Shown here: piece by piece, positions 1 through 64,000 of the stretch
How the letters are laid out: each line of letters begins with the position of its first letter
How positions within the stretch are numbered: position 1 is the first letter of the stretch
NCBI GenBank assembly: GCA_947484275.1
Contig: CANKOY010000007.1
Span: 1-64,000 of the forward strand
DNA: 64,000 nt
Direction of reading: 5' to 3'
DNA from: Planctomycetota bacterium
GTDB lineage: Bacteria > Planctomycetota > UBA1135 > GCA-002686595
The notes under the pieces: model-generated
What the model saw: only the letters and a program-made list of their open reading frames with translations
The model's database searches: none
Told to the model about the DNA's origin: nothing
Translations under genes and position numbers: made by a program

Positions 1-58
1 CCCGTGCGGCCCAGGGGCCCGTCGTCGCTTCGCTCCTCCAGCCCCCGGGCCGCACGGG
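1..58. terminator. Inverted repeat at the left edge, possible terminator
   Basis: Bases 1-12 are the exact reverse complement of 47-58, and the stem can continue with GGGG at 14-17 against CCCC at 43-46. The loop is about 25 bases. It may end a gene lying to the left of the window. No T-run is visible, so a terminator role is only inferred. Confidence 0.4.
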
Positions 59-97
59 CACTGCCGCGGCGTTCCGGGCGCCTTAAAGGGCTCGGGG

Positions 98-147
98 AGT
101 GTTACCTATGTGCCCGGTCAAAAGTGTTACCCATGTGCCAGGTTGCA
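98..147. repeat. Two tandem 25-bp direct repeats
   Basis: Units at 98-122 and 123-147 both read AGTGTTACC(T/C)ATGTGCC followed by (C/A)GGT. They lie just upstream of the pseudouridine synthase. Repeated motifs of this kind occur near the ends of some insertion sequences, so this may be a transposon-end remnant, but no transposase is in the window. It could also be a regulator-binding repeat. Confidence 0.55.
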
Positions 148-178
148 CACCCCACGGAACCGCTACCAAGTTCGCCCA

Positions 179-1162
179 ATGACTGCCAGCCCCGCTGCCC
201 AGCCACCGCCCCCCGGCCATCCCGCGCTGAAGCTCCGTTCCCGCATCACCAAGCTCGCGCATGGCCTGACCCTGCTCGACTACCTCCTGCAACGCTTCCG
301 CTACCTCAACCGCGCCGAGTGGTTGGCGGAAATCAGCGCCGGTCGGTTGACCCTCGACGGTTCAATCGCCAAAGCCGACCAACGACTTCGCGCAGGTTCC
401 GACCTCACCTTCCACAAGATCCAGCGCGAACCCGAGGTCTCGCGCGACCTGCGGGTCGTGCACACCTCCCCTGGATTCGTGATCCTCGAGAAGCCAGCGC
501 ACCTGCCGATGCACTCCGACGGACCGTTCGTCCGCAACACGCTCGTGCACATGCTGCGCAGCGGGAGTTTGCCCGAGGCCGAAATTGTCCACCGCCTCGA
601 CCGCGAAACGAGCGGACTGTGTGTCGTCGCGCGCACGAAGGTGGCTCGCCAGCTGCTCGAACGCCAATTCGCCGCGGGCAGCGTAGCCAAGGCCTACCTG
701 GCTCTAGTGCGCGGGGAGGTCGCGAACGACTTTCGGATCGATGCTCCGATCGGTCACTCCGCCCACAGTTCGATCGCCCTGCGCCGCAGCGCCGAGCCGG
801 ATGCGCGCGAGCCGCGCCCGGCGCGCACCGACTTTCTCATTCAGCAACGCCAGCCCGGCGTCACGCTGCTGCGCTGCGTGCCCCACAGCGGTCGCACCCA
901 CCAGATCCGCGTGCACCTCGAACTCGCGGGCCACGCGCTGCTCGGCGACAAGCTCTATGGCCGCCCCGATGCCGACTACCTCGAATTCGTCACCCGCGTG
1001 AAGAACGGCGGCGACGCGCGCGAGGTGGCTGCAGGCGAGCCGCATCGTCAGTTGCTGCACGCAGCGGAGCTCGCCTTCGACGACCCCGACAGCGGCGTGC
1101 GCATGCACTTCACCTCCGCGCTGCCTGACGACTTCGCGATTTGGCTGCGACCTTTGGTCTGA
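179..1162 (+). CDS. RluA-family pseudouridine synthase
   Basis: A 327-residue RNA-uridine isomerase that should convert uridine to pseudouridine in rRNA or tRNA. Residues ~20-80 look like an S4-type RNA-binding segment. The catalytic motif HRLDRETSG follows, with the nucleophile Asp at residue 141, and the C-terminal RTHQIRVHLE signature of the RluA family is present. An in-frame start exists upstream at 110, but it would run through the tandem repeat, so the ATG at 179 (MTASPAAQ) was chosen. Length is normal. Which member (RluA, RluC or RluD) and which target base cannot be told from sequence alone. Confidence 0.9.
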   Translation: MTASPAAQPPPPGHPALKLRSRITKLAHGLTLLDYLLQRFRYLNRAEWLAEISAGRLTLDGSIAKADQRLRAGSDLTFHKIQREPEVSRDLRVVHTSPGFVILEKPAHLPMHSDGPFVRNTLVHMLRSGSLPEAEIVHRLDRETSGLCVVARTKVARQLLERQFAAGSVAKAYLALVRGEVANDFRIDAPIGHSAHSSIALRRSAEPDAREPRPARTDFLIQQRQPGVTLLRCVPHSGRTHQIRVHLELAGHALLGDKLYGRPDADYLEFVTRVKNGGDAREVAAGEPHRQLLHAAELAFDDPDSGVRMHFTSALPDDFAIWLRPLV

Positions 1163-1414
1163 GCCACCGCGCGAACTGCGGGAGCATCAGTACGAGGCCT
1201 GCAGCGTCGCGTCGCCACGGCAAGTCAGGGGCATCGAAGTGCTGCGGCAGTCTCCAGAGTTTTTGCACTTTCGGTTGTCTGTTGGCGGTCCGGGCTCAGG
1301 TCGGTTGTCAGTAGGGGGTTGAGTTTGCGCTGGCGGTGAGTTCCCCGGCTGCACTGGCCTCCTGGGCAAGCTGCCGAGGCCCGCTGAGGCGCCCAGGTTG
1401 AGTCGGCGTTCGCT
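1163..1414. other. Intergenic region, no gene seen
   Basis: The short reading frames here overlap one another, are rich in Pro, Arg and Thr, and match no family I recognise. A near-repeat (CGGTTGTCTGT at about 1273 and CGGTTGTCAGT at about 1302) is the only structure noticed. Confidence 0.4.
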
Positions 1415-2134
1415 TCATTGCCCAAGCGCAAGGGCGCTGTGGGCGAATTGAGAAACGCGCTCCAGGTAGTCCTCCGGGAAACTCGCGCCTGGCGACCGCA
1501 CGGCCGATGGGGGGGGGTACGGAGGTTCGAGTTGGGCGGCTTGAACTGCGCTTTCGCGTGCCGACTCCGCTAGAGCCATGGCGCGGTATTCCTCATAGAT
1601 TGGGAAATCCCCCCGCCGGAAGCGATATTGGCGGTTGCCAAACATGAACGCGAAGTCGAAGCGTCCGGATTCAAGAATGTCCCGACTGTGCCCCTGTGGG
1701 ACAATTGTGCTAGTGCCCAGTGCGTCCATCACAACTCCGACGCTGCTCATAACCAAAATTGGCGCCAGCTGCTGACGTGAGAATCCGGGCCAATGTGGGT
1801 TTTCGAGTTCCGTCCCATGGAATTGGGCCAACGTCTCCCGGAGGTTTCTACGCTTGATCTGTGCTTCCGTATCAGGAACTGATTGGGGGGGTGCTACGGA
1901 GGACGTGGACGGCGGCTTGTCATCATCGACAGCGACGCGCGAGGAGCCCGCATCGACCGAGACCAGATCAGGGCTCTGAGAAGGTGCGATTGCCGGTTCG
2001 AACGCTTCCTCGCGGCCTGTCACCGCCCCCGCATCGGCAACGCGCAGTCGCGGGAGAAGTCTCAGTACAACGAACGATCCCACCAGCACCACAAGTGCTA
2101 TTCCAATCAACAGTCCACTGCTAGACCTCGGCAT
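1415..2134 (-). CDS. Hypothetical membrane-anchored protein
   Basis: I do not recognise a family. The 239-residue product begins MPRSSSGLLIGIALVVLVGS, a single hydrophobic segment at residues ~8-26. It continues with a low-complexity Pro/Ser/Asp stretch to ~90 and a globular C-terminal half containing FGNRQYRFRRGDFP. This suggests a single-pass protein facing the periplasm. The ATG at 2134 was chosen over a TTG four codons upstream because GAGG lies about 8 bases before it. It starts 29 bases after the small exported protein at 2164-2610, on the same strand, so the two are probably co-transcribed. Confidence 0.6.
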   Translation of the reverse strand: MPRSSSGLLIGIALVVLVGSFVVLRLLPRLRVADAGAVTGREEAFEPAIAPSQSPDLVSVDAGSSRVAVDDDKPPSTSSVAPPQSVPDTEAQIKRRNLRETLAQFHGTELENPHWPGFSRQQLAPILVMSSVGVVMDALGTSTIVPQGHSRDILESGRFDFAFMFGNRQYRFRRGDFPIYEEYRAMALAESARESAVQAAQLEPPYPPPSAVRSPGASFPEDYLERVSQFAHSALALGQ

Positions 2135-2163
2135 CCTGAGCCTCAATCGAATTTAAGTTTTGC

Positions 2164-2610
2164 CTAGAGGGAACAGCCGCAAGTGAGCCAAAGCAGAATG
2201 CTGCAAACGGACTCCGCCTCGTTGTCACAAGCAGCAAGATATGCTCGAAAGGACTCCGGAGTTCCCTCGCAGTTCGTCCACAGTACGCCTGGCCTAGCAT
2301 ACGGGGGGTTGTTGTTGAAGGGTCCGCCGTGTGCTGTGCTGCTGTCATACCACATGCATGTCGGACCACCGCCACCATTGTACGCTAGGTAGATGTTGCC
2401 CCGGCACGGCTCGCAGGTTGCACACGGGAGCATGTGTGATCCTGGAAATTGGCCGCGGAATTCTAAAATGAACTCCGCGGGGATAGCCCCCACGACATGC
2501 ATGTGGTCGAGCGGCGGACACTCGTAGGGGCATTCATTTACGGCCAGTGGGAAAACGGCGCCAACTGAAGTGCCAACAATCAACGCGAGGTTCAATTGGG
2601 CGAGATACAT
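2164..2610 (-). CDS. Hypothetical exported cysteine-containing protein
   Basis: No family recognised. From the ATG at 2610 the 148-residue product starts MYLAQLNLALIVGTSVGAVF, a likely signal peptide. The mature part has about ten cysteines in short clusters, including CPYECPP, CATCEPC and a C-terminal CGC, plus Gly/Asn-rich loops. Disulfides or metal binding are possible. No clear Shine-Dalgarno precedes this ATG. The frame is open for 25 codons upstream to 2685, but that extension lacks signal-like character. It is the first gene of a likely pair with 1415-2134. Confidence 0.5.
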   Translation of the reverse strand: MYLAQLNLALIVGTSVGAVFPLAVNECPYECPPLDHMHVVGAIPAEFILEFRGQFPGSHMLPCATCEPCRGNIYLAYNGGGGPTCMWYDSSTAHGGPFNNNPPYARPGVLWTNCEGTPESFRAYLAACDNEAESVCSILLWLTCGCSL

Positions 2611-3260
2611 GAGAGGAGTCACTTCTAGAAGTTGAGATTGCTGGTCAGTTTCTTGCAGATCGTTCAGGGACCATAGCCCCCCCACGTGCTTGGCAAGGGG
2701 AATTGTCCAACCTATGGCCGATCCCCGAGGATGGCTCTCTCCGGTACTTCGCGCTGGCCAGCGTTCCGCTCTACGGCCGCGGTCGATTTAGCCGATCAGC
2801 ATCCCGTAGTTCGGCGTGACTCGGTATCCGTCGAAGGCTGCGAGAGCTGCGTCGGTGTGGTTGACACCTGTCCCCCGGGCTGTCGTCGACGTCGTATAGC
2901 TGCGGCGAGCCCGCGGAGAGTCCTCTGAACGTTGCCGACGCCCCTGCTCGGCGGCAACTGGGGCGCGGCCATGGACTCGAGACTCGGTTCCTCGTGGATC
3001 GGACTGCGCGCTGTCGGCGTCCGCGCTGCGCATCAAACCAGAAGCCGAGCAGCCCGTGCGAGCAGGCTGCTCGCGGCGGACCAGGAGTGAAGTTGCATGG
3101 TTGACCTTGCTTGAGCTCCGGTGCGTACCCTGCCCGTCGATGCGTAGGGGGCGCTCGAGCCCGGGCACAGGCGTTCCTTGATGATTTGGAGAAGCGTCGG
3201 TCCATCCCGACGTCGGTTTAGGGGCCATTCGCAAGCGCGGGCAGCCGCAAGGAACGAAAG
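2611..3260. other. Long intergenic region, no convincing gene
   Basis: About 650 bases separate the exported pair from the flagellar cluster. Overlapping minus-strand frames at 2771-3234 have Arg/Ser/Pro-rich translations typical of non-coding GC-rich DNA, and no domain is recognisable. A decayed gene cannot be excluded. Confidence 0.35.
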
Positions 3261-3291
3261 CGCGCTGCCGGCCCAGGGGGACGGCAGCGCG
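3261..3291 (-). terminator. Rho-independent terminator of the flagellar cluster
   Basis: CGCGCTGCCG at 3261-3270 pairs perfectly with CGGCAGCGCG at 3282-3291 across an 11-base loop. On the minus strand the stem is followed by the T-rich stretch CTTTCGTTCCTT. It lies about 50 bases past the flgE stop. A second 6-bp hairpin (3308-3325) sits between. Confidence 0.7.
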
Positions 3292-3339
3292 TCGAACGAT
3301 CTCGACCCGGGCTCAGTTCAGCCCGAGGCTCGCTTCGAA

Positions 3340-5283
3340 TTACCTCAGCAGGTTGACCAGCTCGCTCAGGACCTGGTCGGTGGTCGTGATCACGCGCGCG
3401 TTGGCCTGGAAGCCGCGTTGGGCTTCGATCAGGTGCACGAATTCCTCGGCGATCTCGACGTTCGAGCTTTCCAGGGAACCGCCGACCACTTCACCGGCGC
3501 CGGCCTGGAGTCCCGCGGACACGGTGCGCGTGCCGGAGTTCGCGGTCTCGGCCCAGAGGTTGTTGCCGACTTCGCGCAGGCCGTTCTCGTTCACGAAATT
3601 GGCGATACCGAGTTGCCCCAGGGACTGCACTTGTCCATTGGAGTAGAAGCCCTGGATCGCGCCGTCGGAGTTGACCGACATGTTCGCGAGCTCGCCGACG
3701 CCGTAGCCGTCTTGGCCGTTGGCGAACATCGTCGTCGCGCCGCCGAACATCGTCACGCCGTCGAAGAGCGACGGTGTGCCCAGGCCAACCGTGACCGCCT
3801 GCGCGGGCTGACCGGTGAACGTCGCGGAGAACGAGTTGCTCACCGGCAAACTCGCGATCGTGCCGTTGGCGTTGAAGCGCAGTCCGGTGAGCACGCCGCT
3901 GACCGTGCCCTCGCTCGGGGGAATCGAGGGCGTGATGTTCCAAGAGCCGTCGTCCTGGCGGTCGAAGGTGAAAGTGACCGTGTGCGCGGTGCCGGCCTGA
4001 TCGAAGACTTCGATGGAGCTCGTCGCCGAATCCGGGCCGGTGCCGACGGTGGAAGTCAGGAACGCGTGGTTCGACCACTGGGTGGAGCCCGTGGCGCCCG
4101 CTCCGTCTTGAATCGAAAGCGACAGTCCGGTGGCCCCGGTGTTGTCAGCGGTCATTTCGATCTTGCCGGTGGTTGCATTCAGCGCCGGCGTAGCCAAGGG
4201 GAACAGGTTGTCGATGAAGGTGACGAGATCGCCGAGGGTGTCGCCGTCCTGGCCCGCGCCTGTGCCGAACACGAATGTGCCGCTGACCGGCGTGCCGTCC
4301 GTGTCCACTCCATTGATCGAAATCGCGTCGCCGGGCACGTAGGCCTTGACGTTTGCCGGCATGTTGTTCAGCGCAGTCGCCGCGGAGGCAATCGTCTGAG
4401 TTCCCGCCACGAGCGTGGTCGAAAGTCCCGTCAACGAAGCGAGGTCCTTTCCGGTGCTGCCCGGTGTGATCTTGACGCTGGCCGCCGTGCCGGTGCGGTT
4501 GCTGGTGATCGAAACCGAACCGTTGCCAGCAACCGCGGCGGACACACCGCTCGCGTTGAGGGCGTTGACCGCGTTCACGATTTCCTGGGCCGTCACAGTG
4601 CCCGTGACGCTCGGCACGGAAACGCGCTGGGGCGCGCCGCCGGATACGGCAATGTCCATGGTCCAGGTCTCGCCGATCGGAATCGCGTAAGGGCCGGCCG
4701 TGGTGCCGGTGACATTGGCCTGCGTGCCGTCAGCGAATGCCGCGGACGTCGTCAGGATCTGCGCCAGGGGACCACCGATTTGGGCCGGCAGGTTGCCGGT
4801 GAAAGTCAAATTGGTCGTCGCCGAGGGCGGGAAGAGTGACGTGGAGTCCACGTTGATGCCCTGGCCGTTCTGGCCGAGCACGAGATAGCCCGTGCGCTGG
4901 TCGACGAGGCGACTGGTCCCATCGAGGCCGAAGGTGCCGACGCGCGTATAGAGCGTGCCGACGCCGTCGCTCAGCATGAAATTGCCGCGTCCCGAAAGCG
5001 CCAAGTCGAAGACGCGACCGGTGCTCGTCAGGGCGCCCTGAGACATGTTGCGGCCGATGTCGGCCAGCGTCACGCCATGGCCGACCTGCACGGGATTGCG
5101 CCCGCCGGAGGTGGCCGACGGCAAAGTTGCGAAGCGCAGGTTTTGGCTGAACTGATCGGCAAATGTGGCGCGCGACGACTTGAAGCCCGCGGTCGAAGAG
5201 TTGGCCAGGTTGTTGCCGATGATGCCGAGCCAACCTTCGTGGGCCTTGAGTCCGGACAGGGCGGTGTACAGGGAGCTGCTCAT
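3340..5283 (-). CDS. flgE: Flagellar hook protein FlgE
   Basis: Structural subunit of the flagellar hook, exported through the flagellar type III apparatus. The N-terminal rod/hook signature is clear: MSSSLYTALSGLKAHEGWLG followed by GNNLANSSTAGFKSSR. The C-terminal SSNVEIAEEFVHLIEAQRGF and the final helix NARVITTTDQVLSELVNLLR pair with it as the D0 coiled coil. At 647 residues it is much longer than enterobacterial FlgE (about 400). The extra length is Thr/Gly/Ala-rich beta sequence in the surface D1-D2 region, which is common in long hooks. It lies 55 bases downstream of flgD. There is no strong Shine-Dalgarno before the ATG at 5283. Confidence 0.93.
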   Translation of the reverse strand: MSSSLYTALSGLKAHEGWLGIIGNNLANSSTAGFKSSRATFADQFSQNLRFATLPSATSGGRNPVQVGHGVTLADIGRNMSQGALTSTGRVFDLALSGRGNFMLSDGVGTLYTRVGTFGLDGTSRLVDQRTGYLVLGQNGQGINVDSTSLFPPSATTNLTFTGNLPAQIGGPLAQILTTSAAFADGTQANVTGTTAGPYAIPIGETWTMDIAVSGGAPQRVSVPSVTGTVTAQEIVNAVNALNASGVSAAVAGNGSVSITSNRTGTAASVKITPGSTGKDLASLTGLSTTLVAGTQTIASAATALNNMPANVKAYVPGDAISINGVDTDGTPVSGTFVFGTGAGQDGDTLGDLVTFIDNLFPLATPALNATTGKIEMTADNTGATGLSLSIQDGAGATGSTQWSNHAFLTSTVGTGPDSATSSIEVFDQAGTAHTVTFTFDRQDDGSWNITPSIPPSEGTVSGVLTGLRFNANGTIASLPVSNSFSATFTGQPAQAVTVGLGTPSLFDGVTMFGGATTMFANGQDGYGVGELANMSVNSDGAIQGFYSNGQVQSLGQLGIANFVNENGLREVGNNLWAETANSGTRTVSAGLQAGAGEVVGGSLESSNVEIAEEFVHLIEAQRGFQANARVITTTDQVLSELVNLLR

Positions 5284-5338
5284 GATTGTTGTGTGATGCT
5301 CGAGGTGATGTGTTGGTGTGTGATCGTCGTGGGCTGGA

Positions 5339-5815
5339 TCAGGCGCTAGGCGTGCCGGGTGCCCCGGGCGTTGCGGGCGTTGCGGGCGGCGTGCCGATTT
5401 CCGAGATCGCGGTCAAGGGAATGTCCTTGCCGCCGATGTTGAGCATCGCGGCGCCGTCCACGATTCGCACGGTGTCAACCTTGCCCCAGACTTCAGCTTG
5501 TGTGTCGGGATCCGTGAACTTGACGTCCTTGCCCATCAGCGCGCTGGCGTCGGTCAACTGTTGCATCAGCGCGTTCGACTGCTGCAGCACGGCGAGGCCG
5601 ACGATGTTGTCGTTCAGGTTCTGCATCTGCTCCAGGGAGCTGAACTGCGCGAGTTGAGCCAGCATCTCGTCGTTCTTCGACGGGTTGAGCGGATCCTGGT
5701 TCTTCAACTGCGTGGCGAGCAGGTTCATGAACGACTCCTTGCCCACAGCCGAGCCACCGGTGGCGTTGGAGAAGGAGGAGATAGCTTCGTTGGCGCTGGT
5801 TCCGGTGATCTGCAT
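5339..5815 (-). CDS. flgD: Flagellar hook-capping protein FlgD
   Basis: Scaffold that caps the growing hook so that FlgE can assemble. The family core KESFMNLLATQLKNQDPLNP is followed by NDEMLAQLAQFSSLEQMQNL, both characteristic. A short domain near residues 95-140 (LMGKDVKFTDPDTQAEVWGK) completes the conserved region, and the protein ends in a Pro/Gly/Ala tail. The 158-residue product starts at the ATG at 5815, preceded by AGGAA; the frame is open further upstream but that part overlaps fliK. It follows fliK by 13 bases and precedes flgE. Confidence 0.9.
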   Translation of the reverse strand: MQITGTSANEAISSFSNATGGSAVGKESFMNLLATQLKNQDPLNPSKNDEMLAQLAQFSSLEQMQNLNDNIVGLAVLQQSNALMQQLTDASALMGKDVKFTDPDTQAEVWGKVDTVRIVDGAAMLNIGGKDIPLTAISEIGTPPATPATPGAPGTPSA

Positions 5816-5828
5816 GTCGGTTCCTGGT

Positions 5829-7055
5829 TCAGGCGTAGGTGTCCACACCGTTCGCGGACAGTTGGCGCGCCAATGCGCGTTCAACCGAGGCCGGAGCGAG
5901 TGCGAGCGAGGCGGAGCTCGCGCGCGGCGAGCGTGAATTCGATGCGTGTCCACGGCCCGGTCCATCGCCGGTGTGGCTGTTCTGAAGACTGAAGGCGAGG
6001 CTCTGCGGCACGACGCCGTGTTGCGCCAGAGCCACTTTGAGTTCCGGTGCGTGCAACTCGAGCGCGCGCAGCGCTTGGGCGGTCTCCGCGCGCACGTCGG
6101 CGCTTAGGACGCCCTGTTCGACGCGCATGCGGATCCACACGCGACCGAGCGCCTCGGGCGCCAGTTGGATGCTCGCCTCGCGCATATCCGAGGACAGTGA
6201 GACGCGCACTTGGCGCAAGATGTCGGCCGCGGCTTCCCGCGCGCTGTTCGCTTGGGCGGCGCGCAGGCTCTTGGCGTCGTGGACGTCGAGGTTTGCGCCC
6301 AATTCGCTCGCGAGGTCACCGGTGTGGGTCGTGGCGAGACTCGCACGGGCGATGGAGTCGAGCGCCAGATTGCCCGCGGTCTCGCCGCCCACGCTCGAGG
6401 TCGTCAGTACGACCAGTGGCAAGGCCCCAGCGGGCTTGGCTTCCGTGGAGACAATTTCGACTCCCTCCGCCGGCGAGTTGGATTCAGCGAAGGCGCCAGG
6501 CTGAGTTCCCTCCTGGGCTGAAGTGCTGGCGAGCCAGGCGACGATCGGCGCCGCGGCGACCGGCATCGGCTGTGTCACGGGCACCGGCACCGCCGTGCCC
6601 GGGCTCTGCTCGATCGCCTGCGCAGGTCCAACGAAGTCCTCAGTGACCAGATTGCCGATTGCAGCAGCGAGCTTGGGCTCGGGGGTTGGCACAAATTCCG
6701 CTGGCGAGCGATCCGAGGTGGGTGCCGGGACTGCCTTCGCAGATGCCGTGGGCGTCGGGCTGGACTCGGGCGCGTCGCCTTCGCTGACTTGATCCGCGGG
6801 TTTCGGCGTTGCGGAGTCTTCGGTCGCGACCTCGGCCTTCGCGCGGCCGCTGATGGTCAGAGGCTCCTCGTTTCGCCGCGCTGCCGCGTGTTCGGCGCGC
6901 GACGAGTCGTTCATTTTCGGGTGCTTCTCGCGGACGCTCTTCAGGCGTTCCTCGAAACGGCCTGAGTCCGCCGTGGGCGCTCCAATGTCGCGGCCCGGGG
7001 CCCGCGGGCCTTCGATCGACGAATTCTTCGGGCGCAGTCCGGGAAGCGATTCCAT
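5829..7055 (-). CDS. fliK: Flagellar hook-length control protein (FliK-like)
   Basis: Molecular ruler that sets hook length and switches export specificity. The long N-terminal ~290 residues are disordered-type Pro/Ala/Thr/Glu sequence, as in other FliK proteins. The C-terminal region carries the conserved FliK pattern: REASIQLAPEALGRVWIRMR, then GVLSADVRAETAQALRALEL and a terminal LAFSLQN segment. Overall identity between FliK proteins is low, so the call rests on this domain and on its position before flgD and flgE. The ATG at 7055 is used; a TTG at 7085 and an ATG at 6914 are alternatives. It is the first gene of the cluster seen here. Confidence 0.8.
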   Translation of the reverse strand: MESLPGLRPKNSSIEGPRAPGRDIGAPTADSGRFEERLKSVREKHPKMNDSSRAEHAAARRNEEPLTISGRAKAEVATEDSATPKPADQVSEGDAPESSPTPTASAKAVPAPTSDRSPAEFVPTPEPKLAAAIGNLVTEDFVGPAQAIEQSPGTAVPVPVTQPMPVAAAPIVAWLASTSAQEGTQPGAFAESNSPAEGVEIVSTEAKPAGALPLVVLTTSSVGGETAGNLALDSIARASLATTHTGDLASELGANLDVHDAKSLRAAQANSAREAAADILRQVRVSLSSDMREASIQLAPEALGRVWIRMRVEQGVLSADVRAETAQALRALELHAPELKVALAQHGVVPQSLAFSLQNSHTGDGPGRGHASNSRSPRASSASLALAPASVERALARQLSANGVDTYA

Positions 7056-7068
7056 GTGCCCGACACGA

Positions 7069-7084
7069 TGCAAGCGCGTTGCCA
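7069..7084 (-). promoter_or_regulatory. Candidate sigma-54 promoter before fliK
   Basis: On the minus strand the sequence reads TGGCAACGCGCTTGCA. This keeps the GG and GC dinucleotides and spacing of the -24/-12 consensus (TGGCAC-N5-TTGCA). Transcription would begin near 7058, only a few bases before the ATG at 7055, so this promoter would imply a leaderless message or the later ATG at 6914. Hook genes are often sigma-54 dependent. The match may be chance. Confidence 0.35.
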
Positions 7085-7523
7085 AGCGCTGAAAGTGGGC
7101 CCTGTAGGGCTGGAAGGCGCGTCCACGGGCCCTGGGGTGCGCGCGGGGCGCAAGCTCTTCGCACCTGGCGACGCGCCCGGTTCATGGCGAGAAGAAACTT
7201 CACTGTGGAGTCCCGCCCGCGCCAGTGCGCGCTTTTGGCGGCAGGGCTGGATTCGAGGAGAATCGGCCCGTTTCAGCCCGAGCCCGCGGGGTATTCTCCA
7301 GGTACTCGCGGCCCCCAGGGGAGCCAAAGGAAAGGGCATAGTGCCCCTCGCGGAAGCTGGAGCCGCCCTAGGACGGCAGCCGGAATCGCCCTGAGCAGTT
7401 ATTGTTGAAGCAGATCCACATCCATCCACCGGCCAATTCGCCGGTCCCGCGCCCTATGGCGTGCGGACCCTGCGACGACCGCGAACGCGGGCCGACGCGC
7501 ACCACCACGACACACCTGGTTCC
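7085..7523. other. Divergent intergenic region
   Basis: This gap separates the minus-strand flagellar cluster from the plus-strand cytochrome gene. Reading frames on both strands overlap and look non-coding. It should contain the promoter of the plus-strand gene. No operator or hairpin stood out. Confidence 0.35.
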
Positions 7524-10421
7524 ATGAACAACATGATTCGACTTCTGCCCCTGGCCTTCCTGCCGCTCGTCGCGGCGTCCGCCGCCGCCCAGCACGCCCA
7601 GGTGTCCGCCGTGGCGGTCAACCCCAAGAATTCCGGCGAGGTCTGGGCCACGAACCGCGACAACAACTCCGTGGCCGTCCTCGACGTGGGCGTCGGAGCT
7701 CTCGCGGCGGAAATCGCCGTGGGCAACTCGCCGCGCTCGCTTGCGTTCAGCAAGAACGGCGCGCGGGTCTTCGTGGCCAACAGCCGCGGAAACGTGCCTT
7801 TCAATCGCGACTTCGCCTCGCCGTTCCTCGGCACCGAAGTGCGCGGCAGTGTCAGCGTGATCGACAGCGCCACACGCAGTGTGATCGCCACTCTGAACGC
7901 GGATGTGGTCGGCGTTGAGCCCTTCGGTGTCGCGGTCGCCCCGAACGGCAAGTGGTTCGCCGTCAGCGCCTTCGCCAGCGGCAGCATGAACTTCTTCGAT
8001 GCCCAGACCCTGCAACTCAAGGCCAGCTTCGAGTACCTGGACGACCTCAACATCATTCCGGCGCCTTTCACCGCGCGCGACGTGGACCTCAATCGCGACG
8101 GCATCCCCGATCTCGGGGAGCCGCGCGGCTTCGTGATCAAGTCTGGCAGTCGGATCGTGTACGTGACGCACAACAAGTCGCCCTATGTGTCCATGCTCGA
8201 GGTGTCCCTGGACGCGAATGGGCTGCCCGTGGGCGTATCGCTGGTCAAAAAGATCGACACGAACGAGTACCCGTTCGACCCCATCTTCAATCCCGTGCCG
8301 GTGCGCACGCTGCAAAGCCAGGGCTTCCCGCGCTTCCTCGAGGACATCGCGCTCTCGCCGGATGGTTCGCGCGCCCTGGTGCCCCACGTGTTGACCAACG
8401 TCAACCACGACGTGAACCACAACTTCGGCCCGGCCTTGGCAGGAGCCTTCGCCAACCGCGTTTATCCTGCGCTCACGCTGCTCGACTCAAGCGCAAATTC
8501 CTTCGGCGCCCCGGGCGACACATCGCGCCGCCTGCACCACGAGCTTTCGGACACGCTGACGCCCGCCGAGTACTCCGCCTTCGGATCGGGGGCGGTCTCC
8601 CCGTCCGGCCGCGTGACAATCGGCGGACAGGGCGCGCCGCTGCTTGGGGGCCAGTTGAACCTGCTGGTGTCGGGGATCCCCGCGGGCAGTTCGGGCACCG
8701 TGGTGATCGGCGGTGAGCGCGCTGTCCCCATGGGCTCCAAGGGCACGCTGTACGTGCGCCCGCGTTTGACGTTCCCGATCGTCAACGGCGGCGCGATCAT
8801 CAACATCCCGAACGCGCCGCAATACGAAGGCGTTGTTCTGACTCTCCAGGCGCAGATCTTCACCGCCGGGCAACTTGCCCACCTGTCCAATGGACTGAAA
8901 GTCCGCTTGGGATCCACAGGCCTGGGCCTGAACAAGATGGGCTACCGCGCGGGACATCCCGGTCGCGTCGCCTACAACGCGGCGGGCAATCGCGTGCTGA
9001 TGCTCAACCGCGGATCCGAGGACTTGTTCCTGTACGACGTCAACGGCAGCGATCTCGAGCTGCGCAGCGTGTTCCCGCCGCGTCTTGGCTTCCAGGAGCG
9101 CGCCGCACTCGATGTGACCACCCCCATGGGCGACCTGCCCCTCGGCATGGTCGTGGTCGACGACCAGACCACCCTTGCTGACGACGCCCTGGTCTATGTG
9201 ATCAACGAAGTGACGCGCACACTTTCGGTTCTGCGCGTTGACTGGAGAACGGGCGTGATCATGCAGGAGAAGGCCCAAATTCCGACGCACCAGGGCGCAG
9301 ACATCTTCAGCCTGTCCGTGCGCGTCGGCGACGAGTTGTTCGAGGACGCATCGCGTCCGCAAACCACGGGCAACTTCAACAACTCCTGCGCCTCCTGCCA
9401 CTTCGAGGGAGGCGAGGATGCCAACGTGTGGCAGCGCCCCGCCGGCCCGCGCAGCACCATGCCGATGTACGGCGGAACGCTGGGCACGGGCCTCGTTCTG
9501 TGGAAGGGCGTGCGCATCAACTTGGGCGAAACCGGGCCGATGTTCGGCGGCGAGAATGGAGGTACGGGCAACCTGACCAATGCGGAGCAGCAGGGACTGG
9601 TGGATTTCCAAGAGACCATCGCAGTGCCGCTCAACCCGACCCTGCACCTGGTCACGGGCCAACTGTCCGCGCAGGCAGCGCTGGGCAAGGACCTGTTCCA
9701 CGCGACGAACGACACCGGCCTCAATCCGAACTTGCGCAGGGCCGGTTGCGCCGTCTGCCACGAGACCATTTCCTTGACGACAGGCGCACGCCGCGCCTTC
9801 ACGCGCGACTTCATCGATCCGGCGCTCACCGGCGGCGAGATGCTGGCGCAGCTCGATCCCTTCTGCAACACGCTCAAGGGCAACCTGGTGGGCCAAAACC
9901 TCCAGAACATCAACTCGGCGACCAACATCGACCGCGACTTCGACGGCATCCCAGATCCCGACCGCAACTTCGACGGCTACATCGACGTGGAAACCTACAC
10001 GCCCATGAACCCGGACACGGACGATGACTTCACTCGCGACGATCCCAACAGCTACCCGTGCTTGACCAATCCCTCGGATCCGAATTCTGCTCCGATCTTG
10101 TTCCGCCGCGATGGCCGTGTCTTCACGATTCCTACGAAGCTCGGCGTGTGGTCTACCGGACCGTACTTCCACGACCACAGCGCCTTCTCTCTGCGCATGG
10201 TGCTGGATCCGGAGGCTCAGGCCCTGAGCCCGATCTACGGGACGCCCGCGTACCCGGGACAGGGCGCGCTCCCGGGGTTGAACAAGTTCTTCAACGAGTT
10301 CCACGACGTGCGCGGACACGAGCAATACGTCCAAGGCGCATCGAAGGTCCAGCTGGATCTGCAGAGCACGAACGTCCAAGCGGACATCGAAGCACTGCTG
10401 GCCTACATCATGTCGATCTGA
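7524..10421 (+). CDS. Exported beta-propeller / di-heme cytochrome c protein
   Basis: A 965-residue periplasmic protein. It starts at the ATG at 7524 with the signal peptide MNNMIRLLPLAFLPLVAASA. Residues ~25-300 contain YVTN-type propeller strands (VWATNRDNNSVAVLD, GNSPRSLAFSKNGARVFVAN). Two heme-c sites follow, CASCH at 622-626 and CAVCH at 742-746, as in MauG/di-heme peroxidase-like proteins. Between and after them are Asp-rich calcium-binding loops (DLNRDGIPDLGE, DFDGIPDPDRNFDGYIDVE). The combination suggests an electron-transfer or surface oxidoreductase role, but the substrate is unknown. It stands alone and ends at a strong terminator. Confidence 0.8.
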   Translation: MNNMIRLLPLAFLPLVAASAAAQHAQVSAVAVNPKNSGEVWATNRDNNSVAVLDVGVGALAAEIAVGNSPRSLAFSKNGARVFVANSRGNVPFNRDFASPFLGTEVRGSVSVIDSATRSVIATLNADVVGVEPFGVAVAPNGKWFAVSAFASGSMNFFDAQTLQLKASFEYLDDLNIIPAPFTARDVDLNRDGIPDLGEPRGFVIKSGSRIVYVTHNKSPYVSMLEVSLDANGLPVGVSLVKKIDTNEYPFDPIFNPVPVRTLQSQGFPRFLEDIALSPDGSRALVPHVLTNVNHDVNHNFGPALAGAFANRVYPALTLLDSSANSFGAPGDTSRRLHHELSDTLTPAEYSAFGSGAVSPSGRVTIGGQGAPLLGGQLNLLVSGIPAGSSGTVVIGGERAVPMGSKGTLYVRPRLTFPIVNGGAIINIPNAPQYEGVVLTLQAQIFTAGQLAHLSNGLKVRLGSTGLGLNKMGYRAGHPGRVAYNAAGNRVLMLNRGSEDLFLYDVNGSDLELRSVFPPRLGFQERAALDVTTPMGDLPLGMVVVDDQTTLADDALVYVINEVTRTLSVLRVDWRTGVIMQEKAQIPTHQGADIFSLSVRVGDELFEDASRPQTTGNFNNSCASCHFEGGEDANVWQRPAGPRSTMPMYGGTLGTGLVLWKGVRINLGETGPMFGGENGGTGNLTNAEQQGLVDFQETIAVPLNPTLHLVTGQLSAQAALGKDLFHATNDTGLNPNLRRAGCAVCHETISLTTGARRAFTRDFIDPALTGGEMLAQLDPFCNTLKGNLVGQNLQNINSATNIDRDFDGIPDPDRNFDGYIDVETYTPMNPDTDDDFTRDDPNSYPCLTNPSDPNSAPILFRRDGRVFTIPTKLGVWSTGPYFHDHSAFSLRMVLDPEAQALSPIYGTPAYPGQGALPGLNKFFNEFHDVRGHEQYVQGASKVQLDLQSTNVQADIEALLAYIMSI

Positions 10422-10446
10422 GACTCAGGTCGGCGAACTGCAACGG

Positions 10447-10486
10447 CCGCGGCCCCGCGAAGAATCACTTCTTCGCGGGGCCGCGG
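10447..10486. terminator. Bidirectional terminator hairpin
   Basis: A perfect 18-bp stem (10447-10464 with 10469-10486) closes a TCAC tetraloop, followed on the plus strand by TGTTCTT. It lies between two convergent genes, the cytochrome protein and the esterase, and can serve both. Confidence 0.85.
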
Positions 10487-10517
10487 TGTTCTTGGTGCGC
10501 CTTGGGTCCCGCGCCTC

Positions 10518-11912
10518 TCAGGGAGTGATCACCCACTGGTGCGGAAGACCGTCGGTTTCCAGGAGCGTCAGTTCGCCCAGCGTGGCGTTGTAGTTCCAGG
10601 ACGACGTCGGGAGCGTGTCGCGCAGGACGCTGATCGGCTTGCTTGGCACGGAGGTGATCACGATGTCGTCGGCGAGACCGTCTGCGGTGGCGAGATTCAC
10701 TGTGAACTGCAGCAGCGGGTTGATTCCGGCGCCGAGCGTATCCACGGTCAGTCGCTTCAAATTTGCCGTCGCTGAAAACGACAGGGTGTTGTTCGGGACA
10801 TCGATATTCCAAGTGAACGGCGTGAACGCTCCGGCGGCGTCCTGCTCGACGAAGAAGTGGAAGTAGGTGTCGTCGCGATCCGCCAATGTGCTTGCGCTGG
10901 TCGGCAGGGTCAGCGTGTGCGTTCCCATCCAATTGAAGGCCCAGTGGCTGTCGAGCATCGACCACTTGTGGTCATAGGCGTCCCAGCCGAAGGGGACGAA
11001 CTTGTAGTCGAAATTGGGGCCGACGGTCGCGCCCAGGGTCTGCATGTGGGCCGCCATGACATCGCCCTGCACCGGCAAGTACGGCACGGGATCGTCGATG
11101 GGGCGCACGATCCGCATCGGGATGTGAAGCAGGTTCCGCGCCAGGTCTTCGGTGTTCTCGACGACCAAGGTGATCGGGTCGAAGTTGACCGCGGAGGAGC
11201 GCGCCATTTTCCAGGGATCGGCCGAACCCGCGCCGCCGTTGCCGTACCAGAAGTCCAGAAAGGGCCGCACGGGCACATCCGAGTAGTAGGTGTGCTTGAG
11301 CGCGAACCCGCCGCTCATCGCCACCATCGAGGCGAACATCGGCTTGGCGGGATTCAAATGCCGAGCCGCGTAGTTGGCGACGGCGCCACCGCCCATGGAG
11401 AAACCGACGGCGTAGATTCGATTGCGGTCGATCAACGGATAGCGAACCAGCATGTCCAAGATCACCGCCTCCATGTGCACCTGGCTCGGCAGCGAGCCGA
11501 AGTGCTGCGTGTTGGCGGCGAGCGGACACACCAGATACCAACCCTGTGCGCCGGCCTCGGCGGGGAAGTTGGTGTTGAACGTCAGATCGTTCTGCGTTGA
11601 GCCGAACTTGTGGAACATGACCACCAGCGGCACAGGCTGCGTCGGGGCGGGCAGGGGCTCGACGTAAAGGAAATTCTCCGGCCAGCCGTCGCCGATGTTG
11701 AGCGATCCTGATCCGATCTGGTGGTTCGTCGGACCCAGGTAGCTCGGTCCACTGGGGTAGTTCGGGGGCCCGAACAGCGCGAGGCCGTCACCGGTATCGA
11801 CCATCGAGACCGGGTTGTGTGCGCCCGCGGGGGTTCCGGTCGGTGCCTGTACCTGTGGGCTCCACAGGCCCGGGAGCAGGGGGGTCAGGCAAAGTACGAG
11901 GAGGCTCTGCAT
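10518..11912 (-). CDS. Exported alpha/beta hydrolase (esterase-like)
   Basis: A 464-residue secreted protein with a signal peptide (MQSLLVLCLTPLLPGLWSPQ). Residues ~90-330 form an alpha/beta-hydrolase: a PLVVMFHKFGST strand-and-turn resembling an oxyanion loop, then the nucleophile elbow GFSMGGG with Ser at about 172. A HKW segment near residue 315 may supply the His. This resembles polyhydroxybutyrate-depolymerase-type or feruloyl-esterase-type exported hydrolases. The last ~120 residues look like a beta-rich accessory domain. GGAAG precedes the ATG at 11912. The substrate is not predictable. Confidence 0.75.
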   Translation of the reverse strand: MQSLLVLCLTPLLPGLWSPQVQAPTGTPAGAHNPVSMVDTGDGLALFGPPNYPSGPSYLGPTNHQIGSGSLNIGDGWPENFLYVEPLPAPTQPVPLVVMFHKFGSTQNDLTFNTNFPAEAGAQGWYLVCPLAANTQHFGSLPSQVHMEAVILDMLVRYPLIDRNRIYAVGFSMGGGAVANYAARHLNPAKPMFASMVAMSGGFALKHTYYSDVPVRPFLDFWYGNGGAGSADPWKMARSSAVNFDPITLVVENTEDLARNLLHIPMRIVRPIDDPVPYLPVQGDVMAAHMQTLGATVGPNFDYKFVPFGWDAYDHKWSMLDSHWAFNWMGTHTLTLPTSASTLADRDDTYFHFFVEQDAAGAFTPFTWNIDVPNNTLSFSATANLKRLTVDTLGAGINPLLQFTVNLATADGLADDIVITSVPSKPISVLRDTLPTSSWNYNATLGELTLLETDGLPHQWVITP

Positions 11913-11969
11913 CTCTATCTTCCCAGTGAAGTCTAGCAGGCTCCCGAAATCCGGCCCAGCGCCCAGGCC

Positions 11970-12674
11970 TTATCGGCCGGCCCGCGGCAGGGCTGTGGCG
12001 CGCTCGCGCACTTCCACGGAGCCGTCCTCGCGGCCGATCACCAGCACGTGGGCCAGGCCCACGAACAGCCCGGTCTCGACGATTCCCGGCAAACGGTCCA
12101 GTTCGAGCTCCAGACTGGCCGGATCCGCGATTCCGTCGGGGAAGCGGCAATCGAGGATCTGATTGCCGTTGTCAGTCAGGTAGGGCTGGCCCGCCGGCCC
12201 TGTGCGCAGGGTCGCTGTGGCTCCCCGGGCCCCCAAGGCCCGGTGGATCACCTCGCGTGCGAAGGGCACGACTTCGATCGGCAGGGGGAACTTCCCCAGG
12301 CGCGCGACCACCTTTTCTGCCCCGACAATGGCGATTTGACGCCTGGTGATGCTGGCCACGACCTTCTCCCGCAGGAGCGCCCCCCCGCCGCCCTTGATCA
12401 TATGGAAGGCACCGTCGATCTCGTCGGCGCCGTCGATGGTCAGGTCCAGGGCATCGATCTTGCCGAGTTCCACCAAGGGGATGCCCATGACCCGGGCCTT
12501 GTTCTCGGTGTCAATCGAGGTGGGAACGCAGCGGATCTTCAGGCCCTCCCGCACGCGCTCCGCCAGGCGCTCCAGGGTGAAAAACACCGTGGAGCCTGTC
12601 CCCAGGCCGACGGCCATGCCGTTCTCGACGAATTCCGCCGCCCGCCGCCCGGCCACTTGCTTGGGATTGTGCAT
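11970..12674 (-). CDS. rpiA: Ribose-5-phosphate isomerase A
   Basis: Interconverts ribose 5-phosphate and ribulose 5-phosphate in the pentose phosphate pathway. The 234-residue product has the family signatures in order: GMAVGLGTGSTVFF (phosphate-binding loop), PTSIDTE, DLTIDGADEID (catalytic Asp pair) and MIKGGGGALLREKVVA with the active-site Glu and Lys. Length is standard. It is transcribed away from feoA; the 134-base gap to the feoA start must hold both promoters. Confidence 0.95.
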   Translation of the reverse strand: MHNPKQVAGRRAAEFVENGMAVGLGTGSTVFFTLERLAERVREGLKIRCVPTSIDTENKARVMGIPLVELGKIDALDLTIDGADEIDGAFHMIKGGGGALLREKVVASITRRQIAIVGAEKVVARLGKFPLPIEVVPFAREVIHRALGARGATATLRTGPAGQPYLTDNGNQILDCRFPDGIADPASLELELDRLPGIVETGLFVGLAHVLVIGREDGSVEVRERATALPRAGR

Positions 12675-12808
12675 GGGATCGGCCTCCAGGGTCCGAGTCG
12701 GCGGCGATGGTAGCAGTGTGGCGCCAGGCCAGGGGAGAGAGAGGGGGTAGCGGCGGAAATCCCGGCTTGGGTATCCTGAGACACAGTCTCAACTGCCGAA
12801 CCAGCGCC

Positions 12809-13036
12809 GTGACAAACCTCGACACCCTTCTGCCCGGCACGCGCGCGCGCCTCATCTCCATCGCGGGCGAGCGCTCCTTCCGTTGCCGGCTGATGGAATT
12901 GGGTTTGCTTCCCGGCACCTACCTGCGCCTGGTGCGCCGCGTGGATGTGGGCGGCGTGCTCGAGCTCGAAGTGCGCGGCTGCCGACTTAGCGTGCGCCGC
13001 GCCGAGGCGCGCCAGCTCTGCGTCGAGCCGAGCTGA
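12809..13036 (+). CDS. feoA: Ferrous iron transport protein A
   Basis: Small cytoplasmic SH3-like partner of FeoB. The 75-residue product reads TNLDTLLPGTRARLISIAGE, then RCRLMELGLLPGTYLRLVRR and an LRVSVRRAEA-like end, the usual FeoA pattern (MGLxxGxxv). The GTG at 12809 was chosen, since the ATG-type start at 12707 adds 34 residues foreign to the family. It lies 25 bases before feoB. Confidence 0.88.
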   Translation: MTNLDTLLPGTRARLISIAGERSFRCRLMELGLLPGTYLRLVRRVDVGGVLELEVRGCRLSVRRAEARQLCVEPS

Positions 13037-13061
13037 GGCCCGTGCGCGCCCTAGGTCCGCG

Positions 13062-15260
<2,199 letters not shown>

Positions 15261-16109
15261 TCAAGCCGCCAGCAGGAAGTCTCGCGCCTTGGTGAGTTCC
15301 GCAGACAGCACATCGCCCATTGTCTCGATGGTCTCGCGCTTGATCCCGGTGATCGTGAACGCCTGCTCGCAAAGTTTGTAGGGATTCTCGTCCAAGCCAT
15401 TGCCGGACAGGTGCGAATGCGTGACGACTTCGCCCAGGTGTGTGACGCAGGCCAGGCGGCGATCCAATTGCGCCAACTCGGGCGCGTGATGGTGGCGAAT
15501 CGGGTCCACCAGGCTTTCGGAAAAGTTCCACTTCTCCGCGAGGCGCGCGCCGATCTCCGCGTGGTTCAAGCCCAAGATCGCGGTCTCAGCCTCCAGCAGC
15601 GTCGCTCCGCGAGCGACTTCCGCCTGGACGAGCAGTGACGTCGCTCGCGCATAGCGCGCCAGCACGAGGTGGCCGACGTTCTGCAGCAGTCCCGCGGTGT
15701 AGGCGCGGTTCTTGTCGACCTGGCCCTCGAGGCGCGCGATCAACGACGATGCGATCGCGTCGACGACACTTTCCTCCCACAGGTGCATGGCCGTCGTCGA
15801 ATCCACTTGGCCGTAATCGCGGAAGTAGCGGCCCGAGCACGAAGTCAGCACCAGGTTCACGAGCGTCGACACGCCGAGCAGGTTGGCCGCCTCCGGCAGC
15901 GAACCAATCTCGCGTCTGAATCCGTAGTAGGCCGAGTTGCACAGCTTGAGCACCTTGGCCGTGACCGCGGCGTCGGTCTCGATCACCGTGACCAAATCGC
16001 GGGGAATGACGTCGTCGTGGGACGCGATCTCGACGACCCTTGTCGCCACCTGGGGCAGCGGTTCGAGACTCTTGATCGCGGTCAGGATTTCTTGGATGTG
16101 CTTGCCCAC
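15261..16109 (-). CDS. HDOD-domain protein
   Basis: A 282-residue protein made almost wholly of an HDOD domain, a degenerate HD-type fold found in signalling proteins. Residues ~10-205 show the pattern LEPLPQVATRVVEIASHDDV, IETDAAVTAKVLKLCNSAYY and LLGVSTLVNLVLTSC, with later GLLQNVGHLVLA and NHAEIGARLAEKWN. The HD metal ligands are largely lost, so enzymatic activity is not expected. It may act in motility or stress signalling. The GTG at 16109 is the likely start. No partner lies alongside. Confidence 0.85.
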   Translation of the reverse strand: MGKHIQEILTAIKSLEPLPQVATRVVEIASHDDVIPRDLVTVIETDAAVTAKVLKLCNSAYYGFRREIGSLPEAANLLGVSTLVNLVLTSCSGRYFRDYGQVDSTTAMHLWEESVVDAIASSLIARLEGQVDKNRAYTAGLLQNVGHLVLARYARATSLLVQAEVARGATLLEAETAILGLNHAEIGARLAEKWNFSESLVDPIRHHHAPELAQLDRRLACVTHLGEVVTHSHLSGNGLDENPYKLCEQAFTITGIKRETIETMGDVLSAELTKARDFLLAA

Positions 16110-16214
16110 GTAACTGGCCTCCGTCGGCGGCGCGCGGTGTAAGAGACCGCAAGCTACCGGGCAAGAATTTCGGAGCGACGACAGCGGATCCTGAAGTCCA
16201 GGTCGGTTCTCTCC

Positions 16215-16244
16215 CCCCCTGATGTGGGAAGGGTCGTCAGGGGG
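16215..16244 (-). terminator. Short hairpin beside repeat copy A
   Basis: CCCCCTGATG at 16215-16224 pairs with CGTCAGGGGG at 16235-16244, with one G-U pair and a 10-base loop. It lies downstream of the minus-strand thiol:disulfide gene, just beyond repeat copy A. No T-run follows, so the role is uncertain. Confidence 0.35.
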
Positions 16245-16246
16245 AC

Positions 16247-16474
16247 CTAGCAGTGCGTTGAAAAAGGCCCGTAGCGAAACAGAGCGGGTGAGGGCGAGGC
16301 CAGGAGCGCGACAGAAAGTCGCCCAGGGGGCCCCGCGTTAGAGCGCGAAGCGCTCGTAGCGACTGCTCCTGCGGAGCCTTCGCAGTGGGGTGCGGCCTTC
16401 CTGGCCGCCGAGCGCGACGCCGCGGCGCCGAAACACGCACTGGCGCAGTCGGGGCTTCTTCAACGGGCTGCTAG
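16247..16474. repeat. CTAG-ended palindromic repeat, copy A
   Basis: A 228-bp element with imperfect inverted ends: left CTAGCAGTGCGTTGAAAAAG and, read on the other strand, right CTAGCAGCCCGTTGAAGAAG. The inner part contains GACGCCGCGGCG, shared with copies B and C. It has no coding capacity, so it resembles a MITE or a large REP-type element. Its right-hand CTAG supplies the TAG stop of the thiol:disulfide gene. Confidence 0.75.
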
Positions 16475-18321
16475 GGCTTGGCGCCCGGGAACATCTCCAG
16501 CACCTCCGCCACCTCGCCCCGCGTCACGATGTCGCGGAAGCGGTAGGGGGCCTCCCATTCCTTCCCAGGCGGGTGGATGGTCATGAAGGGAATCGAGCGA
16601 CCGCCAAGGGAATGCAACAGGCGCTCGCCTGCCTTCGTGCGCGGAGATTTCGAAGTCAAGTCGACTTGAATCGGCACGACGCCTTTGAGAGTCAGCAGGT
16701 CGGTGATGCGCTTGGAGCTGTACACGACAGCTTCATTGGTTTTGCAAGTCAGTCACCAGTCTGCGGTGAAGTCGAGCATCACCGGCCGCCCTTCGGCTCG
16801 ATAGCGAGCCAGGCGCTCGGGATCGAATTGCTCCCAGACGAGCGAGCCCTCTTCGTTGGTGAACGCGCGCTGCACCGGGCCGAACATCAGGTACGAGCCC
16901 GCGCCCGCGATCGCGACCGCAACGACGAACGTGCGCAAGTGTTGCAGCGCCGTCTGCTCGAAGGTTGCGAATCTCCCCCACCACCAGCAGCCCAGTGCAA
17001 CGAACACGAGCATCGCCACCGTGAACAGCAGGAGATCCTGGCGCACCGAGACCATCAAGAACACGACCGTCGCCAGCAAGAGGAAGCCCGTGGAGTGCTT
17101 GAAGGTCTGCATCCACGCGCCAGGTTTGGGCAGGTACTTGAGAAAGCCCGGATTCGAGGTGAGCACCACATAGGGCGCCGCCATCCCGACGCCGACCATC
17201 ATGAATACGGCCACGATCACGTGTTGCGGCTGGGTCACGGCCCAGGCCAGGGTGCTGCCGAGGAACGGACCGCTGCAGGGTGTGGCGAGAATCGTTGCCA
17301 TGATCCCCTTGAAGAACGCGTCGCGAGCGCCTTCGCGTTTGACCGACGCCAGTTCGCCGACCTTCGAGGGCAGGCCGATCTCGAACACGTCGAACAGGGA
17401 CAGCGAGAACGCGAAGACGATCGCGATCATCACGATCTTGAATGGCTCCGATTGGAACTGTGCTCCCCAGCCCTGGCCCGCGAATGCGGCGAGTCCTGCG
17501 AGCACGGCGAAAACCACCAGGATTCCGCCGGCGAAGGCCAGTCCCAGTTGGAACACGCGCTTCTTGGATTCGCCTGCTTGCTTGACGAAGGACAACACCT
17601 TGATCGAGACCACCGGCAGCACGCAGGGCATCACGTTGAGCAACGCTCCGGCGATGAACGCGAACAAGAGCCACAGCCACAGCGAGCGGTCCACTTCCCC
17701 GCGCGATTCGAAGTCAGGCGGGACGAAGGCGTCCCAAATCGGCGAGTTCGCCGCGGGCGAGGTGTCCACGCGCGACGGGACCGCGCTGGCCGCATTCGAC
17801 ACCGCCGCTCCGATGACCAAGTCGGCGGGAAATTTGGCGAACAGCTCGTCCTTGCCCGGGCCGTCAGACTCCAATTCCTCGAAGTAGGGAATGCAGCCCT
17901 TTTCGTCGCAGGTCAAGCCGTCGATCGCGGCCGTGACGAGCGCGGGGTCCACCGTGCCCGAGGCCATGCGACCGCGCGCGTAAAGCAGAATCGTGCCCTC
18001 ATGTCCGTAGATCCAACCTGGGCCTCCGCTCGGAGCCTTCATCCCGGGCGCCGGGAGTTTGATCGGCTCGGGAAAGCGCGTAGCCGACCACTCGAGGCCC
18101 TCGCCGCCCCACTGCACGGTCGTCGCCGCGCCGACGCCACCGCCGTTCCCGAGGGTCTCGTGGTAAATGTGCCAGTGCGATTCGAGCCTGACCTGCAGGA
18201 CCGCGCGCACGTCGGCTCCCTCGGCCCGGACGTACAGAGTCGAGTTGGCCTTCTGCTGGGCCTGCAGCGGAAGCGCCCATGCGGCTAACAGCACGAGCAG
18301 CAGCGATAGTCGTTTGATCAT
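16471..18321 (-). CDS. dsbD: Thiol:disulfide interchange protein DsbD, probable selenoprotein
   Basis: Moves electrons from cytoplasmic thioredoxin across the inner membrane to periplasmic thiol proteins. From the ATG at 18321 (signal peptide MIKRLSLLLVLLAAWALPLQ) it has a periplasmic alpha domain with the pair in TCDEKGCIPY (Cys138, Cys143). A multi-helix beta domain follows with MPCVLPVVSIKVL (Cys233) and ATPCSGPFLG (Cys349). The C-terminal thioredoxin domain reads FTADW-TGA-LTCKTNEAVVY, with TGA at 16753-16755 as residue 523. Families have WCLTCK here, so TGA replaces the first redox Cys, and the frame stays open for 93 more codons encoding the rest of the fold (RSIPFMTIHPPG). Selenocysteine (UxxC) is the best reading; a nonsense mutation is the alternative. 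Full length is 616 residues. Confidence 0.85.
16711..16748 (-). promoter_or_regulatory. Candidate bacterial SECIS hairpin
   Basis: Just after the in-frame TGA (16753-16755), AGCTGT pairs with ACAGCT (16727-16732 with 16716-16721) around the loop CGTGT. A lower CTTG/CAAG stem (16745-16748 with 16711-16714) can add to it. The apical loop begins 27 bases after the TGA and has G in its second position, which fits the usual bacterial SECIS spacing and loop rule. It lies inside the coding region, as bacterial SECIS elements do. Confidence 0.6.
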
Positions 18322-18360
18322 TGTTGGTTGTTTGGGGGGAGCGCAGGAGCGACGAGCTCC

Positions 18361-18539
18361 CCAGCAGTGCATTGGAAGAGGCCCGAAGAGAAGCGGAGGT
18401 TGTTAAGGCGAGGCAAGCAGCGCGTTAGAAAGTCACTCCCAAGCGGCCCCCATGGCCGTTGAGTGTGACTTTCCGAGGGCGACGCCGCGGGGCCGAAACA
18501 CGCTCTGAGCTAGTCGGGACTTTTTCAAAGGGCTGCTAG
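18361..18539. repeat. CTAG-ended palindromic repeat, copy B
   Basis: A 179-bp element homologous to copy A. The left end is CCAGCAGTGCATTGGAAGAG and the right end, on the other strand, is CTAGCAGCCCTTTGAAAAAG. It shares internal blocks with A, such as GGCGAGGC, AGAAAGTC and GACGCCGCGG. Its own inner GAAAGTCAC and GTGACTTTC arms make a strong hairpin. It lies 40 bases upstream of the dsbD start, between divergent genes, so promoters may lie in or beside it. Confidence 0.75.
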
Positions 18540-18690
18540 CCTACCGGTTCCGGTGGGCGGGGCACCCCTGCGAGCGCCGACCCCAGTTTCCAGCCACTTT
18601 CTTTCGCATGGCTTACGGGCAGGCCAGAGAGTCCAGCCGCCTGGCTACCATGCCGATGAGACGCCTGTCCGCCTGCTCAGGAGAAACCCG

Positions 18691-19287
18691 ATGCGATTCT
18701 TGCTTGCCCCGCTGACCCTCGCCCTGGCCTTCGCCCAGCCCCAGAAACCGGCCGTGCAGGATCCGCCCGCACCGCCGGTGGGAGGATTCGAGAGCGCACA
18801 GCTCCGTGGTGACCGCGTGCGCGAAAGCTTGCTCGGCGCCTGGCAATTGACCCGCGGCGAAATTCCTGCGCTCGGCGTCGCGGGTGGCGGCGTGGCGGGC
18901 TATGCGATTTTCATTGAGGGCTACATGTCGATGGAAGTGCACGCCCAGGGCAAGACCGTGCCCGACAGTCAGGACTCTTTTTTTCAAACCGGCACCCATC
19001 GCTGGAAGTACGAAGACACCGGGGTGCTTGAGACATTTTCTTTGATCGGCACCCACAACGTGACCGATGACGAGGAATACGAGTTCGAGCAGCCGGGCGC
19101 GCGGCGCGCTTACAAGGTGCAGGTGGACGGCGATCGCCTGGTCCTCGAGCGCGCTGACCGGAGCGCGCGCTTGAACTTCATGCGCCTTGGAAAGCTGCGC
19201 TACCCCGACGACAAGGACGGCCCTGGGGTCGACTTCTTTGGGCGTCCAATTCCGCCCGCGGAAGGCGAAGGAAAAAAGCGCAAGTAG
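18691..19287 (+). CDS. Hypothetical exported protein, lipocalin-like
   Basis: A 198-residue exported protein. It starts at the ATG at 18691, with CAGGAG 9 bases upstream, and a signal peptide (MRFLLAPLTLALAFAQPQKP). The mature domain reads LLGAWQLTRGEIPALG, then SMEVHA and HRWKYEDTG and alternating beta strands, as in small lipocalin-like barrels. The C-terminus is basic and charged (GEGKKRK). The family is not certain and no ligand or partner is evident. It ends at the terminator shared with nrdJ. Confidence 0.6.
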   Translation: MRFLLAPLTLALAFAQPQKPAVQDPPAPPVGGFESAQLRGDRVRESLLGAWQLTRGEIPALGVAGGGVAGYAIFIEGYMSMEVHAQGKTVPDSQDSFFQTGTHRWKYEDTGVLETFSLIGTHNVTDDEEYEFEQPGARRAYKVQVDGDRLVLERADRSARLNFMRLGKLRYPDDKDGPGVDFFGRPIPPAEGEGKKRK

Positions 19288-19305
19288 GCGCCGAGCGAAC
19301 CAAAA

Positions 19306-19350
19306 ACAACACGGCTGCCGCGCGGGTCGAGCGCGCGGCAGCCGTGTTGT
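19306..19350. terminator. Bidirectional terminator hairpin
   Basis: An 18-bp perfect stem (19306-19323 with 19333-19350), extendable by one pair, closes a 7-base loop. On the minus strand it is followed by GTTTTTGG. It sits between the convergent lipocalin-like and nrdJ genes. Confidence 0.8.
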
Positions 19351-19381
19351 CTCGTTGGGTTCGTGAATTATCCGACGGCGA

Positions 19382-21952
19382 TCAGCATTGGCTGAATCCG
19401 CAGGAGTGGCACTTCACGCAACCTTCCTGGAAGGCAAGCACGCCCGTGCACGCGGGGCACTTGATCTTGTAGGACGCCGCGACCTGACGCTGAGTGCTTG
19501 CGGCGGGCTTGTGGGTCTTGGCGGCGACGTTCACTGCGGCAGCGGCCAGGGCTGCTGCGGCTGCGGCCTCGGTCAGGTTTGCGGTCCCAAGCAGCAACGC
19601 GTGCAGGCCGTGCTCCATCTTGGCGTCGAGGTAGCGCTGGAGCGCCTTCGCCAATCCGTCGGCGAGGGACATGATGCGCCCGTCCTTGGTCGGAACCGAA
19701 AGCGAACTTCCGATGCCCTCGAGTTGCTTGAGCGCCAACTCGAGATTCCCGTTGCTCCGCAGCCACAGGGACAGGATGCGGCAGATCGCCTCCAGGTCCG
19801 AGTTGGCCACGTCACCGCCCTTGCCGAGTTGCGCGAAGACTTCGCGCTCGCGTCCAGACAAGGGCTCGACAGAGACCTTCACGTGCATGTTGCCGAAGGG
19901 CGTCATCTGGCGGATGCGCAGACAGCTCATGATCTCGGGCAGGCGCACCGGGCGCAGATCGCCGTTCGGCGCGGTTGTGCTCGGCGTCGACGCTGACTCT
20001 TCTGCATCGCCCTCGGTCGGGCTTGCCGGGCCCGATTGAGAGGACTTGTGCAGATCACCGGACTTGGTCAGCGCCATCGGCTGCACGTCGCGGCAACCGT
20101 CGCGGTAGACGGTGACGCCCTTGACCGCCTCGTCGATCGCGAGCTCGTAGATCGCTCGCACGTCGTTGGCGGTTGCATCGTGCGGGAAATTGATCGTCTT
20201 CGAAATCGACGAGTCGCAGTGGCGTTGGAAAGCCGACTGCATGCGCATGTGCCAGTAGGGCGTGATGTCGTGGGCGCAGACGAAGACGTTCTTGATCTCG
20301 TCGGGAATGCCGTCGATGTGGGCGGCACTGCCCTGTTCGCTGATGCGATCGATCATCTCGTCGGAGAAGAAGCCGCGCTCTTTGGCGAGCTTCTCGAAGA
20401 CGTAGTTGACCTCGCGCATGATCGTCGGCGTGCCCTTGTTGTCCTTCATGACCTGGCGGATGAAGGCCAAGCTGAACATGGGCTCGATGCCACCAGAGCA
20501 GTCGGCGATGATCGAGATCGTGCCCGTGGGCGCGACCGTCGTCGTGTAGGAGTTGCGCAGGCGACGACCGAGCTTCTGCCAGTCGGAACCCTCCCAGGCC
20601 GGGAACACGCCGCGCTCTTCAGCCAGGGCTTCGCTGGCCAGGTGCGACTCGTCGTTCATGACCTGCATGATCTTCTCGCCGAACGCGCAGCCCTCTTCCG
20701 TGTTGTAGGGAATCCCGAGCTTGTAGAGCGCGTCGGCGAAACCCATCACGCCCAGGCCGATGCGGCGCGTGGTTTTCGACATGTTGTCGATCTCGGGCAG
20801 CGGGTACTTGTTGACCTCGATCACATTGTCGAGGAAGCGCGTCGTGGTGCGGATCAACTGCTTGTAGTGATCCCAATCGAAGCGCGCGTCCGCCCCTTCG
20901 CCCACAACCAGCGGCCCGAGGTTGATCGAACCAAGATTGCAGGAGTCGTAGGGGTGCAGGGGCTGCTCGCCGCAGGGGTTCGTGGCCTCGATCAGACCCA
21001 CGTTCTTGATCGGGTTGCGCTCGTTGATGCGGTCGATGAACACGACGCCCGGTTCGCCCGTGCGCCAGGCGTGATCGATGATCTCGGTCCAGATCTCGCC
21101 GACGGTCCACAGGGTGCCCGTGTCGTTGCCCTTGGCGTCCTTGCGCTTGAGCTGGCGCCATTCCTTCGAGCGCGGGTTCTGCACTTCGTGGATTTTGTCC
21201 GGCGTCGTGCGCAGCTCATCGAGGAAGCGATTCGTGATCGCGACCGAGATGTTGTAGTTCTGCAGCCGCGACAGGTCGTCCTTGAAGGTGATGAACTGCA
21301 TCACGTCCGGGTGGTCGATGCGCAAGATGCCCATGTTTGCGCCACGGCGGAACGCGCCCTGTTGGATCGCGTCCGTGGCCTTGGAGAACACCTGGATGAA
21401 CGACAGCGGACCCTCGGTGGTGCCGCCCGAGCTGCGCACGAGGTCGCCCTGGGGGCGCAGGCGAGAGAACGAGAAGCCCGTGCCACCGCCGGCTTTCTGG
21501 ATCAGAGCCGTGGCCTTGATCGCGTCGAAGATGCCTTCGATCGAGTCGTCCACCGGTAGGACGAAGCAGGCCGAGAGCATGCCCATCTCGCGTCCGGCGT
21601 TCATCAAGGTCGGGCTGTTCGGCATGAACTGACGCTTGGCCATCAGGTCGTGGAACTCGCGCGCCACGGCCAGCGCGCGCTGCGGAGTTCCGCCGGGGAA
21701 GCGCAGCTCGCCCTTCGCGATGTGCGTGGCCACACGCCAGAAGAGTTGCTTGGGCGTCTCGATCACCAAGCCGGTCTCGGGATTCTTCTTCAGGTAGCGA
21801 CGCTCGAGAACCTTGATCGCGTTCTCGCTCAGCAGGGTTTCGCCGACGTCTTGCGGCGGGTCCACAGCTTCGAGCATCGCACTCGCTTCTTGTGCCGTCT
21901 TGGGGGTGACCATGGGGGCACGCTTCTCTGTCGGAAGGACGATGGGATTCAC
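19382..21952 (-). CDS. nrdJ: Adenosylcobalamin-dependent ribonucleotide reductase (class II)
   Basis: Reduces ribonucleotides to deoxyribonucleotides using a B12 radical, with or without oxygen. Recognisable blocks are NSPTLMNAG, the first redox Cys in GMLSACFVLPVDDSIEGIFD, AGGGTGFSFSRLRP, the radical-site loop NPCGEQPLHPYDSCNLGSIN and APTGTISIIADCSGGIEP. A TSCPD-type region follows (MSCLRIRQMTPFGNMHVKVS). The C-terminus has paired Cys motifs (CPAC, CVKCHSCGFSQC) for the redox tail or zinc. The GTG at 21952 is used because GAGGAG lies 9 bases before it; a TTG 21 bases upstream is possible. About 856 residues. Confidence 0.93.
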   Translation of the reverse strand: MNPIVLPTEKRAPMVTPKTAQEASAMLEAVDPPQDVGETLLSENAIKVLERRYLKKNPETGLVIETPKQLFWRVATHIAKGELRFPGGTPQRALAVAREFHDLMAKRQFMPNSPTLMNAGREMGMLSACFVLPVDDSIEGIFDAIKATALIQKAGGGTGFSFSRLRPQGDLVRSSGGTTEGPLSFIQVFSKATDAIQQGAFRRGANMGILRIDHPDVMQFITFKDDLSRLQNYNISVAITNRFLDELRTTPDKIHEVQNPRSKEWRQLKRKDAKGNDTGTLWTVGEIWTEIIDHAWRTGEPGVVFIDRINERNPIKNVGLIEATNPCGEQPLHPYDSCNLGSINLGPLVVGEGADARFDWDHYKQLIRTTTRFLDNVIEVNKYPLPEIDNMSKTTRRIGLGVMGFADALYKLGIPYNTEEGCAFGEKIMQVMNDESHLASEALAEERGVFPAWEGSDWQKLGRRLRNSYTTTVAPTGTISIIADCSGGIEPMFSLAFIRQVMKDNKGTPTIMREVNYVFEKLAKERGFFSDEMIDRISEQGSAAHIDGIPDEIKNVFVCAHDITPYWHMRMQSAFQRHCDSSISKTINFPHDATANDVRAIYELAIDEAVKGVTVYRDGCRDVQPMALTKSGDLHKSSQSGPASPTEGDAEESASTPSTTAPNGDLRPVRLPEIMSCLRIRQMTPFGNMHVKVSVEPLSGREREVFAQLGKGGDVANSDLEAICRILSLWLRSNGNLELALKQLEGIGSSLSVPTKDGRIMSLADGLAKALQRYLDAKMEHGLHALLLGTANLTEAAAAAALAAAAVNVAAKTHKPAASTQRQVAASYKIKCPACTGVLAFQEGCVKCHSCGFSQC

Positions 21953-22334
21953 GCTGGCACTCTCCTCAGGCAATGCCCGCAGCTGGCGCTTGCGGGTGGG
22001 CTCTCCGCCGTCCGAACGGGACGCGTCGCGGGCTCGCAGCGAGCTCGGCGAAAAAGACGCGACCCACTCAGGTGGGCAGACACAACCCTTTGTTAGTCAG
22101 GCACTTGACTCACCGAACCCGGTGGATTGTCGAGCAGTCTCGCGCGTGAGAAGGGCGGTCTTCTCAGGCGGCAAAACGACTCGCTCGATGGCTCCAGTCG
22201 GGCCTGCTCCCACTAGATCTAGTGGGACCCCGGCGACGTGCATACCATGGCTGCGTAGGTCGGCGAGGTCAAGCGCAGATCGAGAGTGCGAACCGACTTC
22301 TCCAAAGCGGGAAGCAGCCCGAGGTTGAGAGCGC
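21953..22334. other. Intergenic region upstream of nrdJ
   Basis: About 380 bases between nrdJ and murJ, both on the minus strand. It holds the 20-bp palindrome at 22208-22227 and a small hairpin (CCCAC/GTGGG) near 22065. I looked for the conserved cobalamin riboswitch blocks and did not see them. Confidence 0.4.
22208..22227. promoter_or_regulatory. Perfect 20-bp palindrome, possible operator
   Basis: TCCCACTAGATCTAGTGGGA is its own reverse complement with no spacer, the shape of a dimeric repressor site. It is about 255 bases upstream of the nrdJ start and about 110 bases past the murJ stop. Which gene it would control is unknown. Confidence 0.45.
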
Positions 22335-24017
22335 TCAGCCCCGGCGGCGGGCGATTCTCTCGCGGATATTTCGCCACTCTTCGAGGCCGAGCAGCGCGCT
22401 CGCCCCGACATAGGTGACGACCGCCGCACCGATCGCCGCGGCGAGCGCCGGCAGTTCTCGAAGACCGCTGACCTCTGCGGCTCCGACCTCCGCGTCACCG
22501 ACGATCAGGTGTCGCGTGACCCAGGCAGCCAGCGCGCAGAGGCTGGCGGCGATCAGCATCTTGAAAATCCTGCCGAAGAATCCGCTCCCGGTCGCCGGGA
22601 GGCCAAGCCGTCCCTTGAGTCCGGGCCAGAGCCAACACAGGTTGGCCCAGGCGGCAATCGAAGTGGCCAGGGCGAAGCCCGAGGCGTCCATCTTCATGCC
22701 GTACACGAAGAGCACGTTGAGCGCGGTGTTGACCACCAGCATGACCGCGGCGATGCGCACGGGGGTCCTGAAGTCCGAGAGCGCGAAGTAGGCGCGGCTG
22801 GTTAGCGCAATGGCGCCCGTGGGGAGGATCGAGAGGGCGAGCATCGTGAGGGCGCTCGAGGCTCGCCCCACACCCTCAGAGGTGTAGTTGCCGTGTTGGA
22901 AGAGCACCGTGCAGATCGGCCGCGCCAGAACCACGAGGCCTAGGCTGGCGGGCAGGGCCAGGTAGCAGACCGCCAGTTGGGCACGGTCGTGCAGCGCGCG
23001 CAGCTCGTCGCGTTTTCCGGTGTGCCCCAGTGCCTTGAGGAGTGGAAAGACCGCGGCCGTGGCCGCCGTGGCGATCAGGGCCACCGGGAACTGCTGGATG
23101 CGCGTCGCATAGTGGAAGGCCGCCGAACCGCCAGGATCAAGCATTCCGTAGGCCATCAACCCGTCGATCATCACGTTGACCTGGTAGACCGCGGCCCCCA
23201 TGGCCAGGGGCGCGCTGGTGCGCAGGACGTCCCAGGCCCCGGCGATCGGGTCGAAGCCGGCGGCCGGGGCGCCCCCGTAGAGACCGTGGCGGCGCAGGGC
23301 CGGGATCTGGATCGCGAGCTGCAGGAATCCAGACAGCAGCACGGCCCAGCACAGGACCCGAGCCATATCGAACTGCGTGTCGTCGGAGATCGTCGCGCGG
23401 GTCCCCGACCAGGGTACGTCGTGCTGCCAGAGCAGGAAGACGAGCGCCGCGATCCAGACCACATTGAGCATCGCCGGCGCGATGCTCGACACGCGGAACT
23501 CACCGCGCACCTGCAGGGCCCCGGAGAAAATCGCCGAGAGACACACGAACACGACGTAAGGCATCAGCCTCACAGTCAAGTCGCGCACGGGCTCAGGGTT
23601 CACGCCAAGCCATCGCCAGCCGAAGAGCGGGGTCGTGTCCGGCAAGAGCGCCACCGCGGTCATCAATCCGACGCAGACGGCCAGCAGAATCCACGAGGCC
23701 ACGTGGGCCGTGCGCTGGAAGAGGGCCCGCCCGGCGGCTTCGCCGTGGTCGTGATCGACTTCGGTCAACTTGGTTTGCAACGACGTCGAAAGCGCGCCCT
23801 CGCCTAGCAGACGGCGAAACAGATTCGGGACGCGCCAGGCGGTGACGAAGGCGTCGTTGATGATCGACTTGTCGCCGAACAGGGCCGCCATCACGGATTC
23901 GCGGGCGTAGCCCATCACGCGCGACACGAGTGTCAGCGCGGAAACTAGCGCGGTGCGCTTCACCAGCGAGCCGTGGCGCGCTACGACATCAGGCGGCGCG
24001 TCGGGAGGCAAACTCAC
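22335..24017 (-). CDS. murJ: Lipid II flippase MurJ
   Basis: Flips the peptidoglycan precursor lipid II across the inner membrane. The 560-residue product has about 14 hydrophobic segments and the family N-terminus: TALVSALTLVSRVMGYARES, then LFGDKSIINDAFVTAWRVPN and LFRRLLGEGALSTS. Later MOP-fold signatures are VYQVNVMIDGL and QFPVALIATAATAAVFPLL. The GTG at 24017 is the likely start. Between it and yqeY lies only a palindromic element. It supports a peptidoglycan-containing envelope, as does dapF. Confidence 0.95.
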   Translation of the reverse strand: MSLPPDAPPDVVARHGSLVKRTALVSALTLVSRVMGYARESVMAALFGDKSIINDAFVTAWRVPNLFRRLLGEGALSTSLQTKLTEVDHDHGEAAGRALFQRTAHVASWILLAVCVGLMTAVALLPDTTPLFGWRWLGVNPEPVRDLTVRLMPYVVFVCLSAIFSGALQVRGEFRVSSIAPAMLNVVWIAALVFLLWQHDVPWSGTRATISDDTQFDMARVLCWAVLLSGFLQLAIQIPALRRHGLYGGAPAAGFDPIAGAWDVLRTSAPLAMGAAVYQVNVMIDGLMAYGMLDPGGSAAFHYATRIQQFPVALIATAATAAVFPLLKALGHTGKRDELRALHDRAQLAVCYLALPASLGLVVLARPICTVLFQHGNYTSEGVGRASSALTMLALSILPTGAIALTSRAYFALSDFRTPVRIAAVMLVVNTALNVLFVYGMKMDASGFALATSIAAWANLCWLWPGLKGRLGLPATGSGFFGRIFKMLIAASLCALAAWVTRHLIVGDAEVGAAEVSGLRELPALAAAIGAAVVTYVGASALLGLEEWRNIRERIARRRG

Positions 24018-24132
24018 GGCGGTAGCCTACGCAACCGTCCCAGTGGAGTCAGTGGCGAACTCGACCCGGGAAGTCCGCGCACGGACAGCGCCACGCCATC
24101 GTGCCGAAGATCAGGTCCTGAGTTCGACTCTG

Positions 24133-24296
24133 AGAGCACGTCCTAGTACCTGGCTGGCCGCTAGGCCAATTCCAAACTCGCCATCGCGACGTTGCAGCTC
24201 CTCCGAGTATTGCAGGCGAATACGCGTCGTCGCTGCGCCTCGCGGCTGGCGGCCTGGAATCGCCCAAGCGGCCAGCCAGGTATTAGGACGTGCTCT
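24133..24296. repeat. Long-arm palindromic element (second family)
   Basis: A 164-bp element with ends about 40 bp long in inverted orientation. The left arm starts AGAGCACGTCCTAGTACC and the right arm, on the other strand, AGAGCACGTCCTAATACC; both continue TGGCTGGCCGCT and later ATTCCA. It has no coding capacity and no relation to the CTAG-ended family. It fills the yqeY-murJ gap, and its right edge overlaps the yqeY stop codon. Confidence 0.8.
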
Positions 24297-24741
24297 AAGC
24301 CAGCAACTCAGAAGCCAGGCGCTGGGCCAGCTTGCCGTCGATGGCGCCCTTGTGCGCGGCCATCACGGCCTTCATCGCGGCACCGATGTCTTTCTTCGAG
24401 GTCAGCTTGAGGTCGGCGATGACTGCGGCCACGAGCACACGCGCTTGCGCCTCGTCCATTTGCTTGGGCAAGTAGCCGGTGATCACGGCAAGTTCCGCGC
24501 GCTCCTTGTCGGCGAGGTCCTTGCGCGCGGCCTTGTCGAACTGCTCGATCGACTCGTGACGGCGCTTGGCGCCGCCGCTCAAGGCCGCCATGACGTCTTC
24601 TTCGGTGGCGTCGCGGTTCTTGTCGACTTCGGCTTTCTTCACGTCGGAGAGCACCAGACGCAACGTGTCGCGCACGAGCTCCTTTCGCGCGAGCATGGCC
24701 GCCTTGAGGTCCGCTTCGATCCGTTTGCGCGTCTCCGACAT
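24295..24741 (-). CDS. GatB/YqeY domain protein
   Basis: A 148-residue protein of the YqeY family, related to the tail domain of the GatB amidotransferase subunit. It carries the conserved pattern RKELVRDTLRLVLSDVKKAE and ERAELAVITGYLPKQMDEAQ, with the C-terminal GAAMKAVMAAHKGAIDGKLA. The cellular role is unclear; tRNA-related functions are suspected from GatB. It follows gyrA by 3 bases, so the two are translationally linked. Its TAG stop at 24295-24297 touches the palindromic element. Confidence 0.88.
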   Translation of the reverse strand: MSETRKRIEADLKAAMLARKELVRDTLRLVLSDVKKAEVDKNRDATEEDVMAALSGGAKRRHESIEQFDKAARKDLADKERAELAVITGYLPKQMDEAQARVLVAAVIADLKLTSKKDIGAAMKAVMAAHKGAIDGKLAQRLASELLA

Positions 24742-24744
24742 GGC

Positions 24745-27354
24745 CTATTCCTCGCCCTCGCCGTCATCTTCGGCGTCCTCGCCGTCTTCGCCCTCAAGCT
24801 CCTCGTCATCGTCCTCATCGTCCGCGCTCTCGTCCTGCTCCTCGAGCTCGGAGGCGACGGCGCGGCGCGGCGCGGAAATCTGTTGGTATTCCTCCAGCTC
24901 GGTAGCGCTGATGATCTCCATTGCGACGAGTTGATCGTCGTCCTTGAGATTCACGAGGCGCACGCCCTGGGTGTTGCGCCCCATGGGACGCATTTCGTTC
25001 ACCGGCGAACGCACGATCATGCCCTGGGCCGTGATGAACATCGTGTCGTCTTCTTCGCGGCACAGACCAAGACCGACGACATCGCCGTTGCGACCTCCGG
25101 TCTGGATGTTGATCACGCCTTGGCCGCCGCGACCCTTGACCGGGTATTCGACGACTGCAGTGCGCTTGCCATGTCCGTGCTCACAGGCCGTCAGGATGAA
25201 CTGGTCGGGCGCGGCCACGAGCATGTCCACGACGCGGTCGGCCTCGCGCAGGCGGATGCCGCGCACGCCGTAGGAAGTCCGGCCCATGGAGCGCACGGCC
25301 TTCTCGTCGAAACGGATCGCCTTGCCCTGGGCGGAGCCAAGCATCAGCGTGTCGCCGGCCTTGCACAGCGCCACAGCCACGACCTCGTCGCCATCATTCA
25401 GTTTGATCGCGCGGATGCCGCCCTTCTTCGGACGGGAGTAACGCTCCAGCGGCGTCTTCTTGACCGTGCCCTGGCGCGTGGCGAAGAACACCGAGTGTTC
25501 CTTGTCGAATTCGGGCACGCGCAGAACGTTGGTGATCTTCTCCCCGTCGCCGAGGTTGATCAGGTTTTTCATGGCCCGGCCTGGCGAAGTGCGCGAGGCC
25601 TCAGGCACCTGATAGACCTTGATCCAGTAGACCTGTCCGAGGTTCGAGAAGCACAACAGATAGTCGTGCGTGCCGGCGACGAACAGAGAATCCAGCACGT
25701 CGCCTTCCTTGGCGTCCGAGCCGATGATTCCGCGGCCACCGCGAGCCTGGGTGCGGTAGACGTCCAACGGCGTGCGCTTGATGTAGCCGCCGCGGGAGAC
25801 GGTCACGGCCATCATCTCCTCGTTGATCAGTTCTTCGATGTCGAAGCTGCCGTCGACTTCTTCGGAGGAGATCTCCGTGCGGCGATCGTCGCCGTACTGT
25901 CTGTCCAGGGAGTCGAGGTCGTCCTTGATGATCGCAATCACGCGCGCGGCCCGATCGAGGATGTCGCGCAGGTCGGCGATCTCGGCCACGACTTCGTTGA
26001 ATTCGGCTTCCAACTTCTCGCGTTCGAGCCCCGTGAGCCGACCAAGGCGCATGTCGACGATCGCCTGCGCCTGGCGCTGCGAGAGCGAGAAGGCTGTGGA
26101 TAGGCTCGCCCTGGCTTCTTCGGGTGTCTTGCTGGCGCGGATCAGGCGGATCACTTCGTCGATGTTGTCGACGGCGATGCGCAGGCCCTCCAGGATGTGC
26201 TTGCGCTCCTCGGCCTTGCTGAGGAGGAACAGCGTGCGCCTGCGAATGACCTCTTTGCGGTGCGAGAGGTACGCGTCGAGCAATCCGCGCAGCGTGAGCG
26301 TCCGGGGCTGGCCGCGATCGATCACCAAGTTGATGAACGATTGCGTCGTCTGCATCGGCGTGTACTGGAACAGCTGATTGACGATGACCTGGGGGTCCTC
26401 GCCCTTCTTCAGCTCGATCACCAGACGGATGCCAGTGCGGTCCGACTCGTCGCGCACGTCGGAAATGCCAGTGATGCGCCCGTCTTTGACGACTTCGACG
26501 ATCTTCTCGATGATCGCCGTCTTGCGCACCTGGAACGGCACTTCGGTGACGATCACGGCATGGCGATTCTTGACCTCTTCGATCACATGGCGCGCGCGCA
26601 CGCGCACCAATCCGCGGCCGGTGGCGTAGGCCTGCAGGATCCCGCGCCGGCCCATGATGATGCCGCCGGTGGGGAAGTCGGGGCCGCTGACGATCTCGCA
26701 CAAATCGCCGGCAGTGATCTCGGGTCGATCGAGGATTGCGCGCAGGGCCTGGGTGACCTCGCGCAAATTGTGCGGCAAGAGGCTCGTCGCCATGCCGACC
26801 GCGATTCCGTCCGAACCGTTGCATAGAAGATTCGGGAATCGGCCGGGCAACACCACGGGCTCGGTGCGCGACTCGTCGTAGTTCTGCTGCACGTCCACGG
26901 TGTCGCGCTCGATGTCGTCGAGCATCTCGACCGCGGCGCCCTTCATGCGCGCCTCCGTGTATCGCATCGCGGCCGGAGGATCGCCGTCGATCGAGCCGAA
27001 GTTGCCCTGACCGTCGATCAGCGGGTAGCGCGTCGAGAAGGGCTGCGCGAGGCGCACCAGGGTCGGGTAGACCACCGACTCCCCGTGCGGGTGGTAGTTG
27101 CCCGAGGTGTCACCGGCGATCTTGGCGCACTTCCTGTATTTGGCCCGCGGGCTCAGGCTCAGGTCGTTCATGGCCACCAGAATCCGCCGCTGCGAGGGCT
27201 TGAGGCCGTCGCGGACATCGGGCAGGGCTCGGGAGTGGATGACCGAGAGCGCGTAAGTCAGGTACGACTCGCGCATCTCGCGCTCGATGGAGCGCGGCTC
27301 GACAATTCCCTGGGGTACGGGCGGCGGGGGAGGCGGCGTTTCGATTCCGGTCAT
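24745..27354 (-). CDS. gyrA: DNA gyrase subunit A
   Basis: Introduces negative supercoils together with GyrB. The 869-residue protein has the breakage-reunion domain with [36 protein letters not shown] and the catalytic Tyr in [10 protein letters not shown]. The C-terminal pinwheel begins with the GyrA-box-like QARGGRG, which separates gyrase from topoisomerase IV. The last ~35 residues are a strongly acidic Glu/Asp tail, typical of some gyrases and thought to tune supercoiling. gyrB is not in the window. It is followed directly by yqeY. Confidence 0.96.
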
Positions 27355-27436
27355 CGCAGAAGGCAGGGAGTCAGGGGTGCGTCGCTCTGTCCGTCGGGAT
27401 GGCGGGCGTCGCGGGGCAAGCGCGTAGTATCTCGCG

Positions 27437-27461
27437 CCGACCCTGGGGATGCCAGGGTCGG
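27437..27461 (-). terminator. Hairpin downstream of the M48 protease gene
   Basis: CCGACCCTGG at 27437-27446 pairs perfectly with CCAGGGTCGG at 27452-27461 around a 5-base loop. It lies 43 bases after the protease stop and before gyrA. There is no T-run on the minus strand, so it may be an attenuator or weak terminator. Confidence 0.5.
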
Positions 27462-27503
27462 AGAGTCACTTAACTAAGGTAGAGCGACGCCTCGGCGGGC
27501 CGG

Positions 27504-29141
27504 TCACCGCGGCCCAGGTCGCAGCAGGGGCTCCAACACGGAACGCCAGGAATCGGGAATGTCTCGCAGGAGATCCGCGGTGTCCGATCCGGGCTGCAAA
27601 TGGGCCGCCGCCAGGACTCCCTGGACGCGTGCCATGTCCGAGTCCCCGCGCAGGGCGCCGAGGTCAAGCCACTGATTCGCCGCCTCGAATTCACCTGCAA
27701 CGAGGGCGCGGCGAGCGCGTTCGGCCAACTCGGCCAGGCTGATCTCCCCCACTGCCGCCGCGCGCCGGACGAGGGCCCCAAGGGCAGGATCCTCGTCTGT
27801 CAGTTGCGCCATGCGCTCCGCTGCGGAGGCATAGGCACCCCGACGGAGGTCGAGCAACACCTGATCCCGGGGCCATTGGCCCAGGAGCCCGCGGGCCTCC
27901 ATGGCCATGATCGCCAGGAAGGCGACGATTCCGATTCTCCCGACCCAAAACAGGCGCCGCTCGAGTCGCGCGGCCTGCTGCCCATCGCGCTGGGCCTCTT
28001 CGAGGAATTCGATCCGCCGCTCGGTCGAGAAGTGCCGCCACGAGGTCCGCGACCGTGCGTGGGGGCCGGACACCTGCTCGAGCGCAGCGATCAGGGGCGC
28101 CGCGTCGCCGCACAGGCGCAGGCTGAAGAGATCGGCCTCCAATTCAAAGCGCCGCGACATCCAGCCGAATCCAAGGAACCAGATCCCGACCGAAGCCGCC
28201 AGGATCAGTGCAGTGCCCACGGGTTCGCCCTCGACGAGCGCCGACGCGGCGAGATCGGCGCCGAAGAGCGCGGCGAAGGCCCAGGCAGCGAAGATCGGCA
28301 CATGGCCGCGTTTGGCGTGGCCGATTTCATGGGCGTACACGCTGGCCAGTTGCCGCAGGTTTAGCTGCGACAGGAGCAGGTCCGAGAAAATCACGGTGCG
28401 GTACGCCGGTAGCAACCCGACGATGGCCGCATTCGCCATGGAGAAATTGGTGTGCCAAAGGAACAGTCGCCGGCCGTCGAACTTCGCCCGCTCTGAAACC
28501 GCGTCGAGCAAGGCGCGCTCGGGCCCTGGGGGCAGGGGTTCGGTCTCCCAGGTGTTGCACAGCACCCAGGGCAGACTGATTGCGAACAGCGCCAACATGA
28601 CCACCGCGTACAAAGCGTTCCAAACCGCGACCGTCTCGATGCTCAAGCGCAGGTCGTCCAAGGCTCCGACAAGACTCGCAATCACCACGTACCCGATCAG
28701 CGGAACAAAGACTGCTGCGAAGAGCCGGGCCTGAAACCGCAGACCCGCGTGAGAGCGCGCTCCCCCCATGAGCCGCGCGCGCGCGTCGATCGCGATCAGG
28801 GAGTAGACGGCAAAGGGCGCGAAGGCCGGCAGCAACGCCAGGCTGGGCCAGCCCACCAAGCTCGCGGACGAACCGGTGAGGCCCTCGAGAATTTCGATCC
28901 AATCGGCGGCGAACAAGGCCGCCGCCTGGAGCCAAACCGGGGACCAGTGCAGCGCCCGGTACGTTCGCTCCGCGAGACGAAATCGTCCGCGCAGGTAGCA
29001 GCGATGGGCCACGAACCAGAGGCCGTGGGGCACGAACGCGAAGGCCACGAGCAGCCACCACCGGGGCGTCGATGCGAAGCCCACTTCCTCCCAGATCACC
29101 TGCAGCAGCAGGGCAAGTCCAACTTGAATGAGGTAGGTCAC
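27504..29141 (-). CDS. M48-family membrane metalloprotease
   Basis: A 545-residue zinc protease of the HtpX/Ste24 type. The first ~220 residues hold five or six hydrophobic segments. The active site is HEIGH in ASVYAHEIGHAKRGH, with the third zinc ligand in FELEADLFSLR. A soluble helical region of tetratricopeptide character follows at ~430-545. It probably trims or degrades membrane proteins. The GTG at 29141 starts it. It is the last gene of the rnhC-dapF-29160-M48 operon. Confidence 0.85.
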   Translation of the reverse strand: MTYLIQVGLALLLQVIWEEVGFASTPRWWLLVAFAFVPHGLWFVAHRCYLRGRFRLAERTYRALHWSPVWLQAAALFAADWIEILEGLTGSSASLVGWPSLALLPAFAPFAVYSLIAIDARARLMGGARSHAGLRFQARLFAAVFVPLIGYVVIASLVGALDDLRLSIETVAVWNALYAVVMLALFAISLPWVLCNTWETEPLPPGPERALLDAVSERAKFDGRRLFLWHTNFSMANAAIVGLLPAYRTVIFSDLLLSQLNLRQLASVYAHEIGHAKRGHVPIFAAWAFAALFGADLAASALVEGEPVGTALILAASVGIWFLGFGWMSRRFELEADLFSLRLCGDAAPLIAALEQVSGPHARSRTSWRHFSTERRIEFLEEAQRDGQQAARLERRLFWVGRIGIVAFLAIMAMEARGLLGQWPRDQVLLDLRRGAYASAAERMAQLTDEDPALGALVRRAAAVGEISLAELAERARRALVAGEFEAANQWLDLGALRGDSDMARVQGVLAAAHLQPGSDTADLLRDIPDSWRSVLEPLLRPGPR

Positions 29142-29159
29142 GGCGCGGCCGAGGCTTGC

Positions 29160-29435
29160 TCAGCCGGCGACGAGCTTGCCGAGTTCGTCTTCGAGCATGC
29201 GGCGCAAGGTGGCCTCCGGCAGGAAGGCCGGCCGGTCGCGCACCGTGACGGCGAGGACGCTGGCTTCGATCGCATAGTCGGCGCGCACGCTGCCGAGAAA
29301 GCCGGCGTTCTTCGCAAGCGTTCCGCGCAGTCCGTCCGGGCCTGGAGTGAATTCAACGTCGTGGCGCGTGGCGGCTTGTTGGATTCTGCGCGCGAGCTCC
29401 GCGGTGGAGAGGCTATGGCTGATTTTCACTTCCAT
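29160..29435 (-). CDS. Small conserved protein, polyhydroxyalkanoic acid system-like
   Basis: A 91-residue protein beginning MEVKISHSLSTAELARRIQQ, with a beta-strand pattern around LAVTVRDRPAFLP and a helical end (LRRMLEDELGKL). This matches the small family annotated as polyhydroxyalkanoic acid system proteins, whose function is poorly known. No PHA synthase is present nearby. It sits between dapF (9-base gap) and the M48 protease (18-base gap). Confidence 0.6.
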   Translation of the reverse strand: MEVKISHSLSTAELARRIQQAATRHDVEFTPGPDGLRGTLAKNAGFLGSVRADYAIEASVLAVTVRDRPAFLPEATLRRMLEDELGKLVAG

Positions 29436-29444
29436 GTTGGTGCC

Positions 29445-30320
29445 CTACGCTCCGTTTTCGCGCAACAGCTGGGTCGCGGGTAGCAACTCACCGGATCCGA
29501 GTACCTCGCATGCACCGCTAAGGCGAACTTCGCCATCCGGTGCGTCCCAGGTGATTCGCAACGTGCCGCCGGCGAGCTTCACATCGATCGGAGTGCTGGC
29601 CCGATTTGTGATCACGGCCGCCACCGCCGCAGCGCATGCGCCCGTGCCGCAGGCCGCCGTTTCACCGACGCCGCGCTCCCACACCCGCATCTGAAGGCCC
29701 TCGGGATGGACCGTGACGAATTCCACGTTCGTGCGCGCCGGAAAGTGTCGGTGGCGTTCCAGCTCGGCCCCCAGACGCGCCACGGGAGCCTCGCGCTCGT
29801 CGCGCGCGAACAGGACGCAGTGCGGATTGCCCATGTCGATAATGGTCGCCTCCACCGCGCCGTGTCCGGTCTTCAGAGTGACGCGACGTTCGACGATGCG
29901 CGGCTCGCCCATGTGGATCTCAGCGCCGCTAATGCCGGATGCGTGGCGCTTGTCGCGCAGGACCCGCGCGCGTCGCAGTCCTGAGTCGGTTTCGATCGTG
30001 AACTCGTCGCTGTGCACGTACTCGCGCTCGCGCGCCACCAGGGCGATGCAGCGCAGTCCGTTGCCGCAGGATTCCGGACGGCTGCCGTCCGAGTTGTAGA
30101 TGACCATGCGGCAATCGCCGCCCTCGCGCGGTCGCGTCAAGAGCAGAATTCCATCAAGGCGAAAGTCGGGCGAGAGATTCGCGTCGAGCTGCGCGCGAGA
30201 GGCCAAGGCTGCGCCGCACAACTCCAACGCCACCTGTCGCGGGTCATTGGGCGGCTCCTCAGCGAAGCAGTCGAATAGGGCGAAGTTGTTGCCGGTGCCT
30301 GCAACCAAGGTGAATTTCAT
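29445..30320 (-). CDS. dapF: Diaminopimelate epimerase
   Basis: Converts LL- to meso-diaminopimelate for lysine and peptidoglycan synthesis. From the ATG at 30320 (MKFTLVAGTGNNFALFDC) the 291-residue product has the two catalytic Cys motifs, ESCGNGLRC and AACGTGAC, and MGNPHCVLF before the second. The open frame extends 160 codons upstream, but that part overlaps rnhC in another frame. The ATG overlaps the rnhC stop by 4 bases, so translation is coupled. Confidence 0.95.
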   Translation of the reverse strand: MKFTLVAGTGNNFALFDCFAEEPPNDPRQVALELCGAALASRAQLDANLSPDFRLDGILLLTRPREGGDCRMVIYNSDGSRPESCGNGLRCIALVAREREYVHSDEFTIETDSGLRRARVLRDKRHASGISGAEIHMGEPRIVERRVTLKTGHGAVEATIIDMGNPHCVLFARDEREAPVARLGAELERHRHFPARTNVEFVTVHPEGLQMRVWERGVGETAACGTGACAAAVAAVITNRASTPIDVKLAGGTLRITWDAPDGEVRLSGACEVLGSGELLPATQLLRENGA

Positions 30321-31222
30321 CGCGTCCCTCCGCCCGACACTCGCTGCGTGTTCTTGAAGTGCAACTTGGCGACGTTCCCCAGTTTTCCGAGTCCATGCAG
30401 CGCGATGAATCGTCGCGCCGCTTGATCCACGTGCGCGCCGGCGCCCTTGCCAAGGTCGATCGCAAAGGCATCGGACAGTTCGCCCAGGCCGTTGAGGAAG
30501 CCCTCGCGCGCGATCACGCTGGCCGCGGCCACGGCCGGGACGCTTTCCGCGCGCGGATGTTGGATCAGGTTCACGTTGCTGCCCGCCAGGGCCTGCTCCA
30601 TCAGTTTCGCGTTGGCGAACTGATCCACGAGCACGCGCATCCCCGGTGCGCAAACCTGGCGAATCGCCTTGGCGTGCAGGTCCGCGAGCAGCGGATTCAA
30701 GTTCTTGTAGCGCGCGTGGGCCGCGTTGTATTCCAGCGGCGACAACTGGACCACGGCGTGGGGCACGCTCGCTCGCAGGGCCGCCCCCAGTCGCCTGCAC
30801 GCGTCGTCGTTGATCTGTTTGGAGTCGCGCACGGGTCCGCCGAGCATCGCCTCGGATTGTTCGGGCTCAAGGCGCACGGCGCAGACCACCAGTGGCCCGA
30901 AGTAGTCGCCCTTTCCCGACTCGTCGCTGCCGACCATCGTGACGAAGGCTTCGCTCGCCTTCGCATCTGCCCTTGTGGACGCCTTGGCGGAGGGCGGCGG
31001 TTGCACATCGCCCTCCAAGTAGCGCGTCAGGAATTCGCCGGGGTGATCGCCCTGGACCACCAGCTTGCCCGAGGCGTAGCCCGTGGCCACGACGCCCTCG
31101 CCCTTGACTGAAAACAGGGCGTGGGGCACCGAGCGGAAGTCGAAGGCGCCGCGCTCTAGCTCGGTCTTCAGCTGCGCCATGCGCGAGCGCGTCAACGCCA
31201 CAACCCGGGTGCTTTGAGTCAC
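30317..31222 (-). CDS. rnhC: Ribonuclease HIII
   Basis: Cleaves RNA in RNA-DNA hybrids. The 301-residue product has an N-terminal TBP-like domain (~residues 1-85) with FSVKGEGVVATGYASGKLVVQG, then the catalytic domain starting GSDESGKGDYFGPLVV. This is the RNase HIII form of the motif (DESGKGD; HII has DEAGRG). RDSKQIND and QHPRAESVPAVAAASVIARE follow. The GTG at 31222 is the start. It heads the operon with dapF. Confidence 0.92.
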   Translation of the reverse strand: MTQSTRVVALTRSRMAQLKTELERGAFDFRSVPHALFSVKGEGVVATGYASGKLVVQGDHPGEFLTRYLEGDVQPPPSAKASTRADAKASEAFVTMVGSDESGKGDYFGPLVVCAVRLEPEQSEAMLGGPVRDSKQINDDACRRLGAALRASVPHAVVQLSPLEYNAAHARYKNLNPLLADLHAKAIRQVCAPGMRVLVDQFANAKLMEQALAGSNVNLIQHPRAESVPAVAAASVIAREGFLNGLGELSDAFAIDLGKGAGAHVDQAARRFIALHGLGKLGNVAKLHFKNTQRVSGGGTR

Positions 31223-31329
31223 GCTCGGATTCTGGCACGCTCTCGCGGACCTTCAAAGCCGCGCGTTTGAACTCCTGTGTCCGTTCGCGGTCGCAGGCAT
31301 CCGGAAGGTCGCCGAGTCTGCAGCAGAAC

Positions 31330-31683
31330 ATGGAACCCAAGCACGATCCTGACGAATTCGAAACCGCCTTCGGGGCGGACGCGGATCTCGCGCGCCCGGT
31401 GGCGCTCGATACGCCCTGGGGCACCCTGGCGCTGTTCCGCGTCGATGGCGAGGTCGTTTGCGTCCAGGCCTTCTGTCCGCACCTCGAAGGGCCGCTGTTC
31501 CAGGGCAGCGTCGCCAATGGAGAAGTGACCTGCCCCTGGCACCTGTGGCGCTTCGACCTGCGCAGCGGCGCGCGCACGGACTGGAAGAACCCGCGCCACG
31601 GCCAGGACGCGCGCGGTCTCTTGGTCAGCAGCGTGCGCGTCGGCGAGAACGGAAAGTTGATCCTCGCACGACCGCGCCGCTAA
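31330..31683 (+). CDS. Rieske-type [2Fe-2S] ferredoxin-like protein
   Basis: A 117-residue single-domain Rieske protein. The cluster ligands are in CPHLEGPLFQG and TCPWHLWRFDL, the C-x-H and C-x2-H pattern with 15 residues between. This is the soluble ferredoxin or nitrite-reductase-small-subunit type. Its electron partner is unknown and no oxygenase is nearby. The ATG at 31330 (MEPKHD) was chosen; the frame is open upstream to 31267. It is divergent from rnhC. Confidence 0.85.
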   Translation: MEPKHDPDEFETAFGADADLARPVALDTPWGTLALFRVDGEVVCVQAFCPHLEGPLFQGSVANGEVTCPWHLWRFDLRSGARTDWKNPRHGQDARGLLVSSVRVGENGKLILARPRR

Positions 31684-31698
31684 CGAGAGCCGTGACGA

Positions 31699-32205
31699 TC
31701 AGGGTTTGACGTACACGCCGGTGGCGAGCACCGACAGATTGCCGTCGCCGTCCTTGCGCAGTTTCCCGCGCACGACGACCTCCTTCAGGTGGTCGAGACC
31801 GTTCCAACCCTTGGCTGAGCCCAAGGCCGGTTTGTCTCCGTCGAGGACCTCGATCGTCGCCGTGCCTTCCTTCAGCGCCTTGCGGTCGACACAGCAGTAG
31901 TCCCAGGGCGTCGGGCAGCCCTCCGAGGGATCTTCGGGGTCGAGGCAAGACTTCAACGACATGTCGGCGATGGTGAACACCGCTCGCGCTTCGACGAAGT
32001 CGCGAACGCGCCCGGCGACGACCACTTCGGCGCCGTCCGCTGCTGAGCGGGCATCGACGACACTCACCGCGGCCGGCGGCGCGGAGTCGAGTCGCATGGA
32101 ACTCGGCACCGCGCTCTGGCCAGCGGGCGCTGCGGGCGACGGACTCTCCTTGGTGCAGGCCGGCAGGACGAGCAGCAGCAACAGACAGCGAAGCAAATTG
32201 AGCAT
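31699..32205 (-). CDS. Lipoprotein of unknown function
   Basis: A 168-residue lipoprotein with a clear lipobox, LLLLVLPAC, acylated Cys at residue 17. The mature protein has a Pro/Ala/Ser linker, then an OB-like beta domain (VVVAGRVRDFVEARAVFTIA) and a Cys-containing insert CLDPEDPSEGCPTPWDYCC. No family recognised. It lies 12 bases after the last permease, so it is probably the tail gene of the efflux operon and may be an accessory outer-membrane part. Confidence 0.65.
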   Translation of the reverse strand: MLNLLRCLLLLLVLPACTKESPSPAAPAGQSAVPSSMRLDSAPPAAVSVVDARSAADGAEVVVAGRVRDFVEARAVFTIADMSLKSCLDPEDPSEGCPTPWDYCCVDRKALKEGTATIEVLDGDKPALGSAKGWNGLDHLKEVVVRGKLRKDGDGNLSVLATGVYVKP

Positions 32206-32217
32206 GGCAGTTTCCTT

Positions 32218-33399
32218 TCAGGGTTCCTTGAGTGCAGAGGCAATGGACAAACGTTGGATGCGCACCATGGCGGGCGCGGTCCCGAACAGGCCGAGGATCA
32301 ATACGCCGGCGAAGCCCACCAGGACGCTAACCGCGTCTGCGTCGATGCGAAAGGCGCTCATGGCGATGCGGATCGCGCTGTCGTGCAGCGCGAACTTGGC
32401 CAGTGCGAGGCCGACCACGCCGCCGGCGGCCGCGATCAACAGCGCCTCGAGGGCCAGGGACTTCCCGATGGCCCAGCTGGAGTAGCCGACCGCGCGCAGG
32501 GCAGCCAATTCCCGCAGGCGATCCTGAACCGCGGAGTTGAGCGCATTGGAGCCACCGAACACCGCCGCCACGGCGATCATTGCCGCCATGGCCCACGCCA
32601 AGGTGCGGATGGGGCGGAAGTAGTCGACGAGCTCTCTATAATAGAGTGACGAGGGAATCACTATCAGCTCCAGGTCCAGTCGGCGCAGGGCGAACAGCTC
32701 CAGATCGCCGAAATCCCCGGGCTTGGACATGCGCACGAATACGGCCGACGAGTCGTCGCGGCGCGTCAGGCCGCGCAACTCCGACAGTGGCGCCCACAAT
32801 TCGGCCTCGAGCATCGTTCCGGGCGCCGCGAATTGGCCCGCGATCGTGAACTCGGCGCCTTCGAAGCGCACGACACGGCCGGGTTCGAGGGCGGCCTCGG
32901 GCACACCCAGTTGTCGCGCAGCGAGACGTCCCACCAGGACTTCTCCGGAGCGCGCGGGACGCCCGGCGACGATCGTGACGGCGTCGTGCACCAGGAAAGC
33001 GCGCTCGGTGACGCCGCGCACGAAACCGGGATAGGTAGGTTCGCCCGCGCGCGCCTCAGACTGCGGTCCCAGGCGCAGGTTCGTACCCGTGTGGATCTCG
33101 CTCGACACGGCAGGCTGGCCGCCGATGTTGGCAATGCCCGGCACGGCCGCCTCGATCAGCGATGAGGTGCCGGCGGTGACGGTCGAGCGCAGAACATCTC
33201 GCTGGGCAACGCTCGACAACAGGATGGCTACATCCTCGCGCGCAGCGCCTGAGAAGGTGCGGTCTAGGCCGCGCACGAAGGCGCTCGACGCCACGAGCAG
33301 CGCGGCGACCAGGGCGCTGGCCGCGGCGGTCAGCACCGTACGCACCGGTCGGCGCGCCAGATTTCGCACGGCGTAGTCGAAGGGCAGCGATCGCGCCAT
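32218..33399 (-). CDS. ABC transporter permease, MacB/FtsX type (second)
   Basis: A 393-residue inner-membrane permease with the four-helix FtsX architecture: a first TM at ~15-40, a large periplasmic domain to ~260, and three TMs near the C-terminus. The family pattern LRELAALRAVGYSSWAIGKS precedes the last helices. It starts 3 bases after the other permease. Two permeases with one ATPase suggest a heterodimeric MacB-like exporter. Confidence 0.82.
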   Translation of the reverse strand: MARSLPFDYAVRNLARRPVRTVLTAAASALVAALLVASSAFVRGLDRTFSGAAREDVAILLSSVAQRDVLRSTVTAGTSSLIEAAVPGIANIGGQPAVSSEIHTGTNLRLGPQSEARAGEPTYPGFVRGVTERAFLVHDAVTIVAGRPARSGEVLVGRLAARQLGVPEAALEPGRVVRFEGAEFTIAGQFAAPGTMLEAELWAPLSELRGLTRRDDSSAVFVRMSKPGDFGDLELFALRRLDLELIVIPSSLYYRELVDYFRPIRTLAWAMAAMIAVAAVFGGSNALNSAVQDRLRELAALRAVGYSSWAIGKSLALEALLIAAAGGVVGLALAKFALHDSAIRIAMSAFRIDADAVSVLVGFAGVLILGLFGTAPAMVRIQRLSIASALKEP

Positions 33400-33402
33400 G
33401 TC

Positions 33403-34542
33403 TCAGGCCTCCCGAAGCGCCGCGACGACCGGACGGCGCGCGCTTTGCCACGCTGGAAAAATGCCCGCGAGCGTCCCGGCCACGATCGACACCAGTGTGA
33501 CGCGCAACACGAGGGATGAAGCGATGTGGAATCCCACCGCCACGCCTTCCGAGCCGATTGAAACGTGCGTGAACTTCACCATGGCGATGGCGGCGAGCAG
33601 TCCGATCGCGCACCCCCCCAGCGCCAGAATCCACGCCTCCCCCAGGACCAATGCGCCGATGTGCCCTTCGCGAAATCCGAGCGTGCGGAACACGCCGAAC
33701 TCGCGCACGCGCTCCTGTGACGACATCAAGACCGTGTTGGCCACCAGCGCCAGCACCACGGCGACGCAACCGATCCCAAGCCAGCGCGCGAACCGCAGTA
33801 TCTCGCGCAGGTCGCGTGTGGCGCCCTCGAGGTATTGGATTTTCGCGCGCGTGTCCGTGGGCTCTTCCGCCGTCTTGAACGTCGCGTCGATCTCCGCGGA
33901 GATCGCCTTTGCGTTCTCTGCGTTGTCGATCTTCACTTCGAACTGCGTGACCGTGCCGAGCTTATTGACCGGGCCTGAGCGCTGCAGGAACTCGAGGTGC
34001 GTCATCACGACGCCCTCGTCCACGGGTTCTGCGGAGGCGAAAATGCCCGCAACCTTCACGTCGATGCTGCCGAAGCGAAAGGAATCCCCGGGTCGCAACT
34101 TCTTGCGCGCCGCGAAAGCTCGACCCACAAGGGCCGCATCGCGCTCGCGCTTGAAGCGCTCAACGTCGCCATCGATCACTTCGAGCCCGCGCATGGCGAG
34201 CATTTCTTCCACCGGCGCGCCCTGAAAGGCAACGAGGTCAAGGCTCGCGCGGCAGTTGTTGAGAAAGACCTTGACCGGCAGGACACTGAGGACGCCGGGC
34301 AGTTTCTTGATGCGGTCCGTGTAGTGCTCCGGCAAGAACGACGTCTGCGGGCAGTAGCGATTCTGGCGGTAGACCACCAGGGTGCGCGCGGCCTCCGTCC
34401 CGGCCATGGCTCGGTCCAGTCCGGCGGAGAGGCTCTCCACGAGCACGAAGAGCAGCATCGCGCTGGCCACGCCAAGCAGCGTGAATAGCGTGCGCATCGG
34501 CCGGCGGCGCAGGTTCTTGGCGATCAGTCGCGCAAGTTTCAT
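33403..34542 (-). CDS. ABC transporter permease, MacB/FtsX type (first)
   Basis: A 379-residue FtsX-type permease. The N-terminal LIAKNLRRRPMRTLFTLLGV and the first TM are typical, a periplasmic MacB-like domain follows, and three C-terminal TMs begin after VREFGVFRTLGFREGHIGAL. It overlaps the ATPase gene by 3 bases and is followed 3 bases later by the second permease, indicating one coupled operon. Confidence 0.85.
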   Translation of the reverse strand: MKLARLIAKNLRRRPMRTLFTLLGVASAMLLFVLVESLSAGLDRAMAGTEAARTLVVYRQNRYCPQTSFLPEHYTDRIKKLPGVLSVLPVKVFLNNCRASLDLVAFQGAPVEEMLAMRGLEVIDGDVERFKRERDAALVGRAFAARKKLRPGDSFRFGSIDVKVAGIFASAEPVDEGVVMTHLEFLQRSGPVNKLGTVTQFEVKIDNAENAKAISAEIDATFKTAEEPTDTRAKIQYLEGATRDLREILRFARWLGIGCVAVVLALVANTVLMSSQERVREFGVFRTLGFREGHIGALVLGEAWILALGGCAIGLLAAIAMVKFTHVSIGSEGVAVGFHIASSLVLRVTLVSIVAGTLAGIFPAWQSARRPVVAALREA

Positions 34543-35231
34543 CGCGCGACCTCGCCTTCGAGTTCGTGCAGCCGCCCCTTGTCGAGGTGCATGCGCCGCG
34601 ACGCGTGCAGCGCCGCGCGCGGATCGTGGGTGACCATGACGATCGTCTTGCCGCGCTCGGAATTCAGGCGGCCAAGCAGCGTCAACACGCCGTCCGCCGA
34701 TTCATGGTCGAGGTTTCCCGTGGGTTCATCGGCGAGCAGGAGCGGCGGGTCGGCGACGATCGCGCGCGCGATGGCCACGCGCTGCTCCTGGCCCCCCGAC
34801 AGTTGCTTGGGCAAGTGCGTGGCGCGATCGGCAAGCCCCACGGCCTCCAGGGCCAGGCTGACGCGCCGATGGCGCTCGGCCCGCGAAAGAGGAAAAAGCC
34901 ACAGGGGCAATTCCACGTTTTCGTAAGCCGTCAGCACCGGCACCAGATTTGCCTGCTGAAACACGTAGCCCACGTGTTCTGAGCGCCAGGCGGCGAGCTT
35001 GCCGCGAGCGAGTTTCACGAGGCTTGTTCCGCCGACGACGACATCGCCCGCGTCCGGCCGGTCGATCGCGGCCAGTAGATTGAGCAACGTCGTTTTGCCA
35101 GAGCCCGAGGGTCCGAGCAGCGCGAAGAAGTCGCCCTGCTCGATCGACAGAGTCGCGTCTTCGAGCGGCACGACCGCATGCTCGCCCTTCAAGTAGCGCT
35201 TGGTTACGTGCGTCAAATCGATGTAGCTCAT
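34539..35231 (-). CDS. ABC transporter ATP-binding protein, MacB/LolD type
   Basis: A 230-residue ATPase that powers the two permeases. The motifs are Walker A GPSGSGKTT, the Q-loop in YVFQQANLVP, signature LSGGQEQRVAIARA, Walker B LLLADEPTGNLD and the switch His in VMVTHDPRA. The size and the LADEPTGNLD form are those of the LolD/MacB class. The ATG at 35231 overlaps the adaptor stop. Confidence 0.9.
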   Translation of the reverse strand: MSYIDLTHVTKRYLKGEHAVVPLEDATLSIEQGDFFALLGPSGSGKTTLLNLLAAIDRPDAGDVVVGGTSLVKLARGKLAAWRSEHVGYVFQQANLVPVLTAYENVELPLWLFPLSRAERHRRVSLALEAVGLADRATHLPKQLSGGQEQRVAIARAIVADPPLLLADEPTGNLDHESADGVLTLLGRLNSERGKTIVMVTHDPRAALHASRRMHLDKGRLHELEGEVAR

Positions 35232-36772
35232 TGTTGTCCCTCCGCGCGCACCAGGTCGCCTTCGCGTAGGTCCTCGCGACCGCGGTCGATCACCTTGTCC
35301 GAGAGATTGAGGCCGGACAGGACCTCGACCCATTCGCCGGTCTGCGCTCCAAGTTCCACTGCACGCGCCCGGGCACGGCCATCCACGCCACCGACGATCC
35401 ACAAACGCCGCCCCTCGTCCACGACGCGCGCTGGCACCTCAACGACGTCAGAGGTGCGCGCCTCGGGTCCCGAGTCGGTCGCGCCGCTGCCATCCGCTGG
35501 TCGCGCCAGGAAGCGCGTTTGGGCCAGCATTTCCGGCCGCAATTTTCCGTCGTTGTCCTCAATGCGCACGTGGACCTGCAGCGTGACCTTTTGAATGTCT
35601 GCCTTCTCCACCACGCGCACGATTTCTCCGTGATAGGGCTTTCCGGCCCGTCCATCGATCATGATTTCCGCGCGCCCGCCCACGGCGAGTTTTGCGATGT
35701 CGGATTGCGGAACGTCTACGCGCACACGCAGCCGGGACGGATCGAAGAGCGTCATGACCGACGCCGAGGCACCTCCGGATCCATCCAGCGAAGTTCCAGG
35801 CATCGCGGTGCGCTCCAAGACCACGCCGCCTGCTGGGGCGATGATCTCCATGCGCGTCAAACGCAGTTGCGCCACTTCGACGGCCACTTCCGCGCCAGTC
35901 ACCTCCGCCTTGGCGCGCTCCAAGCTGGCGATGGAAGTTTCGAGGACCAGCCGGTCCTGCAGGCGCAGCTCTGCCTCGCGCGTCGCCCGAACGCGGCGCG
36001 CAGCTGCCTTTTCGACTTCGGCTTCCGCCAGGGCCATTTCGGCCTGCAGCTGTTGGACCGTGCCTTCAGCCTCCTCCGCGCGCGCCTCGGCCAAGTCCAC
36101 GCTGCGCTGATCTCCGGCGCCGATCGATTCGAGTTCGCGCTGCAGTTCGATTTCATCTCGCGCGGCTCGCACTGTGGCCTCGGCGCGCTTGACCGCAGCG
36201 GAGCGCCGCGAGACTTCGGCGCCTCGACCTGCGAATTCGGCGTCGGCCGACTGCACGCCTTCGGTCACGGCGAGCGCTGCGTCGAAATCGGCGCGGGCGA
36301 TCTCACTGCGCACCTTGGCCTCGGCCAGCTCGGCCTGAGCCTGGGCCAGAACGGCCTGGGCCGCCGCGAGGTCAAGCCGCGCGTCGTCGTCCACCAGGCG
36401 CGCGACCACCGTGCCGGGCGTCACCCGTTCGGCCTCTAGCACCAGGACTTCGCGCACGACACCGGGCGCTAGGGCTGTCACTTGAATCGCGAAGGGATCG
36501 GGTTCGATCCATCCCGCCGCCTGCAGCAGCACGCGCGCGGTGCTCCGTGCGCCGCCCTCGCCGCTGTGCGCCTGCGCCGCACGCGGCCGAATCACGCTGA
36601 CCGATTTCTTGGTTTCGAACATCCCCTGCAAGCTCGTTGCGAGCACCGCGACGAAAATCAGCAGGATCAAAACCGGCAGCGCGATGCGCCAGGGACTGCG
36701 GCGGGGAAGGGGCGTCTCCCTTGGCGCCCGCGCAAGTCCGGAGAGGTCAATGTCAGGTTGCACGCGGCTCAC
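35228..36772 (-). CDS. Periplasmic adaptor (HlyD/MacA-like) of an efflux system
   Basis: A 514-residue membrane-fusion protein. An N-terminal cytoplasmic part and one TM (~28-50, RIALPVLILLIFVAVLATSL) are followed by a lipoyl-like half (GVVREVLVLEAERVTPGTVV), a long Ala/Glu-rich coiled-coil hairpin to ~370 and the returning barrel strands (IIAPAGGVVLERTAMPGTSL). It would join the inner-membrane ABC exporter to the TolC-like channel. The GTG at 36772 overlaps the TolC-like gene's stop; the frame is open far upstream inside that gene and was not used. Confidence 0.82.
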   Translation of the reverse strand: MSRVQPDIDLSGLARAPRETPLPRRSPWRIALPVLILLIFVAVLATSLQGMFETKKSVSVIRPRAAQAHSGEGGARSTARVLLQAAGWIEPDPFAIQVTALAPGVVREVLVLEAERVTPGTVVARLVDDDARLDLAAAQAVLAQAQAELAEAKVRSEIARADFDAALAVTEGVQSADAEFAGRGAEVSRRSAAVKRAEATVRAARDEIELQRELESIGAGDQRSVDLAEARAEEAEGTVQQLQAEMALAEAEVEKAAARRVRATREAELRLQDRLVLETSIASLERAKAEVTGAEVAVEVAQLRLTRMEIIAPAGGVVLERTAMPGTSLDGSGGASASVMTLFDPSRLRVRVDVPQSDIAKLAVGGRAEIMIDGRAGKPYHGEIVRVVEKADIQKVTLQVHVRIEDNDGKLRPEMLAQTRFLARPADGSGATDSGPEARTSDVVEVPARVVDEGRRLWIVGGVDGRARARAVELGAQTGEWVEVLSGLNLSDKVIDRGREDLREGDLVRAEGQQ

Positions 36773-38205
36773 GGCGTCACCTCCGCTGTCTCCAGTACAA
36801 CGCCGCACGCCTCGGCAAGATCCAGCGCGGCTAGCACTGCAGCCTCGCGCGCGTCGACTCGACCCACAAGGGGAGCCAACCGATCGTGGGCCATGGTGGT
36901 CCACTCCGTGGCACTGGCGAATCCAAGTCGCAGGCGCGCGTTCATGGCGACCCATGCGTCTTCTGCCGCGTCGTTCAATTTTTCTGCATGTTCTTCCGCC
37001 CGCGTGCGCGCCTGCGCTTCGATCGCGCGCAGGCTGGCCACGCGTGCCACGGCGCCGTGAAGCGCGTCTTCCACTTGCTCGCGCGCCGCCTCGCGCTCCG
37101 TTTCGGCGACCCGAAGCTCCGCCTCGATCCTCCCCGGCCAGGGCAGGGAAAGATCGAGCATGCCGCCCAGGAGAATGTCGCTCGGCATCACTGTCAGGCG
37201 CGGTCCAGCCCGCACGGTGGGCCACCCGTCGCGTGCAACGCGGCGCACGCGAACCTCGGCCTGGGCGAACTCGAGCACCAGGTCGCGCAGTGCGGGATCC
37301 TGTTCCAGGAGCTGTCGCGCGCCGAGGCTCTCCGGCACGGCGCGCGTCTGCACAAGCGCAGAACCGTCAACGTGTGCGTAGGCGTCGTGGTCGAAGGCGA
37401 GTCCGCTGCTCTCGGCCAGTGCGGCGCGCAATTCTGCTTCGCGCCCGCGCTCGGACGAGATTTCGTGTTCCACGATATGAACTGCCGTTGCCGCGAGGCC
37501 GCTCTCCGCAGCGGAGAGTCGCCCGCGGCGCTCGAGCACTTCAAAGCGCGGGGACTGGGCCTCGACCTGGCGCAGCAGCGCTTCCATGCGCGAGATCCGT
37601 TCGCGAGCCGCCCCCAGGCGCACGCGCGCGCGTTCGACTTCGAAAGTCGCGCGCCACACGGCTCGCTCCAGGCGGCTGTGTTCGTGAAGGGCGTCGATGC
37701 GCGCCGCCTCGCGCGCCACGGACGCAGGACCGACGCCGAGGATTCCGAGCAGGTCGAACGTTGCGCTCAAGCGCGATTCGCGATCGAGGTCCTCCGCGGA
37801 CATCGTCTCGGCCCCCAGGCCGATCGACTCGGGCAATCCGGCGCCGTCTTCGGCTGCCACAGCGCGCTGCAATTGGCGCCGCGCCGCGCGCACAGCCGGG
37901 TTCCAGGCCAGCGCGCAAGCGCGCCAGTAGCCGGCGCTGCCCGGGTCGGCCAGTTCTTCCGGCGACGGACGCGGCAGCGCGAGCGCATCCAGTCCGGCGA
38001 GGTCGCCGGGGCTCAGTGCGGCCTCCGGTCCTTGGGTGCGGTGAGCCAGGGTCTGCTCGGTTTCCTCGGCAGTGAGCGCCTGACGATTGGGGCTGGCGCA
38101 GGCCAGGCCAAAAATCGGGGCGAGGAGCAGTGCGGAAATCAGGCGCTCACAGCGCGGCGAAGTGAATTGGCGTGCGAAGCACGCAGGGAACGGGCGGATG
38201 AACAT
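36769..38205 (-). CDS. TolC-family outer-membrane efflux protein
   Basis: A 478-residue exported protein of the TolC/CusC type. The ATG at 38205 has a good GGAGG 6 bases before it and a signal peptide or lipoprotein-like start, with FGLACASP giving a possible lipobox. Long Ala/Glu/Arg helices follow in two repeats (NPAVRAARRQLQRAVAAEDG, LVLEFAQAEVRVRRVARDGW), as in the TolC fold. It is followed by the adaptor, ABC ATPase and permeases. The substrate is not evident. Confidence 0.78.
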   Translation of the reverse strand: MFIRPFPACFARQFTSPRCERLISALLLAPIFGLACASPNRQALTAEETEQTLAHRTQGPEAALSPGDLAGLDALALPRPSPEELADPGSAGYWRACALAWNPAVRAARRQLQRAVAAEDGAGLPESIGLGAETMSAEDLDRESRLSATFDLLGILGVGPASVAREAARIDALHEHSRLERAVWRATFEVERARVRLGAARERISRMEALLRQVEAQSPRFEVLERRGRLSAAESGLAATAVHIVEHEISSERGREAELRAALAESSGLAFDHDAYAHVDGSALVQTRAVPESLGARQLLEQDPALRDLVLEFAQAEVRVRRVARDGWPTVRAGPRLTVMPSDILLGGMLDLSLPWPGRIEAELRVAETEREAAREQVEDALHGAVARVASLRAIEAQARTRAEEHAEKLNDAAEDAWVAMNARLRLGFASATEWTTMAHDRLAPLVGRVDAREAAVLAALDLAEACGVVLETAEVTP

Positions 38206-38278
38206 TGGATCCTCCAGGACGGAAATGGGCTTCGTTCCGTCGCACGCGCGACGAAACACCACGACCGGGAGTCCAGAA

Positions 38279-38698
38279 TCAAATCCGCAGTGGGATCGGA
38301 GCCGCCGTTGCGGGCCGCTCTCGTTCTCGCACAAGCATCAGACGCGCTCGTTCCCCCGCCACGGAGGGCGCGGGTAGCACATCGAGTTCGCAAACCAGGC
38401 GCAGGACGGGCGCCGCGATGGGAGTCGGCTGATCCGGTGTCACCTGAGGAAGACGGTCGCGACCCTCGAGGTCCACCTCGAGGCAGCAACGGCAATCCAT
38501 GCCAGTTGCGGCAAGGGACGGACCCGCGGGCACCTCGGGCTCGCAGCACGACGCCCGCTGATCCTCGCAGCAGGCGGGTGTGTCGACCACACCCAGGGCC
38601 ACGAGACATACTCGAGCGTGCAGCACGCCGGGCGCGCAGAAAAGCGCGCACAGGAGCGCGACCATCAGCGCTCTGGACCAGCTCGCCAGGAAATTCAC
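38279..38698 (-). CDS. Small exported Cys-rich protein heading the efflux operon
   Basis: About 139 residues from the GTG at 38698, with a signal peptide containing ALMVALLCALFCAPGVLHA. The mature part has several Cys pairs: CCEDQRASCC and DCRCC. No family recognised. It precedes the TolC-like gene by 73 bases on the same strand. Metal or thiol sensing is a guess from the Cys content and context. The start is uncertain; the ATG at 38665 is an alternative. Confidence 0.5.
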   Translation of the reverse strand: MNFLASWSRALMVALLCALFCAPGVLHARVCLVALGVVDTPACCEDQRASCCEPEVPAGPSLAATGMDCRCCLEVDLEGRDRLPQVTPDQPTPIAAPVLRLVCELDVLPAPSVAGERARLMLVRERERPATAAPIPLRI

Positions 38699-38856
38699 GG
38701 TTCCAATATCGGGCGATCGGGCCGGATTGGTCAACCCCTGTTCCGGCGATCGCTAGAATTCGGGGCCCCAGCGCGTCCGCTGGGCACTTTCCAATTCAAT
38801 TCGCGGCCGCGGCCCCTCCCCCTCGGGCCCGGGGCGCAATCCCCTCCGGAGCCAAC

Positions 38857-40214
<1,358 letters not shown>

Positions 40215-40218
<4 letters not shown>

Positions 40219-40405
40219 CAGCCCGTTGAAAGAGTCCCGTCGCGAGGCGAAGCGATCTTCGTCGTGGCTAGGAACGCGCCGAAGGGACGACGGGGGGACG
40301 GCGGAGGCGGCCTTCTTGGCCGCTGAGCACGGCCCGACGAGTGTGACGACGCCGCGGCGAAGAGCGCGAAGCCGCAGCAGGGCACTTTTTCGGGCGGGCT
40401 GCTAG
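40215..40405. repeat. CTAG-ended palindromic repeat, copy C
   Basis: A 191-bp element with ends CTAGCAGCCCGTTGAAAG and, on the other strand, CTAGCAGCCCGCCCGAAAAA. It contains the shared GACGCCGCGGCG block and can fold as a long imperfect hairpin. Its first CTAG holds the stop codon of the cystathionine beta-synthase gene. Confidence 0.78.
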
Positions 40406-40523
40406 TGTCCTGCGCCTGAAGTACGTAGACGAGGCCGTGCCAGCGGCAAACTCGGGGACGTGTTCAGCGCAGTCGGGGAGGCGCACGCGCGCCGAGTGGT
40501 CGACGCACCTCTGTTGCGTGGCG

Positions 40524-41216
40524 CTACGACTCCAGCAGCAACTCACAGAGAGTATTGAGGTCGGGGACTAGGAAAGTCGCACGGTCCCCAACACCCAGGC
40601 CCTCGCGCTCGCGGTCTACGAACGCAGTCGGGAATCCCAGGGCGTGGGCGGGGCCCATGTCGTGGAACAGACTGCAGCCCACGTGCAGCACACGCGCCGC
40701 CGGGAGATCGAGCTCGGCGAGGGCCCGGTGCCAGTGCGCCGGTCCCGGCTTGTAGGAACGGACGCGTTGTGCAGTGACCAGCACCTCGAAGTGCGCCCCA
40801 AGCAGGGCGACCGAGGCCGCGAGCACCTGCGTGTCGACATTGGACAGAATCCCCAGCCTGAATTTCTTTTCAAGGCGCGCCAGGGCGTCGCGGCTCTCCT
40901 CAAAGGGCGGCCATTCAGTCATCCCGGCGGCAAAGGCGCGCGCTGAATCTTGATCGAGCTCGCGCCGTTGCAGCGCGGCGGCGCGGCGAGCCGACTCTGC
41001 CACGATCTCGCTGTAGGGCCGGTACGGACCCAGAATCAGTTCGCGATCCGCTGCGTCGCGATCTCGCACAAACCTCTCGATGTCGAGGTCCGCCAGTGCC
41101 GCGCATTTGCGGGCGCCGGTTCGCACGCCGCCGTACCAGTCGATCAGCGTTCCGTAGCAGTCAAAGGTCAGGGCCTCGTAGGCCTCGCCGCCCCTCGTTC
41201 GCCCGGCCGAGTTCAC
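40524..41216 (-). CDS. HAD-superfamily hydrolase, 2-haloacid-dehalogenase-like
   Basis: A 230-residue HAD enzyme. Motif I is TFDCYGTLIDW (nucleophile Asp), motif II lies in LGILSNVDTQ, motif III is the Lys of SYKPGPAHW, and motif IV near VGCSLFHDMGPAHALGF. The pattern is that of type II haloacid dehalogenases, but the true substrate is uncertain. The GTG at 41216 overlaps the stop of the SGNH gene by 4 bases. Confidence 0.85.
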   Translation of the reverse strand: MNSAGRTRGGEAYEALTFDCYGTLIDWYGGVRTGARKCAALADLDIERFVRDRDAADRELILGPYRPYSEIVAESARRAAALQRRELDQDSARAFAAGMTEWPPFEESRDALARLEKKFRLGILSNVDTQVLAASVALLGAHFEVLVTAQRVRSYKPGPAHWHRALAELDLPAARVLHVGCSLFHDMGPAHALGFPTAFVDREREGLGVGDRATFLVPDLNTLCELLLES

Positions 41217-42268
41217 TTGCCCTGGGTCACGAAGCCCCGCTCGCGCGCCAGGTCGAGCACGCGCTGAGCCACGATTCCGTAGCCCGCGGGATTGGGGTGG
41301 TAGCGATCACCGCGCACGAAGAGGGCCTTGGTCGGCGTCGTGCTCCGCGCCGCCGCGCGGAAGTCATCGATCATGCTGATGAACGGAATTCCGCGCTCTT
41401 CGCACAGGCCGCGCAGCCAATCCACGGCGGAAGTGTCGTACGTCTCCAAGTAGACCTGGCTCTCGTACGGGAAGAGAAACACGCAAAAGTGGGCGTTCAT
41501 TTGCCGCGCGGACTCGGCCATCGCCTCGAGGTTCGCGATCTCGCGCGCCACGCGCTCTGCGTTACGCTTCCCCTGATTCTTGACGGCCCCGGCCATCGCT
41601 TCTGCGGCGGCAAAATCTCGCTCGCGATTCATGACGTAGTACGTGCCTCGCAGCCAGCGGAACAACCCAGAGCGCCCCAGGTGGTTGCGCAGGTCGTAGG
41701 GAATCGCCGCCCGCAGATTGCCTTTGCCCTGATGCACGTTCTCATCGAGGGCTTTCGTCTGGTTGGGGAAGTCGTTCAGGTTGTAGCCCACGACGATCAA
41801 CTGTGGCCGCACGAGGTCCGCATGCCCCTGGATCACCCTGACGTATTGGCGCGCTGAATATCCGTTGACGCCGGCGTTGGCCACCATGGCCCGCTGTCCC
41901 TGGGGTAGGGCTGAACCGAGCAGGCGCTCGAACTGGCGCGGCCATGCATCGGACTCCTTCACGCTCTTGCCGAAAGTGCACGAGTCCCCCACCGCAAGAA
42001 CGCGGTACTCCGTCGGCGCGAAAGTTGGCGCGAACTCTTCTCCGCGCAATCCGTGTGAGTCTGTTTTGTACCAGGTCCCGTCCCAGCGTCCTGCGAAGTT
42101 GAGCTTGTGAACGTGATCGGCCTTTGGCGGCCTGATGTACGGATGGCTGTCGAAGAAGGAGAAAGGTCCTGGCTCAGCCAGCCTCGCGACGATTTCCGCG
42201 GCACTCAGGCCGAGGATCAGCGCGGCCAGGGAGAGCGAGAGCTTCTTGAGCAGCGACCGGACCTTCAT
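41213..42268 (-). CDS. Exported SGNH/GDSL-type hydrolase
   Basis: A 351-residue protein with an N-terminal signal or anchor segment (LSLSLAALILGLSAAEIVAR). The hydrolase has block I AVGDSCTFGKS (Ser nucleophile), an Asn-containing GYNLNDFPNQ and block V DRYHPNPAGY with the Asp and His. Such proteins act as esterases or O-acyl transferases on envelope glycans. It lies between the DUF72 gene and the HAD gene. Confidence 0.83.
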   Translation of the reverse strand: MKVRSLLKKLSLSLAALILGLSAAEIVARLAEPGPFSFFDSHPYIRPPKADHVHKLNFAGRWDGTWYKTDSHGLRGEEFAPTFAPTEYRVLAVGDSCTFGKSVKESDAWPRQFERLLGSALPQGQRAMVANAGVNGYSARQYVRVIQGHADLVRPQLIVVGYNLNDFPNQTKALDENVHQGKGNLRAAIPYDLRNHLGRSGLFRWLRGTYYVMNRERDFAAAEAMAGAVKNQGKRNAERVAREIANLEAMAESARQMNAHFCVFLFPYESQVYLETYDTSAVDWLRGLCEERGIPFISMIDDFRAAARSTTPTKALFVRGDRYHPNPAGYGIVAQRVLDLARERGFVTQGK

Positions 42269-42322
42269 TCGTCGTGCATGGAACCAAGCCCCCGTCGCCG
42301 GATCAAGGGCTACGCGTGCGAC

Positions 42323-43201
42323 TCAGAACAACAGGGCCTCTCCGTCGGGTCGAGCGATCGTCGCAAGGCGCGGGTAACGCTCCACCAGCTGGCGCGGCGC
42401 CGCCACCGACTGGCCCGTCAGCTTAGCGAGCAGTTCCAACGCGTTGGCCACGGCCTTGCCTTCGAAGTGGTTGTTGGTGACGACAAAGGTTTGATCGTGC
42501 TCACCGGCCAGCCGCTGGGCGCGCTCGGCCAGCTCATCGATCTCTCGCGGCGTGTAGAGATAGTCGTACTTCTGATCCCGACCTGAATCCCTCGCGAACC
42601 ACGTCGCGGAATTCCGGCCGTGGAGTCGCAGATATCCGATCGGCCCCGGAATCGGGTGCTGCAGAGGAGGGTGGTCGGAACTTGGGGGCAGGTCGATGGC
42701 GGACAGCGAACAGCCCAGCCCCGTGATGTGTGCGATCGATTCGGGGACAAACCACTCGCGATGGCGCAGTTCGAGGATCAGCGGCACGCGATCGAATCGG
42801 GCGCGCAGATCCGTCAGTCGCCTGACGGCCGTTGGGTCGCGCCGAAAGCCAAATGGAAATTGCGCCAACAGGCCAGACAGTTTCCCGGAGGATCGCATGG
42901 GCTCGACTCCAGAGTGAAACGCGGCGAGCTCTCGGTCGAGTTCCGCCAGGGGGCGCTGGGTGTGCGTGAAATCTTGGTGCACCTTCGCAATGAATCGAAA
43001 GTCCGGACTGTGGGCCACGAGTTCCGTCCAGCGCTGCGCGTGCTCACTGCGGGGCAGCGCGTAGAAGCTCGAGTTGATCTCGATCATGGAAACGAAACGC
43101 GACAAATAGGCGAGCCCGTGGAAGCCGCGCGGCTTCGTGCGCGGATACACCGCTCCCTCCCAGTCCGGGTAGGACCAACCAGCGGGCCCGACGCGGATCA
43201 C
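42323..43201 (-). CDS. DUF72 (YecE-like) protein
   Basis: A 292-residue TIM-barrel-type protein of the DUF72 family. Diagnostic segments are GPAGWSYPDWEGAVYPRTKP, NSSFYALP, FIAKVHQDFTHTQ, LLAQFPFGFRRDP and VVTNNHFEGKAVANALELLA. The biochemical function is not established in the family. The GTG at 43201 overlaps the acyltransferase stop by 4 bases, so the genes are coupled. Confidence 0.9.
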   Translation of the reverse strand: MIRVGPAGWSYPDWEGAVYPRTKPRGFHGLAYLSRFVSMIEINSSFYALPRSEHAQRWTELVAHSPDFRFIAKVHQDFTHTQRPLAELDRELAAFHSGVEPMRSSGKLSGLLAQFPFGFRRDPTAVRRLTDLRARFDRVPLILELRHREWFVPESIAHITGLGCSLSAIDLPPSSDHPPLQHPIPGPIGYLRLHGRNSATWFARDSGRDQKYDYLYTPREIDELAERAQRLAGEHDQTFVVTNNHFEGKAVANALELLAKLTGQSVAAPRQLVERYPRLATIARPDGEALLF

Positions 43202-43905
43202 CAGTCCTCGCGTGCGCCAACTTGCGCGAAGGCGCGGCGCTCGTGCTCGAAAATGCTCGCGCGGATCCGCTCGGTTATGGCCTCCAGGTCTCCCTCGCCG
43301 ATCTCACGGGAAACCTCGATCGGGTCGCCGAAAATGATCGCCACGCGCGCGAAGGGCTTGGGAATCGTGAATGAGTCCCAGCTCGAGAGCCGCCATGCGC
43401 TGCTGGCCGCGAGGCCCACGGGAATGACGGGGAAGCCCGTGACGCGCGACATCCATGCCAGCCCTGGATTCATCTTGTGCCGTGGACCTCGCGGACCGTC
43501 GGGGGTGATGACGATCGCTCCGCCAGCGCGCAGTTCCTTGAGCATCTCACGCAGGGCCCGCCGTCCGCCGCGCGAAGCCGACCCGCGAATCACGCGGTAG
43601 CCGAGGGCTCGCAGAACGCGCTCGGAGACTTGCCCATCCGCGCTCGGCGAAACCAGCACAGAGAGGCTGAGGCCGCGAGCACAGTTCACTCCCACCAACA
43701 TGCGTCCATGCCACAGCGCGATCAATTTGCCGCTAGGGCCCTCGCCTTCGGGTCGCGCCGCGGGCAACAGGTTCTCGCGCCCTGTAATTTCGGTTCGCCA
43801 GGTCCATGCGAGCACGCGCACGAACGCGGGCCCGAACACGCGCATCAGCGCACCGCCGAGGCCGCGACGCAAGGCGCGCTTGCGCTTGCGAGAGAACAAT
43901 GACAT
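43198..43905 (-). CDS. DUF374/lysophospholipid acyltransferase-like protein
   Basis: A 235-residue probable acyltransferase of the envelope. Motifs are ALWHGRMLVGV (H-x-like active-site motif I), SADGQVSERVLRALGYRVIR, TPDGPRGPRHKMNPG and FPVIPVGLAA. These fit DUF374 proteins, related to LpxL-type lipid A acyltransferases. The ATG at 43905 (MSLFSRKRKR) was chosen over an upstream in-frame start at 43977. It heads the operon acyltransferase-DUF72-SGNH-HAD. Confidence 0.83.
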   Translation of the reverse strand: MSLFSRKRKRALRRGLGGALMRVFGPAFVRVLAWTWRTEITGRENLLPAARPEGEGPSGKLIALWHGRMLVGVNCARGLSLSVLVSPSADGQVSERVLRALGYRVIRGSASRGGRRALREMLKELRAGGAIVITPDGPRGPRHKMNPGLAWMSRVTGFPVIPVGLAASSAWRLSSWDSFTIPKPFARVAIIFGDPIEVSREIGEGDLEAITERIRASIFEHERRAFAQVGAREDW

Positions 43906-43944
43906 CGAAAACACCCGGCGCGATTCTACAGGTAAGGAGTCCGA

Positions 43945-44025
43945 CGAAATCGCCCAGGGCTGGGCGGTCCAAAGCACCGGCGCTCAAGCTGCCGGACTGG
44001 GACCCTCCAACCCTGGGCGATTTCG
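43945..44025. repeat. 81-bp imperfect hairpin element
   Basis: CGAAATCGCCCAGGG at 43945-43959 is the exact inverse of 44011-44025, and the inner arms continue with partial pairing (GGTCC and CCGGC blocks). The 81-base structure lies between the GspG-like protein gene and the acyltransferase, both on the minus strand, so it may end or attenuate the upstream transcript. No other copy was noticed. Confidence 0.6.
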
Positions 44026-44040
44026 CCTCACTCCGCGCTG

Positions 44041-46527
44041 TCAGGGACTGACGATGTCGTCTCCGCTGCCGGACTGATCCACGCCATCGGGCCCCTTGGA
44101 CCACAGGCGATAGCGCGCGCCTTGCTCGAGCAGGAGGTAGCGGTATCCGTTCCCCCATGCATCGTTCGGCAAACCTCCCTTGCCGAGGAAGCCCTCTGGG
44201 TAGTTGGTCGTGGGCGTCAGCAGGCCCTCGAGGCTCGACGGGTAGTTGCCCACGTCCATCTGGCACACCGCGAGGGCCGTGGCCACTCGGCGCATGCTCG
44301 AGGTGGTCTCGGTGCGGCGTTCCGAGTCGTCTGCGTGCTCATGCTCTCGATCGACCTCCTCCGGCGATCCCATGTCTTCCTCATCGTCATCGACATTGGG
44401 AATTTCACTGGGCTCGATTTCATCCGTGCCGCTCACCGAGGCGTATCCAACGAAGCCGAGCCCCGCCAGGCCGAGCCAAACCTCGGGACCGAAGGAGGAC
44501 TCGTTGCGCACGTAAGTGCCGTTCGGAAGCGTGCGCGAGTGATAGATCGTCGGCCGGTAGAAGTGCGTGAACACGCCAGGCTCGGGCAGCGTCGACACAT
44601 CCATCGGCACCATTCCTGAGCCGAACATGTTCGCCAGACCGCGCCCGCCCTCGTAGACGCCATTGAGCAGGGCAGCCCAGTCCATGTAGCTGAATGTGGT
44701 GGCGTCGGCGGGCGGATAGTGTCCCTCGGTGGCGATCAGGTGAGCGCCGCCTTCTTCGCCGAGCGCGCGCTTGATCTCCTTCTTGATGTGTGTGGAGTTG
44801 AGCGTGACGATCAACCGGTTCTTGACGATGGCGACCGAAGGTGTGAACTGGTTCATCAGGAAGTCCGCACCACCACCGGTCTCTTCGTCAGCGAAACTGA
44901 ACGTCCACACCGGCGCGTCGCGATAGGGCTTGGAGCGGATGTTCATTCCGCCCTCAGCCTCGTCACCGAGCATCGCCATCAGTCCACCAATCCCGCGCGT
45001 CATCTTCACGGGATCCTTGAGGTCGACGACCAACGCCATGCCCGGTAGGCTCGTGACGCCACGCAAAGGCAACAAGTACATCAGGCATCCACTGCCGAGA
45101 CTGCCGAAGATGTCGTGCTCGACGCTGAACTCGTAGCGGGATTCGACTTCGCTCAGTTGCTCCTGCGCGGACGGCATCGAATCTTCGTCCTTCATGAGCT
45201 CCTCCTTCAGCGAGTTCCACACCAGCGCGCCGTCCAAGCTCGCGACGTAGACGCCGATCGCGTCTTCGGGCACGGCGCTCAGCAGCTCGCGGGGGAGGGG
45301 CCCAAATCCCAGGGCGGACTTGGCCGCTTCTTTCGGATCGACGTACGTCGTGGTCATCTCGGTCACGAACCGATCGCCGACAAGTTGCATGCGAATCGAG
45401 GCGTTCGGCATCATTTCCTCGAGGATCTCCATTCCCTCAACGTCCTCGCCCTGTTCCTCTGCGAACTTACGGAACGCGGCCGTGTAGTCGGACAGGCGGA
45501 GACGACCTTGAACGATCGTTGCGCCAGCCGAGGCGCCGAAGTCCTTGGCCAGTCCGACGTAGAACTGATCCGCGGCGGTCTTAAGCCGCGGGTCAGCGAG
45601 ACGCTCGGCGAAGGCCTCCGGCGTCGAGTGACCGCCGCCAATGACCAGCATGTTCTGCGCTCGCATCATCCAGCCTTCGAAGCTCTCCAGTCCCGCTTCG
45701 GACGCGCTCCAGCTTTCGAGCTCGCCCTGAATGCCGGCCATCTGAAACGAACCGCTGCGCTTTGCCTTGGCGGAGGTCTTGGCCATCAGGCCCGACACCA
45801 TGGAACGCACTTCGTCGAGCGCCGCCTGGTCCCGGTATTCGATGACCAATTGGAACCCGACGAGGTCGATGAACGACTCCGCCACGGCGGCCTTGGCCTG
45901 GAGGGCGTCGATGTCGGCGTCTTCGCCGCTGCCGCCAACTTTCCCGTCGGCGCCGAGCGACCGCAAGGTGTAGCCCTGGTCCGCGCTCACGGTGTAGTCG
46001 TAGCGGCGTCCCCACGGATCCGTGATTGCCTCTGCGGCCAAGGAGAGCTTCGCGAGGTCCGTCGGTACCAGGGCTGAGCTGGGCTCCGCGGTGCCGCCGT
46101 ATTCCTTGATGGCGGCTTCGATCGCGTCGAGTTGTTCAGCGATCTGCTTCAGGCGTGCTGCTCGCGGGCCAAACGCATCGAGGCCTGCGGCGTCGAGACT
46201 GAGTGAGAACGATGCCGCCTGAATGCCCGAAAGGTAGTGGTGGATTCCGGCCAGAGGCGCCTTCGCAAACTCCTCGGGCATCCCCATGCTTTGCAGCCCG
46301 CTGGTTAGCAGCGCATCGACATCGATGTCTGTCTCGTCGAACGCGCCGTAGAAGCTCTCGCGCACCGTGGTGTCGTGCAGCATCGCGATCATCGGCGCCT
46401 TCGCGTAGGCCGCCATCATCTTGGGAACGTCGGGAATCTCGACCATCACCAGGGCGTCCGCGGGATGCAGGCGGACCTGGTTCGAGTTCTGGGGTAGCAG
46501 TGCGAGAGTGAGCAGCAATCCGAACAT
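44041..46527 (-). CDS. Large exported protein with two GspG-like domains
   Basis: An 828-residue protein with a short signal sequence (MFGLLLTLALLPQNSNQ). Residues ~126-207 (PWGRRYDYTVSADQGYTLRS, then GADGKVGGSGEDADID) match the C-terminal calcium loop of type II secretion pseudopilin GspG. Residues 745-828 repeat it in full with DAWGNGYRYLLLEQGARYRL and a closing GDD; here the preceding pilin-like helix survives as MRRVATALAVCQMDVGNYPS. The middle ~500 residues resemble DUF3352-type proteins. It lacks the pseudopilin leader, so a secreted or anchored role is more likely than a pilin role. A predicted TM at ~690-715 (VWLGLAGLGFVGYASVSG) is weak. Confidence 0.6.
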   Translation of the reverse strand: MFGLLLTLALLPQNSNQVRLHPADALVMVEIPDVPKMMAAYAKAPMIAMLHDTTVRESFYGAFDETDIDVDALLTSGLQSMGMPEEFAKAPLAGIHHYLSGIQAASFSLSLDAAGLDAFGPRAARLKQIAEQLDAIEAAIKEYGGTAEPSSALVPTDLAKLSLAAEAITDPWGRRYDYTVSADQGYTLRSLGADGKVGGSGEDADIDALQAKAAVAESFIDLVGFQLVIEYRDQAALDEVRSMVSGLMAKTSAKAKRSGSFQMAGIQGELESWSASEAGLESFEGWMMRAQNMLVIGGGHSTPEAFAERLADPRLKTAADQFYVGLAKDFGASAGATIVQGRLRLSDYTAAFRKFAEEQGEDVEGMEILEEMMPNASIRMQLVGDRFVTEMTTTYVDPKEAAKSALGFGPLPRELLSAVPEDAIGVYVASLDGALVWNSLKEELMKDEDSMPSAQEQLSEVESRYEFSVEHDIFGSLGSGCLMYLLPLRGVTSLPGMALVVDLKDPVKMTRGIGGLMAMLGDEAEGGMNIRSKPYRDAPVWTFSFADEETGGGADFLMNQFTPSVAIVKNRLIVTLNSTHIKKEIKRALGEEGGAHLIATEGHYPPADATTFSYMDWAALLNGVYEGGRGLANMFGSGMVPMDVSTLPEPGVFTHFYRPTIYHSRTLPNGTYVRNESSFGPEVWLGLAGLGFVGYASVSGTDEIEPSEIPNVDDDEEDMGSPEEVDREHEHADDSERRTETTSSMRRVATALAVCQMDVGNYPSSLEGLLTPTTNYPEGFLGKGGLPNDAWGNGYRYLLLEQGARYRLWSKGPDGVDQSGSGDDIVSP

Positions 46528-46623
46528 GGGTGTCTTCCGTTGTGGTGGTAACTGAGAGATCTAGGAGTTCGTCGTCAGAGTCCGGGGCAGTGCATAGGGA
46601 GCCGTCGCGCAGTGGTCCGCTCC

Positions 46624-46727
46624 CGAGCAGGTCGTTGAAAAAGCCCCCACGACATCGGCGCGTGATTCGGCGCCGCGTTGGCGCAGCACACCTTGTCGTT
46701 GTGGGTTCTTTTCCATGGGGCCCTTAG
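46624..46727. repeat. CTAG-ended palindromic repeat, copy D (short, degenerate)
   Basis: A 104-bp element with ends CGAGCAGGTCGTTGAAAAAG and, on the other strand, CTAAGGGCCCCATGGAAAAG, each degenerate relative to CTAGCAGCCCGTTGAAAAAG. It is shorter than copies A-C and lacks the GACGCCGCGG block. The TAA stop of the exported protein at 46724-46726 lies in its end. Confidence 0.5.
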
Positions 46728-48202
46728 AGCGCGGCGAACGTGCGCAACTTGGATTCGTTCTTCTTGAGTTCGTCTGCGAGCGCCTGGCCCGCCGTGCCAA
46801 TGTCCTTCTTGTTCTTGATCGCTTCCTTCAGCGCGCCAAGCCGGGTCTGGACGTCGACGCACTTGCCGTCGAGGGCGAAGGCGAGCAGCAGCCCGGATTC
46901 GTTGATGAGCTTCGAGGACTCGTCCGGATTGGTGGGCCCGATCTCGAACTTGAACACGCGGTCCAGCGGATCAAGCCCGCCGACGCGCGTGATGTTGGAA
47001 ACCGACCAGGCGCGATTCGTGTAGGGGTCCTCTCCCGCAGCGGCGCGCGGGTTCGCGGCGTAGCGCGACACGTACGTTGCCGCCCCGTAGCGGAACCACT
47101 GCGGAATTTGCTTCTCGGCCCAGAACGCTTCGCCGTAGGAATTCGCGCCTTCGCCCTTGAGCAACTTGGCCACGGCCTTCGGACTGGGATCGAGCGCTTC
47201 GCCAAAGGACTGTCCAGCGGCGTGGCGCACGAAGATCGGCCCCCAGAGACTGCCGTCCTTCGAACTCGAATCCCAATAGGCAATGCCCGGAAGAGTCTGA
47301 CCCGCGGAGAGGAAATCCGTGTACGACTCGGCCATGAACGCGCCGTGTGCCGACGAGCGCCCGTTCGGATCGGGATGCGTGTTGCCGGCCTCGCCGCGTG
47401 CGAATAGTCCGTACTGATCCGTCGAGTTGAGCAGCACCACGGGAACGGCCAGGGACGGCACAGTTCCGTAGATGCGCATCAAATCGCGGTAGGCAACCTC
47501 GCACTGGTCGAGCGCTTGTTCCGTGACCTTGCGCGGGCATGTCGAGTAGATCACAAAGCGCTCGCTCGCGATCACCCACCAGCTCCCGACCTCCGAGTGA
47601 TAACTGTCGGCCTCGGCGATCGACAACCACTTGTCGCCGCACTTCCACAGACCCTTGCCGATGTTTTCCTTTTCCGCAGGCGGGATCCAGGTCAGATCCT
47701 GGCGCACCCAACCTTCGGCGAGTTTCTTCTGCGACTCGAGGTCAACCCACTTGCCCGACGCATCGCGGATCAGACCCTTCTGGAGGAACGGCAGGTCCGC
47801 GGGATCGACCAGCTCGCCCTTGTGAATGACTTTGCCGCTGGCCTTTGCCTCAGCCTCAAGTTGCTTTTGCTTGAAGTCGTCGACCTTCTTCTGACTGTCG
47901 AACCACTTGCCGTCGTACTCGATGTGCCCGAGGAGTTCGCGCGCTTTGCGATTGCCCTCTTCGAGTTTGATGATCGCTCGCAGAGCACTGCGCGACTCGG
48001 CCTTCATTCCATAGGCACCGCACCAGTCGTAGAGCGCCCACAATTTGTCGACGTCCCCCGCCGCCTCCTTCTTGCGCTTCTCGTACTCGGCCTTCGGGTC
48101 AACCGCGGGATCCTGAGAGATCTCCTGGGGTTGCGCAGAGAAATGAGCGGGCGCGAAGGCCGTGGGCTGGATCAAGAACGTGGCGAAGATCAGTGCGTGC
48201 AT
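46724..48202 (-). CDS. Exported protein of unknown function
   Basis: A 492-residue exported protein that I could not assign. The ATG at 48202 (MHALIFATFLIQPTAFAPAH) has GAGAGG about 7 bases upstream. After a charged linker come short repeated tryptophan segments at ~75-200 (ARELLGHIEYDGKWFDSQKK, GLIRDASGKWVDLESQKKLA), then a globular half with SSWWVIASERFVIYSTCPRK. No HExxH or other catalytic motif was seen. Together with the GspG-like gene downstream it may form an exported pair. Confidence 0.55.
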   Translation of the reverse strand: MHALIFATFLIQPTAFAPAHFSAQPQEISQDPAVDPKAEYEKRKKEAAGDVDKLWALYDWCGAYGMKAESRSALRAIIKLEEGNRKARELLGHIEYDGKWFDSQKKVDDFKQKQLEAEAKASGKVIHKGELVDPADLPFLQKGLIRDASGKWVDLESQKKLAEGWVRQDLTWIPPAEKENIGKGLWKCGDKWLSIAEADSYHSEVGSWWVIASERFVIYSTCPRKVTEQALDQCEVAYRDLMRIYGTVPSLAVPVVLLNSTDQYGLFARGEAGNTHPDPNGRSSAHGAFMAESYTDFLSAGQTLPGIAYWDSSSKDGSLWGPIFVRHAAGQSFGEALDPSPKAVAKLLKGEGANSYGEAFWAEKQIPQWFRYGAATYVSRYAANPRAAAGEDPYTNRAWSVSNITRVGGLDPLDRVFKFEIGPTNPDESSKLINESGLLLAFALDGKCVDVQTRLGALKEAIKNKKDIGTAGQALADELKKNESKLRTFAAL

Positions 48203-48802
48203 GCCGTGCCTCTCGGAGTAACTCGCGCGCCCTTGGCGTCCCTGGGGCTCTCGAGTCGACCGTGACCCGAAGTTCGCCCGTGGGAGCCCACGCCAAAACC
48301 CTGCCCGCGAGCTCTGTCGCAACTGGCGTTGGGCTTGGCGCGTCGCGCTGGTGATGTTTGGCCACAGCATAACGGGCGCATGTCGGTCCCCTCGATCGGT
48401 GCGGAGCTGGGGGGAGGACGAATGCACGCTGCGGCTCTTGTGCGAACTGCGTGCCGGGTGCGGCCGCACGCTGGGCCACAGAGCGGCGATCCGCTTCGAA
48501 GACCGTCCTTGTAGGCATCAAGAGCACAACTTCTGGATAACATCGTCATTGTTTACGAAATGCATCCACCTGACCTGGCCTGGACCTCCGCGCGGGGCAA
48601 CATTGTGCCAACATTGCTCACCCGCCCAATTCGCGGCCTCGGCTCCTCGGCCGGTCGTCGCCAGGCTCTGACGCAAATCGCCGCAAGTTGTCGCTGTTGC
48701 ATCGCCCGAGGGGCTTCCTACAATCCGGGTTTCGCCGGAAATCCAGGCGAGCGCCCACATTCTGCTTCCGTCCTGGGAGCCCCGCCCAGCACCGGCCCCC
48801 CC
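48203..48802. other. Intergenic region between divergent genes
   Basis: About 600 bases between an exported-protein gene (minus) and the cyclophilin gene (plus). Reading frames here are overlapping and of low quality. A less GC-rich patch at about 48520-48560 (GTTTACGAAATGC) may hold a promoter. No other structure seen. Confidence 0.35.
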
Positions 48803-49819
48803 ATGGCTCAGCACAAAGCCCCCACTGCCGTTACCGTCGCCCCCCTGGTGGAGAAAACAGGCATCGGCCTGTGGATTGCCCGGCACTGGATACATGCCGG
48901 ACTCATCTCCGTGGCGATCATTGTGGCCATTATCTGGCGCGATCGCATGAGCGGCCAAGAGGCAGCCGCGCAGCAGGAAAGCTGGGCGAAACTCAACAGC
49001 AAGATCGAACGCGACTCCTCGACCGGCGTGTACGCCGGCGACCCGGCGGCACTGGCGGCGCTGGCAGTGGAACTGAAGGACACCGCGGCCGGTCCGCCAG
49101 CCAGGTTCGTCGAGGTCGTCTCGCGCTTGGGCGATCGTGACTACGCGGGGGCGCTCAACGCACTTGACGCCCTGGAGCGCGAGAGCCCCCAGCACGCCCT
49201 GGTTGGCGGGGAATACATGCAGGGCGAGAAGCTCCTGACCCTTGCCCAGTCCCTGCGCAAGTCGATCGAGAACCTCCAGGAATTCGACGCCTCGCACGCC
49301 GGCCTGCTCGCGAGCCCGGATCCCGCGCCGGATGCCCCCCGTGTCAGGCTGATCACAGACCGCGGGCCGATCGTTGTGGCGCTATATGACCAGCGCGCCC
49401 CCAAGCACACGGCAAACTTCCTAAAGCTTTGCGGTGAAGGCTTTTACAACACTACTAAGTTTCACCGCTCTGTTCCTGGATTCATGATCCAGGCCGGTGA
49501 TCCCAATTCGAAGGTGGGAGCCCCGGCAACCTGGGGTCTCGGCGGTCCGGGCTACAAGGTCGATGCGGAACCGAGCGCGGAGTTGTTCCACTTCAAGGGC
49601 ATGTTGGCGATGGCCAAGAACACCGGGGACAGTCAGAGCTCGGGAAGCCAGTTCTACATTACGGCCGCTCCGGCCCACTCCATCGACGGCCAATACACGA
49701 TCTTTGGCAAGGTTGTCGAGGGCATGGAAATCGTCGACCAGATCAACGCGGCTCCGAACGAGCCCAACACCGACAGGCCGTTGGCTCCCGTCGTGATTAG
49801 CGAAACGCAAATTCTCTAG
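48803..49819 (+). CDS. Membrane-anchored cyclophilin-type peptidyl-prolyl isomerase
   Basis: A 338-residue protein: an N-terminal TM (~30-46, HAGLISVAIIVAIIW), a helical spacer and a C-terminal cyclophilin domain from ~residue 175. The cyclophilin shows ALYDQRAPKHTANFLKLCGE, FHRSVPGFMIQAGDP, the active-site region SSGSQFYITAAP and a final YTIFGKVVEGMEIVDQI. It is probably an envelope-facing folding catalyst. The ATG at 48803 was chosen from an open frame starting at 48560. Confidence 0.88.
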   Translation: MAQHKAPTAVTVAPLVEKTGIGLWIARHWIHAGLISVAIIVAIIWRDRMSGQEAAAQQESWAKLNSKIERDSSTGVYAGDPAALAALAVELKDTAAGPPARFVEVVSRLGDRDYAGALNALDALERESPQHALVGGEYMQGEKLLTLAQSLRKSIENLQEFDASHAGLLASPDPAPDAPRVRLITDRGPIVVALYDQRAPKHTANFLKLCGEGFYNTTKFHRSVPGFMIQAGDPNSKVGAPATWGLGGPGYKVDAEPSAELFHFKGMLAMAKNTGDSQSSGSQFYITAAPAHSIDGQYTIFGKVVEGMEIVDQINAAPNEPNTDRPLAPVVISETQIL

Positions 49820-49982
49820 AGGACGGTGCCTGTAGGGACTGCGCCAAGGCGCCCGGCCTGGCCTGTGTATCACCGGTGGCGCCAAGGGCCGAGCGCGTGA
49901 CCTGCTAACTCCAGCCCCAACCGGCCGCATTGCCCCCCTATCGTGAATTTTCGCGCGGGCAGTGGCTGGTGCGGCGCAGGAC

Positions 49983-50852
49983 TCAACGGAGCGTGTCCGG
50001 TGGCGCGAGTAGGTCGCAGACTCTGTCGAGGTCGGCGCGGTTGTAGTACTCGACGGTGACTCGCCCGCGATACCCCTCTCCGTTTTGAATCGTGACCTTG
50101 GTGGCGAACCGCGTTCGGAGCTTGGCTTCGAGCTCGCGGACCCAGGGCGGCGAGGTCTGGGCGGGGACCGTCCTCTTCGAGCTGCGCGCCGAAGGACCGT
50201 TAGTGGCCTCTCTCACGAGCCGCTCCACGTCGCGAACGGAGAGCTCCCGCCTGACCGTCTCCTCGAGGATTGCGTTTAGCTGCCCGTCAGCCCCAAGCGA
50301 AAGTAGGGCTCGGGCGTGCCCCATGCTGATCAGACCCTTGGCAAGGGCATCTTGACCCTTGGCTGGCAGATCAAGGAGCCTCAGGTGATTGGCCACGGTT
50401 GAGCGCTTGAGGCCAACCTTTCCGGCGACTGCATCTTGTGTCAGAGCCAGCTTGTCCATCATTGCCTTGTATCCGTGCGCCTTTTCGAGCGGATCCAGGT
50501 CCCGCCGCTGGACGTTCTCGACCAGTGCCAGCTCAAGCATCTCGGCGTCCGAGACTCCATCCTTAATGACTGCTGGGATTCGCTGCAGCCCCGCCAGCCG
50601 TGAGGCCCTCCACCGGCGCTCACCCGCGATCAACTGCAGCTGGCCGTCGCCGGTGCGCCGTAGCACTACCGGCTGAAGGATTCCGTGCTGCAGAATGCTG
50701 TCGCGGAGCTCCTCAAGCCCTGCGGGCTCCATGGACTTCCGCGGCTGGAATGGGTTGGGCTGAATGGAGCCCAGCTCGATTTCTGCGGTCGGGGGAGTAG
50801 CGTCCTGGTCGCCGAGGAGCGAGCCAAGTCCTTTGCCGAGTCGACGTTCCAT
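49983..50852 (-). CDS. parB: Chromosome-partitioning protein ParB
   Basis: A DNA-binding CTPase that loads at parS and spreads. The 289-residue product begins MERRLGKGLGSLLGDQD and has the ParB/Spo0J core: NPFQPRKSMEPAGLEELRDS, the GERRWRASRLAGL motif, ENVQRRDLDPLEKAHGY and the helix-turn-helix VAGKVGLKRSTVANHLRLLD. The C-terminal dimerisation end is present. The start is the ATG at 50852. A parS site lies immediately upstream. parA is not adjacent. Confidence 0.93.
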   Translation of the reverse strand: MERRLGKGLGSLLGDQDATPPTAEIELGSIQPNPFQPRKSMEPAGLEELRDSILQHGILQPVVLRRTGDGQLQLIAGERRWRASRLAGLQRIPAVIKDGVSDAEMLELALVENVQRRDLDPLEKAHGYKAMMDKLALTQDAVAGKVGLKRSTVANHLRLLDLPAKGQDALAKGLISMGHARALLSLGADGQLNAILEETVRRELSVRDVERLVREATNGPSARSSKRTVPAQTSPPWVRELEAKLRTRFATKVTIQNGEGYRGRVTVEYYNRADLDRVCDLLAPPDTLR

Positions 50853-50877
50853 GGCGATTTGGGTAGGGGTGCGGAGT

Positions 50878-50893
50878 TGTTCCACGTGGAACA
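50878..50893. promoter_or_regulatory. parS centromere-like site
   Basis: TGTTCCACGTGGAACA is a perfect 16-bp palindrome and matches the bacterial parS consensus. It begins 25 bases before the parB start codon, so ParB may regulate its own gene or load next to it. Confidence 0.85.
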
Positions 50894-51009
50894 TTCTCAG
50901 CCTAGGTAAGCGCCAGGGGCCCTGTCGAGAGCAGCGGGCACAAAATGGCCCAAGCAAAGATCCTCGCAGGCCCTAGACAGCCCCCCTCCAGCCGCGATAG
51001 GAGAGGACC

Positions 51010-51672
51010 ATGGATCCTGTGGTGCTTGGCCGGTGGATGCAGCGCGAGTGGCTGAAGGCGCTTCCAGCCCCACTTGCCCTCCCTGCCGTAGCCCTGTTGG
51101 GACCGTTGGTCGCCATTTCACGGCCATGGGGCATCGCCAGCGATAGGGCCTCAAGTGATTCTTATGTGTGCTCTATTTGGTATCTATCGGCACTAGTTGG
51201 CGCCACTGTCGGTCTTTGGCTACTAGCACGGGGCGAGACGGTGTGGGCCGAGATGGGGGCCCTGAAGCGCTGCTGGGCATCAACTTGGGTCCTGGCCATC
51301 GCGACGTCCGTTCACGCCCTTGTGGCCCTGGGATCCACGGCCGCGACCGTTGGCGCCGTTGTCGTTCCCTGGGTTGCCTTCCTGATGTGTGTCGCCCACT
51401 GGGTGTCCCTGGGGGTATTTGCCCACCGGACCAACCTCGGCCCTGTCGGTTCTTGGGTGCTGCTTCTCGCCCTTGGGTGGTGGACACCGGCCCTATTGCC
51501 CGAGGGCCTGAGTTGGGATCGAGCCAGTTGGCTGCTCGATCCGGCGCGTCATTTGGCGCTCGGGTTCGAGCCTCTCGAAACTTCGATCCGGGTGTTGGTC
51601 GATACCATGCCGATCGTTGCCTGGTGGGTTGCTGCAGCGCTGCTGCCCACGCGGAGCGGCCATAGGCGATGA
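51010..51672 (+). CDS. Hypothetical multi-pass membrane protein
   Basis: A 220-residue protein with about six hydrophobic helices (for example ALPAVALLGPLVAISRPWGI, GSWVLLLALGWWTPALLP). No family recognised. A strong ribosome-binding site (AGGAGAGGACC) precedes the ATG at 51010. It overlaps the phosphoesterase by 4 bases (ATGA), so they are co-translated. Confidence 0.65.
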   Translation: MDPVVLGRWMQREWLKALPAPLALPAVALLGPLVAISRPWGIASDRASSDSYVCSIWYLSALVGATVGLWLLARGETVWAEMGALKRCWASTWVLAIATSVHALVALGSTAATVGAVVVPWVAFLMCVAHWVSLGVFAHRTNLGPVGSWVLLLALGWWTPALLPEGLSWDRASWLLDPARHLALGFEPLETSIRVLVDTMPIVAWWVAAALLPTRSGHRR

Positions 51673-52403
51673 AGTACGGAATCCTCGGCGACATTCACGG
51701 GAACCTCTCTGCGCTGGAGGAGGTCCTTCGGTGCATGGACCTCGAGGGGATCGATCGATTGCTCAGCGTCGGCGACGTCATCGGCTACGGCGCCGCGCCG
51801 CGCGAGTGCATCCGTCATCTGCAAGAGCGCAGCGCCCATGTCGTTCTAGGCAATCACGACGCCGCCTGCATCGACCGCTTGGACGTCACGACGTTCAACA
51901 ACTACGCGCGGGCTGCGGTCCTCTGGACCAAGGGCGTGCTGACGCGCGAAGATCGCGCGTGGATCGGGAAGTTGCCGATGACCGTGCACCTCGAACATTG
52001 CTCCGTCGCACACGGGACGCTGCACAAGCCAGAGCTGTACGACTACATCCAGAGCACTACCGACGCGGATCCGTCATTGGACGAGATGCCGCTGCCGGTC
52101 TGTTTCGTTGGGCACTCTCACGTGCCGGTGGCGCTCCTGCGCTTGCGCGAAGATCCCACGCGCACGTACTACACCAAAGAGCCTGTGATCGACACCGAAG
52201 AGGCATACCGCGCACTGGTGAACGTCGGCAGCGTCGGGCAGCCGCGCGATGAGGACCCGCGCGCGGCCTACGCGATCTTCGACACCGAGGCCGGTCATGT
52301 TCGCATTCAGCGCGTCGAGTACGACATCCAGCGCGAAATGCGCCGTATCCGCGAGGCGGGCCTGCCCGAAATGCTTGCGGCGCGATTGGAGTGGGGGGTC
52401 TAA
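51669..52403 (+). CDS. Metallophosphoesterase
   Basis: A 244-residue calcineurin-type phosphoesterase. The metal-binding blocks are GDIHGN, VGDVIGYG, GNHD, HGT and GHSHVP, all in order. This is the MPP family related to YfcE-like enzymes; its substrate is unknown. It follows the membrane protein. Two small hairpins lie in the 39-base gap before the convergent gene. Confidence 0.85.
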   Translation: MKYGILGDIHGNLSALEEVLRCMDLEGIDRLLSVGDVIGYGAAPRECIRHLQERSAHVVLGNHDAACIDRLDVTTFNNYARAAVLWTKGVLTREDRAWIGKLPMTVHLEHCSVAHGTLHKPELYDYIQSTTDADPSLDEMPLPVCFVGHSHVPVALLRLREDPTRTYYTKEPVIDTEEAYRALVNVGSVGQPRDEDPRAAYAIFDTEAGHVRIQRVEYDIQREMRRIREAGLPEMLAARLEWGV

Positions 52404-52442
52404 GCGCAGAAGCGCTCGCGGCGACCCCAAGGCCGCCGCCCC

Positions 52443-53756
52443 TTAGTTGCGGCCCTTGAGGTAGGAAAGTGGCGGTGGCAGTGATTCGAGTCCGCGTTCG
52501 CCAAGTCCGCTTTCAAACAGCAGCTTGATATCCGTCAGAGGTCGGATGTCGCCGCGGAAGATGTAGCGGCGCACTTCCGCGTAAGTGCCAACGGTCACAA
52601 GCACTTCGAGAATCGACGCGGCGTTGCAGCGCTTCCCCCCAACGTCCAGTTCCACGGGGGTTCCGTAGTGCCCGACGATTCCTACGATCAGCGCGGCCGG
52701 GCGCGCGTGCAATTTGATGTCGCCATCTAGATCGATGCTGAGCTCCTGAACATCGGTGTACGCGGGCAGCAACTCCTCCGCGACGCTCCTTCCCCTGCGC
52801 AGGAAAAAGTCGGCCCAATACAAGAGCACGTTGAGGATCGCGTCCTGCACATCGCGCTCGTCGATGATTTCCGCCAGGCGGCGCTGGGCGGAATCGCGGC
52901 CACTTCCTTCGTGGCGCTCGACGAAGTGGGTGAGGAAGGTCGCGCATTCGAGCAGGTGCAGCGCCGCCGACGACAGGCCGCGCAGCTTGGGCAGCCGTTC
53001 GTCGCGCCCCTCGAGGACGGTGTTCTTGATGTATGTGTCGTAGGTGGACTGCAGGTTGTGAACCGTCGCCTCGTAAACCCGCGCCTGCTCCTCACTGCAC
53101 AGTCGCGACAGGTACGCCTTGCGCTCGACGGGGTTTTTGATGCGACGGACGCGCAGGTCGTCGAGCATCGAACAGGCCGCTATGAACTTCGAGGCCACCT
53201 CTGCGATCTTCTGTTGCTCCTCGGTCGGCTCGTGCTCGCCGACATTGCGCGGCAGTCGCATGCGAACTGGAGCGGCGGAGAAGCTTGCCTCGGGCAGAGT
53301 CTCTGGCGTGATTTCGAGTCCAAGCTGCGAGGCCTCTGCGCGGATCTCGAGCAAGAGCGCGACGCAGGCGCGACGCGCGAGGCTGCAAACCTGTTCCAAT
53401 GACAGGGCAAAGTCTGAAGCTTCCGCGTCACTGCAAGTCGACAGCGCGGAGTAACTTCCGATGCGCGACTCCAGATGCGCCAGCCCATGGCCGGTCAGCG
53501 CGAACCAACGCGTCGACGCGACGAGCTCGCGAATGGTCCCGTAGGAGCGGTTGTAGCGCGCGCCATAGTCGTCGAGGAACGACTCCAACTCCTCCGCCTC
53601 CAGCAGCAACTGGTAGTAGTGCTTCTTGCTCCAGGAACCGCGATCACCGGCGATCAGCGCAGTCGAGAGCCTGAAAAGCGCCTGCGAACGCCCCTGGAGC
53701 AAGCCAGCGAAGGCCCGCTCGGCGATCACCTCTTCGAGGGACCGGTCGTAGCTCAC
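52443..53756 (-). CDS. Helical protein with a C-terminal HPr-like domain
   Basis: A 437-residue protein. Residues ~1-345 are mainly alpha-helical, with no family recognised (RRACVALLLEIRAEASQLGL, LLYWADFFLRRGRSVAEELL). The last ~95 residues form an HPr domain: IKLHARPAALIVGI with the phosphorylatable His at ~350, then the Gly/Asn-rich GGKRCNAASILEVLV with a Ser at ~381 in the regulatory (Ser46) position. It may be a phosphoprotein of a nitrogen-type or carbon-regulatory PTS, but no PTS enzyme is in the window. The GTG at 53756 is uncertain; a TTG at 53867 is possible. Confidence 0.6.
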   Translation of the reverse strand: MSYDRSLEEVIAERAFAGLLQGRSQALFRLSTALIAGDRGSWSKKHYYQLLLEAEELESFLDDYGARYNRSYGTIRELVASTRWFALTGHGLAHLESRIGSYSALSTCSDAEASDFALSLEQVCSLARRACVALLLEIRAEASQLGLEITPETLPEASFSAAPVRMRLPRNVGEHEPTEEQQKIAEVASKFIAACSMLDDLRVRRIKNPVERKAYLSRLCSEEQARVYEATVHNLQSTYDTYIKNTVLEGRDERLPKLRGLSSAALHLLECATFLTHFVERHEGSGRDSAQRRLAEIIDERDVQDAILNVLLYWADFFLRRGRSVAEELLPAYTDVQELSIDLDGDIKLHARPAALIVGIVGHYGTPVELDVGGKRCNAASILEVLVTVGTYAEVRRYIFRGDIRPLTDIKLLFESGLGERGLESLPPPLSYLKGRN

Positions 53757-53947
53757 GTCGAGGTCTTTGCGTTGGGCAAGGGGCTGAGGCGATTCGTGAG
53801 GGGGCGCCGGGCCCAGGGACCCGGGGGCTGTCCCTTGGATCACAACACCAGTTCGGGCGCCAGGCAAACGCGGCTCAAGAACGGAGGGGCGCCCAGACGA
53901 TTCTAGGCGCGATCCAACCGCAGTCCTCGCACCCCAGGGAGTCAGTC

Positions 53948-54760
53948 ATTTCTTCCGAACGCTGTCTGGAGACCTACCTCCAGGAGATCAACGAAATCCC
54001 GCTCCTTACCGCTGAGCAGGAGAAATCCCTGGGCCGCCGCATCCAAGCCGGCGATCTGGAGGCCCGCGAGCACATGATCCGGGCCAATCTGCGCCTGGTG
54101 GTGTCGATCGCCAAGCGCTATGCGGAGCGCGGACTCTCGCTCCAGGACCTGATCGCGGAGGGGAACGTCGGCCTGCTCAAGGGCGCCGAGAAGTTCGATC
54201 CTGACGCGGGCTGCCGCTTCTCGACCTACGCCACCTGGTGGATCAAGCAATCTATCCGCCGCTCGCTGACCAACACGGTCAAGTCGGTGCGGGTTCCGAG
54301 CTATATGTCAGAGTTGGTGTCCAGATGGAGGTCGGTTACGACTGAATTGGCCTTCCGGCTTGGTCGGGTACCGACCCTGGAGGAGGTCGCCCATGAGATG
54401 GAGATCCCCGAGGACAACTGGCCCCTGTTCCGCCGCACCGTGGCTGGATCGAGCCTGGGGGCACAAATCTCGCTGGAGACCCTGACCCAGCACCAGGAGA
54501 CCGTCGCCGACGACTCCGCGCCGCCTCCGGACGAGCGCATGCTCAATCAAGACCTGGTGGAACGACTGGGGGGCCTGCTTTCGGCAATCGACGAGCGCGA
54601 GGCGACGATCCTGCGCCTGCGCTACGGCCTGGGCAGCGACTCCGCGGACCCGATGACCCTCAAGGAAATCGGCCGGGTGGTGGGATTGACCCGTGAACGG
54701 GTGCGCCAGATCGAGCGCGAGGCGCTGCACAAGCTGTATGCGGTCATGAGCGGGGAGTAG
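53948..54760 (+). CDS. Sigma-70 family RNA polymerase sigma factor
   Basis: A 270-residue group 2 or primary-like sigma factor. Region 1.2 reads YLQEINEIPLLTAEQEKSLG, region 2 ANLRLVVSIAKRYAERGLSL and the -10-recognising FSTYATWWIKQSIRRSL, then region 3, and region 4 ILRLRYGLGSDSADPMTLKE with a helix-turn-helix at LTRERVRQIEREAL. An ATG at 54074 would remove region 1.2. The conserved coding extends upstream, and AGGGAG lies 6 bases before an ATT at 53948, so ATT is proposed as the start. No in-frame ATG, GTG or TTG lies between. Confidence 0.8.
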   Translation: MSSERCLETYLQEINEIPLLTAEQEKSLGRRIQAGDLEAREHMIRANLRLVVSIAKRYAERGLSLQDLIAEGNVGLLKGAEKFDPDAGCRFSTYATWWIKQSIRRSLTNTVKSVRVPSYMSELVSRWRSVTTELAFRLGRVPTLEEVAHEMEIPEDNWPLFRRTVAGSSLGAQISLETLTQHQETVADDSAPPPDERMLNQDLVERLGGLLSAIDEREATILRLRYGLGSDSADPMTLKEIGRVVGLTRERVRQIEREALHKLYAVMSGE

Positions 54761-54790
54761 AGCGGCGGGGCTGGGCTAAACTCGCCCGCC

Positions 54791-55966
54791 ATTTCCGCCG
54801 CGATCGAATCCCCGCCGCGGGCGCCCTCGGGCACCCCGCTCTATGTGCACCTGCCGTTCTGCGCGGCCAAGTGCCACTACTGTGACTTCTTCTCGGTAGC
54901 CAGCGCTGGCCAGGACATCGACGGGATGCTGGCGGCAATTCTGGACGAGGCGCGCAGGCTTGCGCCCCGCGATCCGCGCACAGTGTTCCTCGGCGGGGGA
55001 ACCCCGAGCCTCCTGTCCGCAGACCAGTTGCGCCTGTTCCTCGACGGCCTGGATCAGATCACAGGCTTTCGCGCCAGCGCAGAGGAAGTCAGCGCGGAGT
55101 GCAATCCCGAGAGTCTCGATCGCTCGAAGGCGCAGTTGTTGCTCGAGCTCGGCGTGCGGAGGCTGTCGATCGGATTCCAAACGCTCTCTGACTCGATGCT
55201 CGCGGAATTCGGTCGCGTGCATTCTGTTGATGACAGCTTTCGCGCCTTCGACGCGGCGCGCGCAGCGGGCGTGCGCGACCTCAACATCGACTTGATCTAC
55301 GCCTACCCGGGGCAGACGGCGGAGCAGTGGGAGCGGGACCTCGGGCGTGTGCTCGCCCTGGGATCGGAACACCTCAGCGCCTACAACTTGACCTTCGAGG
55401 AAGAGACGCCCTTCAAGCGCTGGCTCGATCAGGGACGCCTCGATCGCGCGGGCGAAGAACTCGAACTCGAGTTGTTCGAGGCCGTTCGACGTCGCGCGCT
55501 CGCGGCGGGACTCGAGGCCTACGAGATTTCAAACTACGCGCGCCCGGGGCATCGCTGCATGCACAACGTCAACTATTGGCGCAACGGACCCTACCTCGGC
55601 ATCGGCCCCTCCGCGGTAAGTCGCGTTGGCCCCGTGCGGCGCGGCAACGTCAAAGGAATCTCGGGGTACACGCGGCAGATGCGCGACCGAGGGCACGCGG
55701 TGCACTGGGAGGAACGGCTCGACGCGCCTGCGCGCCTGGGGGAGACGTGGTGGCTGGGCCTGCGCCTCGCGGAGGGAGTGGACCCGCAGCGCGCACGGCA
55801 GACTGCGAACTTCGAAGACGGTATGGCGGATCCTGCAACAGAGATTGCCGAGCGCCTCGAAGCGCAGGGCCTCTTGTTCAAACACAATGGCCGCGTTGCG
55901 CTGACGCCGCGCGGCGTCCCGCTCGCCGACCACGTGGGCCGCGAATTCTTGGCCTGCTCGCGATGA
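54791..55966 (+). CDS. hemW: Radical SAM heme chaperone HemW
   Basis: A 4Fe-4S radical SAM protein, often annotated as coproporphyrinogen oxidase-like but assigned as a heme chaperone in the family. It has YVHLPFCAAKCHYCDF with the CxxxCxxC cluster motif, the SAM segment FLGGGTPSLL and the conserved SAECNPESLD and RLSIGFQTL. A GTG at 54845 falls inside the first strand and would cut the usual LYVHxPFC start. The open frame reaches back to the sigma stop without an ATG, GTG or TTG, so ATT at 54791 is shown. Translation may be coupled to the sigma gene. Confidence 0.82.
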   Translation: MSAAIESPPRAPSGTPLYVHLPFCAAKCHYCDFFSVASAGQDIDGMLAAILDEARRLAPRDPRTVFLGGGTPSLLSADQLRLFLDGLDQITGFRASAEEVSAECNPESLDRSKAQLLLELGVRRLSIGFQTLSDSMLAEFGRVHSVDDSFRAFDAARAAGVRDLNIDLIYAYPGQTAEQWERDLGRVLALGSEHLSAYNLTFEEETPFKRWLDQGRLDRAGEELELELFEAVRRRALAAGLEAYEISNYARPGHRCMHNVNYWRNGPYLGIGPSAVSRVGPVRRGNVKGISGYTRQMRDRGHAVHWEERLDAPARLGETWWLGLRLAEGVDPQRARQTANFEDGMADPATEIAERLEAQGLLFKHNGRVALTPRGVPLADHVGREFLACSR

Positions 55967-56880
55967 AACACGAACGGAAGAACTTTGCCGACCGCCTGTG
56001 GGCCGCCGTGGAAGCCAAACACACGGCCGCCGTGGTCGGCATCGATCCGCACCTGGACCTGTTGCCGTCGGAATATGACGACGCGCGCGATCTGCGGCTG
56101 GCGCGATCCATTCGCGCGAAGCGCATGGGCGACTTCTGCTGCGCGCTGATTGATGTCGTGGCGCCCCTGGTGCCGGCCGTCAAGCCGCAATCCGCGTTCT
56201 TCGAGGCCCTCGGGGCCGACGGAGCCGTGCAGTGGGAACGCGTGCTGCTCCACGCCAGAGAGCGGAGCTTGCTCGTGATCGGCGACGTCAAGCGCGGAGA
56301 CATTCAAAGCACGGCGCGCGCCTACGCCGCTGCGTTTCTCGAGGGAGCGGGTGATCAAAGCGGCGCTGTTTGCGACGCAGTGACCCTCTCGCCGTTCCTC
56401 GGCGGCGATTCGATCGAGCCGTTCCTTGAAGTCTGCGCGCGCACGAACAGCGGCCTGTTCATCCTCGTGCGCACTTCGAATCCCGGCAGCTCGGACTTCC
56501 AGCGCCACGGGTCTCCAGAATTGTCGTTCCAGATTGCGGAGCGCGTCGCGCGCTGGGGCGAGCGTTTGATCGGCGAGTGCGGGCTGTCCGCGGTGGGGGC
56601 CGTGGTCGGCGCGACCCACGCCGGCGAACTGGCGGACTTCCGCGCGCGCATGCCGCGTTCGCTGTTCCTTCTACCGGGGTACGGTGCACAGGGCGCGAGC
56701 GCTGGCGAACTTGGCGCCGCGTTCGTTCGCGGACTCCAGGGCGCCCTGGTCAATTCCTCGCGCGGCATCAGCTGTGCATATAAGGAGGAGCGGTACTCGG
56801 CGCTCCCCTGGCGCGAGGCGGCCCGCTCGGCGACCGTTGCGATGATCGCGGACTTGGCCTCGATCGACGGGAGCAGCTGA
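55963..56880 (+). CDS. pyrF: Orotidine 5'-phosphate decarboxylase
   Basis: Final step of UMP synthesis. The 305-residue product has VVGIDPHLDLLP at the start, the catalytic tetrad segment IGDVKRGDIQSTARAYAAAF (Lys and Asp) and a late FLLPGYGAQGA phosphate loop. The length and arrangement are of the bacterial long (type 2) form. Its ATG overlaps the hemW stop (ATGA) and its stop overlaps the bshC start by one base. Confidence 0.92.
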   Translation: MKHERKNFADRLWAAVEAKHTAAVVGIDPHLDLLPSEYDDARDLRLARSIRAKRMGDFCCALIDVVAPLVPAVKPQSAFFEALGADGAVQWERVLLHARERSLLVIGDVKRGDIQSTARAYAAAFLEGAGDQSGAVCDAVTLSPFLGGDSIEPFLEVCARTNSGLFILVRTSNPGSSDFQRHGSPELSFQIAERVARWGERLIGECGLSAVGAVVGATHAGELADFRARMPRSLFLLPGYGAQGASAGELGAAFVRGLQGALVNSSRGISCAYKEERYSALPWREAARSATVAMIADLASIDGSS

Positions 56881-58520
56881 TGCGAGTCGAGAAGCTTCCC
56901 TACGACGTCTTGGGGGTCCGCGGTATTGCGGCGACCCTGTTGTCCGACCCGAGCGCGGTCCCGGGCCTGATCCTCCCCAGAAATTCGGCCGAGATCCCCG
57001 AACCCCCGGAGCGCTTCACGCTCGAACAGCGCGACGAACTTGCCACTGCATTGGAAACGGGCCTCCTGCCGCTAACGCCACCCGTGGCGGTGCTCGATGC
57101 CGTGCGCCAACTGCGCCAGCCGGGAACCTGCGTCGTGATCGCCGGTCAGCAGCCGGGTCTGTTCGCATCGCCGCTGTACAACATCCACAAGGCCCTCCAT
57201 GTGGTGCGCTTGGCGCGCACGCTGTCAGCGGCCTGGGAGCGCCCAGTGGTCGCGATGTTCTGGAACCACGGCGACGATCACGATCTCGCGGAGGTCAACC
57301 ATGCCTTCGTCGCAAACGAGAACTTCGACCTGCAGAAACTCGGACTGTCGAGTCTGTCGTCGGGCCGCCAACCGTTCTCGCGCATTGTGCTCAGCGAAGC
57401 CAAGCATCGCATGGGGGCGACTCGCGCCACGCTGGAGGATCTGTTGCGCAGCGAGCCGCATTGCGCCGAGGCACTGGACCTCTTCTGTCCCCGTGAGGGC
57501 GAGACACTGGCGCGCGCGTTCTCGCGCACGATGACCGAGCTGTTCGGTGCGCTCGGCCTGGTGGTGCTCGAACCCGATTGGATTCGCGCCGGACTGTCGG
57601 GCGCGCTCATAGATCTCCTCGCGGACCGCGAGGGTGGACCGAACGCATTGGAAGGGGCGGTACAGCGCGGAGCCGACGCCATCCGAGCCGTCGGACACGT
57701 GCCGCAGATCGATCCGAGCACGGCGGCCTTCCTCTATCACGTTGACGAGCGCGGTCGCAACGCATTGCGCCTGGGTAGCGGGGGACTGCAGTACGATGGC
57801 GAGCAGGGATCGCGCACGCGCGCGGAACTGGCGGCCTTGATCCATCAGGATCCAAGCGCCTGGGCTCCCGCCGCGCTGACACGCGTCATCGTCCAAGACA
57901 GTTGCCTGCCCGTGGCCGCGTACGTCGGCGGGCTGGGGGAACTCGCCTACCACGCTCAGCTTCTTCCCCTGCGCGATTTCGCGGGTGTGCCGCGCACGCC
58001 GTTTGTACCGCGCTTTGCTTGCACGCTGATTGAGCCCGATGTCGAAGCGTCGCTGGTCAAGCTCGGCGTTTCGGCGGAGAGCATCCTGCGCGGTGGGGGA
58101 GCCCCGACCGCAGAGGACGATGGGCCGCAAGTGCCTCAGGTCATCGAGGTGCTGCGCGGGATCGGCGCGCGCACTGCCCGCGAGGTGGCGTCCCAGCGCG
58201 AAGCACTGGCGGAGCTCGACGCCGCCCTGGCCGCGAACCTCAAGCGCACCGGCGAACAGATGCAGGCGCTCTTGGAACGCATCTGCGAGAAGGCCGAGCG
58301 AGTGCACCAAAACAAATCCGGCCGCGGACAGCGCCACCTGCGGCGCGTGGCGACCGGACTGTTCCCGCGCGGCCTGCCACAGGAGCGCGTGATCGGTCCG
58401 CTCGTCTACGTGGCGCGCTACGGCCGCGGATGGATCGAAGACCTGCTCGCCCATGTTCCCGCAGTTCCGCGCGAGCACCTGCTCGCCCACATGACCTTCG
58501 AGACGAAGGAGTCGCGATGA
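56880..58520 (+). CDS. bshC: Bacillithiol biosynthesis protein BshC
   Basis: Putative cysteine-adding enzyme, the last step of bacillithiol synthesis. The 546-residue product has the nucleotide-binding segment IAGQQPGLFASPLYNIHKAL and FWNHGDDHDLAEVNHAFV, both conserved in the family, and a long C-terminal coiled coil. It follows pyrF with a 1-base overlap and precedes bshB1 with a 4-base overlap. This is a clear BshC by sequence and context. Confidence 0.9.
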   Translation: MRVEKLPYDVLGVRGIAATLLSDPSAVPGLILPRNSAEIPEPPERFTLEQRDELATALETGLLPLTPPVAVLDAVRQLRQPGTCVVIAGQQPGLFASPLYNIHKALHVVRLARTLSAAWERPVVAMFWNHGDDHDLAEVNHAFVANENFDLQKLGLSSLSSGRQPFSRIVLSEAKHRMGATRATLEDLLRSEPHCAEALDLFCPREGETLARAFSRTMTELFGALGLVVLEPDWIRAGLSGALIDLLADREGGPNALEGAVQRGADAIRAVGHVPQIDPSTAAFLYHVDERGRNALRLGSGGLQYDGEQGSRTRAELAALIHQDPSAWAPAALTRVIVQDSCLPVAAYVGGLGELAYHAQLLPLRDFAGVPRTPFVPRFACTLIEPDVEASLVKLGVSAESILRGGGAPTAEDDGPQVPQVIEVLRGIGARTAREVASQREALAELDAALAANLKRTGEQMQALLERICEKAERVHQNKSGRGQRHLRRVATGLFPRGLPQERVIGPLVYVARYGRGWIEDLLAHVPAVPREHLLAHMTFETKESR

Positions 58521-59230
58521 AGCTAGACCTCTTGGTGATCGGCGCGCATCCCGACGACGCTGAAATTTGTGTGGGCGGGACGATGCTGCTGTTCAAGGGC
58601 TCTGGAAAGCGCGTAGGCGTGATCGATGTCACGCGCGGTGAGATGGGCACGCGCGGCAGTGTCGCGGACCGCGACCGCGAGACCTTGGCCGCCACGCGAA
58701 TCCTCGGACTGGACCTGCGCGAAAACCTCGGGCTGGCCGATGGCCGAGTTCAGGTGACGATCGACGCCCGCGAGAGGCTAGCGCGACTGATGCGCGAGTG
58801 CGCGCCGGATCTTGTGCTCGCGCACCACACCGAGGACCTGCATCCCGATCACGCCGCCAGCGGGGAGCTCGCGCGGCAGGCCTGGTACCTCTCCGGACTC
58901 GCACGGCTCGCGGAGCAGGATGGGGGTGCTCCGGCGCGCAGACCGCAGCGACTGATGCACTTCATGGGCCACGTTCCCTTCGAGCCGACCCTGGTGGTCA
59001 ACATCGGCGCGGTCTGGCAGGCGAAGCGCGAGCTGGTGGGCGCCTATGCCAGCCAGTTGCTGCCCGCAGGGGAACACGACCGGGGGAAACACTTCCTGTT
59101 TGGCGCCGACGTGCTCTCGCGCATGGAGACGCGCGCACGCTACTACGGAGAGCGCATCGGCGCGGTCCACGGCGAGCCGCTGCTGCACCGAGGGCCCCTG
59201 GCGATCGACGACTTCCCGGCCTGGACATGA
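58517..59230 (+). CDS. bshB1: Bacillithiol biosynthesis deacetylase BshB1
   Basis: Zinc-dependent deacetylase that removes the acetyl group of GlcNAc-malate. The 237-residue product of the LmbE/PIG-L family has the metal motif GAHPDDAEICVGGT and later HTEDLHPDHAASG. GAAGGAG precedes the ATG at 58517. The N-terminal KLDLLVIGAHPDD is diagnostic of the bacillithiol branch. It lies between bshC and parA. Confidence 0.9.
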   Translation: MKLDLLVIGAHPDDAEICVGGTMLLFKGSGKRVGVIDVTRGEMGTRGSVADRDRETLAATRILGLDLRENLGLADGRVQVTIDARERLARLMRECAPDLVLAHHTEDLHPDHAASGELARQAWYLSGLARLAEQDGGAPARRPQRLMHFMGHVPFEPTLVVNIGAVWQAKRELVGAYASQLLPAGEHDRGKHFLFGADVLSRMETRARYYGERIGAVHGEPLLHRGPLAIDDFPAWT

Positions 59231-59270
59231 GCGCGGCGCCCGCCGAATTGCGCGTTACACTCTGCGCTCG

Positions 59271-60281
59271 ATGCGTCGCATAGCGCTGATCAACCAGAAG
59301 GGCGGCGTCGGCAAGACCACGTCGACGGTAAACCTGGGCGCGGCGTTGGCGCGCTTGGGTCGGCGCGTGGTGCTGATCGACCTCGACCCCCAGGCGAATC
59401 TGAGCCTGCACCTTGATTGCACCCTGCGCACGGGAGAGCCGTCGATCTACAGCGTGTTGCTCGGCAGCACGCCGTTCGAGCGCGCCCTGCGTCCGACTTC
59501 GATGCCGGGCCTGCAGATCGTGGGCGCCAACATCGACCTTTCGGGGGCCGAATTGGAGCTCGCGAGCGCCATGGGTCGCGAGTCGCTGCTGCGCGACGCC
59601 GTGGACACGTGGGAAGCGGACGCGCGCGCGCGCGACGGCGCTGCGCCGGCGGACTACCTGTTGATCGATTGCCCGCCGAGCCTCGGGCTGCTCTCCGTGA
59701 ACGGCCTGGTCGCGGTGCGCGAGACGTACATCACGCTGCAGACGGAATTTTTCGCGCTGCAGGGCATGAGCAAGCTGGTGGACGTGGTGCAACTCCTGCG
59801 CCGCAGGTTGAATCCGACTTTGGCCGTCACCGGGATCTTGCCGTGCCTGTACGACAATCGCCTGCGGTTGGCGCGCGAGGTTCTCGGCGAGATCCGCAAG
59901 TACTTCCCCGGCGAAGTCTTCCAGCGCTCGATCTCCAAGAACATCAAGTTGGCGGAGGCGCCCTCCTACGGGCAAACGATTTTCGAATACGCACCGGAGT
60001 CCAGCGGCGCGTCCGACTACCACGCCCTTGCGCTGGAAGTGATCGCGCAAGAGGTTCGCGATCCGGAGCTTGCGGCCCTGCCGCGGCCCACGGATGCGGA
60101 CATGAAGTCTGTGCGCTCGATTTCCCTGCGCACGGTGGAACTCGAGCCACATGAAGAGGAAATCGCGGAGGAGGAGGAGACTCCCCTGAGCGTGCCGATG
60201 TCGCGCGGACGCGACATCTCGGTGCGCGCCCAGGAGCTTCCTCCGCTGCCCCTCGACGCCTTCGAAATTCGGCCCGCGTGA
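59271..60281 (+). CDS. parA: Chromosome-partitioning ATPase ParA
   Basis: A deviant Walker ATPase of 336 residues. It has the P-loop [20 protein letters not shown] with the signature Lys, the [14 protein letters not shown] motif and the [14 protein letters not shown] region. The C-terminal ~80 residues form an acidic tail (EEEIAEEEE) not typical of Soj-type ParA. It sits between bshB1 and bshA and about 8.4 kb from parB. The ATG at 59271 is used. Confidence 0.9.
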
Positions 60282-60297
60282 GCCCCGGCCGCGCGAA

Positions 60298-61446
60298 ATG
60301 AACTCCAAGTTGCGCATCGGCATCCTGTGCCATCCGACCTACGGAGGGTCAGGCGTCGTGGCCAGCGAGCTGGCATTGTCCCTGGCCGATGGCGGACACG
60401 ACGTGCACGTTTTCTCGCACGACGTTCCCCCGCGTCTCGCTCGCTCGCCGGGTCCTGTCCAAATGCACCGCGCCCAGGGGATTCCTTACCCGCTGTTCCA
60501 CTCGACGCCCCACGATCTAGCGATCACGTCGGCGATCTTGAATGTTCATCGCGCGCAGGGGCTCGACATTCTGCACGCGCATTACGCATTGCCCCACGCG
60601 GTCTCGGCTTTCCTCGCGCGCTCGGCGGCCCAAGCGGACCACACGCGGCCAGCGCCTCGCGTCGTGACGACGCTGCACGGCACCGACATCACGCTCGTGG
60701 GAAACGATCCGTCCTACGCGCCGCTGACGCAGTTCGTGATCATGGCGAGCGACGCGGCCACCGCCGTGTCGGAGTGGCTCGCGCGCCAAACGCGCGAACG
60801 CTTCTGTCCGGACATGGACTGTCCCAAGCCGATCGAGGTCATCCCGAACTTCATTGACGTCGAACGCTTCCGGCCCGACGTGTTGCCGCGCGTTGCTGGG
60901 GCGCCCCCCATGGCTGTGCACGTCTCGAATTTTCGCGCAGTGAAGCGCGTGCCCTGGCTGGTCCGAGCCTTCGCCAAGGCAATCAAGGGCAAGACCGCGC
61001 AGCTTGTGCTCGTGGGCGACGGTCCCGACCAGGCCCAGTGCCGGGCCCTGGCGGCGGAGCTTGGCATCGGAGCGAACGTGGTGTTCCTCGGAGAGCGCGA
61101 CGCGATCCCGGAACTGATGGCGCCCGCCGATGTGTTCGCACTGTCCAGCCGCGAGGAGTCCTTCGGTCTCTCCGCCCTGGAGGCCATGGCGTGCGGAATT
61201 CCGGTGGTGTCCACCGACGCCGGTGGCGTGCGCGAGGTGATCGAGCACGGGATTTCCGGGTTGCTCTCGCCTGTGGACGACATGGATGCCTTCGCGGACC
61301 ACCTTCGGCGCCTGCTTTTCGACCGCGCCGGAGCCCGCAACATGGGGGTGGCGGCGAGGGAGCAGTCCGTGAGGCGCTTCCGGCGCGAGGCCGTGATCGG
61401 CCGCTACGAAGATCTGTACCGCAGAGTCTTGGCCGGCGGAGTTTGA
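60298..61446 (+). CDS. bshA: Bacillithiol biosynthesis glycosyltransferase BshA
   Basis: Makes N-acetylglucosaminyl-malate from UDP-GlcNAc and malate, the first step of bacillithiol synthesis. The 382-residue GT4 protein opens with LRIGILCHPTYGGSGVVASE and has HAHYALPHAVSAFLA, TLHGTDITLVGNDPSY, VSNFRAVKRVPWLV and the nucleotide-sugar motif SREESFGLSALEAMACGIPV. It follows parA by 16 bases and overlaps the cysteine desulfurase start by 1 base. Confidence 0.93.
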   Translation: MNSKLRIGILCHPTYGGSGVVASELALSLADGGHDVHVFSHDVPPRLARSPGPVQMHRAQGIPYPLFHSTPHDLAITSAILNVHRAQGLDILHAHYALPHAVSAFLARSAAQADHTRPAPRVVTTLHGTDITLVGNDPSYAPLTQFVIMASDAATAVSEWLARQTRERFCPDMDCPKPIEVIPNFIDVERFRPDVLPRVAGAPPMAVHVSNFRAVKRVPWLVRAFAKAIKGKTAQLVLVGDGPDQAQCRALAAELGIGANVVFLGERDAIPELMAPADVFALSSREESFGLSALEAMACGIPVVSTDAGGVREVIEHGISGLLSPVDDMDAFADHLRRLLFDRAGARNMGVAAREQSVRRFRREAVIGRYEDLYRRVLAGGV

Positions 61447-62606
61447 TGGGGGTCTATCTTGATCACAACGCCACGACTCCAGTCAGGCCGGAGGTGCGCG
61501 AGAGAATGGCGGCACTCGCCGGAGAGGGCCTGGGGAATCCTTCCAGCCTGCACGGCTCGGGTCGGCGCGCCCGGCAGGTGATCGACCTCGCGCGGGAGCA
61601 GGTGGCGGCGGCGTTGGGTGTGCACGAGGACTCCCTGACCTTCACAGGCGGCGGTACTGAGTCCAACAACCTCGCCCTGCTAGGAGCGATGCGCGCCGGG
61701 TCGGGGCCGGGCACCTTGGTGACCACGGCAATCGAACATTCATCGGTGCTCGGGCCCGCCCAGGCCCTCGCCGGGGATGGGCACCGCTGCCAATTTGTCG
61801 AGGTGGACCGCGCGGGACAGCCCAACCTCGAAGAGCTGCGGAGACAGGCGGCGGGGGCCCGACTCGTCAGCGTCATGGCCGCCAATAACGAGATCGGCGT
61901 CTGCCCGCCTTTGGTGGCGATCGCCGAAGGGCTGCCCGCGGGCGAGGGTGGACGTCGCCCACTGCTGCACAGCGATGCGGCCCAGGCTTTGGGCCGTATC
62001 GAGATCCCTTGGGAGGTGCTCGACCTGGCTTCGCTGTCCGCGCACAAGTTCGGGGGCCCAATGGGAATGGGGGTGTTGGTCCACCGCCCCCGAGCCCGCC
62101 TGAGCCCCTTGGTCCACGGCGGCGGACAGGAGCTCGGGTTGCGGCCGGGGACCGAGAACGCAGTTGCCATAGCCGGCGGCGCACTCGCGCTCGAGCTTGC
62201 GTGCCGGGATCGGGAATTGTTCGCGCGACAACTGCACGCACTGGCGTGGAAACTGTGGGAGAGGCTGTCGGCGCGCATGCCCCAGCTCGAGTTATTGGGG
62301 CCGCCCCTCCGTCCTGATGGTCCCCAGGCCGATCGACTCCCTGGGACGTTGAACATCATTGTGGGAGATGTTGACGGGAAGGTGCTCCTCACCCGCCTGG
62401 ATCTCGCGGGGCTCGAGGTCTCCGCGGGTTCCGCGTGCGCCAGTGGATCCATCGAAGCGTCGCATGTGCTGCTCGCGCTCGGCCTCGACGAATCGCGCGC
62501 GCGCGCGGGTTTGCGCATGTCGTTCGGTCGCACGAGCCGTGCAGAAGATGTGGACAGTGTGGTGGAGATCCTGGGGAGAAGTTTGGGAGAGGTCCGCGCA
62601 CGCTGA
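61446..62606 (+). CDS. Cysteine desulfurase (NifS/IscS type)
   Basis: A PLP enzyme that takes sulfur from cysteine for iron-sulfur clusters and other uses; some members also deliver selenium. The 386-residue product begins VYLDHNATTPVRPEVRERMA, with the PLP Lys in SLSAHKFGGPMGMGVL and the active Cys in SAGSACASGS. It overlaps the bshA stop by 1 base, tying sulfur delivery to the thiol genes. The specific acceptor is unknown. Confidence 0.9.
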   Translation: MGVYLDHNATTPVRPEVRERMAALAGEGLGNPSSLHGSGRRARQVIDLAREQVAAALGVHEDSLTFTGGGTESNNLALLGAMRAGSGPGTLVTTAIEHSSVLGPAQALAGDGHRCQFVEVDRAGQPNLEELRRQAAGARLVSVMAANNEIGVCPPLVAIAEGLPAGEGGRRPLLHSDAAQALGRIEIPWEVLDLASLSAHKFGGPMGMGVLVHRPRARLSPLVHGGGQELGLRPGTENAVAIAGGALALELACRDRELFARQLHALAWKLWERLSARMPQLELLGPPLRPDGPQADRLPGTLNIIVGDVDGKVLLTRLDLAGLEVSAGSACASGSIEASHVLLALGLDESRARAGLRMSFGRTSRAEDVDSVVEILGRSLGEVRAR

Positions 62607-63124
62607 GGCTGGGACTGGGTTTGTGAACGGGCGGTGAAGAGACGGCGCTATCTCGTTGACCAACTGCGCACTTCGCGTTGGAATGCCGCGCCTTCGAGAG
62701 CCCTGTGCGCAGCGCTTGCGCTCTGCTGTTCATGGTCACCCCCGAGGTCGCCCCTGCTCCGCGGTGCGCGCCACGCGTCGCCCGCTTACCCCGAACAATC
62801 GAGATCGCCATGTGGAAGAATCGTCTCGCCGAACCGTGTCCGGCCGCACTTCTTCGCGGGCCCCGGCAAGGATTCCGAGCGCGCTCCTCCCGACCGAGAT
62901 CTCGCGCCCCGGGGGACCCAGCGGTCGCACTTGGCGCCTGAGCCGAGTCGACCACCCGAAGCCAGCGCGCACTGCGCGGTCCTTCGGGTGCTGTGATGCC
63001 CACTTCGCGTGCGAGCGCGCCCCGCTCCCACGCCACGATTTCGCCGGCGCCGTTTCGCGTCCGCCCCCGTCCCCCGCTCCTGCCTCAAGGCCGTTGCCCG
63101 CGTCTGATCCCGCCGCGCTCGTCC
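62607..63124. other. Region upstream of dnaA
   Basis: About 518 bases upstream of dnaA, where an origin could lie. Only weak, degenerate DnaA-box-like matches (for example TGTGGAAGA near 62812) are seen, and no AT-rich unwinding element. Reading frames here are Arg/Pro/Ala-rich and non-convincing. It should contain the dnaA promoter. Confidence 0.35.
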
Positions 63125-64000
63125 ATGGAACCCCACAGATCCCCTGAAGAAACCGTCGATGCGCCCGAGCTTGGGCGCGCCGAGCGTGCGCCGCCGCAAT
63201 CGGCTGCGCCGGTATCGTCCGCCGCTCCAGCTGCCGGCGAAGACCTGAGCGATCGCTGGGCCGAAGTCCAAACCGCGCTCCAGGGGTTGATCCAGCGCGA
63301 GCAGTTCGAAACCTGGTTCCGCCGCGCGAATCTGCGCAACGTGTCCGAGCGCCAAGCGTGCCTTGCCGTCCAGAACGCATTCACGCGCGACTGGCTCGCC
63401 AAGCACTACATCGGGTCGATTGAACGCGCCGTGGCTGGAGTCTTCGGCCGCGAACTCGAGATCGTGTTCGTCGTGGACGCCGAACTGGTGGGCGAGCGCC
63501 GCCCTCGCACCTCGGGCGCGGACACGGGCGACCCCGCGCGTCCAAGCAACGCCGTCCAGCACGCGGTCCAAACGGAGCCGCCCGCTCCGGCCCGCGGCGA
63601 AAGCCGTTTGATGTGGGCCAGCGATGTGCCGCTCAACCCGCAGTATCGGTTCGACTCCTTCGTCGTCGGGCCCTGCAACCGCTTCGCCCACGCGGCTTCC
63701 CTGGGAGTCAGCGAAAACCCGGGCAAGAACTACAACCCGTACTTCCTGCACGGATCGAACGGCCTGGGCAAGACACACCTGCTGCAGTCGTTGTGCTACT
63801 CGCTTTTGGAGCGCGCGCCCCACACGCGCATCCTTTACCTGTCCTGCGAGACTTTCGTCAACCATTTCATCAGCGCCCTGACCGACGGCAACCTGGACAC
63901 GTTCCGCAACAAGTATCGGAACGTTGACGTCCTCGTGGTGGACGACATCCACGTGCTGGCCAACAAGGAGCGCACGCAGGAAGAGTTTTTCCACACGTTC
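63125..64000 (+). CDS. dnaA: Chromosomal replication initiator DnaA (N-terminal part)
   Basis: Opens the origin and loads helicase. The first 292 residues are in the window and the gene runs past 64000. Domain I holds WAEVQTALQGLIQREQFETW at ~51-70, a flexible domain II runs to ~155, and the AAA+ domain has Walker A GSNGLGKTH, Walker B VLVVDDIHVLA and YRFDSFVVGPCNRFAHAASL before them. The ATG at 63125 is used. No Shine-Dalgarno is evident. Confidence 0.93.
   Translation, partial: MEPHRSPEETVDAPELGRAERAPPQSAAPVSSAAPAAGEDLSDRWAEVQTALQGLIQREQFETWFRRANLRNVSERQACLAVQNAFTRDWLAKHYIGSIERAVAGVFGRELEIVFVVDAELVGERRPRTSGADTGDPARPSNAVQHAVQTEPPAPARGESRLMWASDVPLNPQYRFDSFVVGPCNRFAHAASLGVSENPGKNYNPYFLHGSNGLGKTHLLQSLCYSLLERAPHTRILYLSCETFVNHFISALTDGNLDTFRNKYRNVDVLVVDDIHVLANKERTQEEFFHTF

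Follow-up and report, generated by a model that had tools for sequence, protein, structure and literature searches.

DsbD is a main route by which reducing power reaches the cell envelope in many bacteria. The locus described here raises the question of whether such a protein may carry selenocysteine (Sec) at one of its redox positions or whether its gene is simply interrupted. In the window (the whole stretch of 64,000 nucleotides of a Planctomycetota contig that was analysed), a DsbD-type frame on the minus strand (18321-16471) runs over 616 codons with a single internal stop, a TGA at codon 523. The first-pass annotation, made from the sequence alone, had placed this TGA directly after FTADW and had the same frame resume with LTCKTNEAVVY, form a thioredoxin fold and end at a TAG. 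Translation confirmed the coordinates and the peptides on both sides (LDFTADW before, LTCKTNEAVVY after), and the Pfam match and the AlphaFold model agree with the fold. The thioredoxin continuation therefore stands, but its length was given as 84 residues and 93 follow the TGA; 84 aa is only the open reading frame that a gene caller would open at the next GTG.

Table 1. Features of the dsbD-type gene, in positions of the window
Feature	Position	Strand	Remarks
dsbD-type gene with one UGA read-through (predicted)	16471-18321	minus	616 aa including Sec523; TAG stop 16471-16473
Signal peptide-like start MIKRLSLLLVLLAAWALPLQAQ	18256-18321	minus	Predicted from sequence
DsbD-alpha (N-terminal Ig-like), residues 31-150	17872-18231	minus	Pfam DsbD_N, Foldseek, invariant C138/C143
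Redox Cys of DsbD-alpha	C138 17908-17910; C143 17893-17895	minus	Invariant in alignment
DsbD-beta transmembrane domain, residues 215-424	17050-17679	minus	Pfam DsbD_TM; both Cys invariant
Redox Cys of DsbD-beta	C233 (MPC) 17623-17625; C349 (TPC) 17275-17277	minus	Invariant
DsbD-gamma thioredoxin domain, residues 496-616, UGA inside	16474-16836	minus	Pfam Thioredoxin_7, Foldseek
In-frame TGA, predicted Sec523, first position of UxxC	16753-16755	minus	
Resolving Cys526 (TGC) of UxxC	16744-16746	minus	
Predicted bSECIS hairpin AGCUGU[CGUGU]ACAGCU	16716-16732	minus	6-bp stem; loop starts 26 nt after UGA

By its architecture, the predicted protein is of the DsbD type: a beta domain with two Cys, an alpha domain with a Cys pair and a gamma domain with UxxC are found, and all six DsbD redox positions are present (C138/C143, C233/C349 and U523/C526). 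Pfam DsbD_TM (PF02683) reaches 83.8 bits over residues 215-424 against a cut-off of 27.1, Thioredoxin_7 reaches 49.9 bits over residues 496-582 with the TGA inside the match, and DsbD_N, at 20.7 bits over residues 31-150, stays under its 25-bit cut-off. Foldseek matched the alpha part to the nDsbD structures 3pfu, 1l6p and 1jpe, while the best matches of the gamma part were the E. coli DsbD-gamma crystal structures 1uc7 and 2fwf. The AlphaFold model (mean pLDDT 77) builds one thioredoxin fold across the TGA position, with a helix beginning at residue 524; in this fold, a helix start just after that point marks the classical place of the catalytic motif. The protein lies outside the narrow NCBIfam subfamily model NF001419 (158.7 bits, cut-off 330), and a Pfam search found no rhodanese domain in it. 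Its nearest named DsbD relatives are from Planctomycetota. The assembled genome (101 contigs, 88% complete by tool estimate) yielded no other full-length DsbD, so the window gene may be the only one that this genome has.

The gene is flanked by two copies, in the same orientation, of a dispersed repeat of ∼190-225 nt (16245-16475 and 18360-18540, both minus), with inverted repeats (TAGCAGxxCGTTGAAAAAG) at its termini. The dsbD frame uses the first TAG of the downstream copy as its stop codon. Further repeat ends lie at 40217 (+) and 46626 (+) and on another contig of the same genome (C47), and one copy folds far better than its shuffles (z -4.3).

Does the stretch behind the TGA belong to the gene? 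Its 93 residues share 34-46% identity with eight Cys relatives in alignments of 88-92 residues, and this identity, the Thioredoxin_7 match across the TGA and the single modelled thioredoxin fold together argue that it is no chance frame. Apart from codon 523, the frame shows no other damage. A general recoding of UGA was ruled out, since TGA is the ordinary stop of neighbouring genes in the window (RNR, HDOD, FeoB and MurJ).

The first-pass annotation had proposed to look at residue 523 in homologues, and this comparison speaks for Sec. Across 154 genomes of the class, the equivalent codon was read in 132 DsbD-type genes; it is TGA in 98, TGC in 26 and TGT in 8, and never TAA or TAG. In the aligned region, none of the 98 TGA genes has an in-frame stop besides this one. 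The window gene itself shows a hallmark of selenoprotein genes, a single in-frame UGA that aligns with Cys or UGA in its homologues. One further gene with a listed TGA (L289) has TGC at this codon and was dropped. The eight closest relatives, from the same family and 50-58% identical to the window gene, carry TGC or TGT, and within the class the window gene is the sole TGA member of its own close subfamily. A second DsbD subfamily of the same family (FTG; 25-30% identity to the window gene) has TGA in most members, with FTGxTUxNCR versus FTGxTCxNCR as the typical motifs. Outside the class, the FTADW subfamily, to which the window gene belongs, has TGA members in L118, L130, L309 and L310: L130, from a Planctomycetota MAG, reads FTADWUATCK, and L309 and L310, two genomes of one other family, read FTADWULTCKTNE as in the window. 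SelA is present in the genomes of L118 and L130. The gene of L118 (4429-6192, plus strand), also from a Planctomycetota MAG, encodes a DsbD-type protein with two tandem thioredoxin domains, both with an in-frame TGA (WULTCK and WUTECK). Several of the Cys relatives (L022-L029) have a second, upstream DsbD_N-like domain in the same open frame, which adds 190-235 residues; the window gene has none.

The search for selA, selB, selC and selD in the rest of the genome, likewise proposed beforehand, recovered the full Sec machinery: a tRNA-Sec with anticodon TCA (70.1 bits, gathering score 47), SelA (416 bits), SelB (309 bits, or 342 with its C-terminal part) and SelD (295 bits), the matches to SelB and SelD exceeding their cut-offs. 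Rfam and tRNA searches of the 64-kb window itself gave no matches. As far as its genome shows, the organism can decode UGA as Sec. Its SelD gene has an in-frame UGA in the active-site loop (GUAGK), and one in-frame TGA each occurs in 6 of 18 AhpC/TSA-family matches of the genome, in the contexts PGUT (a peroxiredoxin) and WUPPC (two), WUGPC, WUGGC and WUGSC (TlpA-like; the six genes are L262, L266, L267, L268, L272 and L276). To judge from these genes, the genome holds a sizeable redox selenoproteome. Scanning the window for further frames with a UGA plus hairpin yielded one place, at 23036 (+), with no gene signs. In the class at large, the presence of SelA was uninformative about Sec-DsbD: SelA is found in 144 of the 154 genomes, many of them carriers of Cys-DsbD, and most of the ten without it are less complete assemblies.

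A bSECIS-like hairpin soon after the UGA is another hallmark of selenoprotein genes, and the window gene has one (Table 1). Its folding energy is only average among shuffles (z -0.3); energy proved uninformative here, and the useful signal lies in the loop sequence and in the stem as compared with Cys homologues. The loop CGUGU resembles four of the loops from the genome's other selenoprotein genes (CGUGAUC, CGUGA, CGUGC and GGUGC, besides GGUC) and differs from GGUC, the commonest among relatives. Such hairpins are rare in the window, with ∼0.0014 expected per 30 nt for a loop pattern that was picked after the data had been seen. The codons between UGA and hairpin end unusually often in A or T (GC3 of 3/8 versus 0.84 gene-wide; 0.5% of windows of 8 codons reach so low a value), a bias to be expected where RNA structure acts as a constraint.

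The relatives show the same association between UGA and hairpin. In the FTG subfamily, a hairpin CCGGC-GGUC-GCCGG starts ∼40 nt past the UGA. Of 89 distinct sequences, 71 have GGUC as the loop, and the stem covaries (352 of 445 cells paired, where 1000 column shuffles gave 319 at most; relatedness uncorrected), while the pairing is mostly absent from Cys genes of this subfamily. A hairpin with a stem of at least 5 bp and a loop starting with [C/G]GU, 16-48 nt after the codon, was present in 72 of 98 TGA genes versus none of 26 Cys FTG genes (p 1e-12). For the FTADW subfamily (stem of at least 6 bp, [C/G]GU loop, 16-37 nt after the codon), it was present in all six TGA copies versus 1 of 88 Cys copies (L113; p 9e-9). 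The six copies represent about four independent lineages, L309 and L310 being mutually dependent, as are the two domains of L118, and the p-values are therefore too optimistic. In the six Sec copies, the hairpins sit 22-26 nt after the UGA; both TGA domains of L118 are followed by GGAAC[GGUCU/C]GUUCU.

The Sec machinery, the TGA in most class relatives and the hairpin strongly support what the first-pass annotation had inferred, a TGA read as Sec that would give a UxxC motif in a membrane electron transporter. We put at roughly 0.94 the probability that the window gene encodes a Sec-containing protein-disulfide reductase of the DsbD type, with UGA 523 as the predicted Sec codon. An ordinary Cys DsbD gene that has TGC or TGT in the cell and was corrupted in base calling or assembly would fit the codons of the eight nearest relatives and the fragmented state of the assembly. 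However, the error would have struck the one codon out of 616 at which 98 relatives show TGA, in a genome that holds a full Sec machinery and has TGA in several further redox genes, and in front of a host-type hairpin that nearly all Cys relatives lack. A random error at a shared TGA codon with such a SECIS hairpin behind it is very unlikely.

A real nonsense mutation would leave a decaying dsbD, the translation of which ends at Trp522 with no working gamma domain. That TGA is a normal stop in neighbouring genes and that the window gene alone has it in its close subfamily would be in keeping with decay, but the 93 residues beyond it remain in frame, match a thioredoxin fold and keep their identity to relatives, the frame is otherwise undamaged and the assembled genome yielded no second full-length DsbD; we regard this reading as even less probable than a sequence error. 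The lowest probability of all goes to a selenium-free decoding of UGA 523, in which near-cognate or suppressor reading would put in Cys or some other amino acid. The Sec machinery can misinsert Cys under selenium shortage; yet the tRNA with the TCA anticodon was identified as tRNA-Sec, UGA ends the neighbouring genes, a SECIS-like hairpin is present, and this analysis found no support for non-selenium decoding at this codon.

If UGA 523 is indeed read as Sec, how did the window gene come by it? In an unrooted tree of 68 rows, it groups with the Cys genes of four genomes (G035-G038; support 98) inside an all-Cys set. The FTG subfamily forms one side of a fully supported branch, and the Sec/Cys label requires at least 9 changes on this tree, which, being unrooted, does not formally separate gain from loss. 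That this gene alone has Sec while its relatives have Cys, and that its hairpin is placed elsewhere and has a loop unlike the FTG type, fits a separate gain best. Going by these sequences, the window gene's Sec was probably gained from Cys within its own lineage, independently of the large FTGxTU group of Sec-DsbD genes in the same class. We also lean, with some reserve, towards a broader scenario in which Sec-DsbD would be the usual transmembrane thiol conduit of the class and Sec would have been gained more than once at the gamma position, with a separate hairpin for every gain; the window gene would then be a lone gain in a Cys subfamily, taking the place of the usual Sec-DsbD.

At the molecular level, the ribosome would arrive at UGA 523, SelB loaded with Sec-tRNA(UCA) would bind the hairpin ∼26 nt further downstream, and insertion of Sec would give W-U-L-T-C-K. 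If the protein works like E. coli DsbD, cytoplasmic thioredoxin would hand electrons to the Cys233/Cys349 pair in the membrane domain, from where they would go to the Sec523/Cys526 selenenylsulfide of the gamma domain and then through Cys138/Cys143 of the alpha domain to oxidised envelope proteins; the final acceptors may be the TlpA-like selenoproteins of the same genome. Such a transfer from thioredoxin to the envelope is what the domain architecture suggests. Sec523 would act as the gamma-domain nucleophile, where E. coli DsbD has Cys461. Because selenols lose their proton much more easily than thiols, faster transfer or resistance to over-oxidation is the likely gain.

For annotation, it matters that, of the class's DsbD-type genes read here, about three quarters carry a UGA that standard gene callers treat as a stop, so that these genes would look truncated. 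Around a hundred related bacteria have a DsbD gene with the same predicted substitution, split in two by gene finders.

The domain cd02953, which we take to be a thioredoxin domain of the DsbD-gamma type, gives the earliest sign of Sec at this place. Under it, the 2008 GOS marine survey lists 22 selenoprotein sequences with UxxC, the motif of the window gene, as 'Trx-like 2 (thiol disulfide interchange protein)'; in that table the entry is a marine-metagenome row, given without full-length membrane protein, host or distribution (PMC2398784). TsoB is the only entry under which DsbD is named in a 2026 inventory of 119 prokaryotic selenoprotein families, which lists TsoB with two Sec in a UxxxxU motif and also has a 'thiol:disulfide interchange protein' (PF13098, UxxC) (PMC13188914). 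The latter shares name and UxxC with the window protein but is filed outside the DsbD_TM architecture, a contrast drawn from its description only. TsoB (NCBIfam NF045694), a rhodanese/DsbD fusion-like selenoprotein, is the best NCBIfam match of the window protein at 169.4 bits, far below its cut-off of 805; like the predicted window product, it is a selenoprotein with a DsbD-like part, but the window protein has one UGA and lacks the rhodanese domain. The first-pass annotation had known of no well-described Sec-DsbD family. This holds for full-length proteins: searches of the open literature (subscription papers and supplements lay outside) for a paper on Sec-DsbD turned up only the 2026 review and the GOS table, and described neither Sec in a full-length DsbD nor a bacterial class in which it is the majority form, although the GOS row and TsoB came earlier. 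In the open literature, Sec at the gamma-domain position has thus been glimpsed before, but in neither of these two settings.

The closest known counterpart is E. coli DsbD (reference families NCBIfam NF001419 and Pfam PF11412, PF02683 and PF13899). The window protein shares its alpha-beta-gamma layout, with all six redox positions occupied; Foldseek and phmmer matched the gamma structures (1uc7 and 2fwe-h), and Foldseek the alpha structures. It differs in the first redox residue of the gamma domain, a predicted UGA-encoded Sec in place of Cys461, which in E. coli attacks the alpha domain as nucleophile. The pKa of E. coli Cys461 is 10.6, due to Asp455 and Glu468, and this high value is thought to shield the reduced domain from side reactions (PMC3961690). 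Most members of the FTG subfamily, Sec and Cys alike, have Asn at the place of Asp455 (VNFTG for VDFTA; L131, L133-L138 and other FTGxTU genes), and the window protein keeps Asp. Its equivalents of the two acidic residues are Asp517 and Glu530, at the same -6/+7 spacing. A selenol at the Cys461 position with both acidic residues kept would allow a direct test of why, at a place where E. coli holds reactivity down, evolution would install a more reactive nucleophile.
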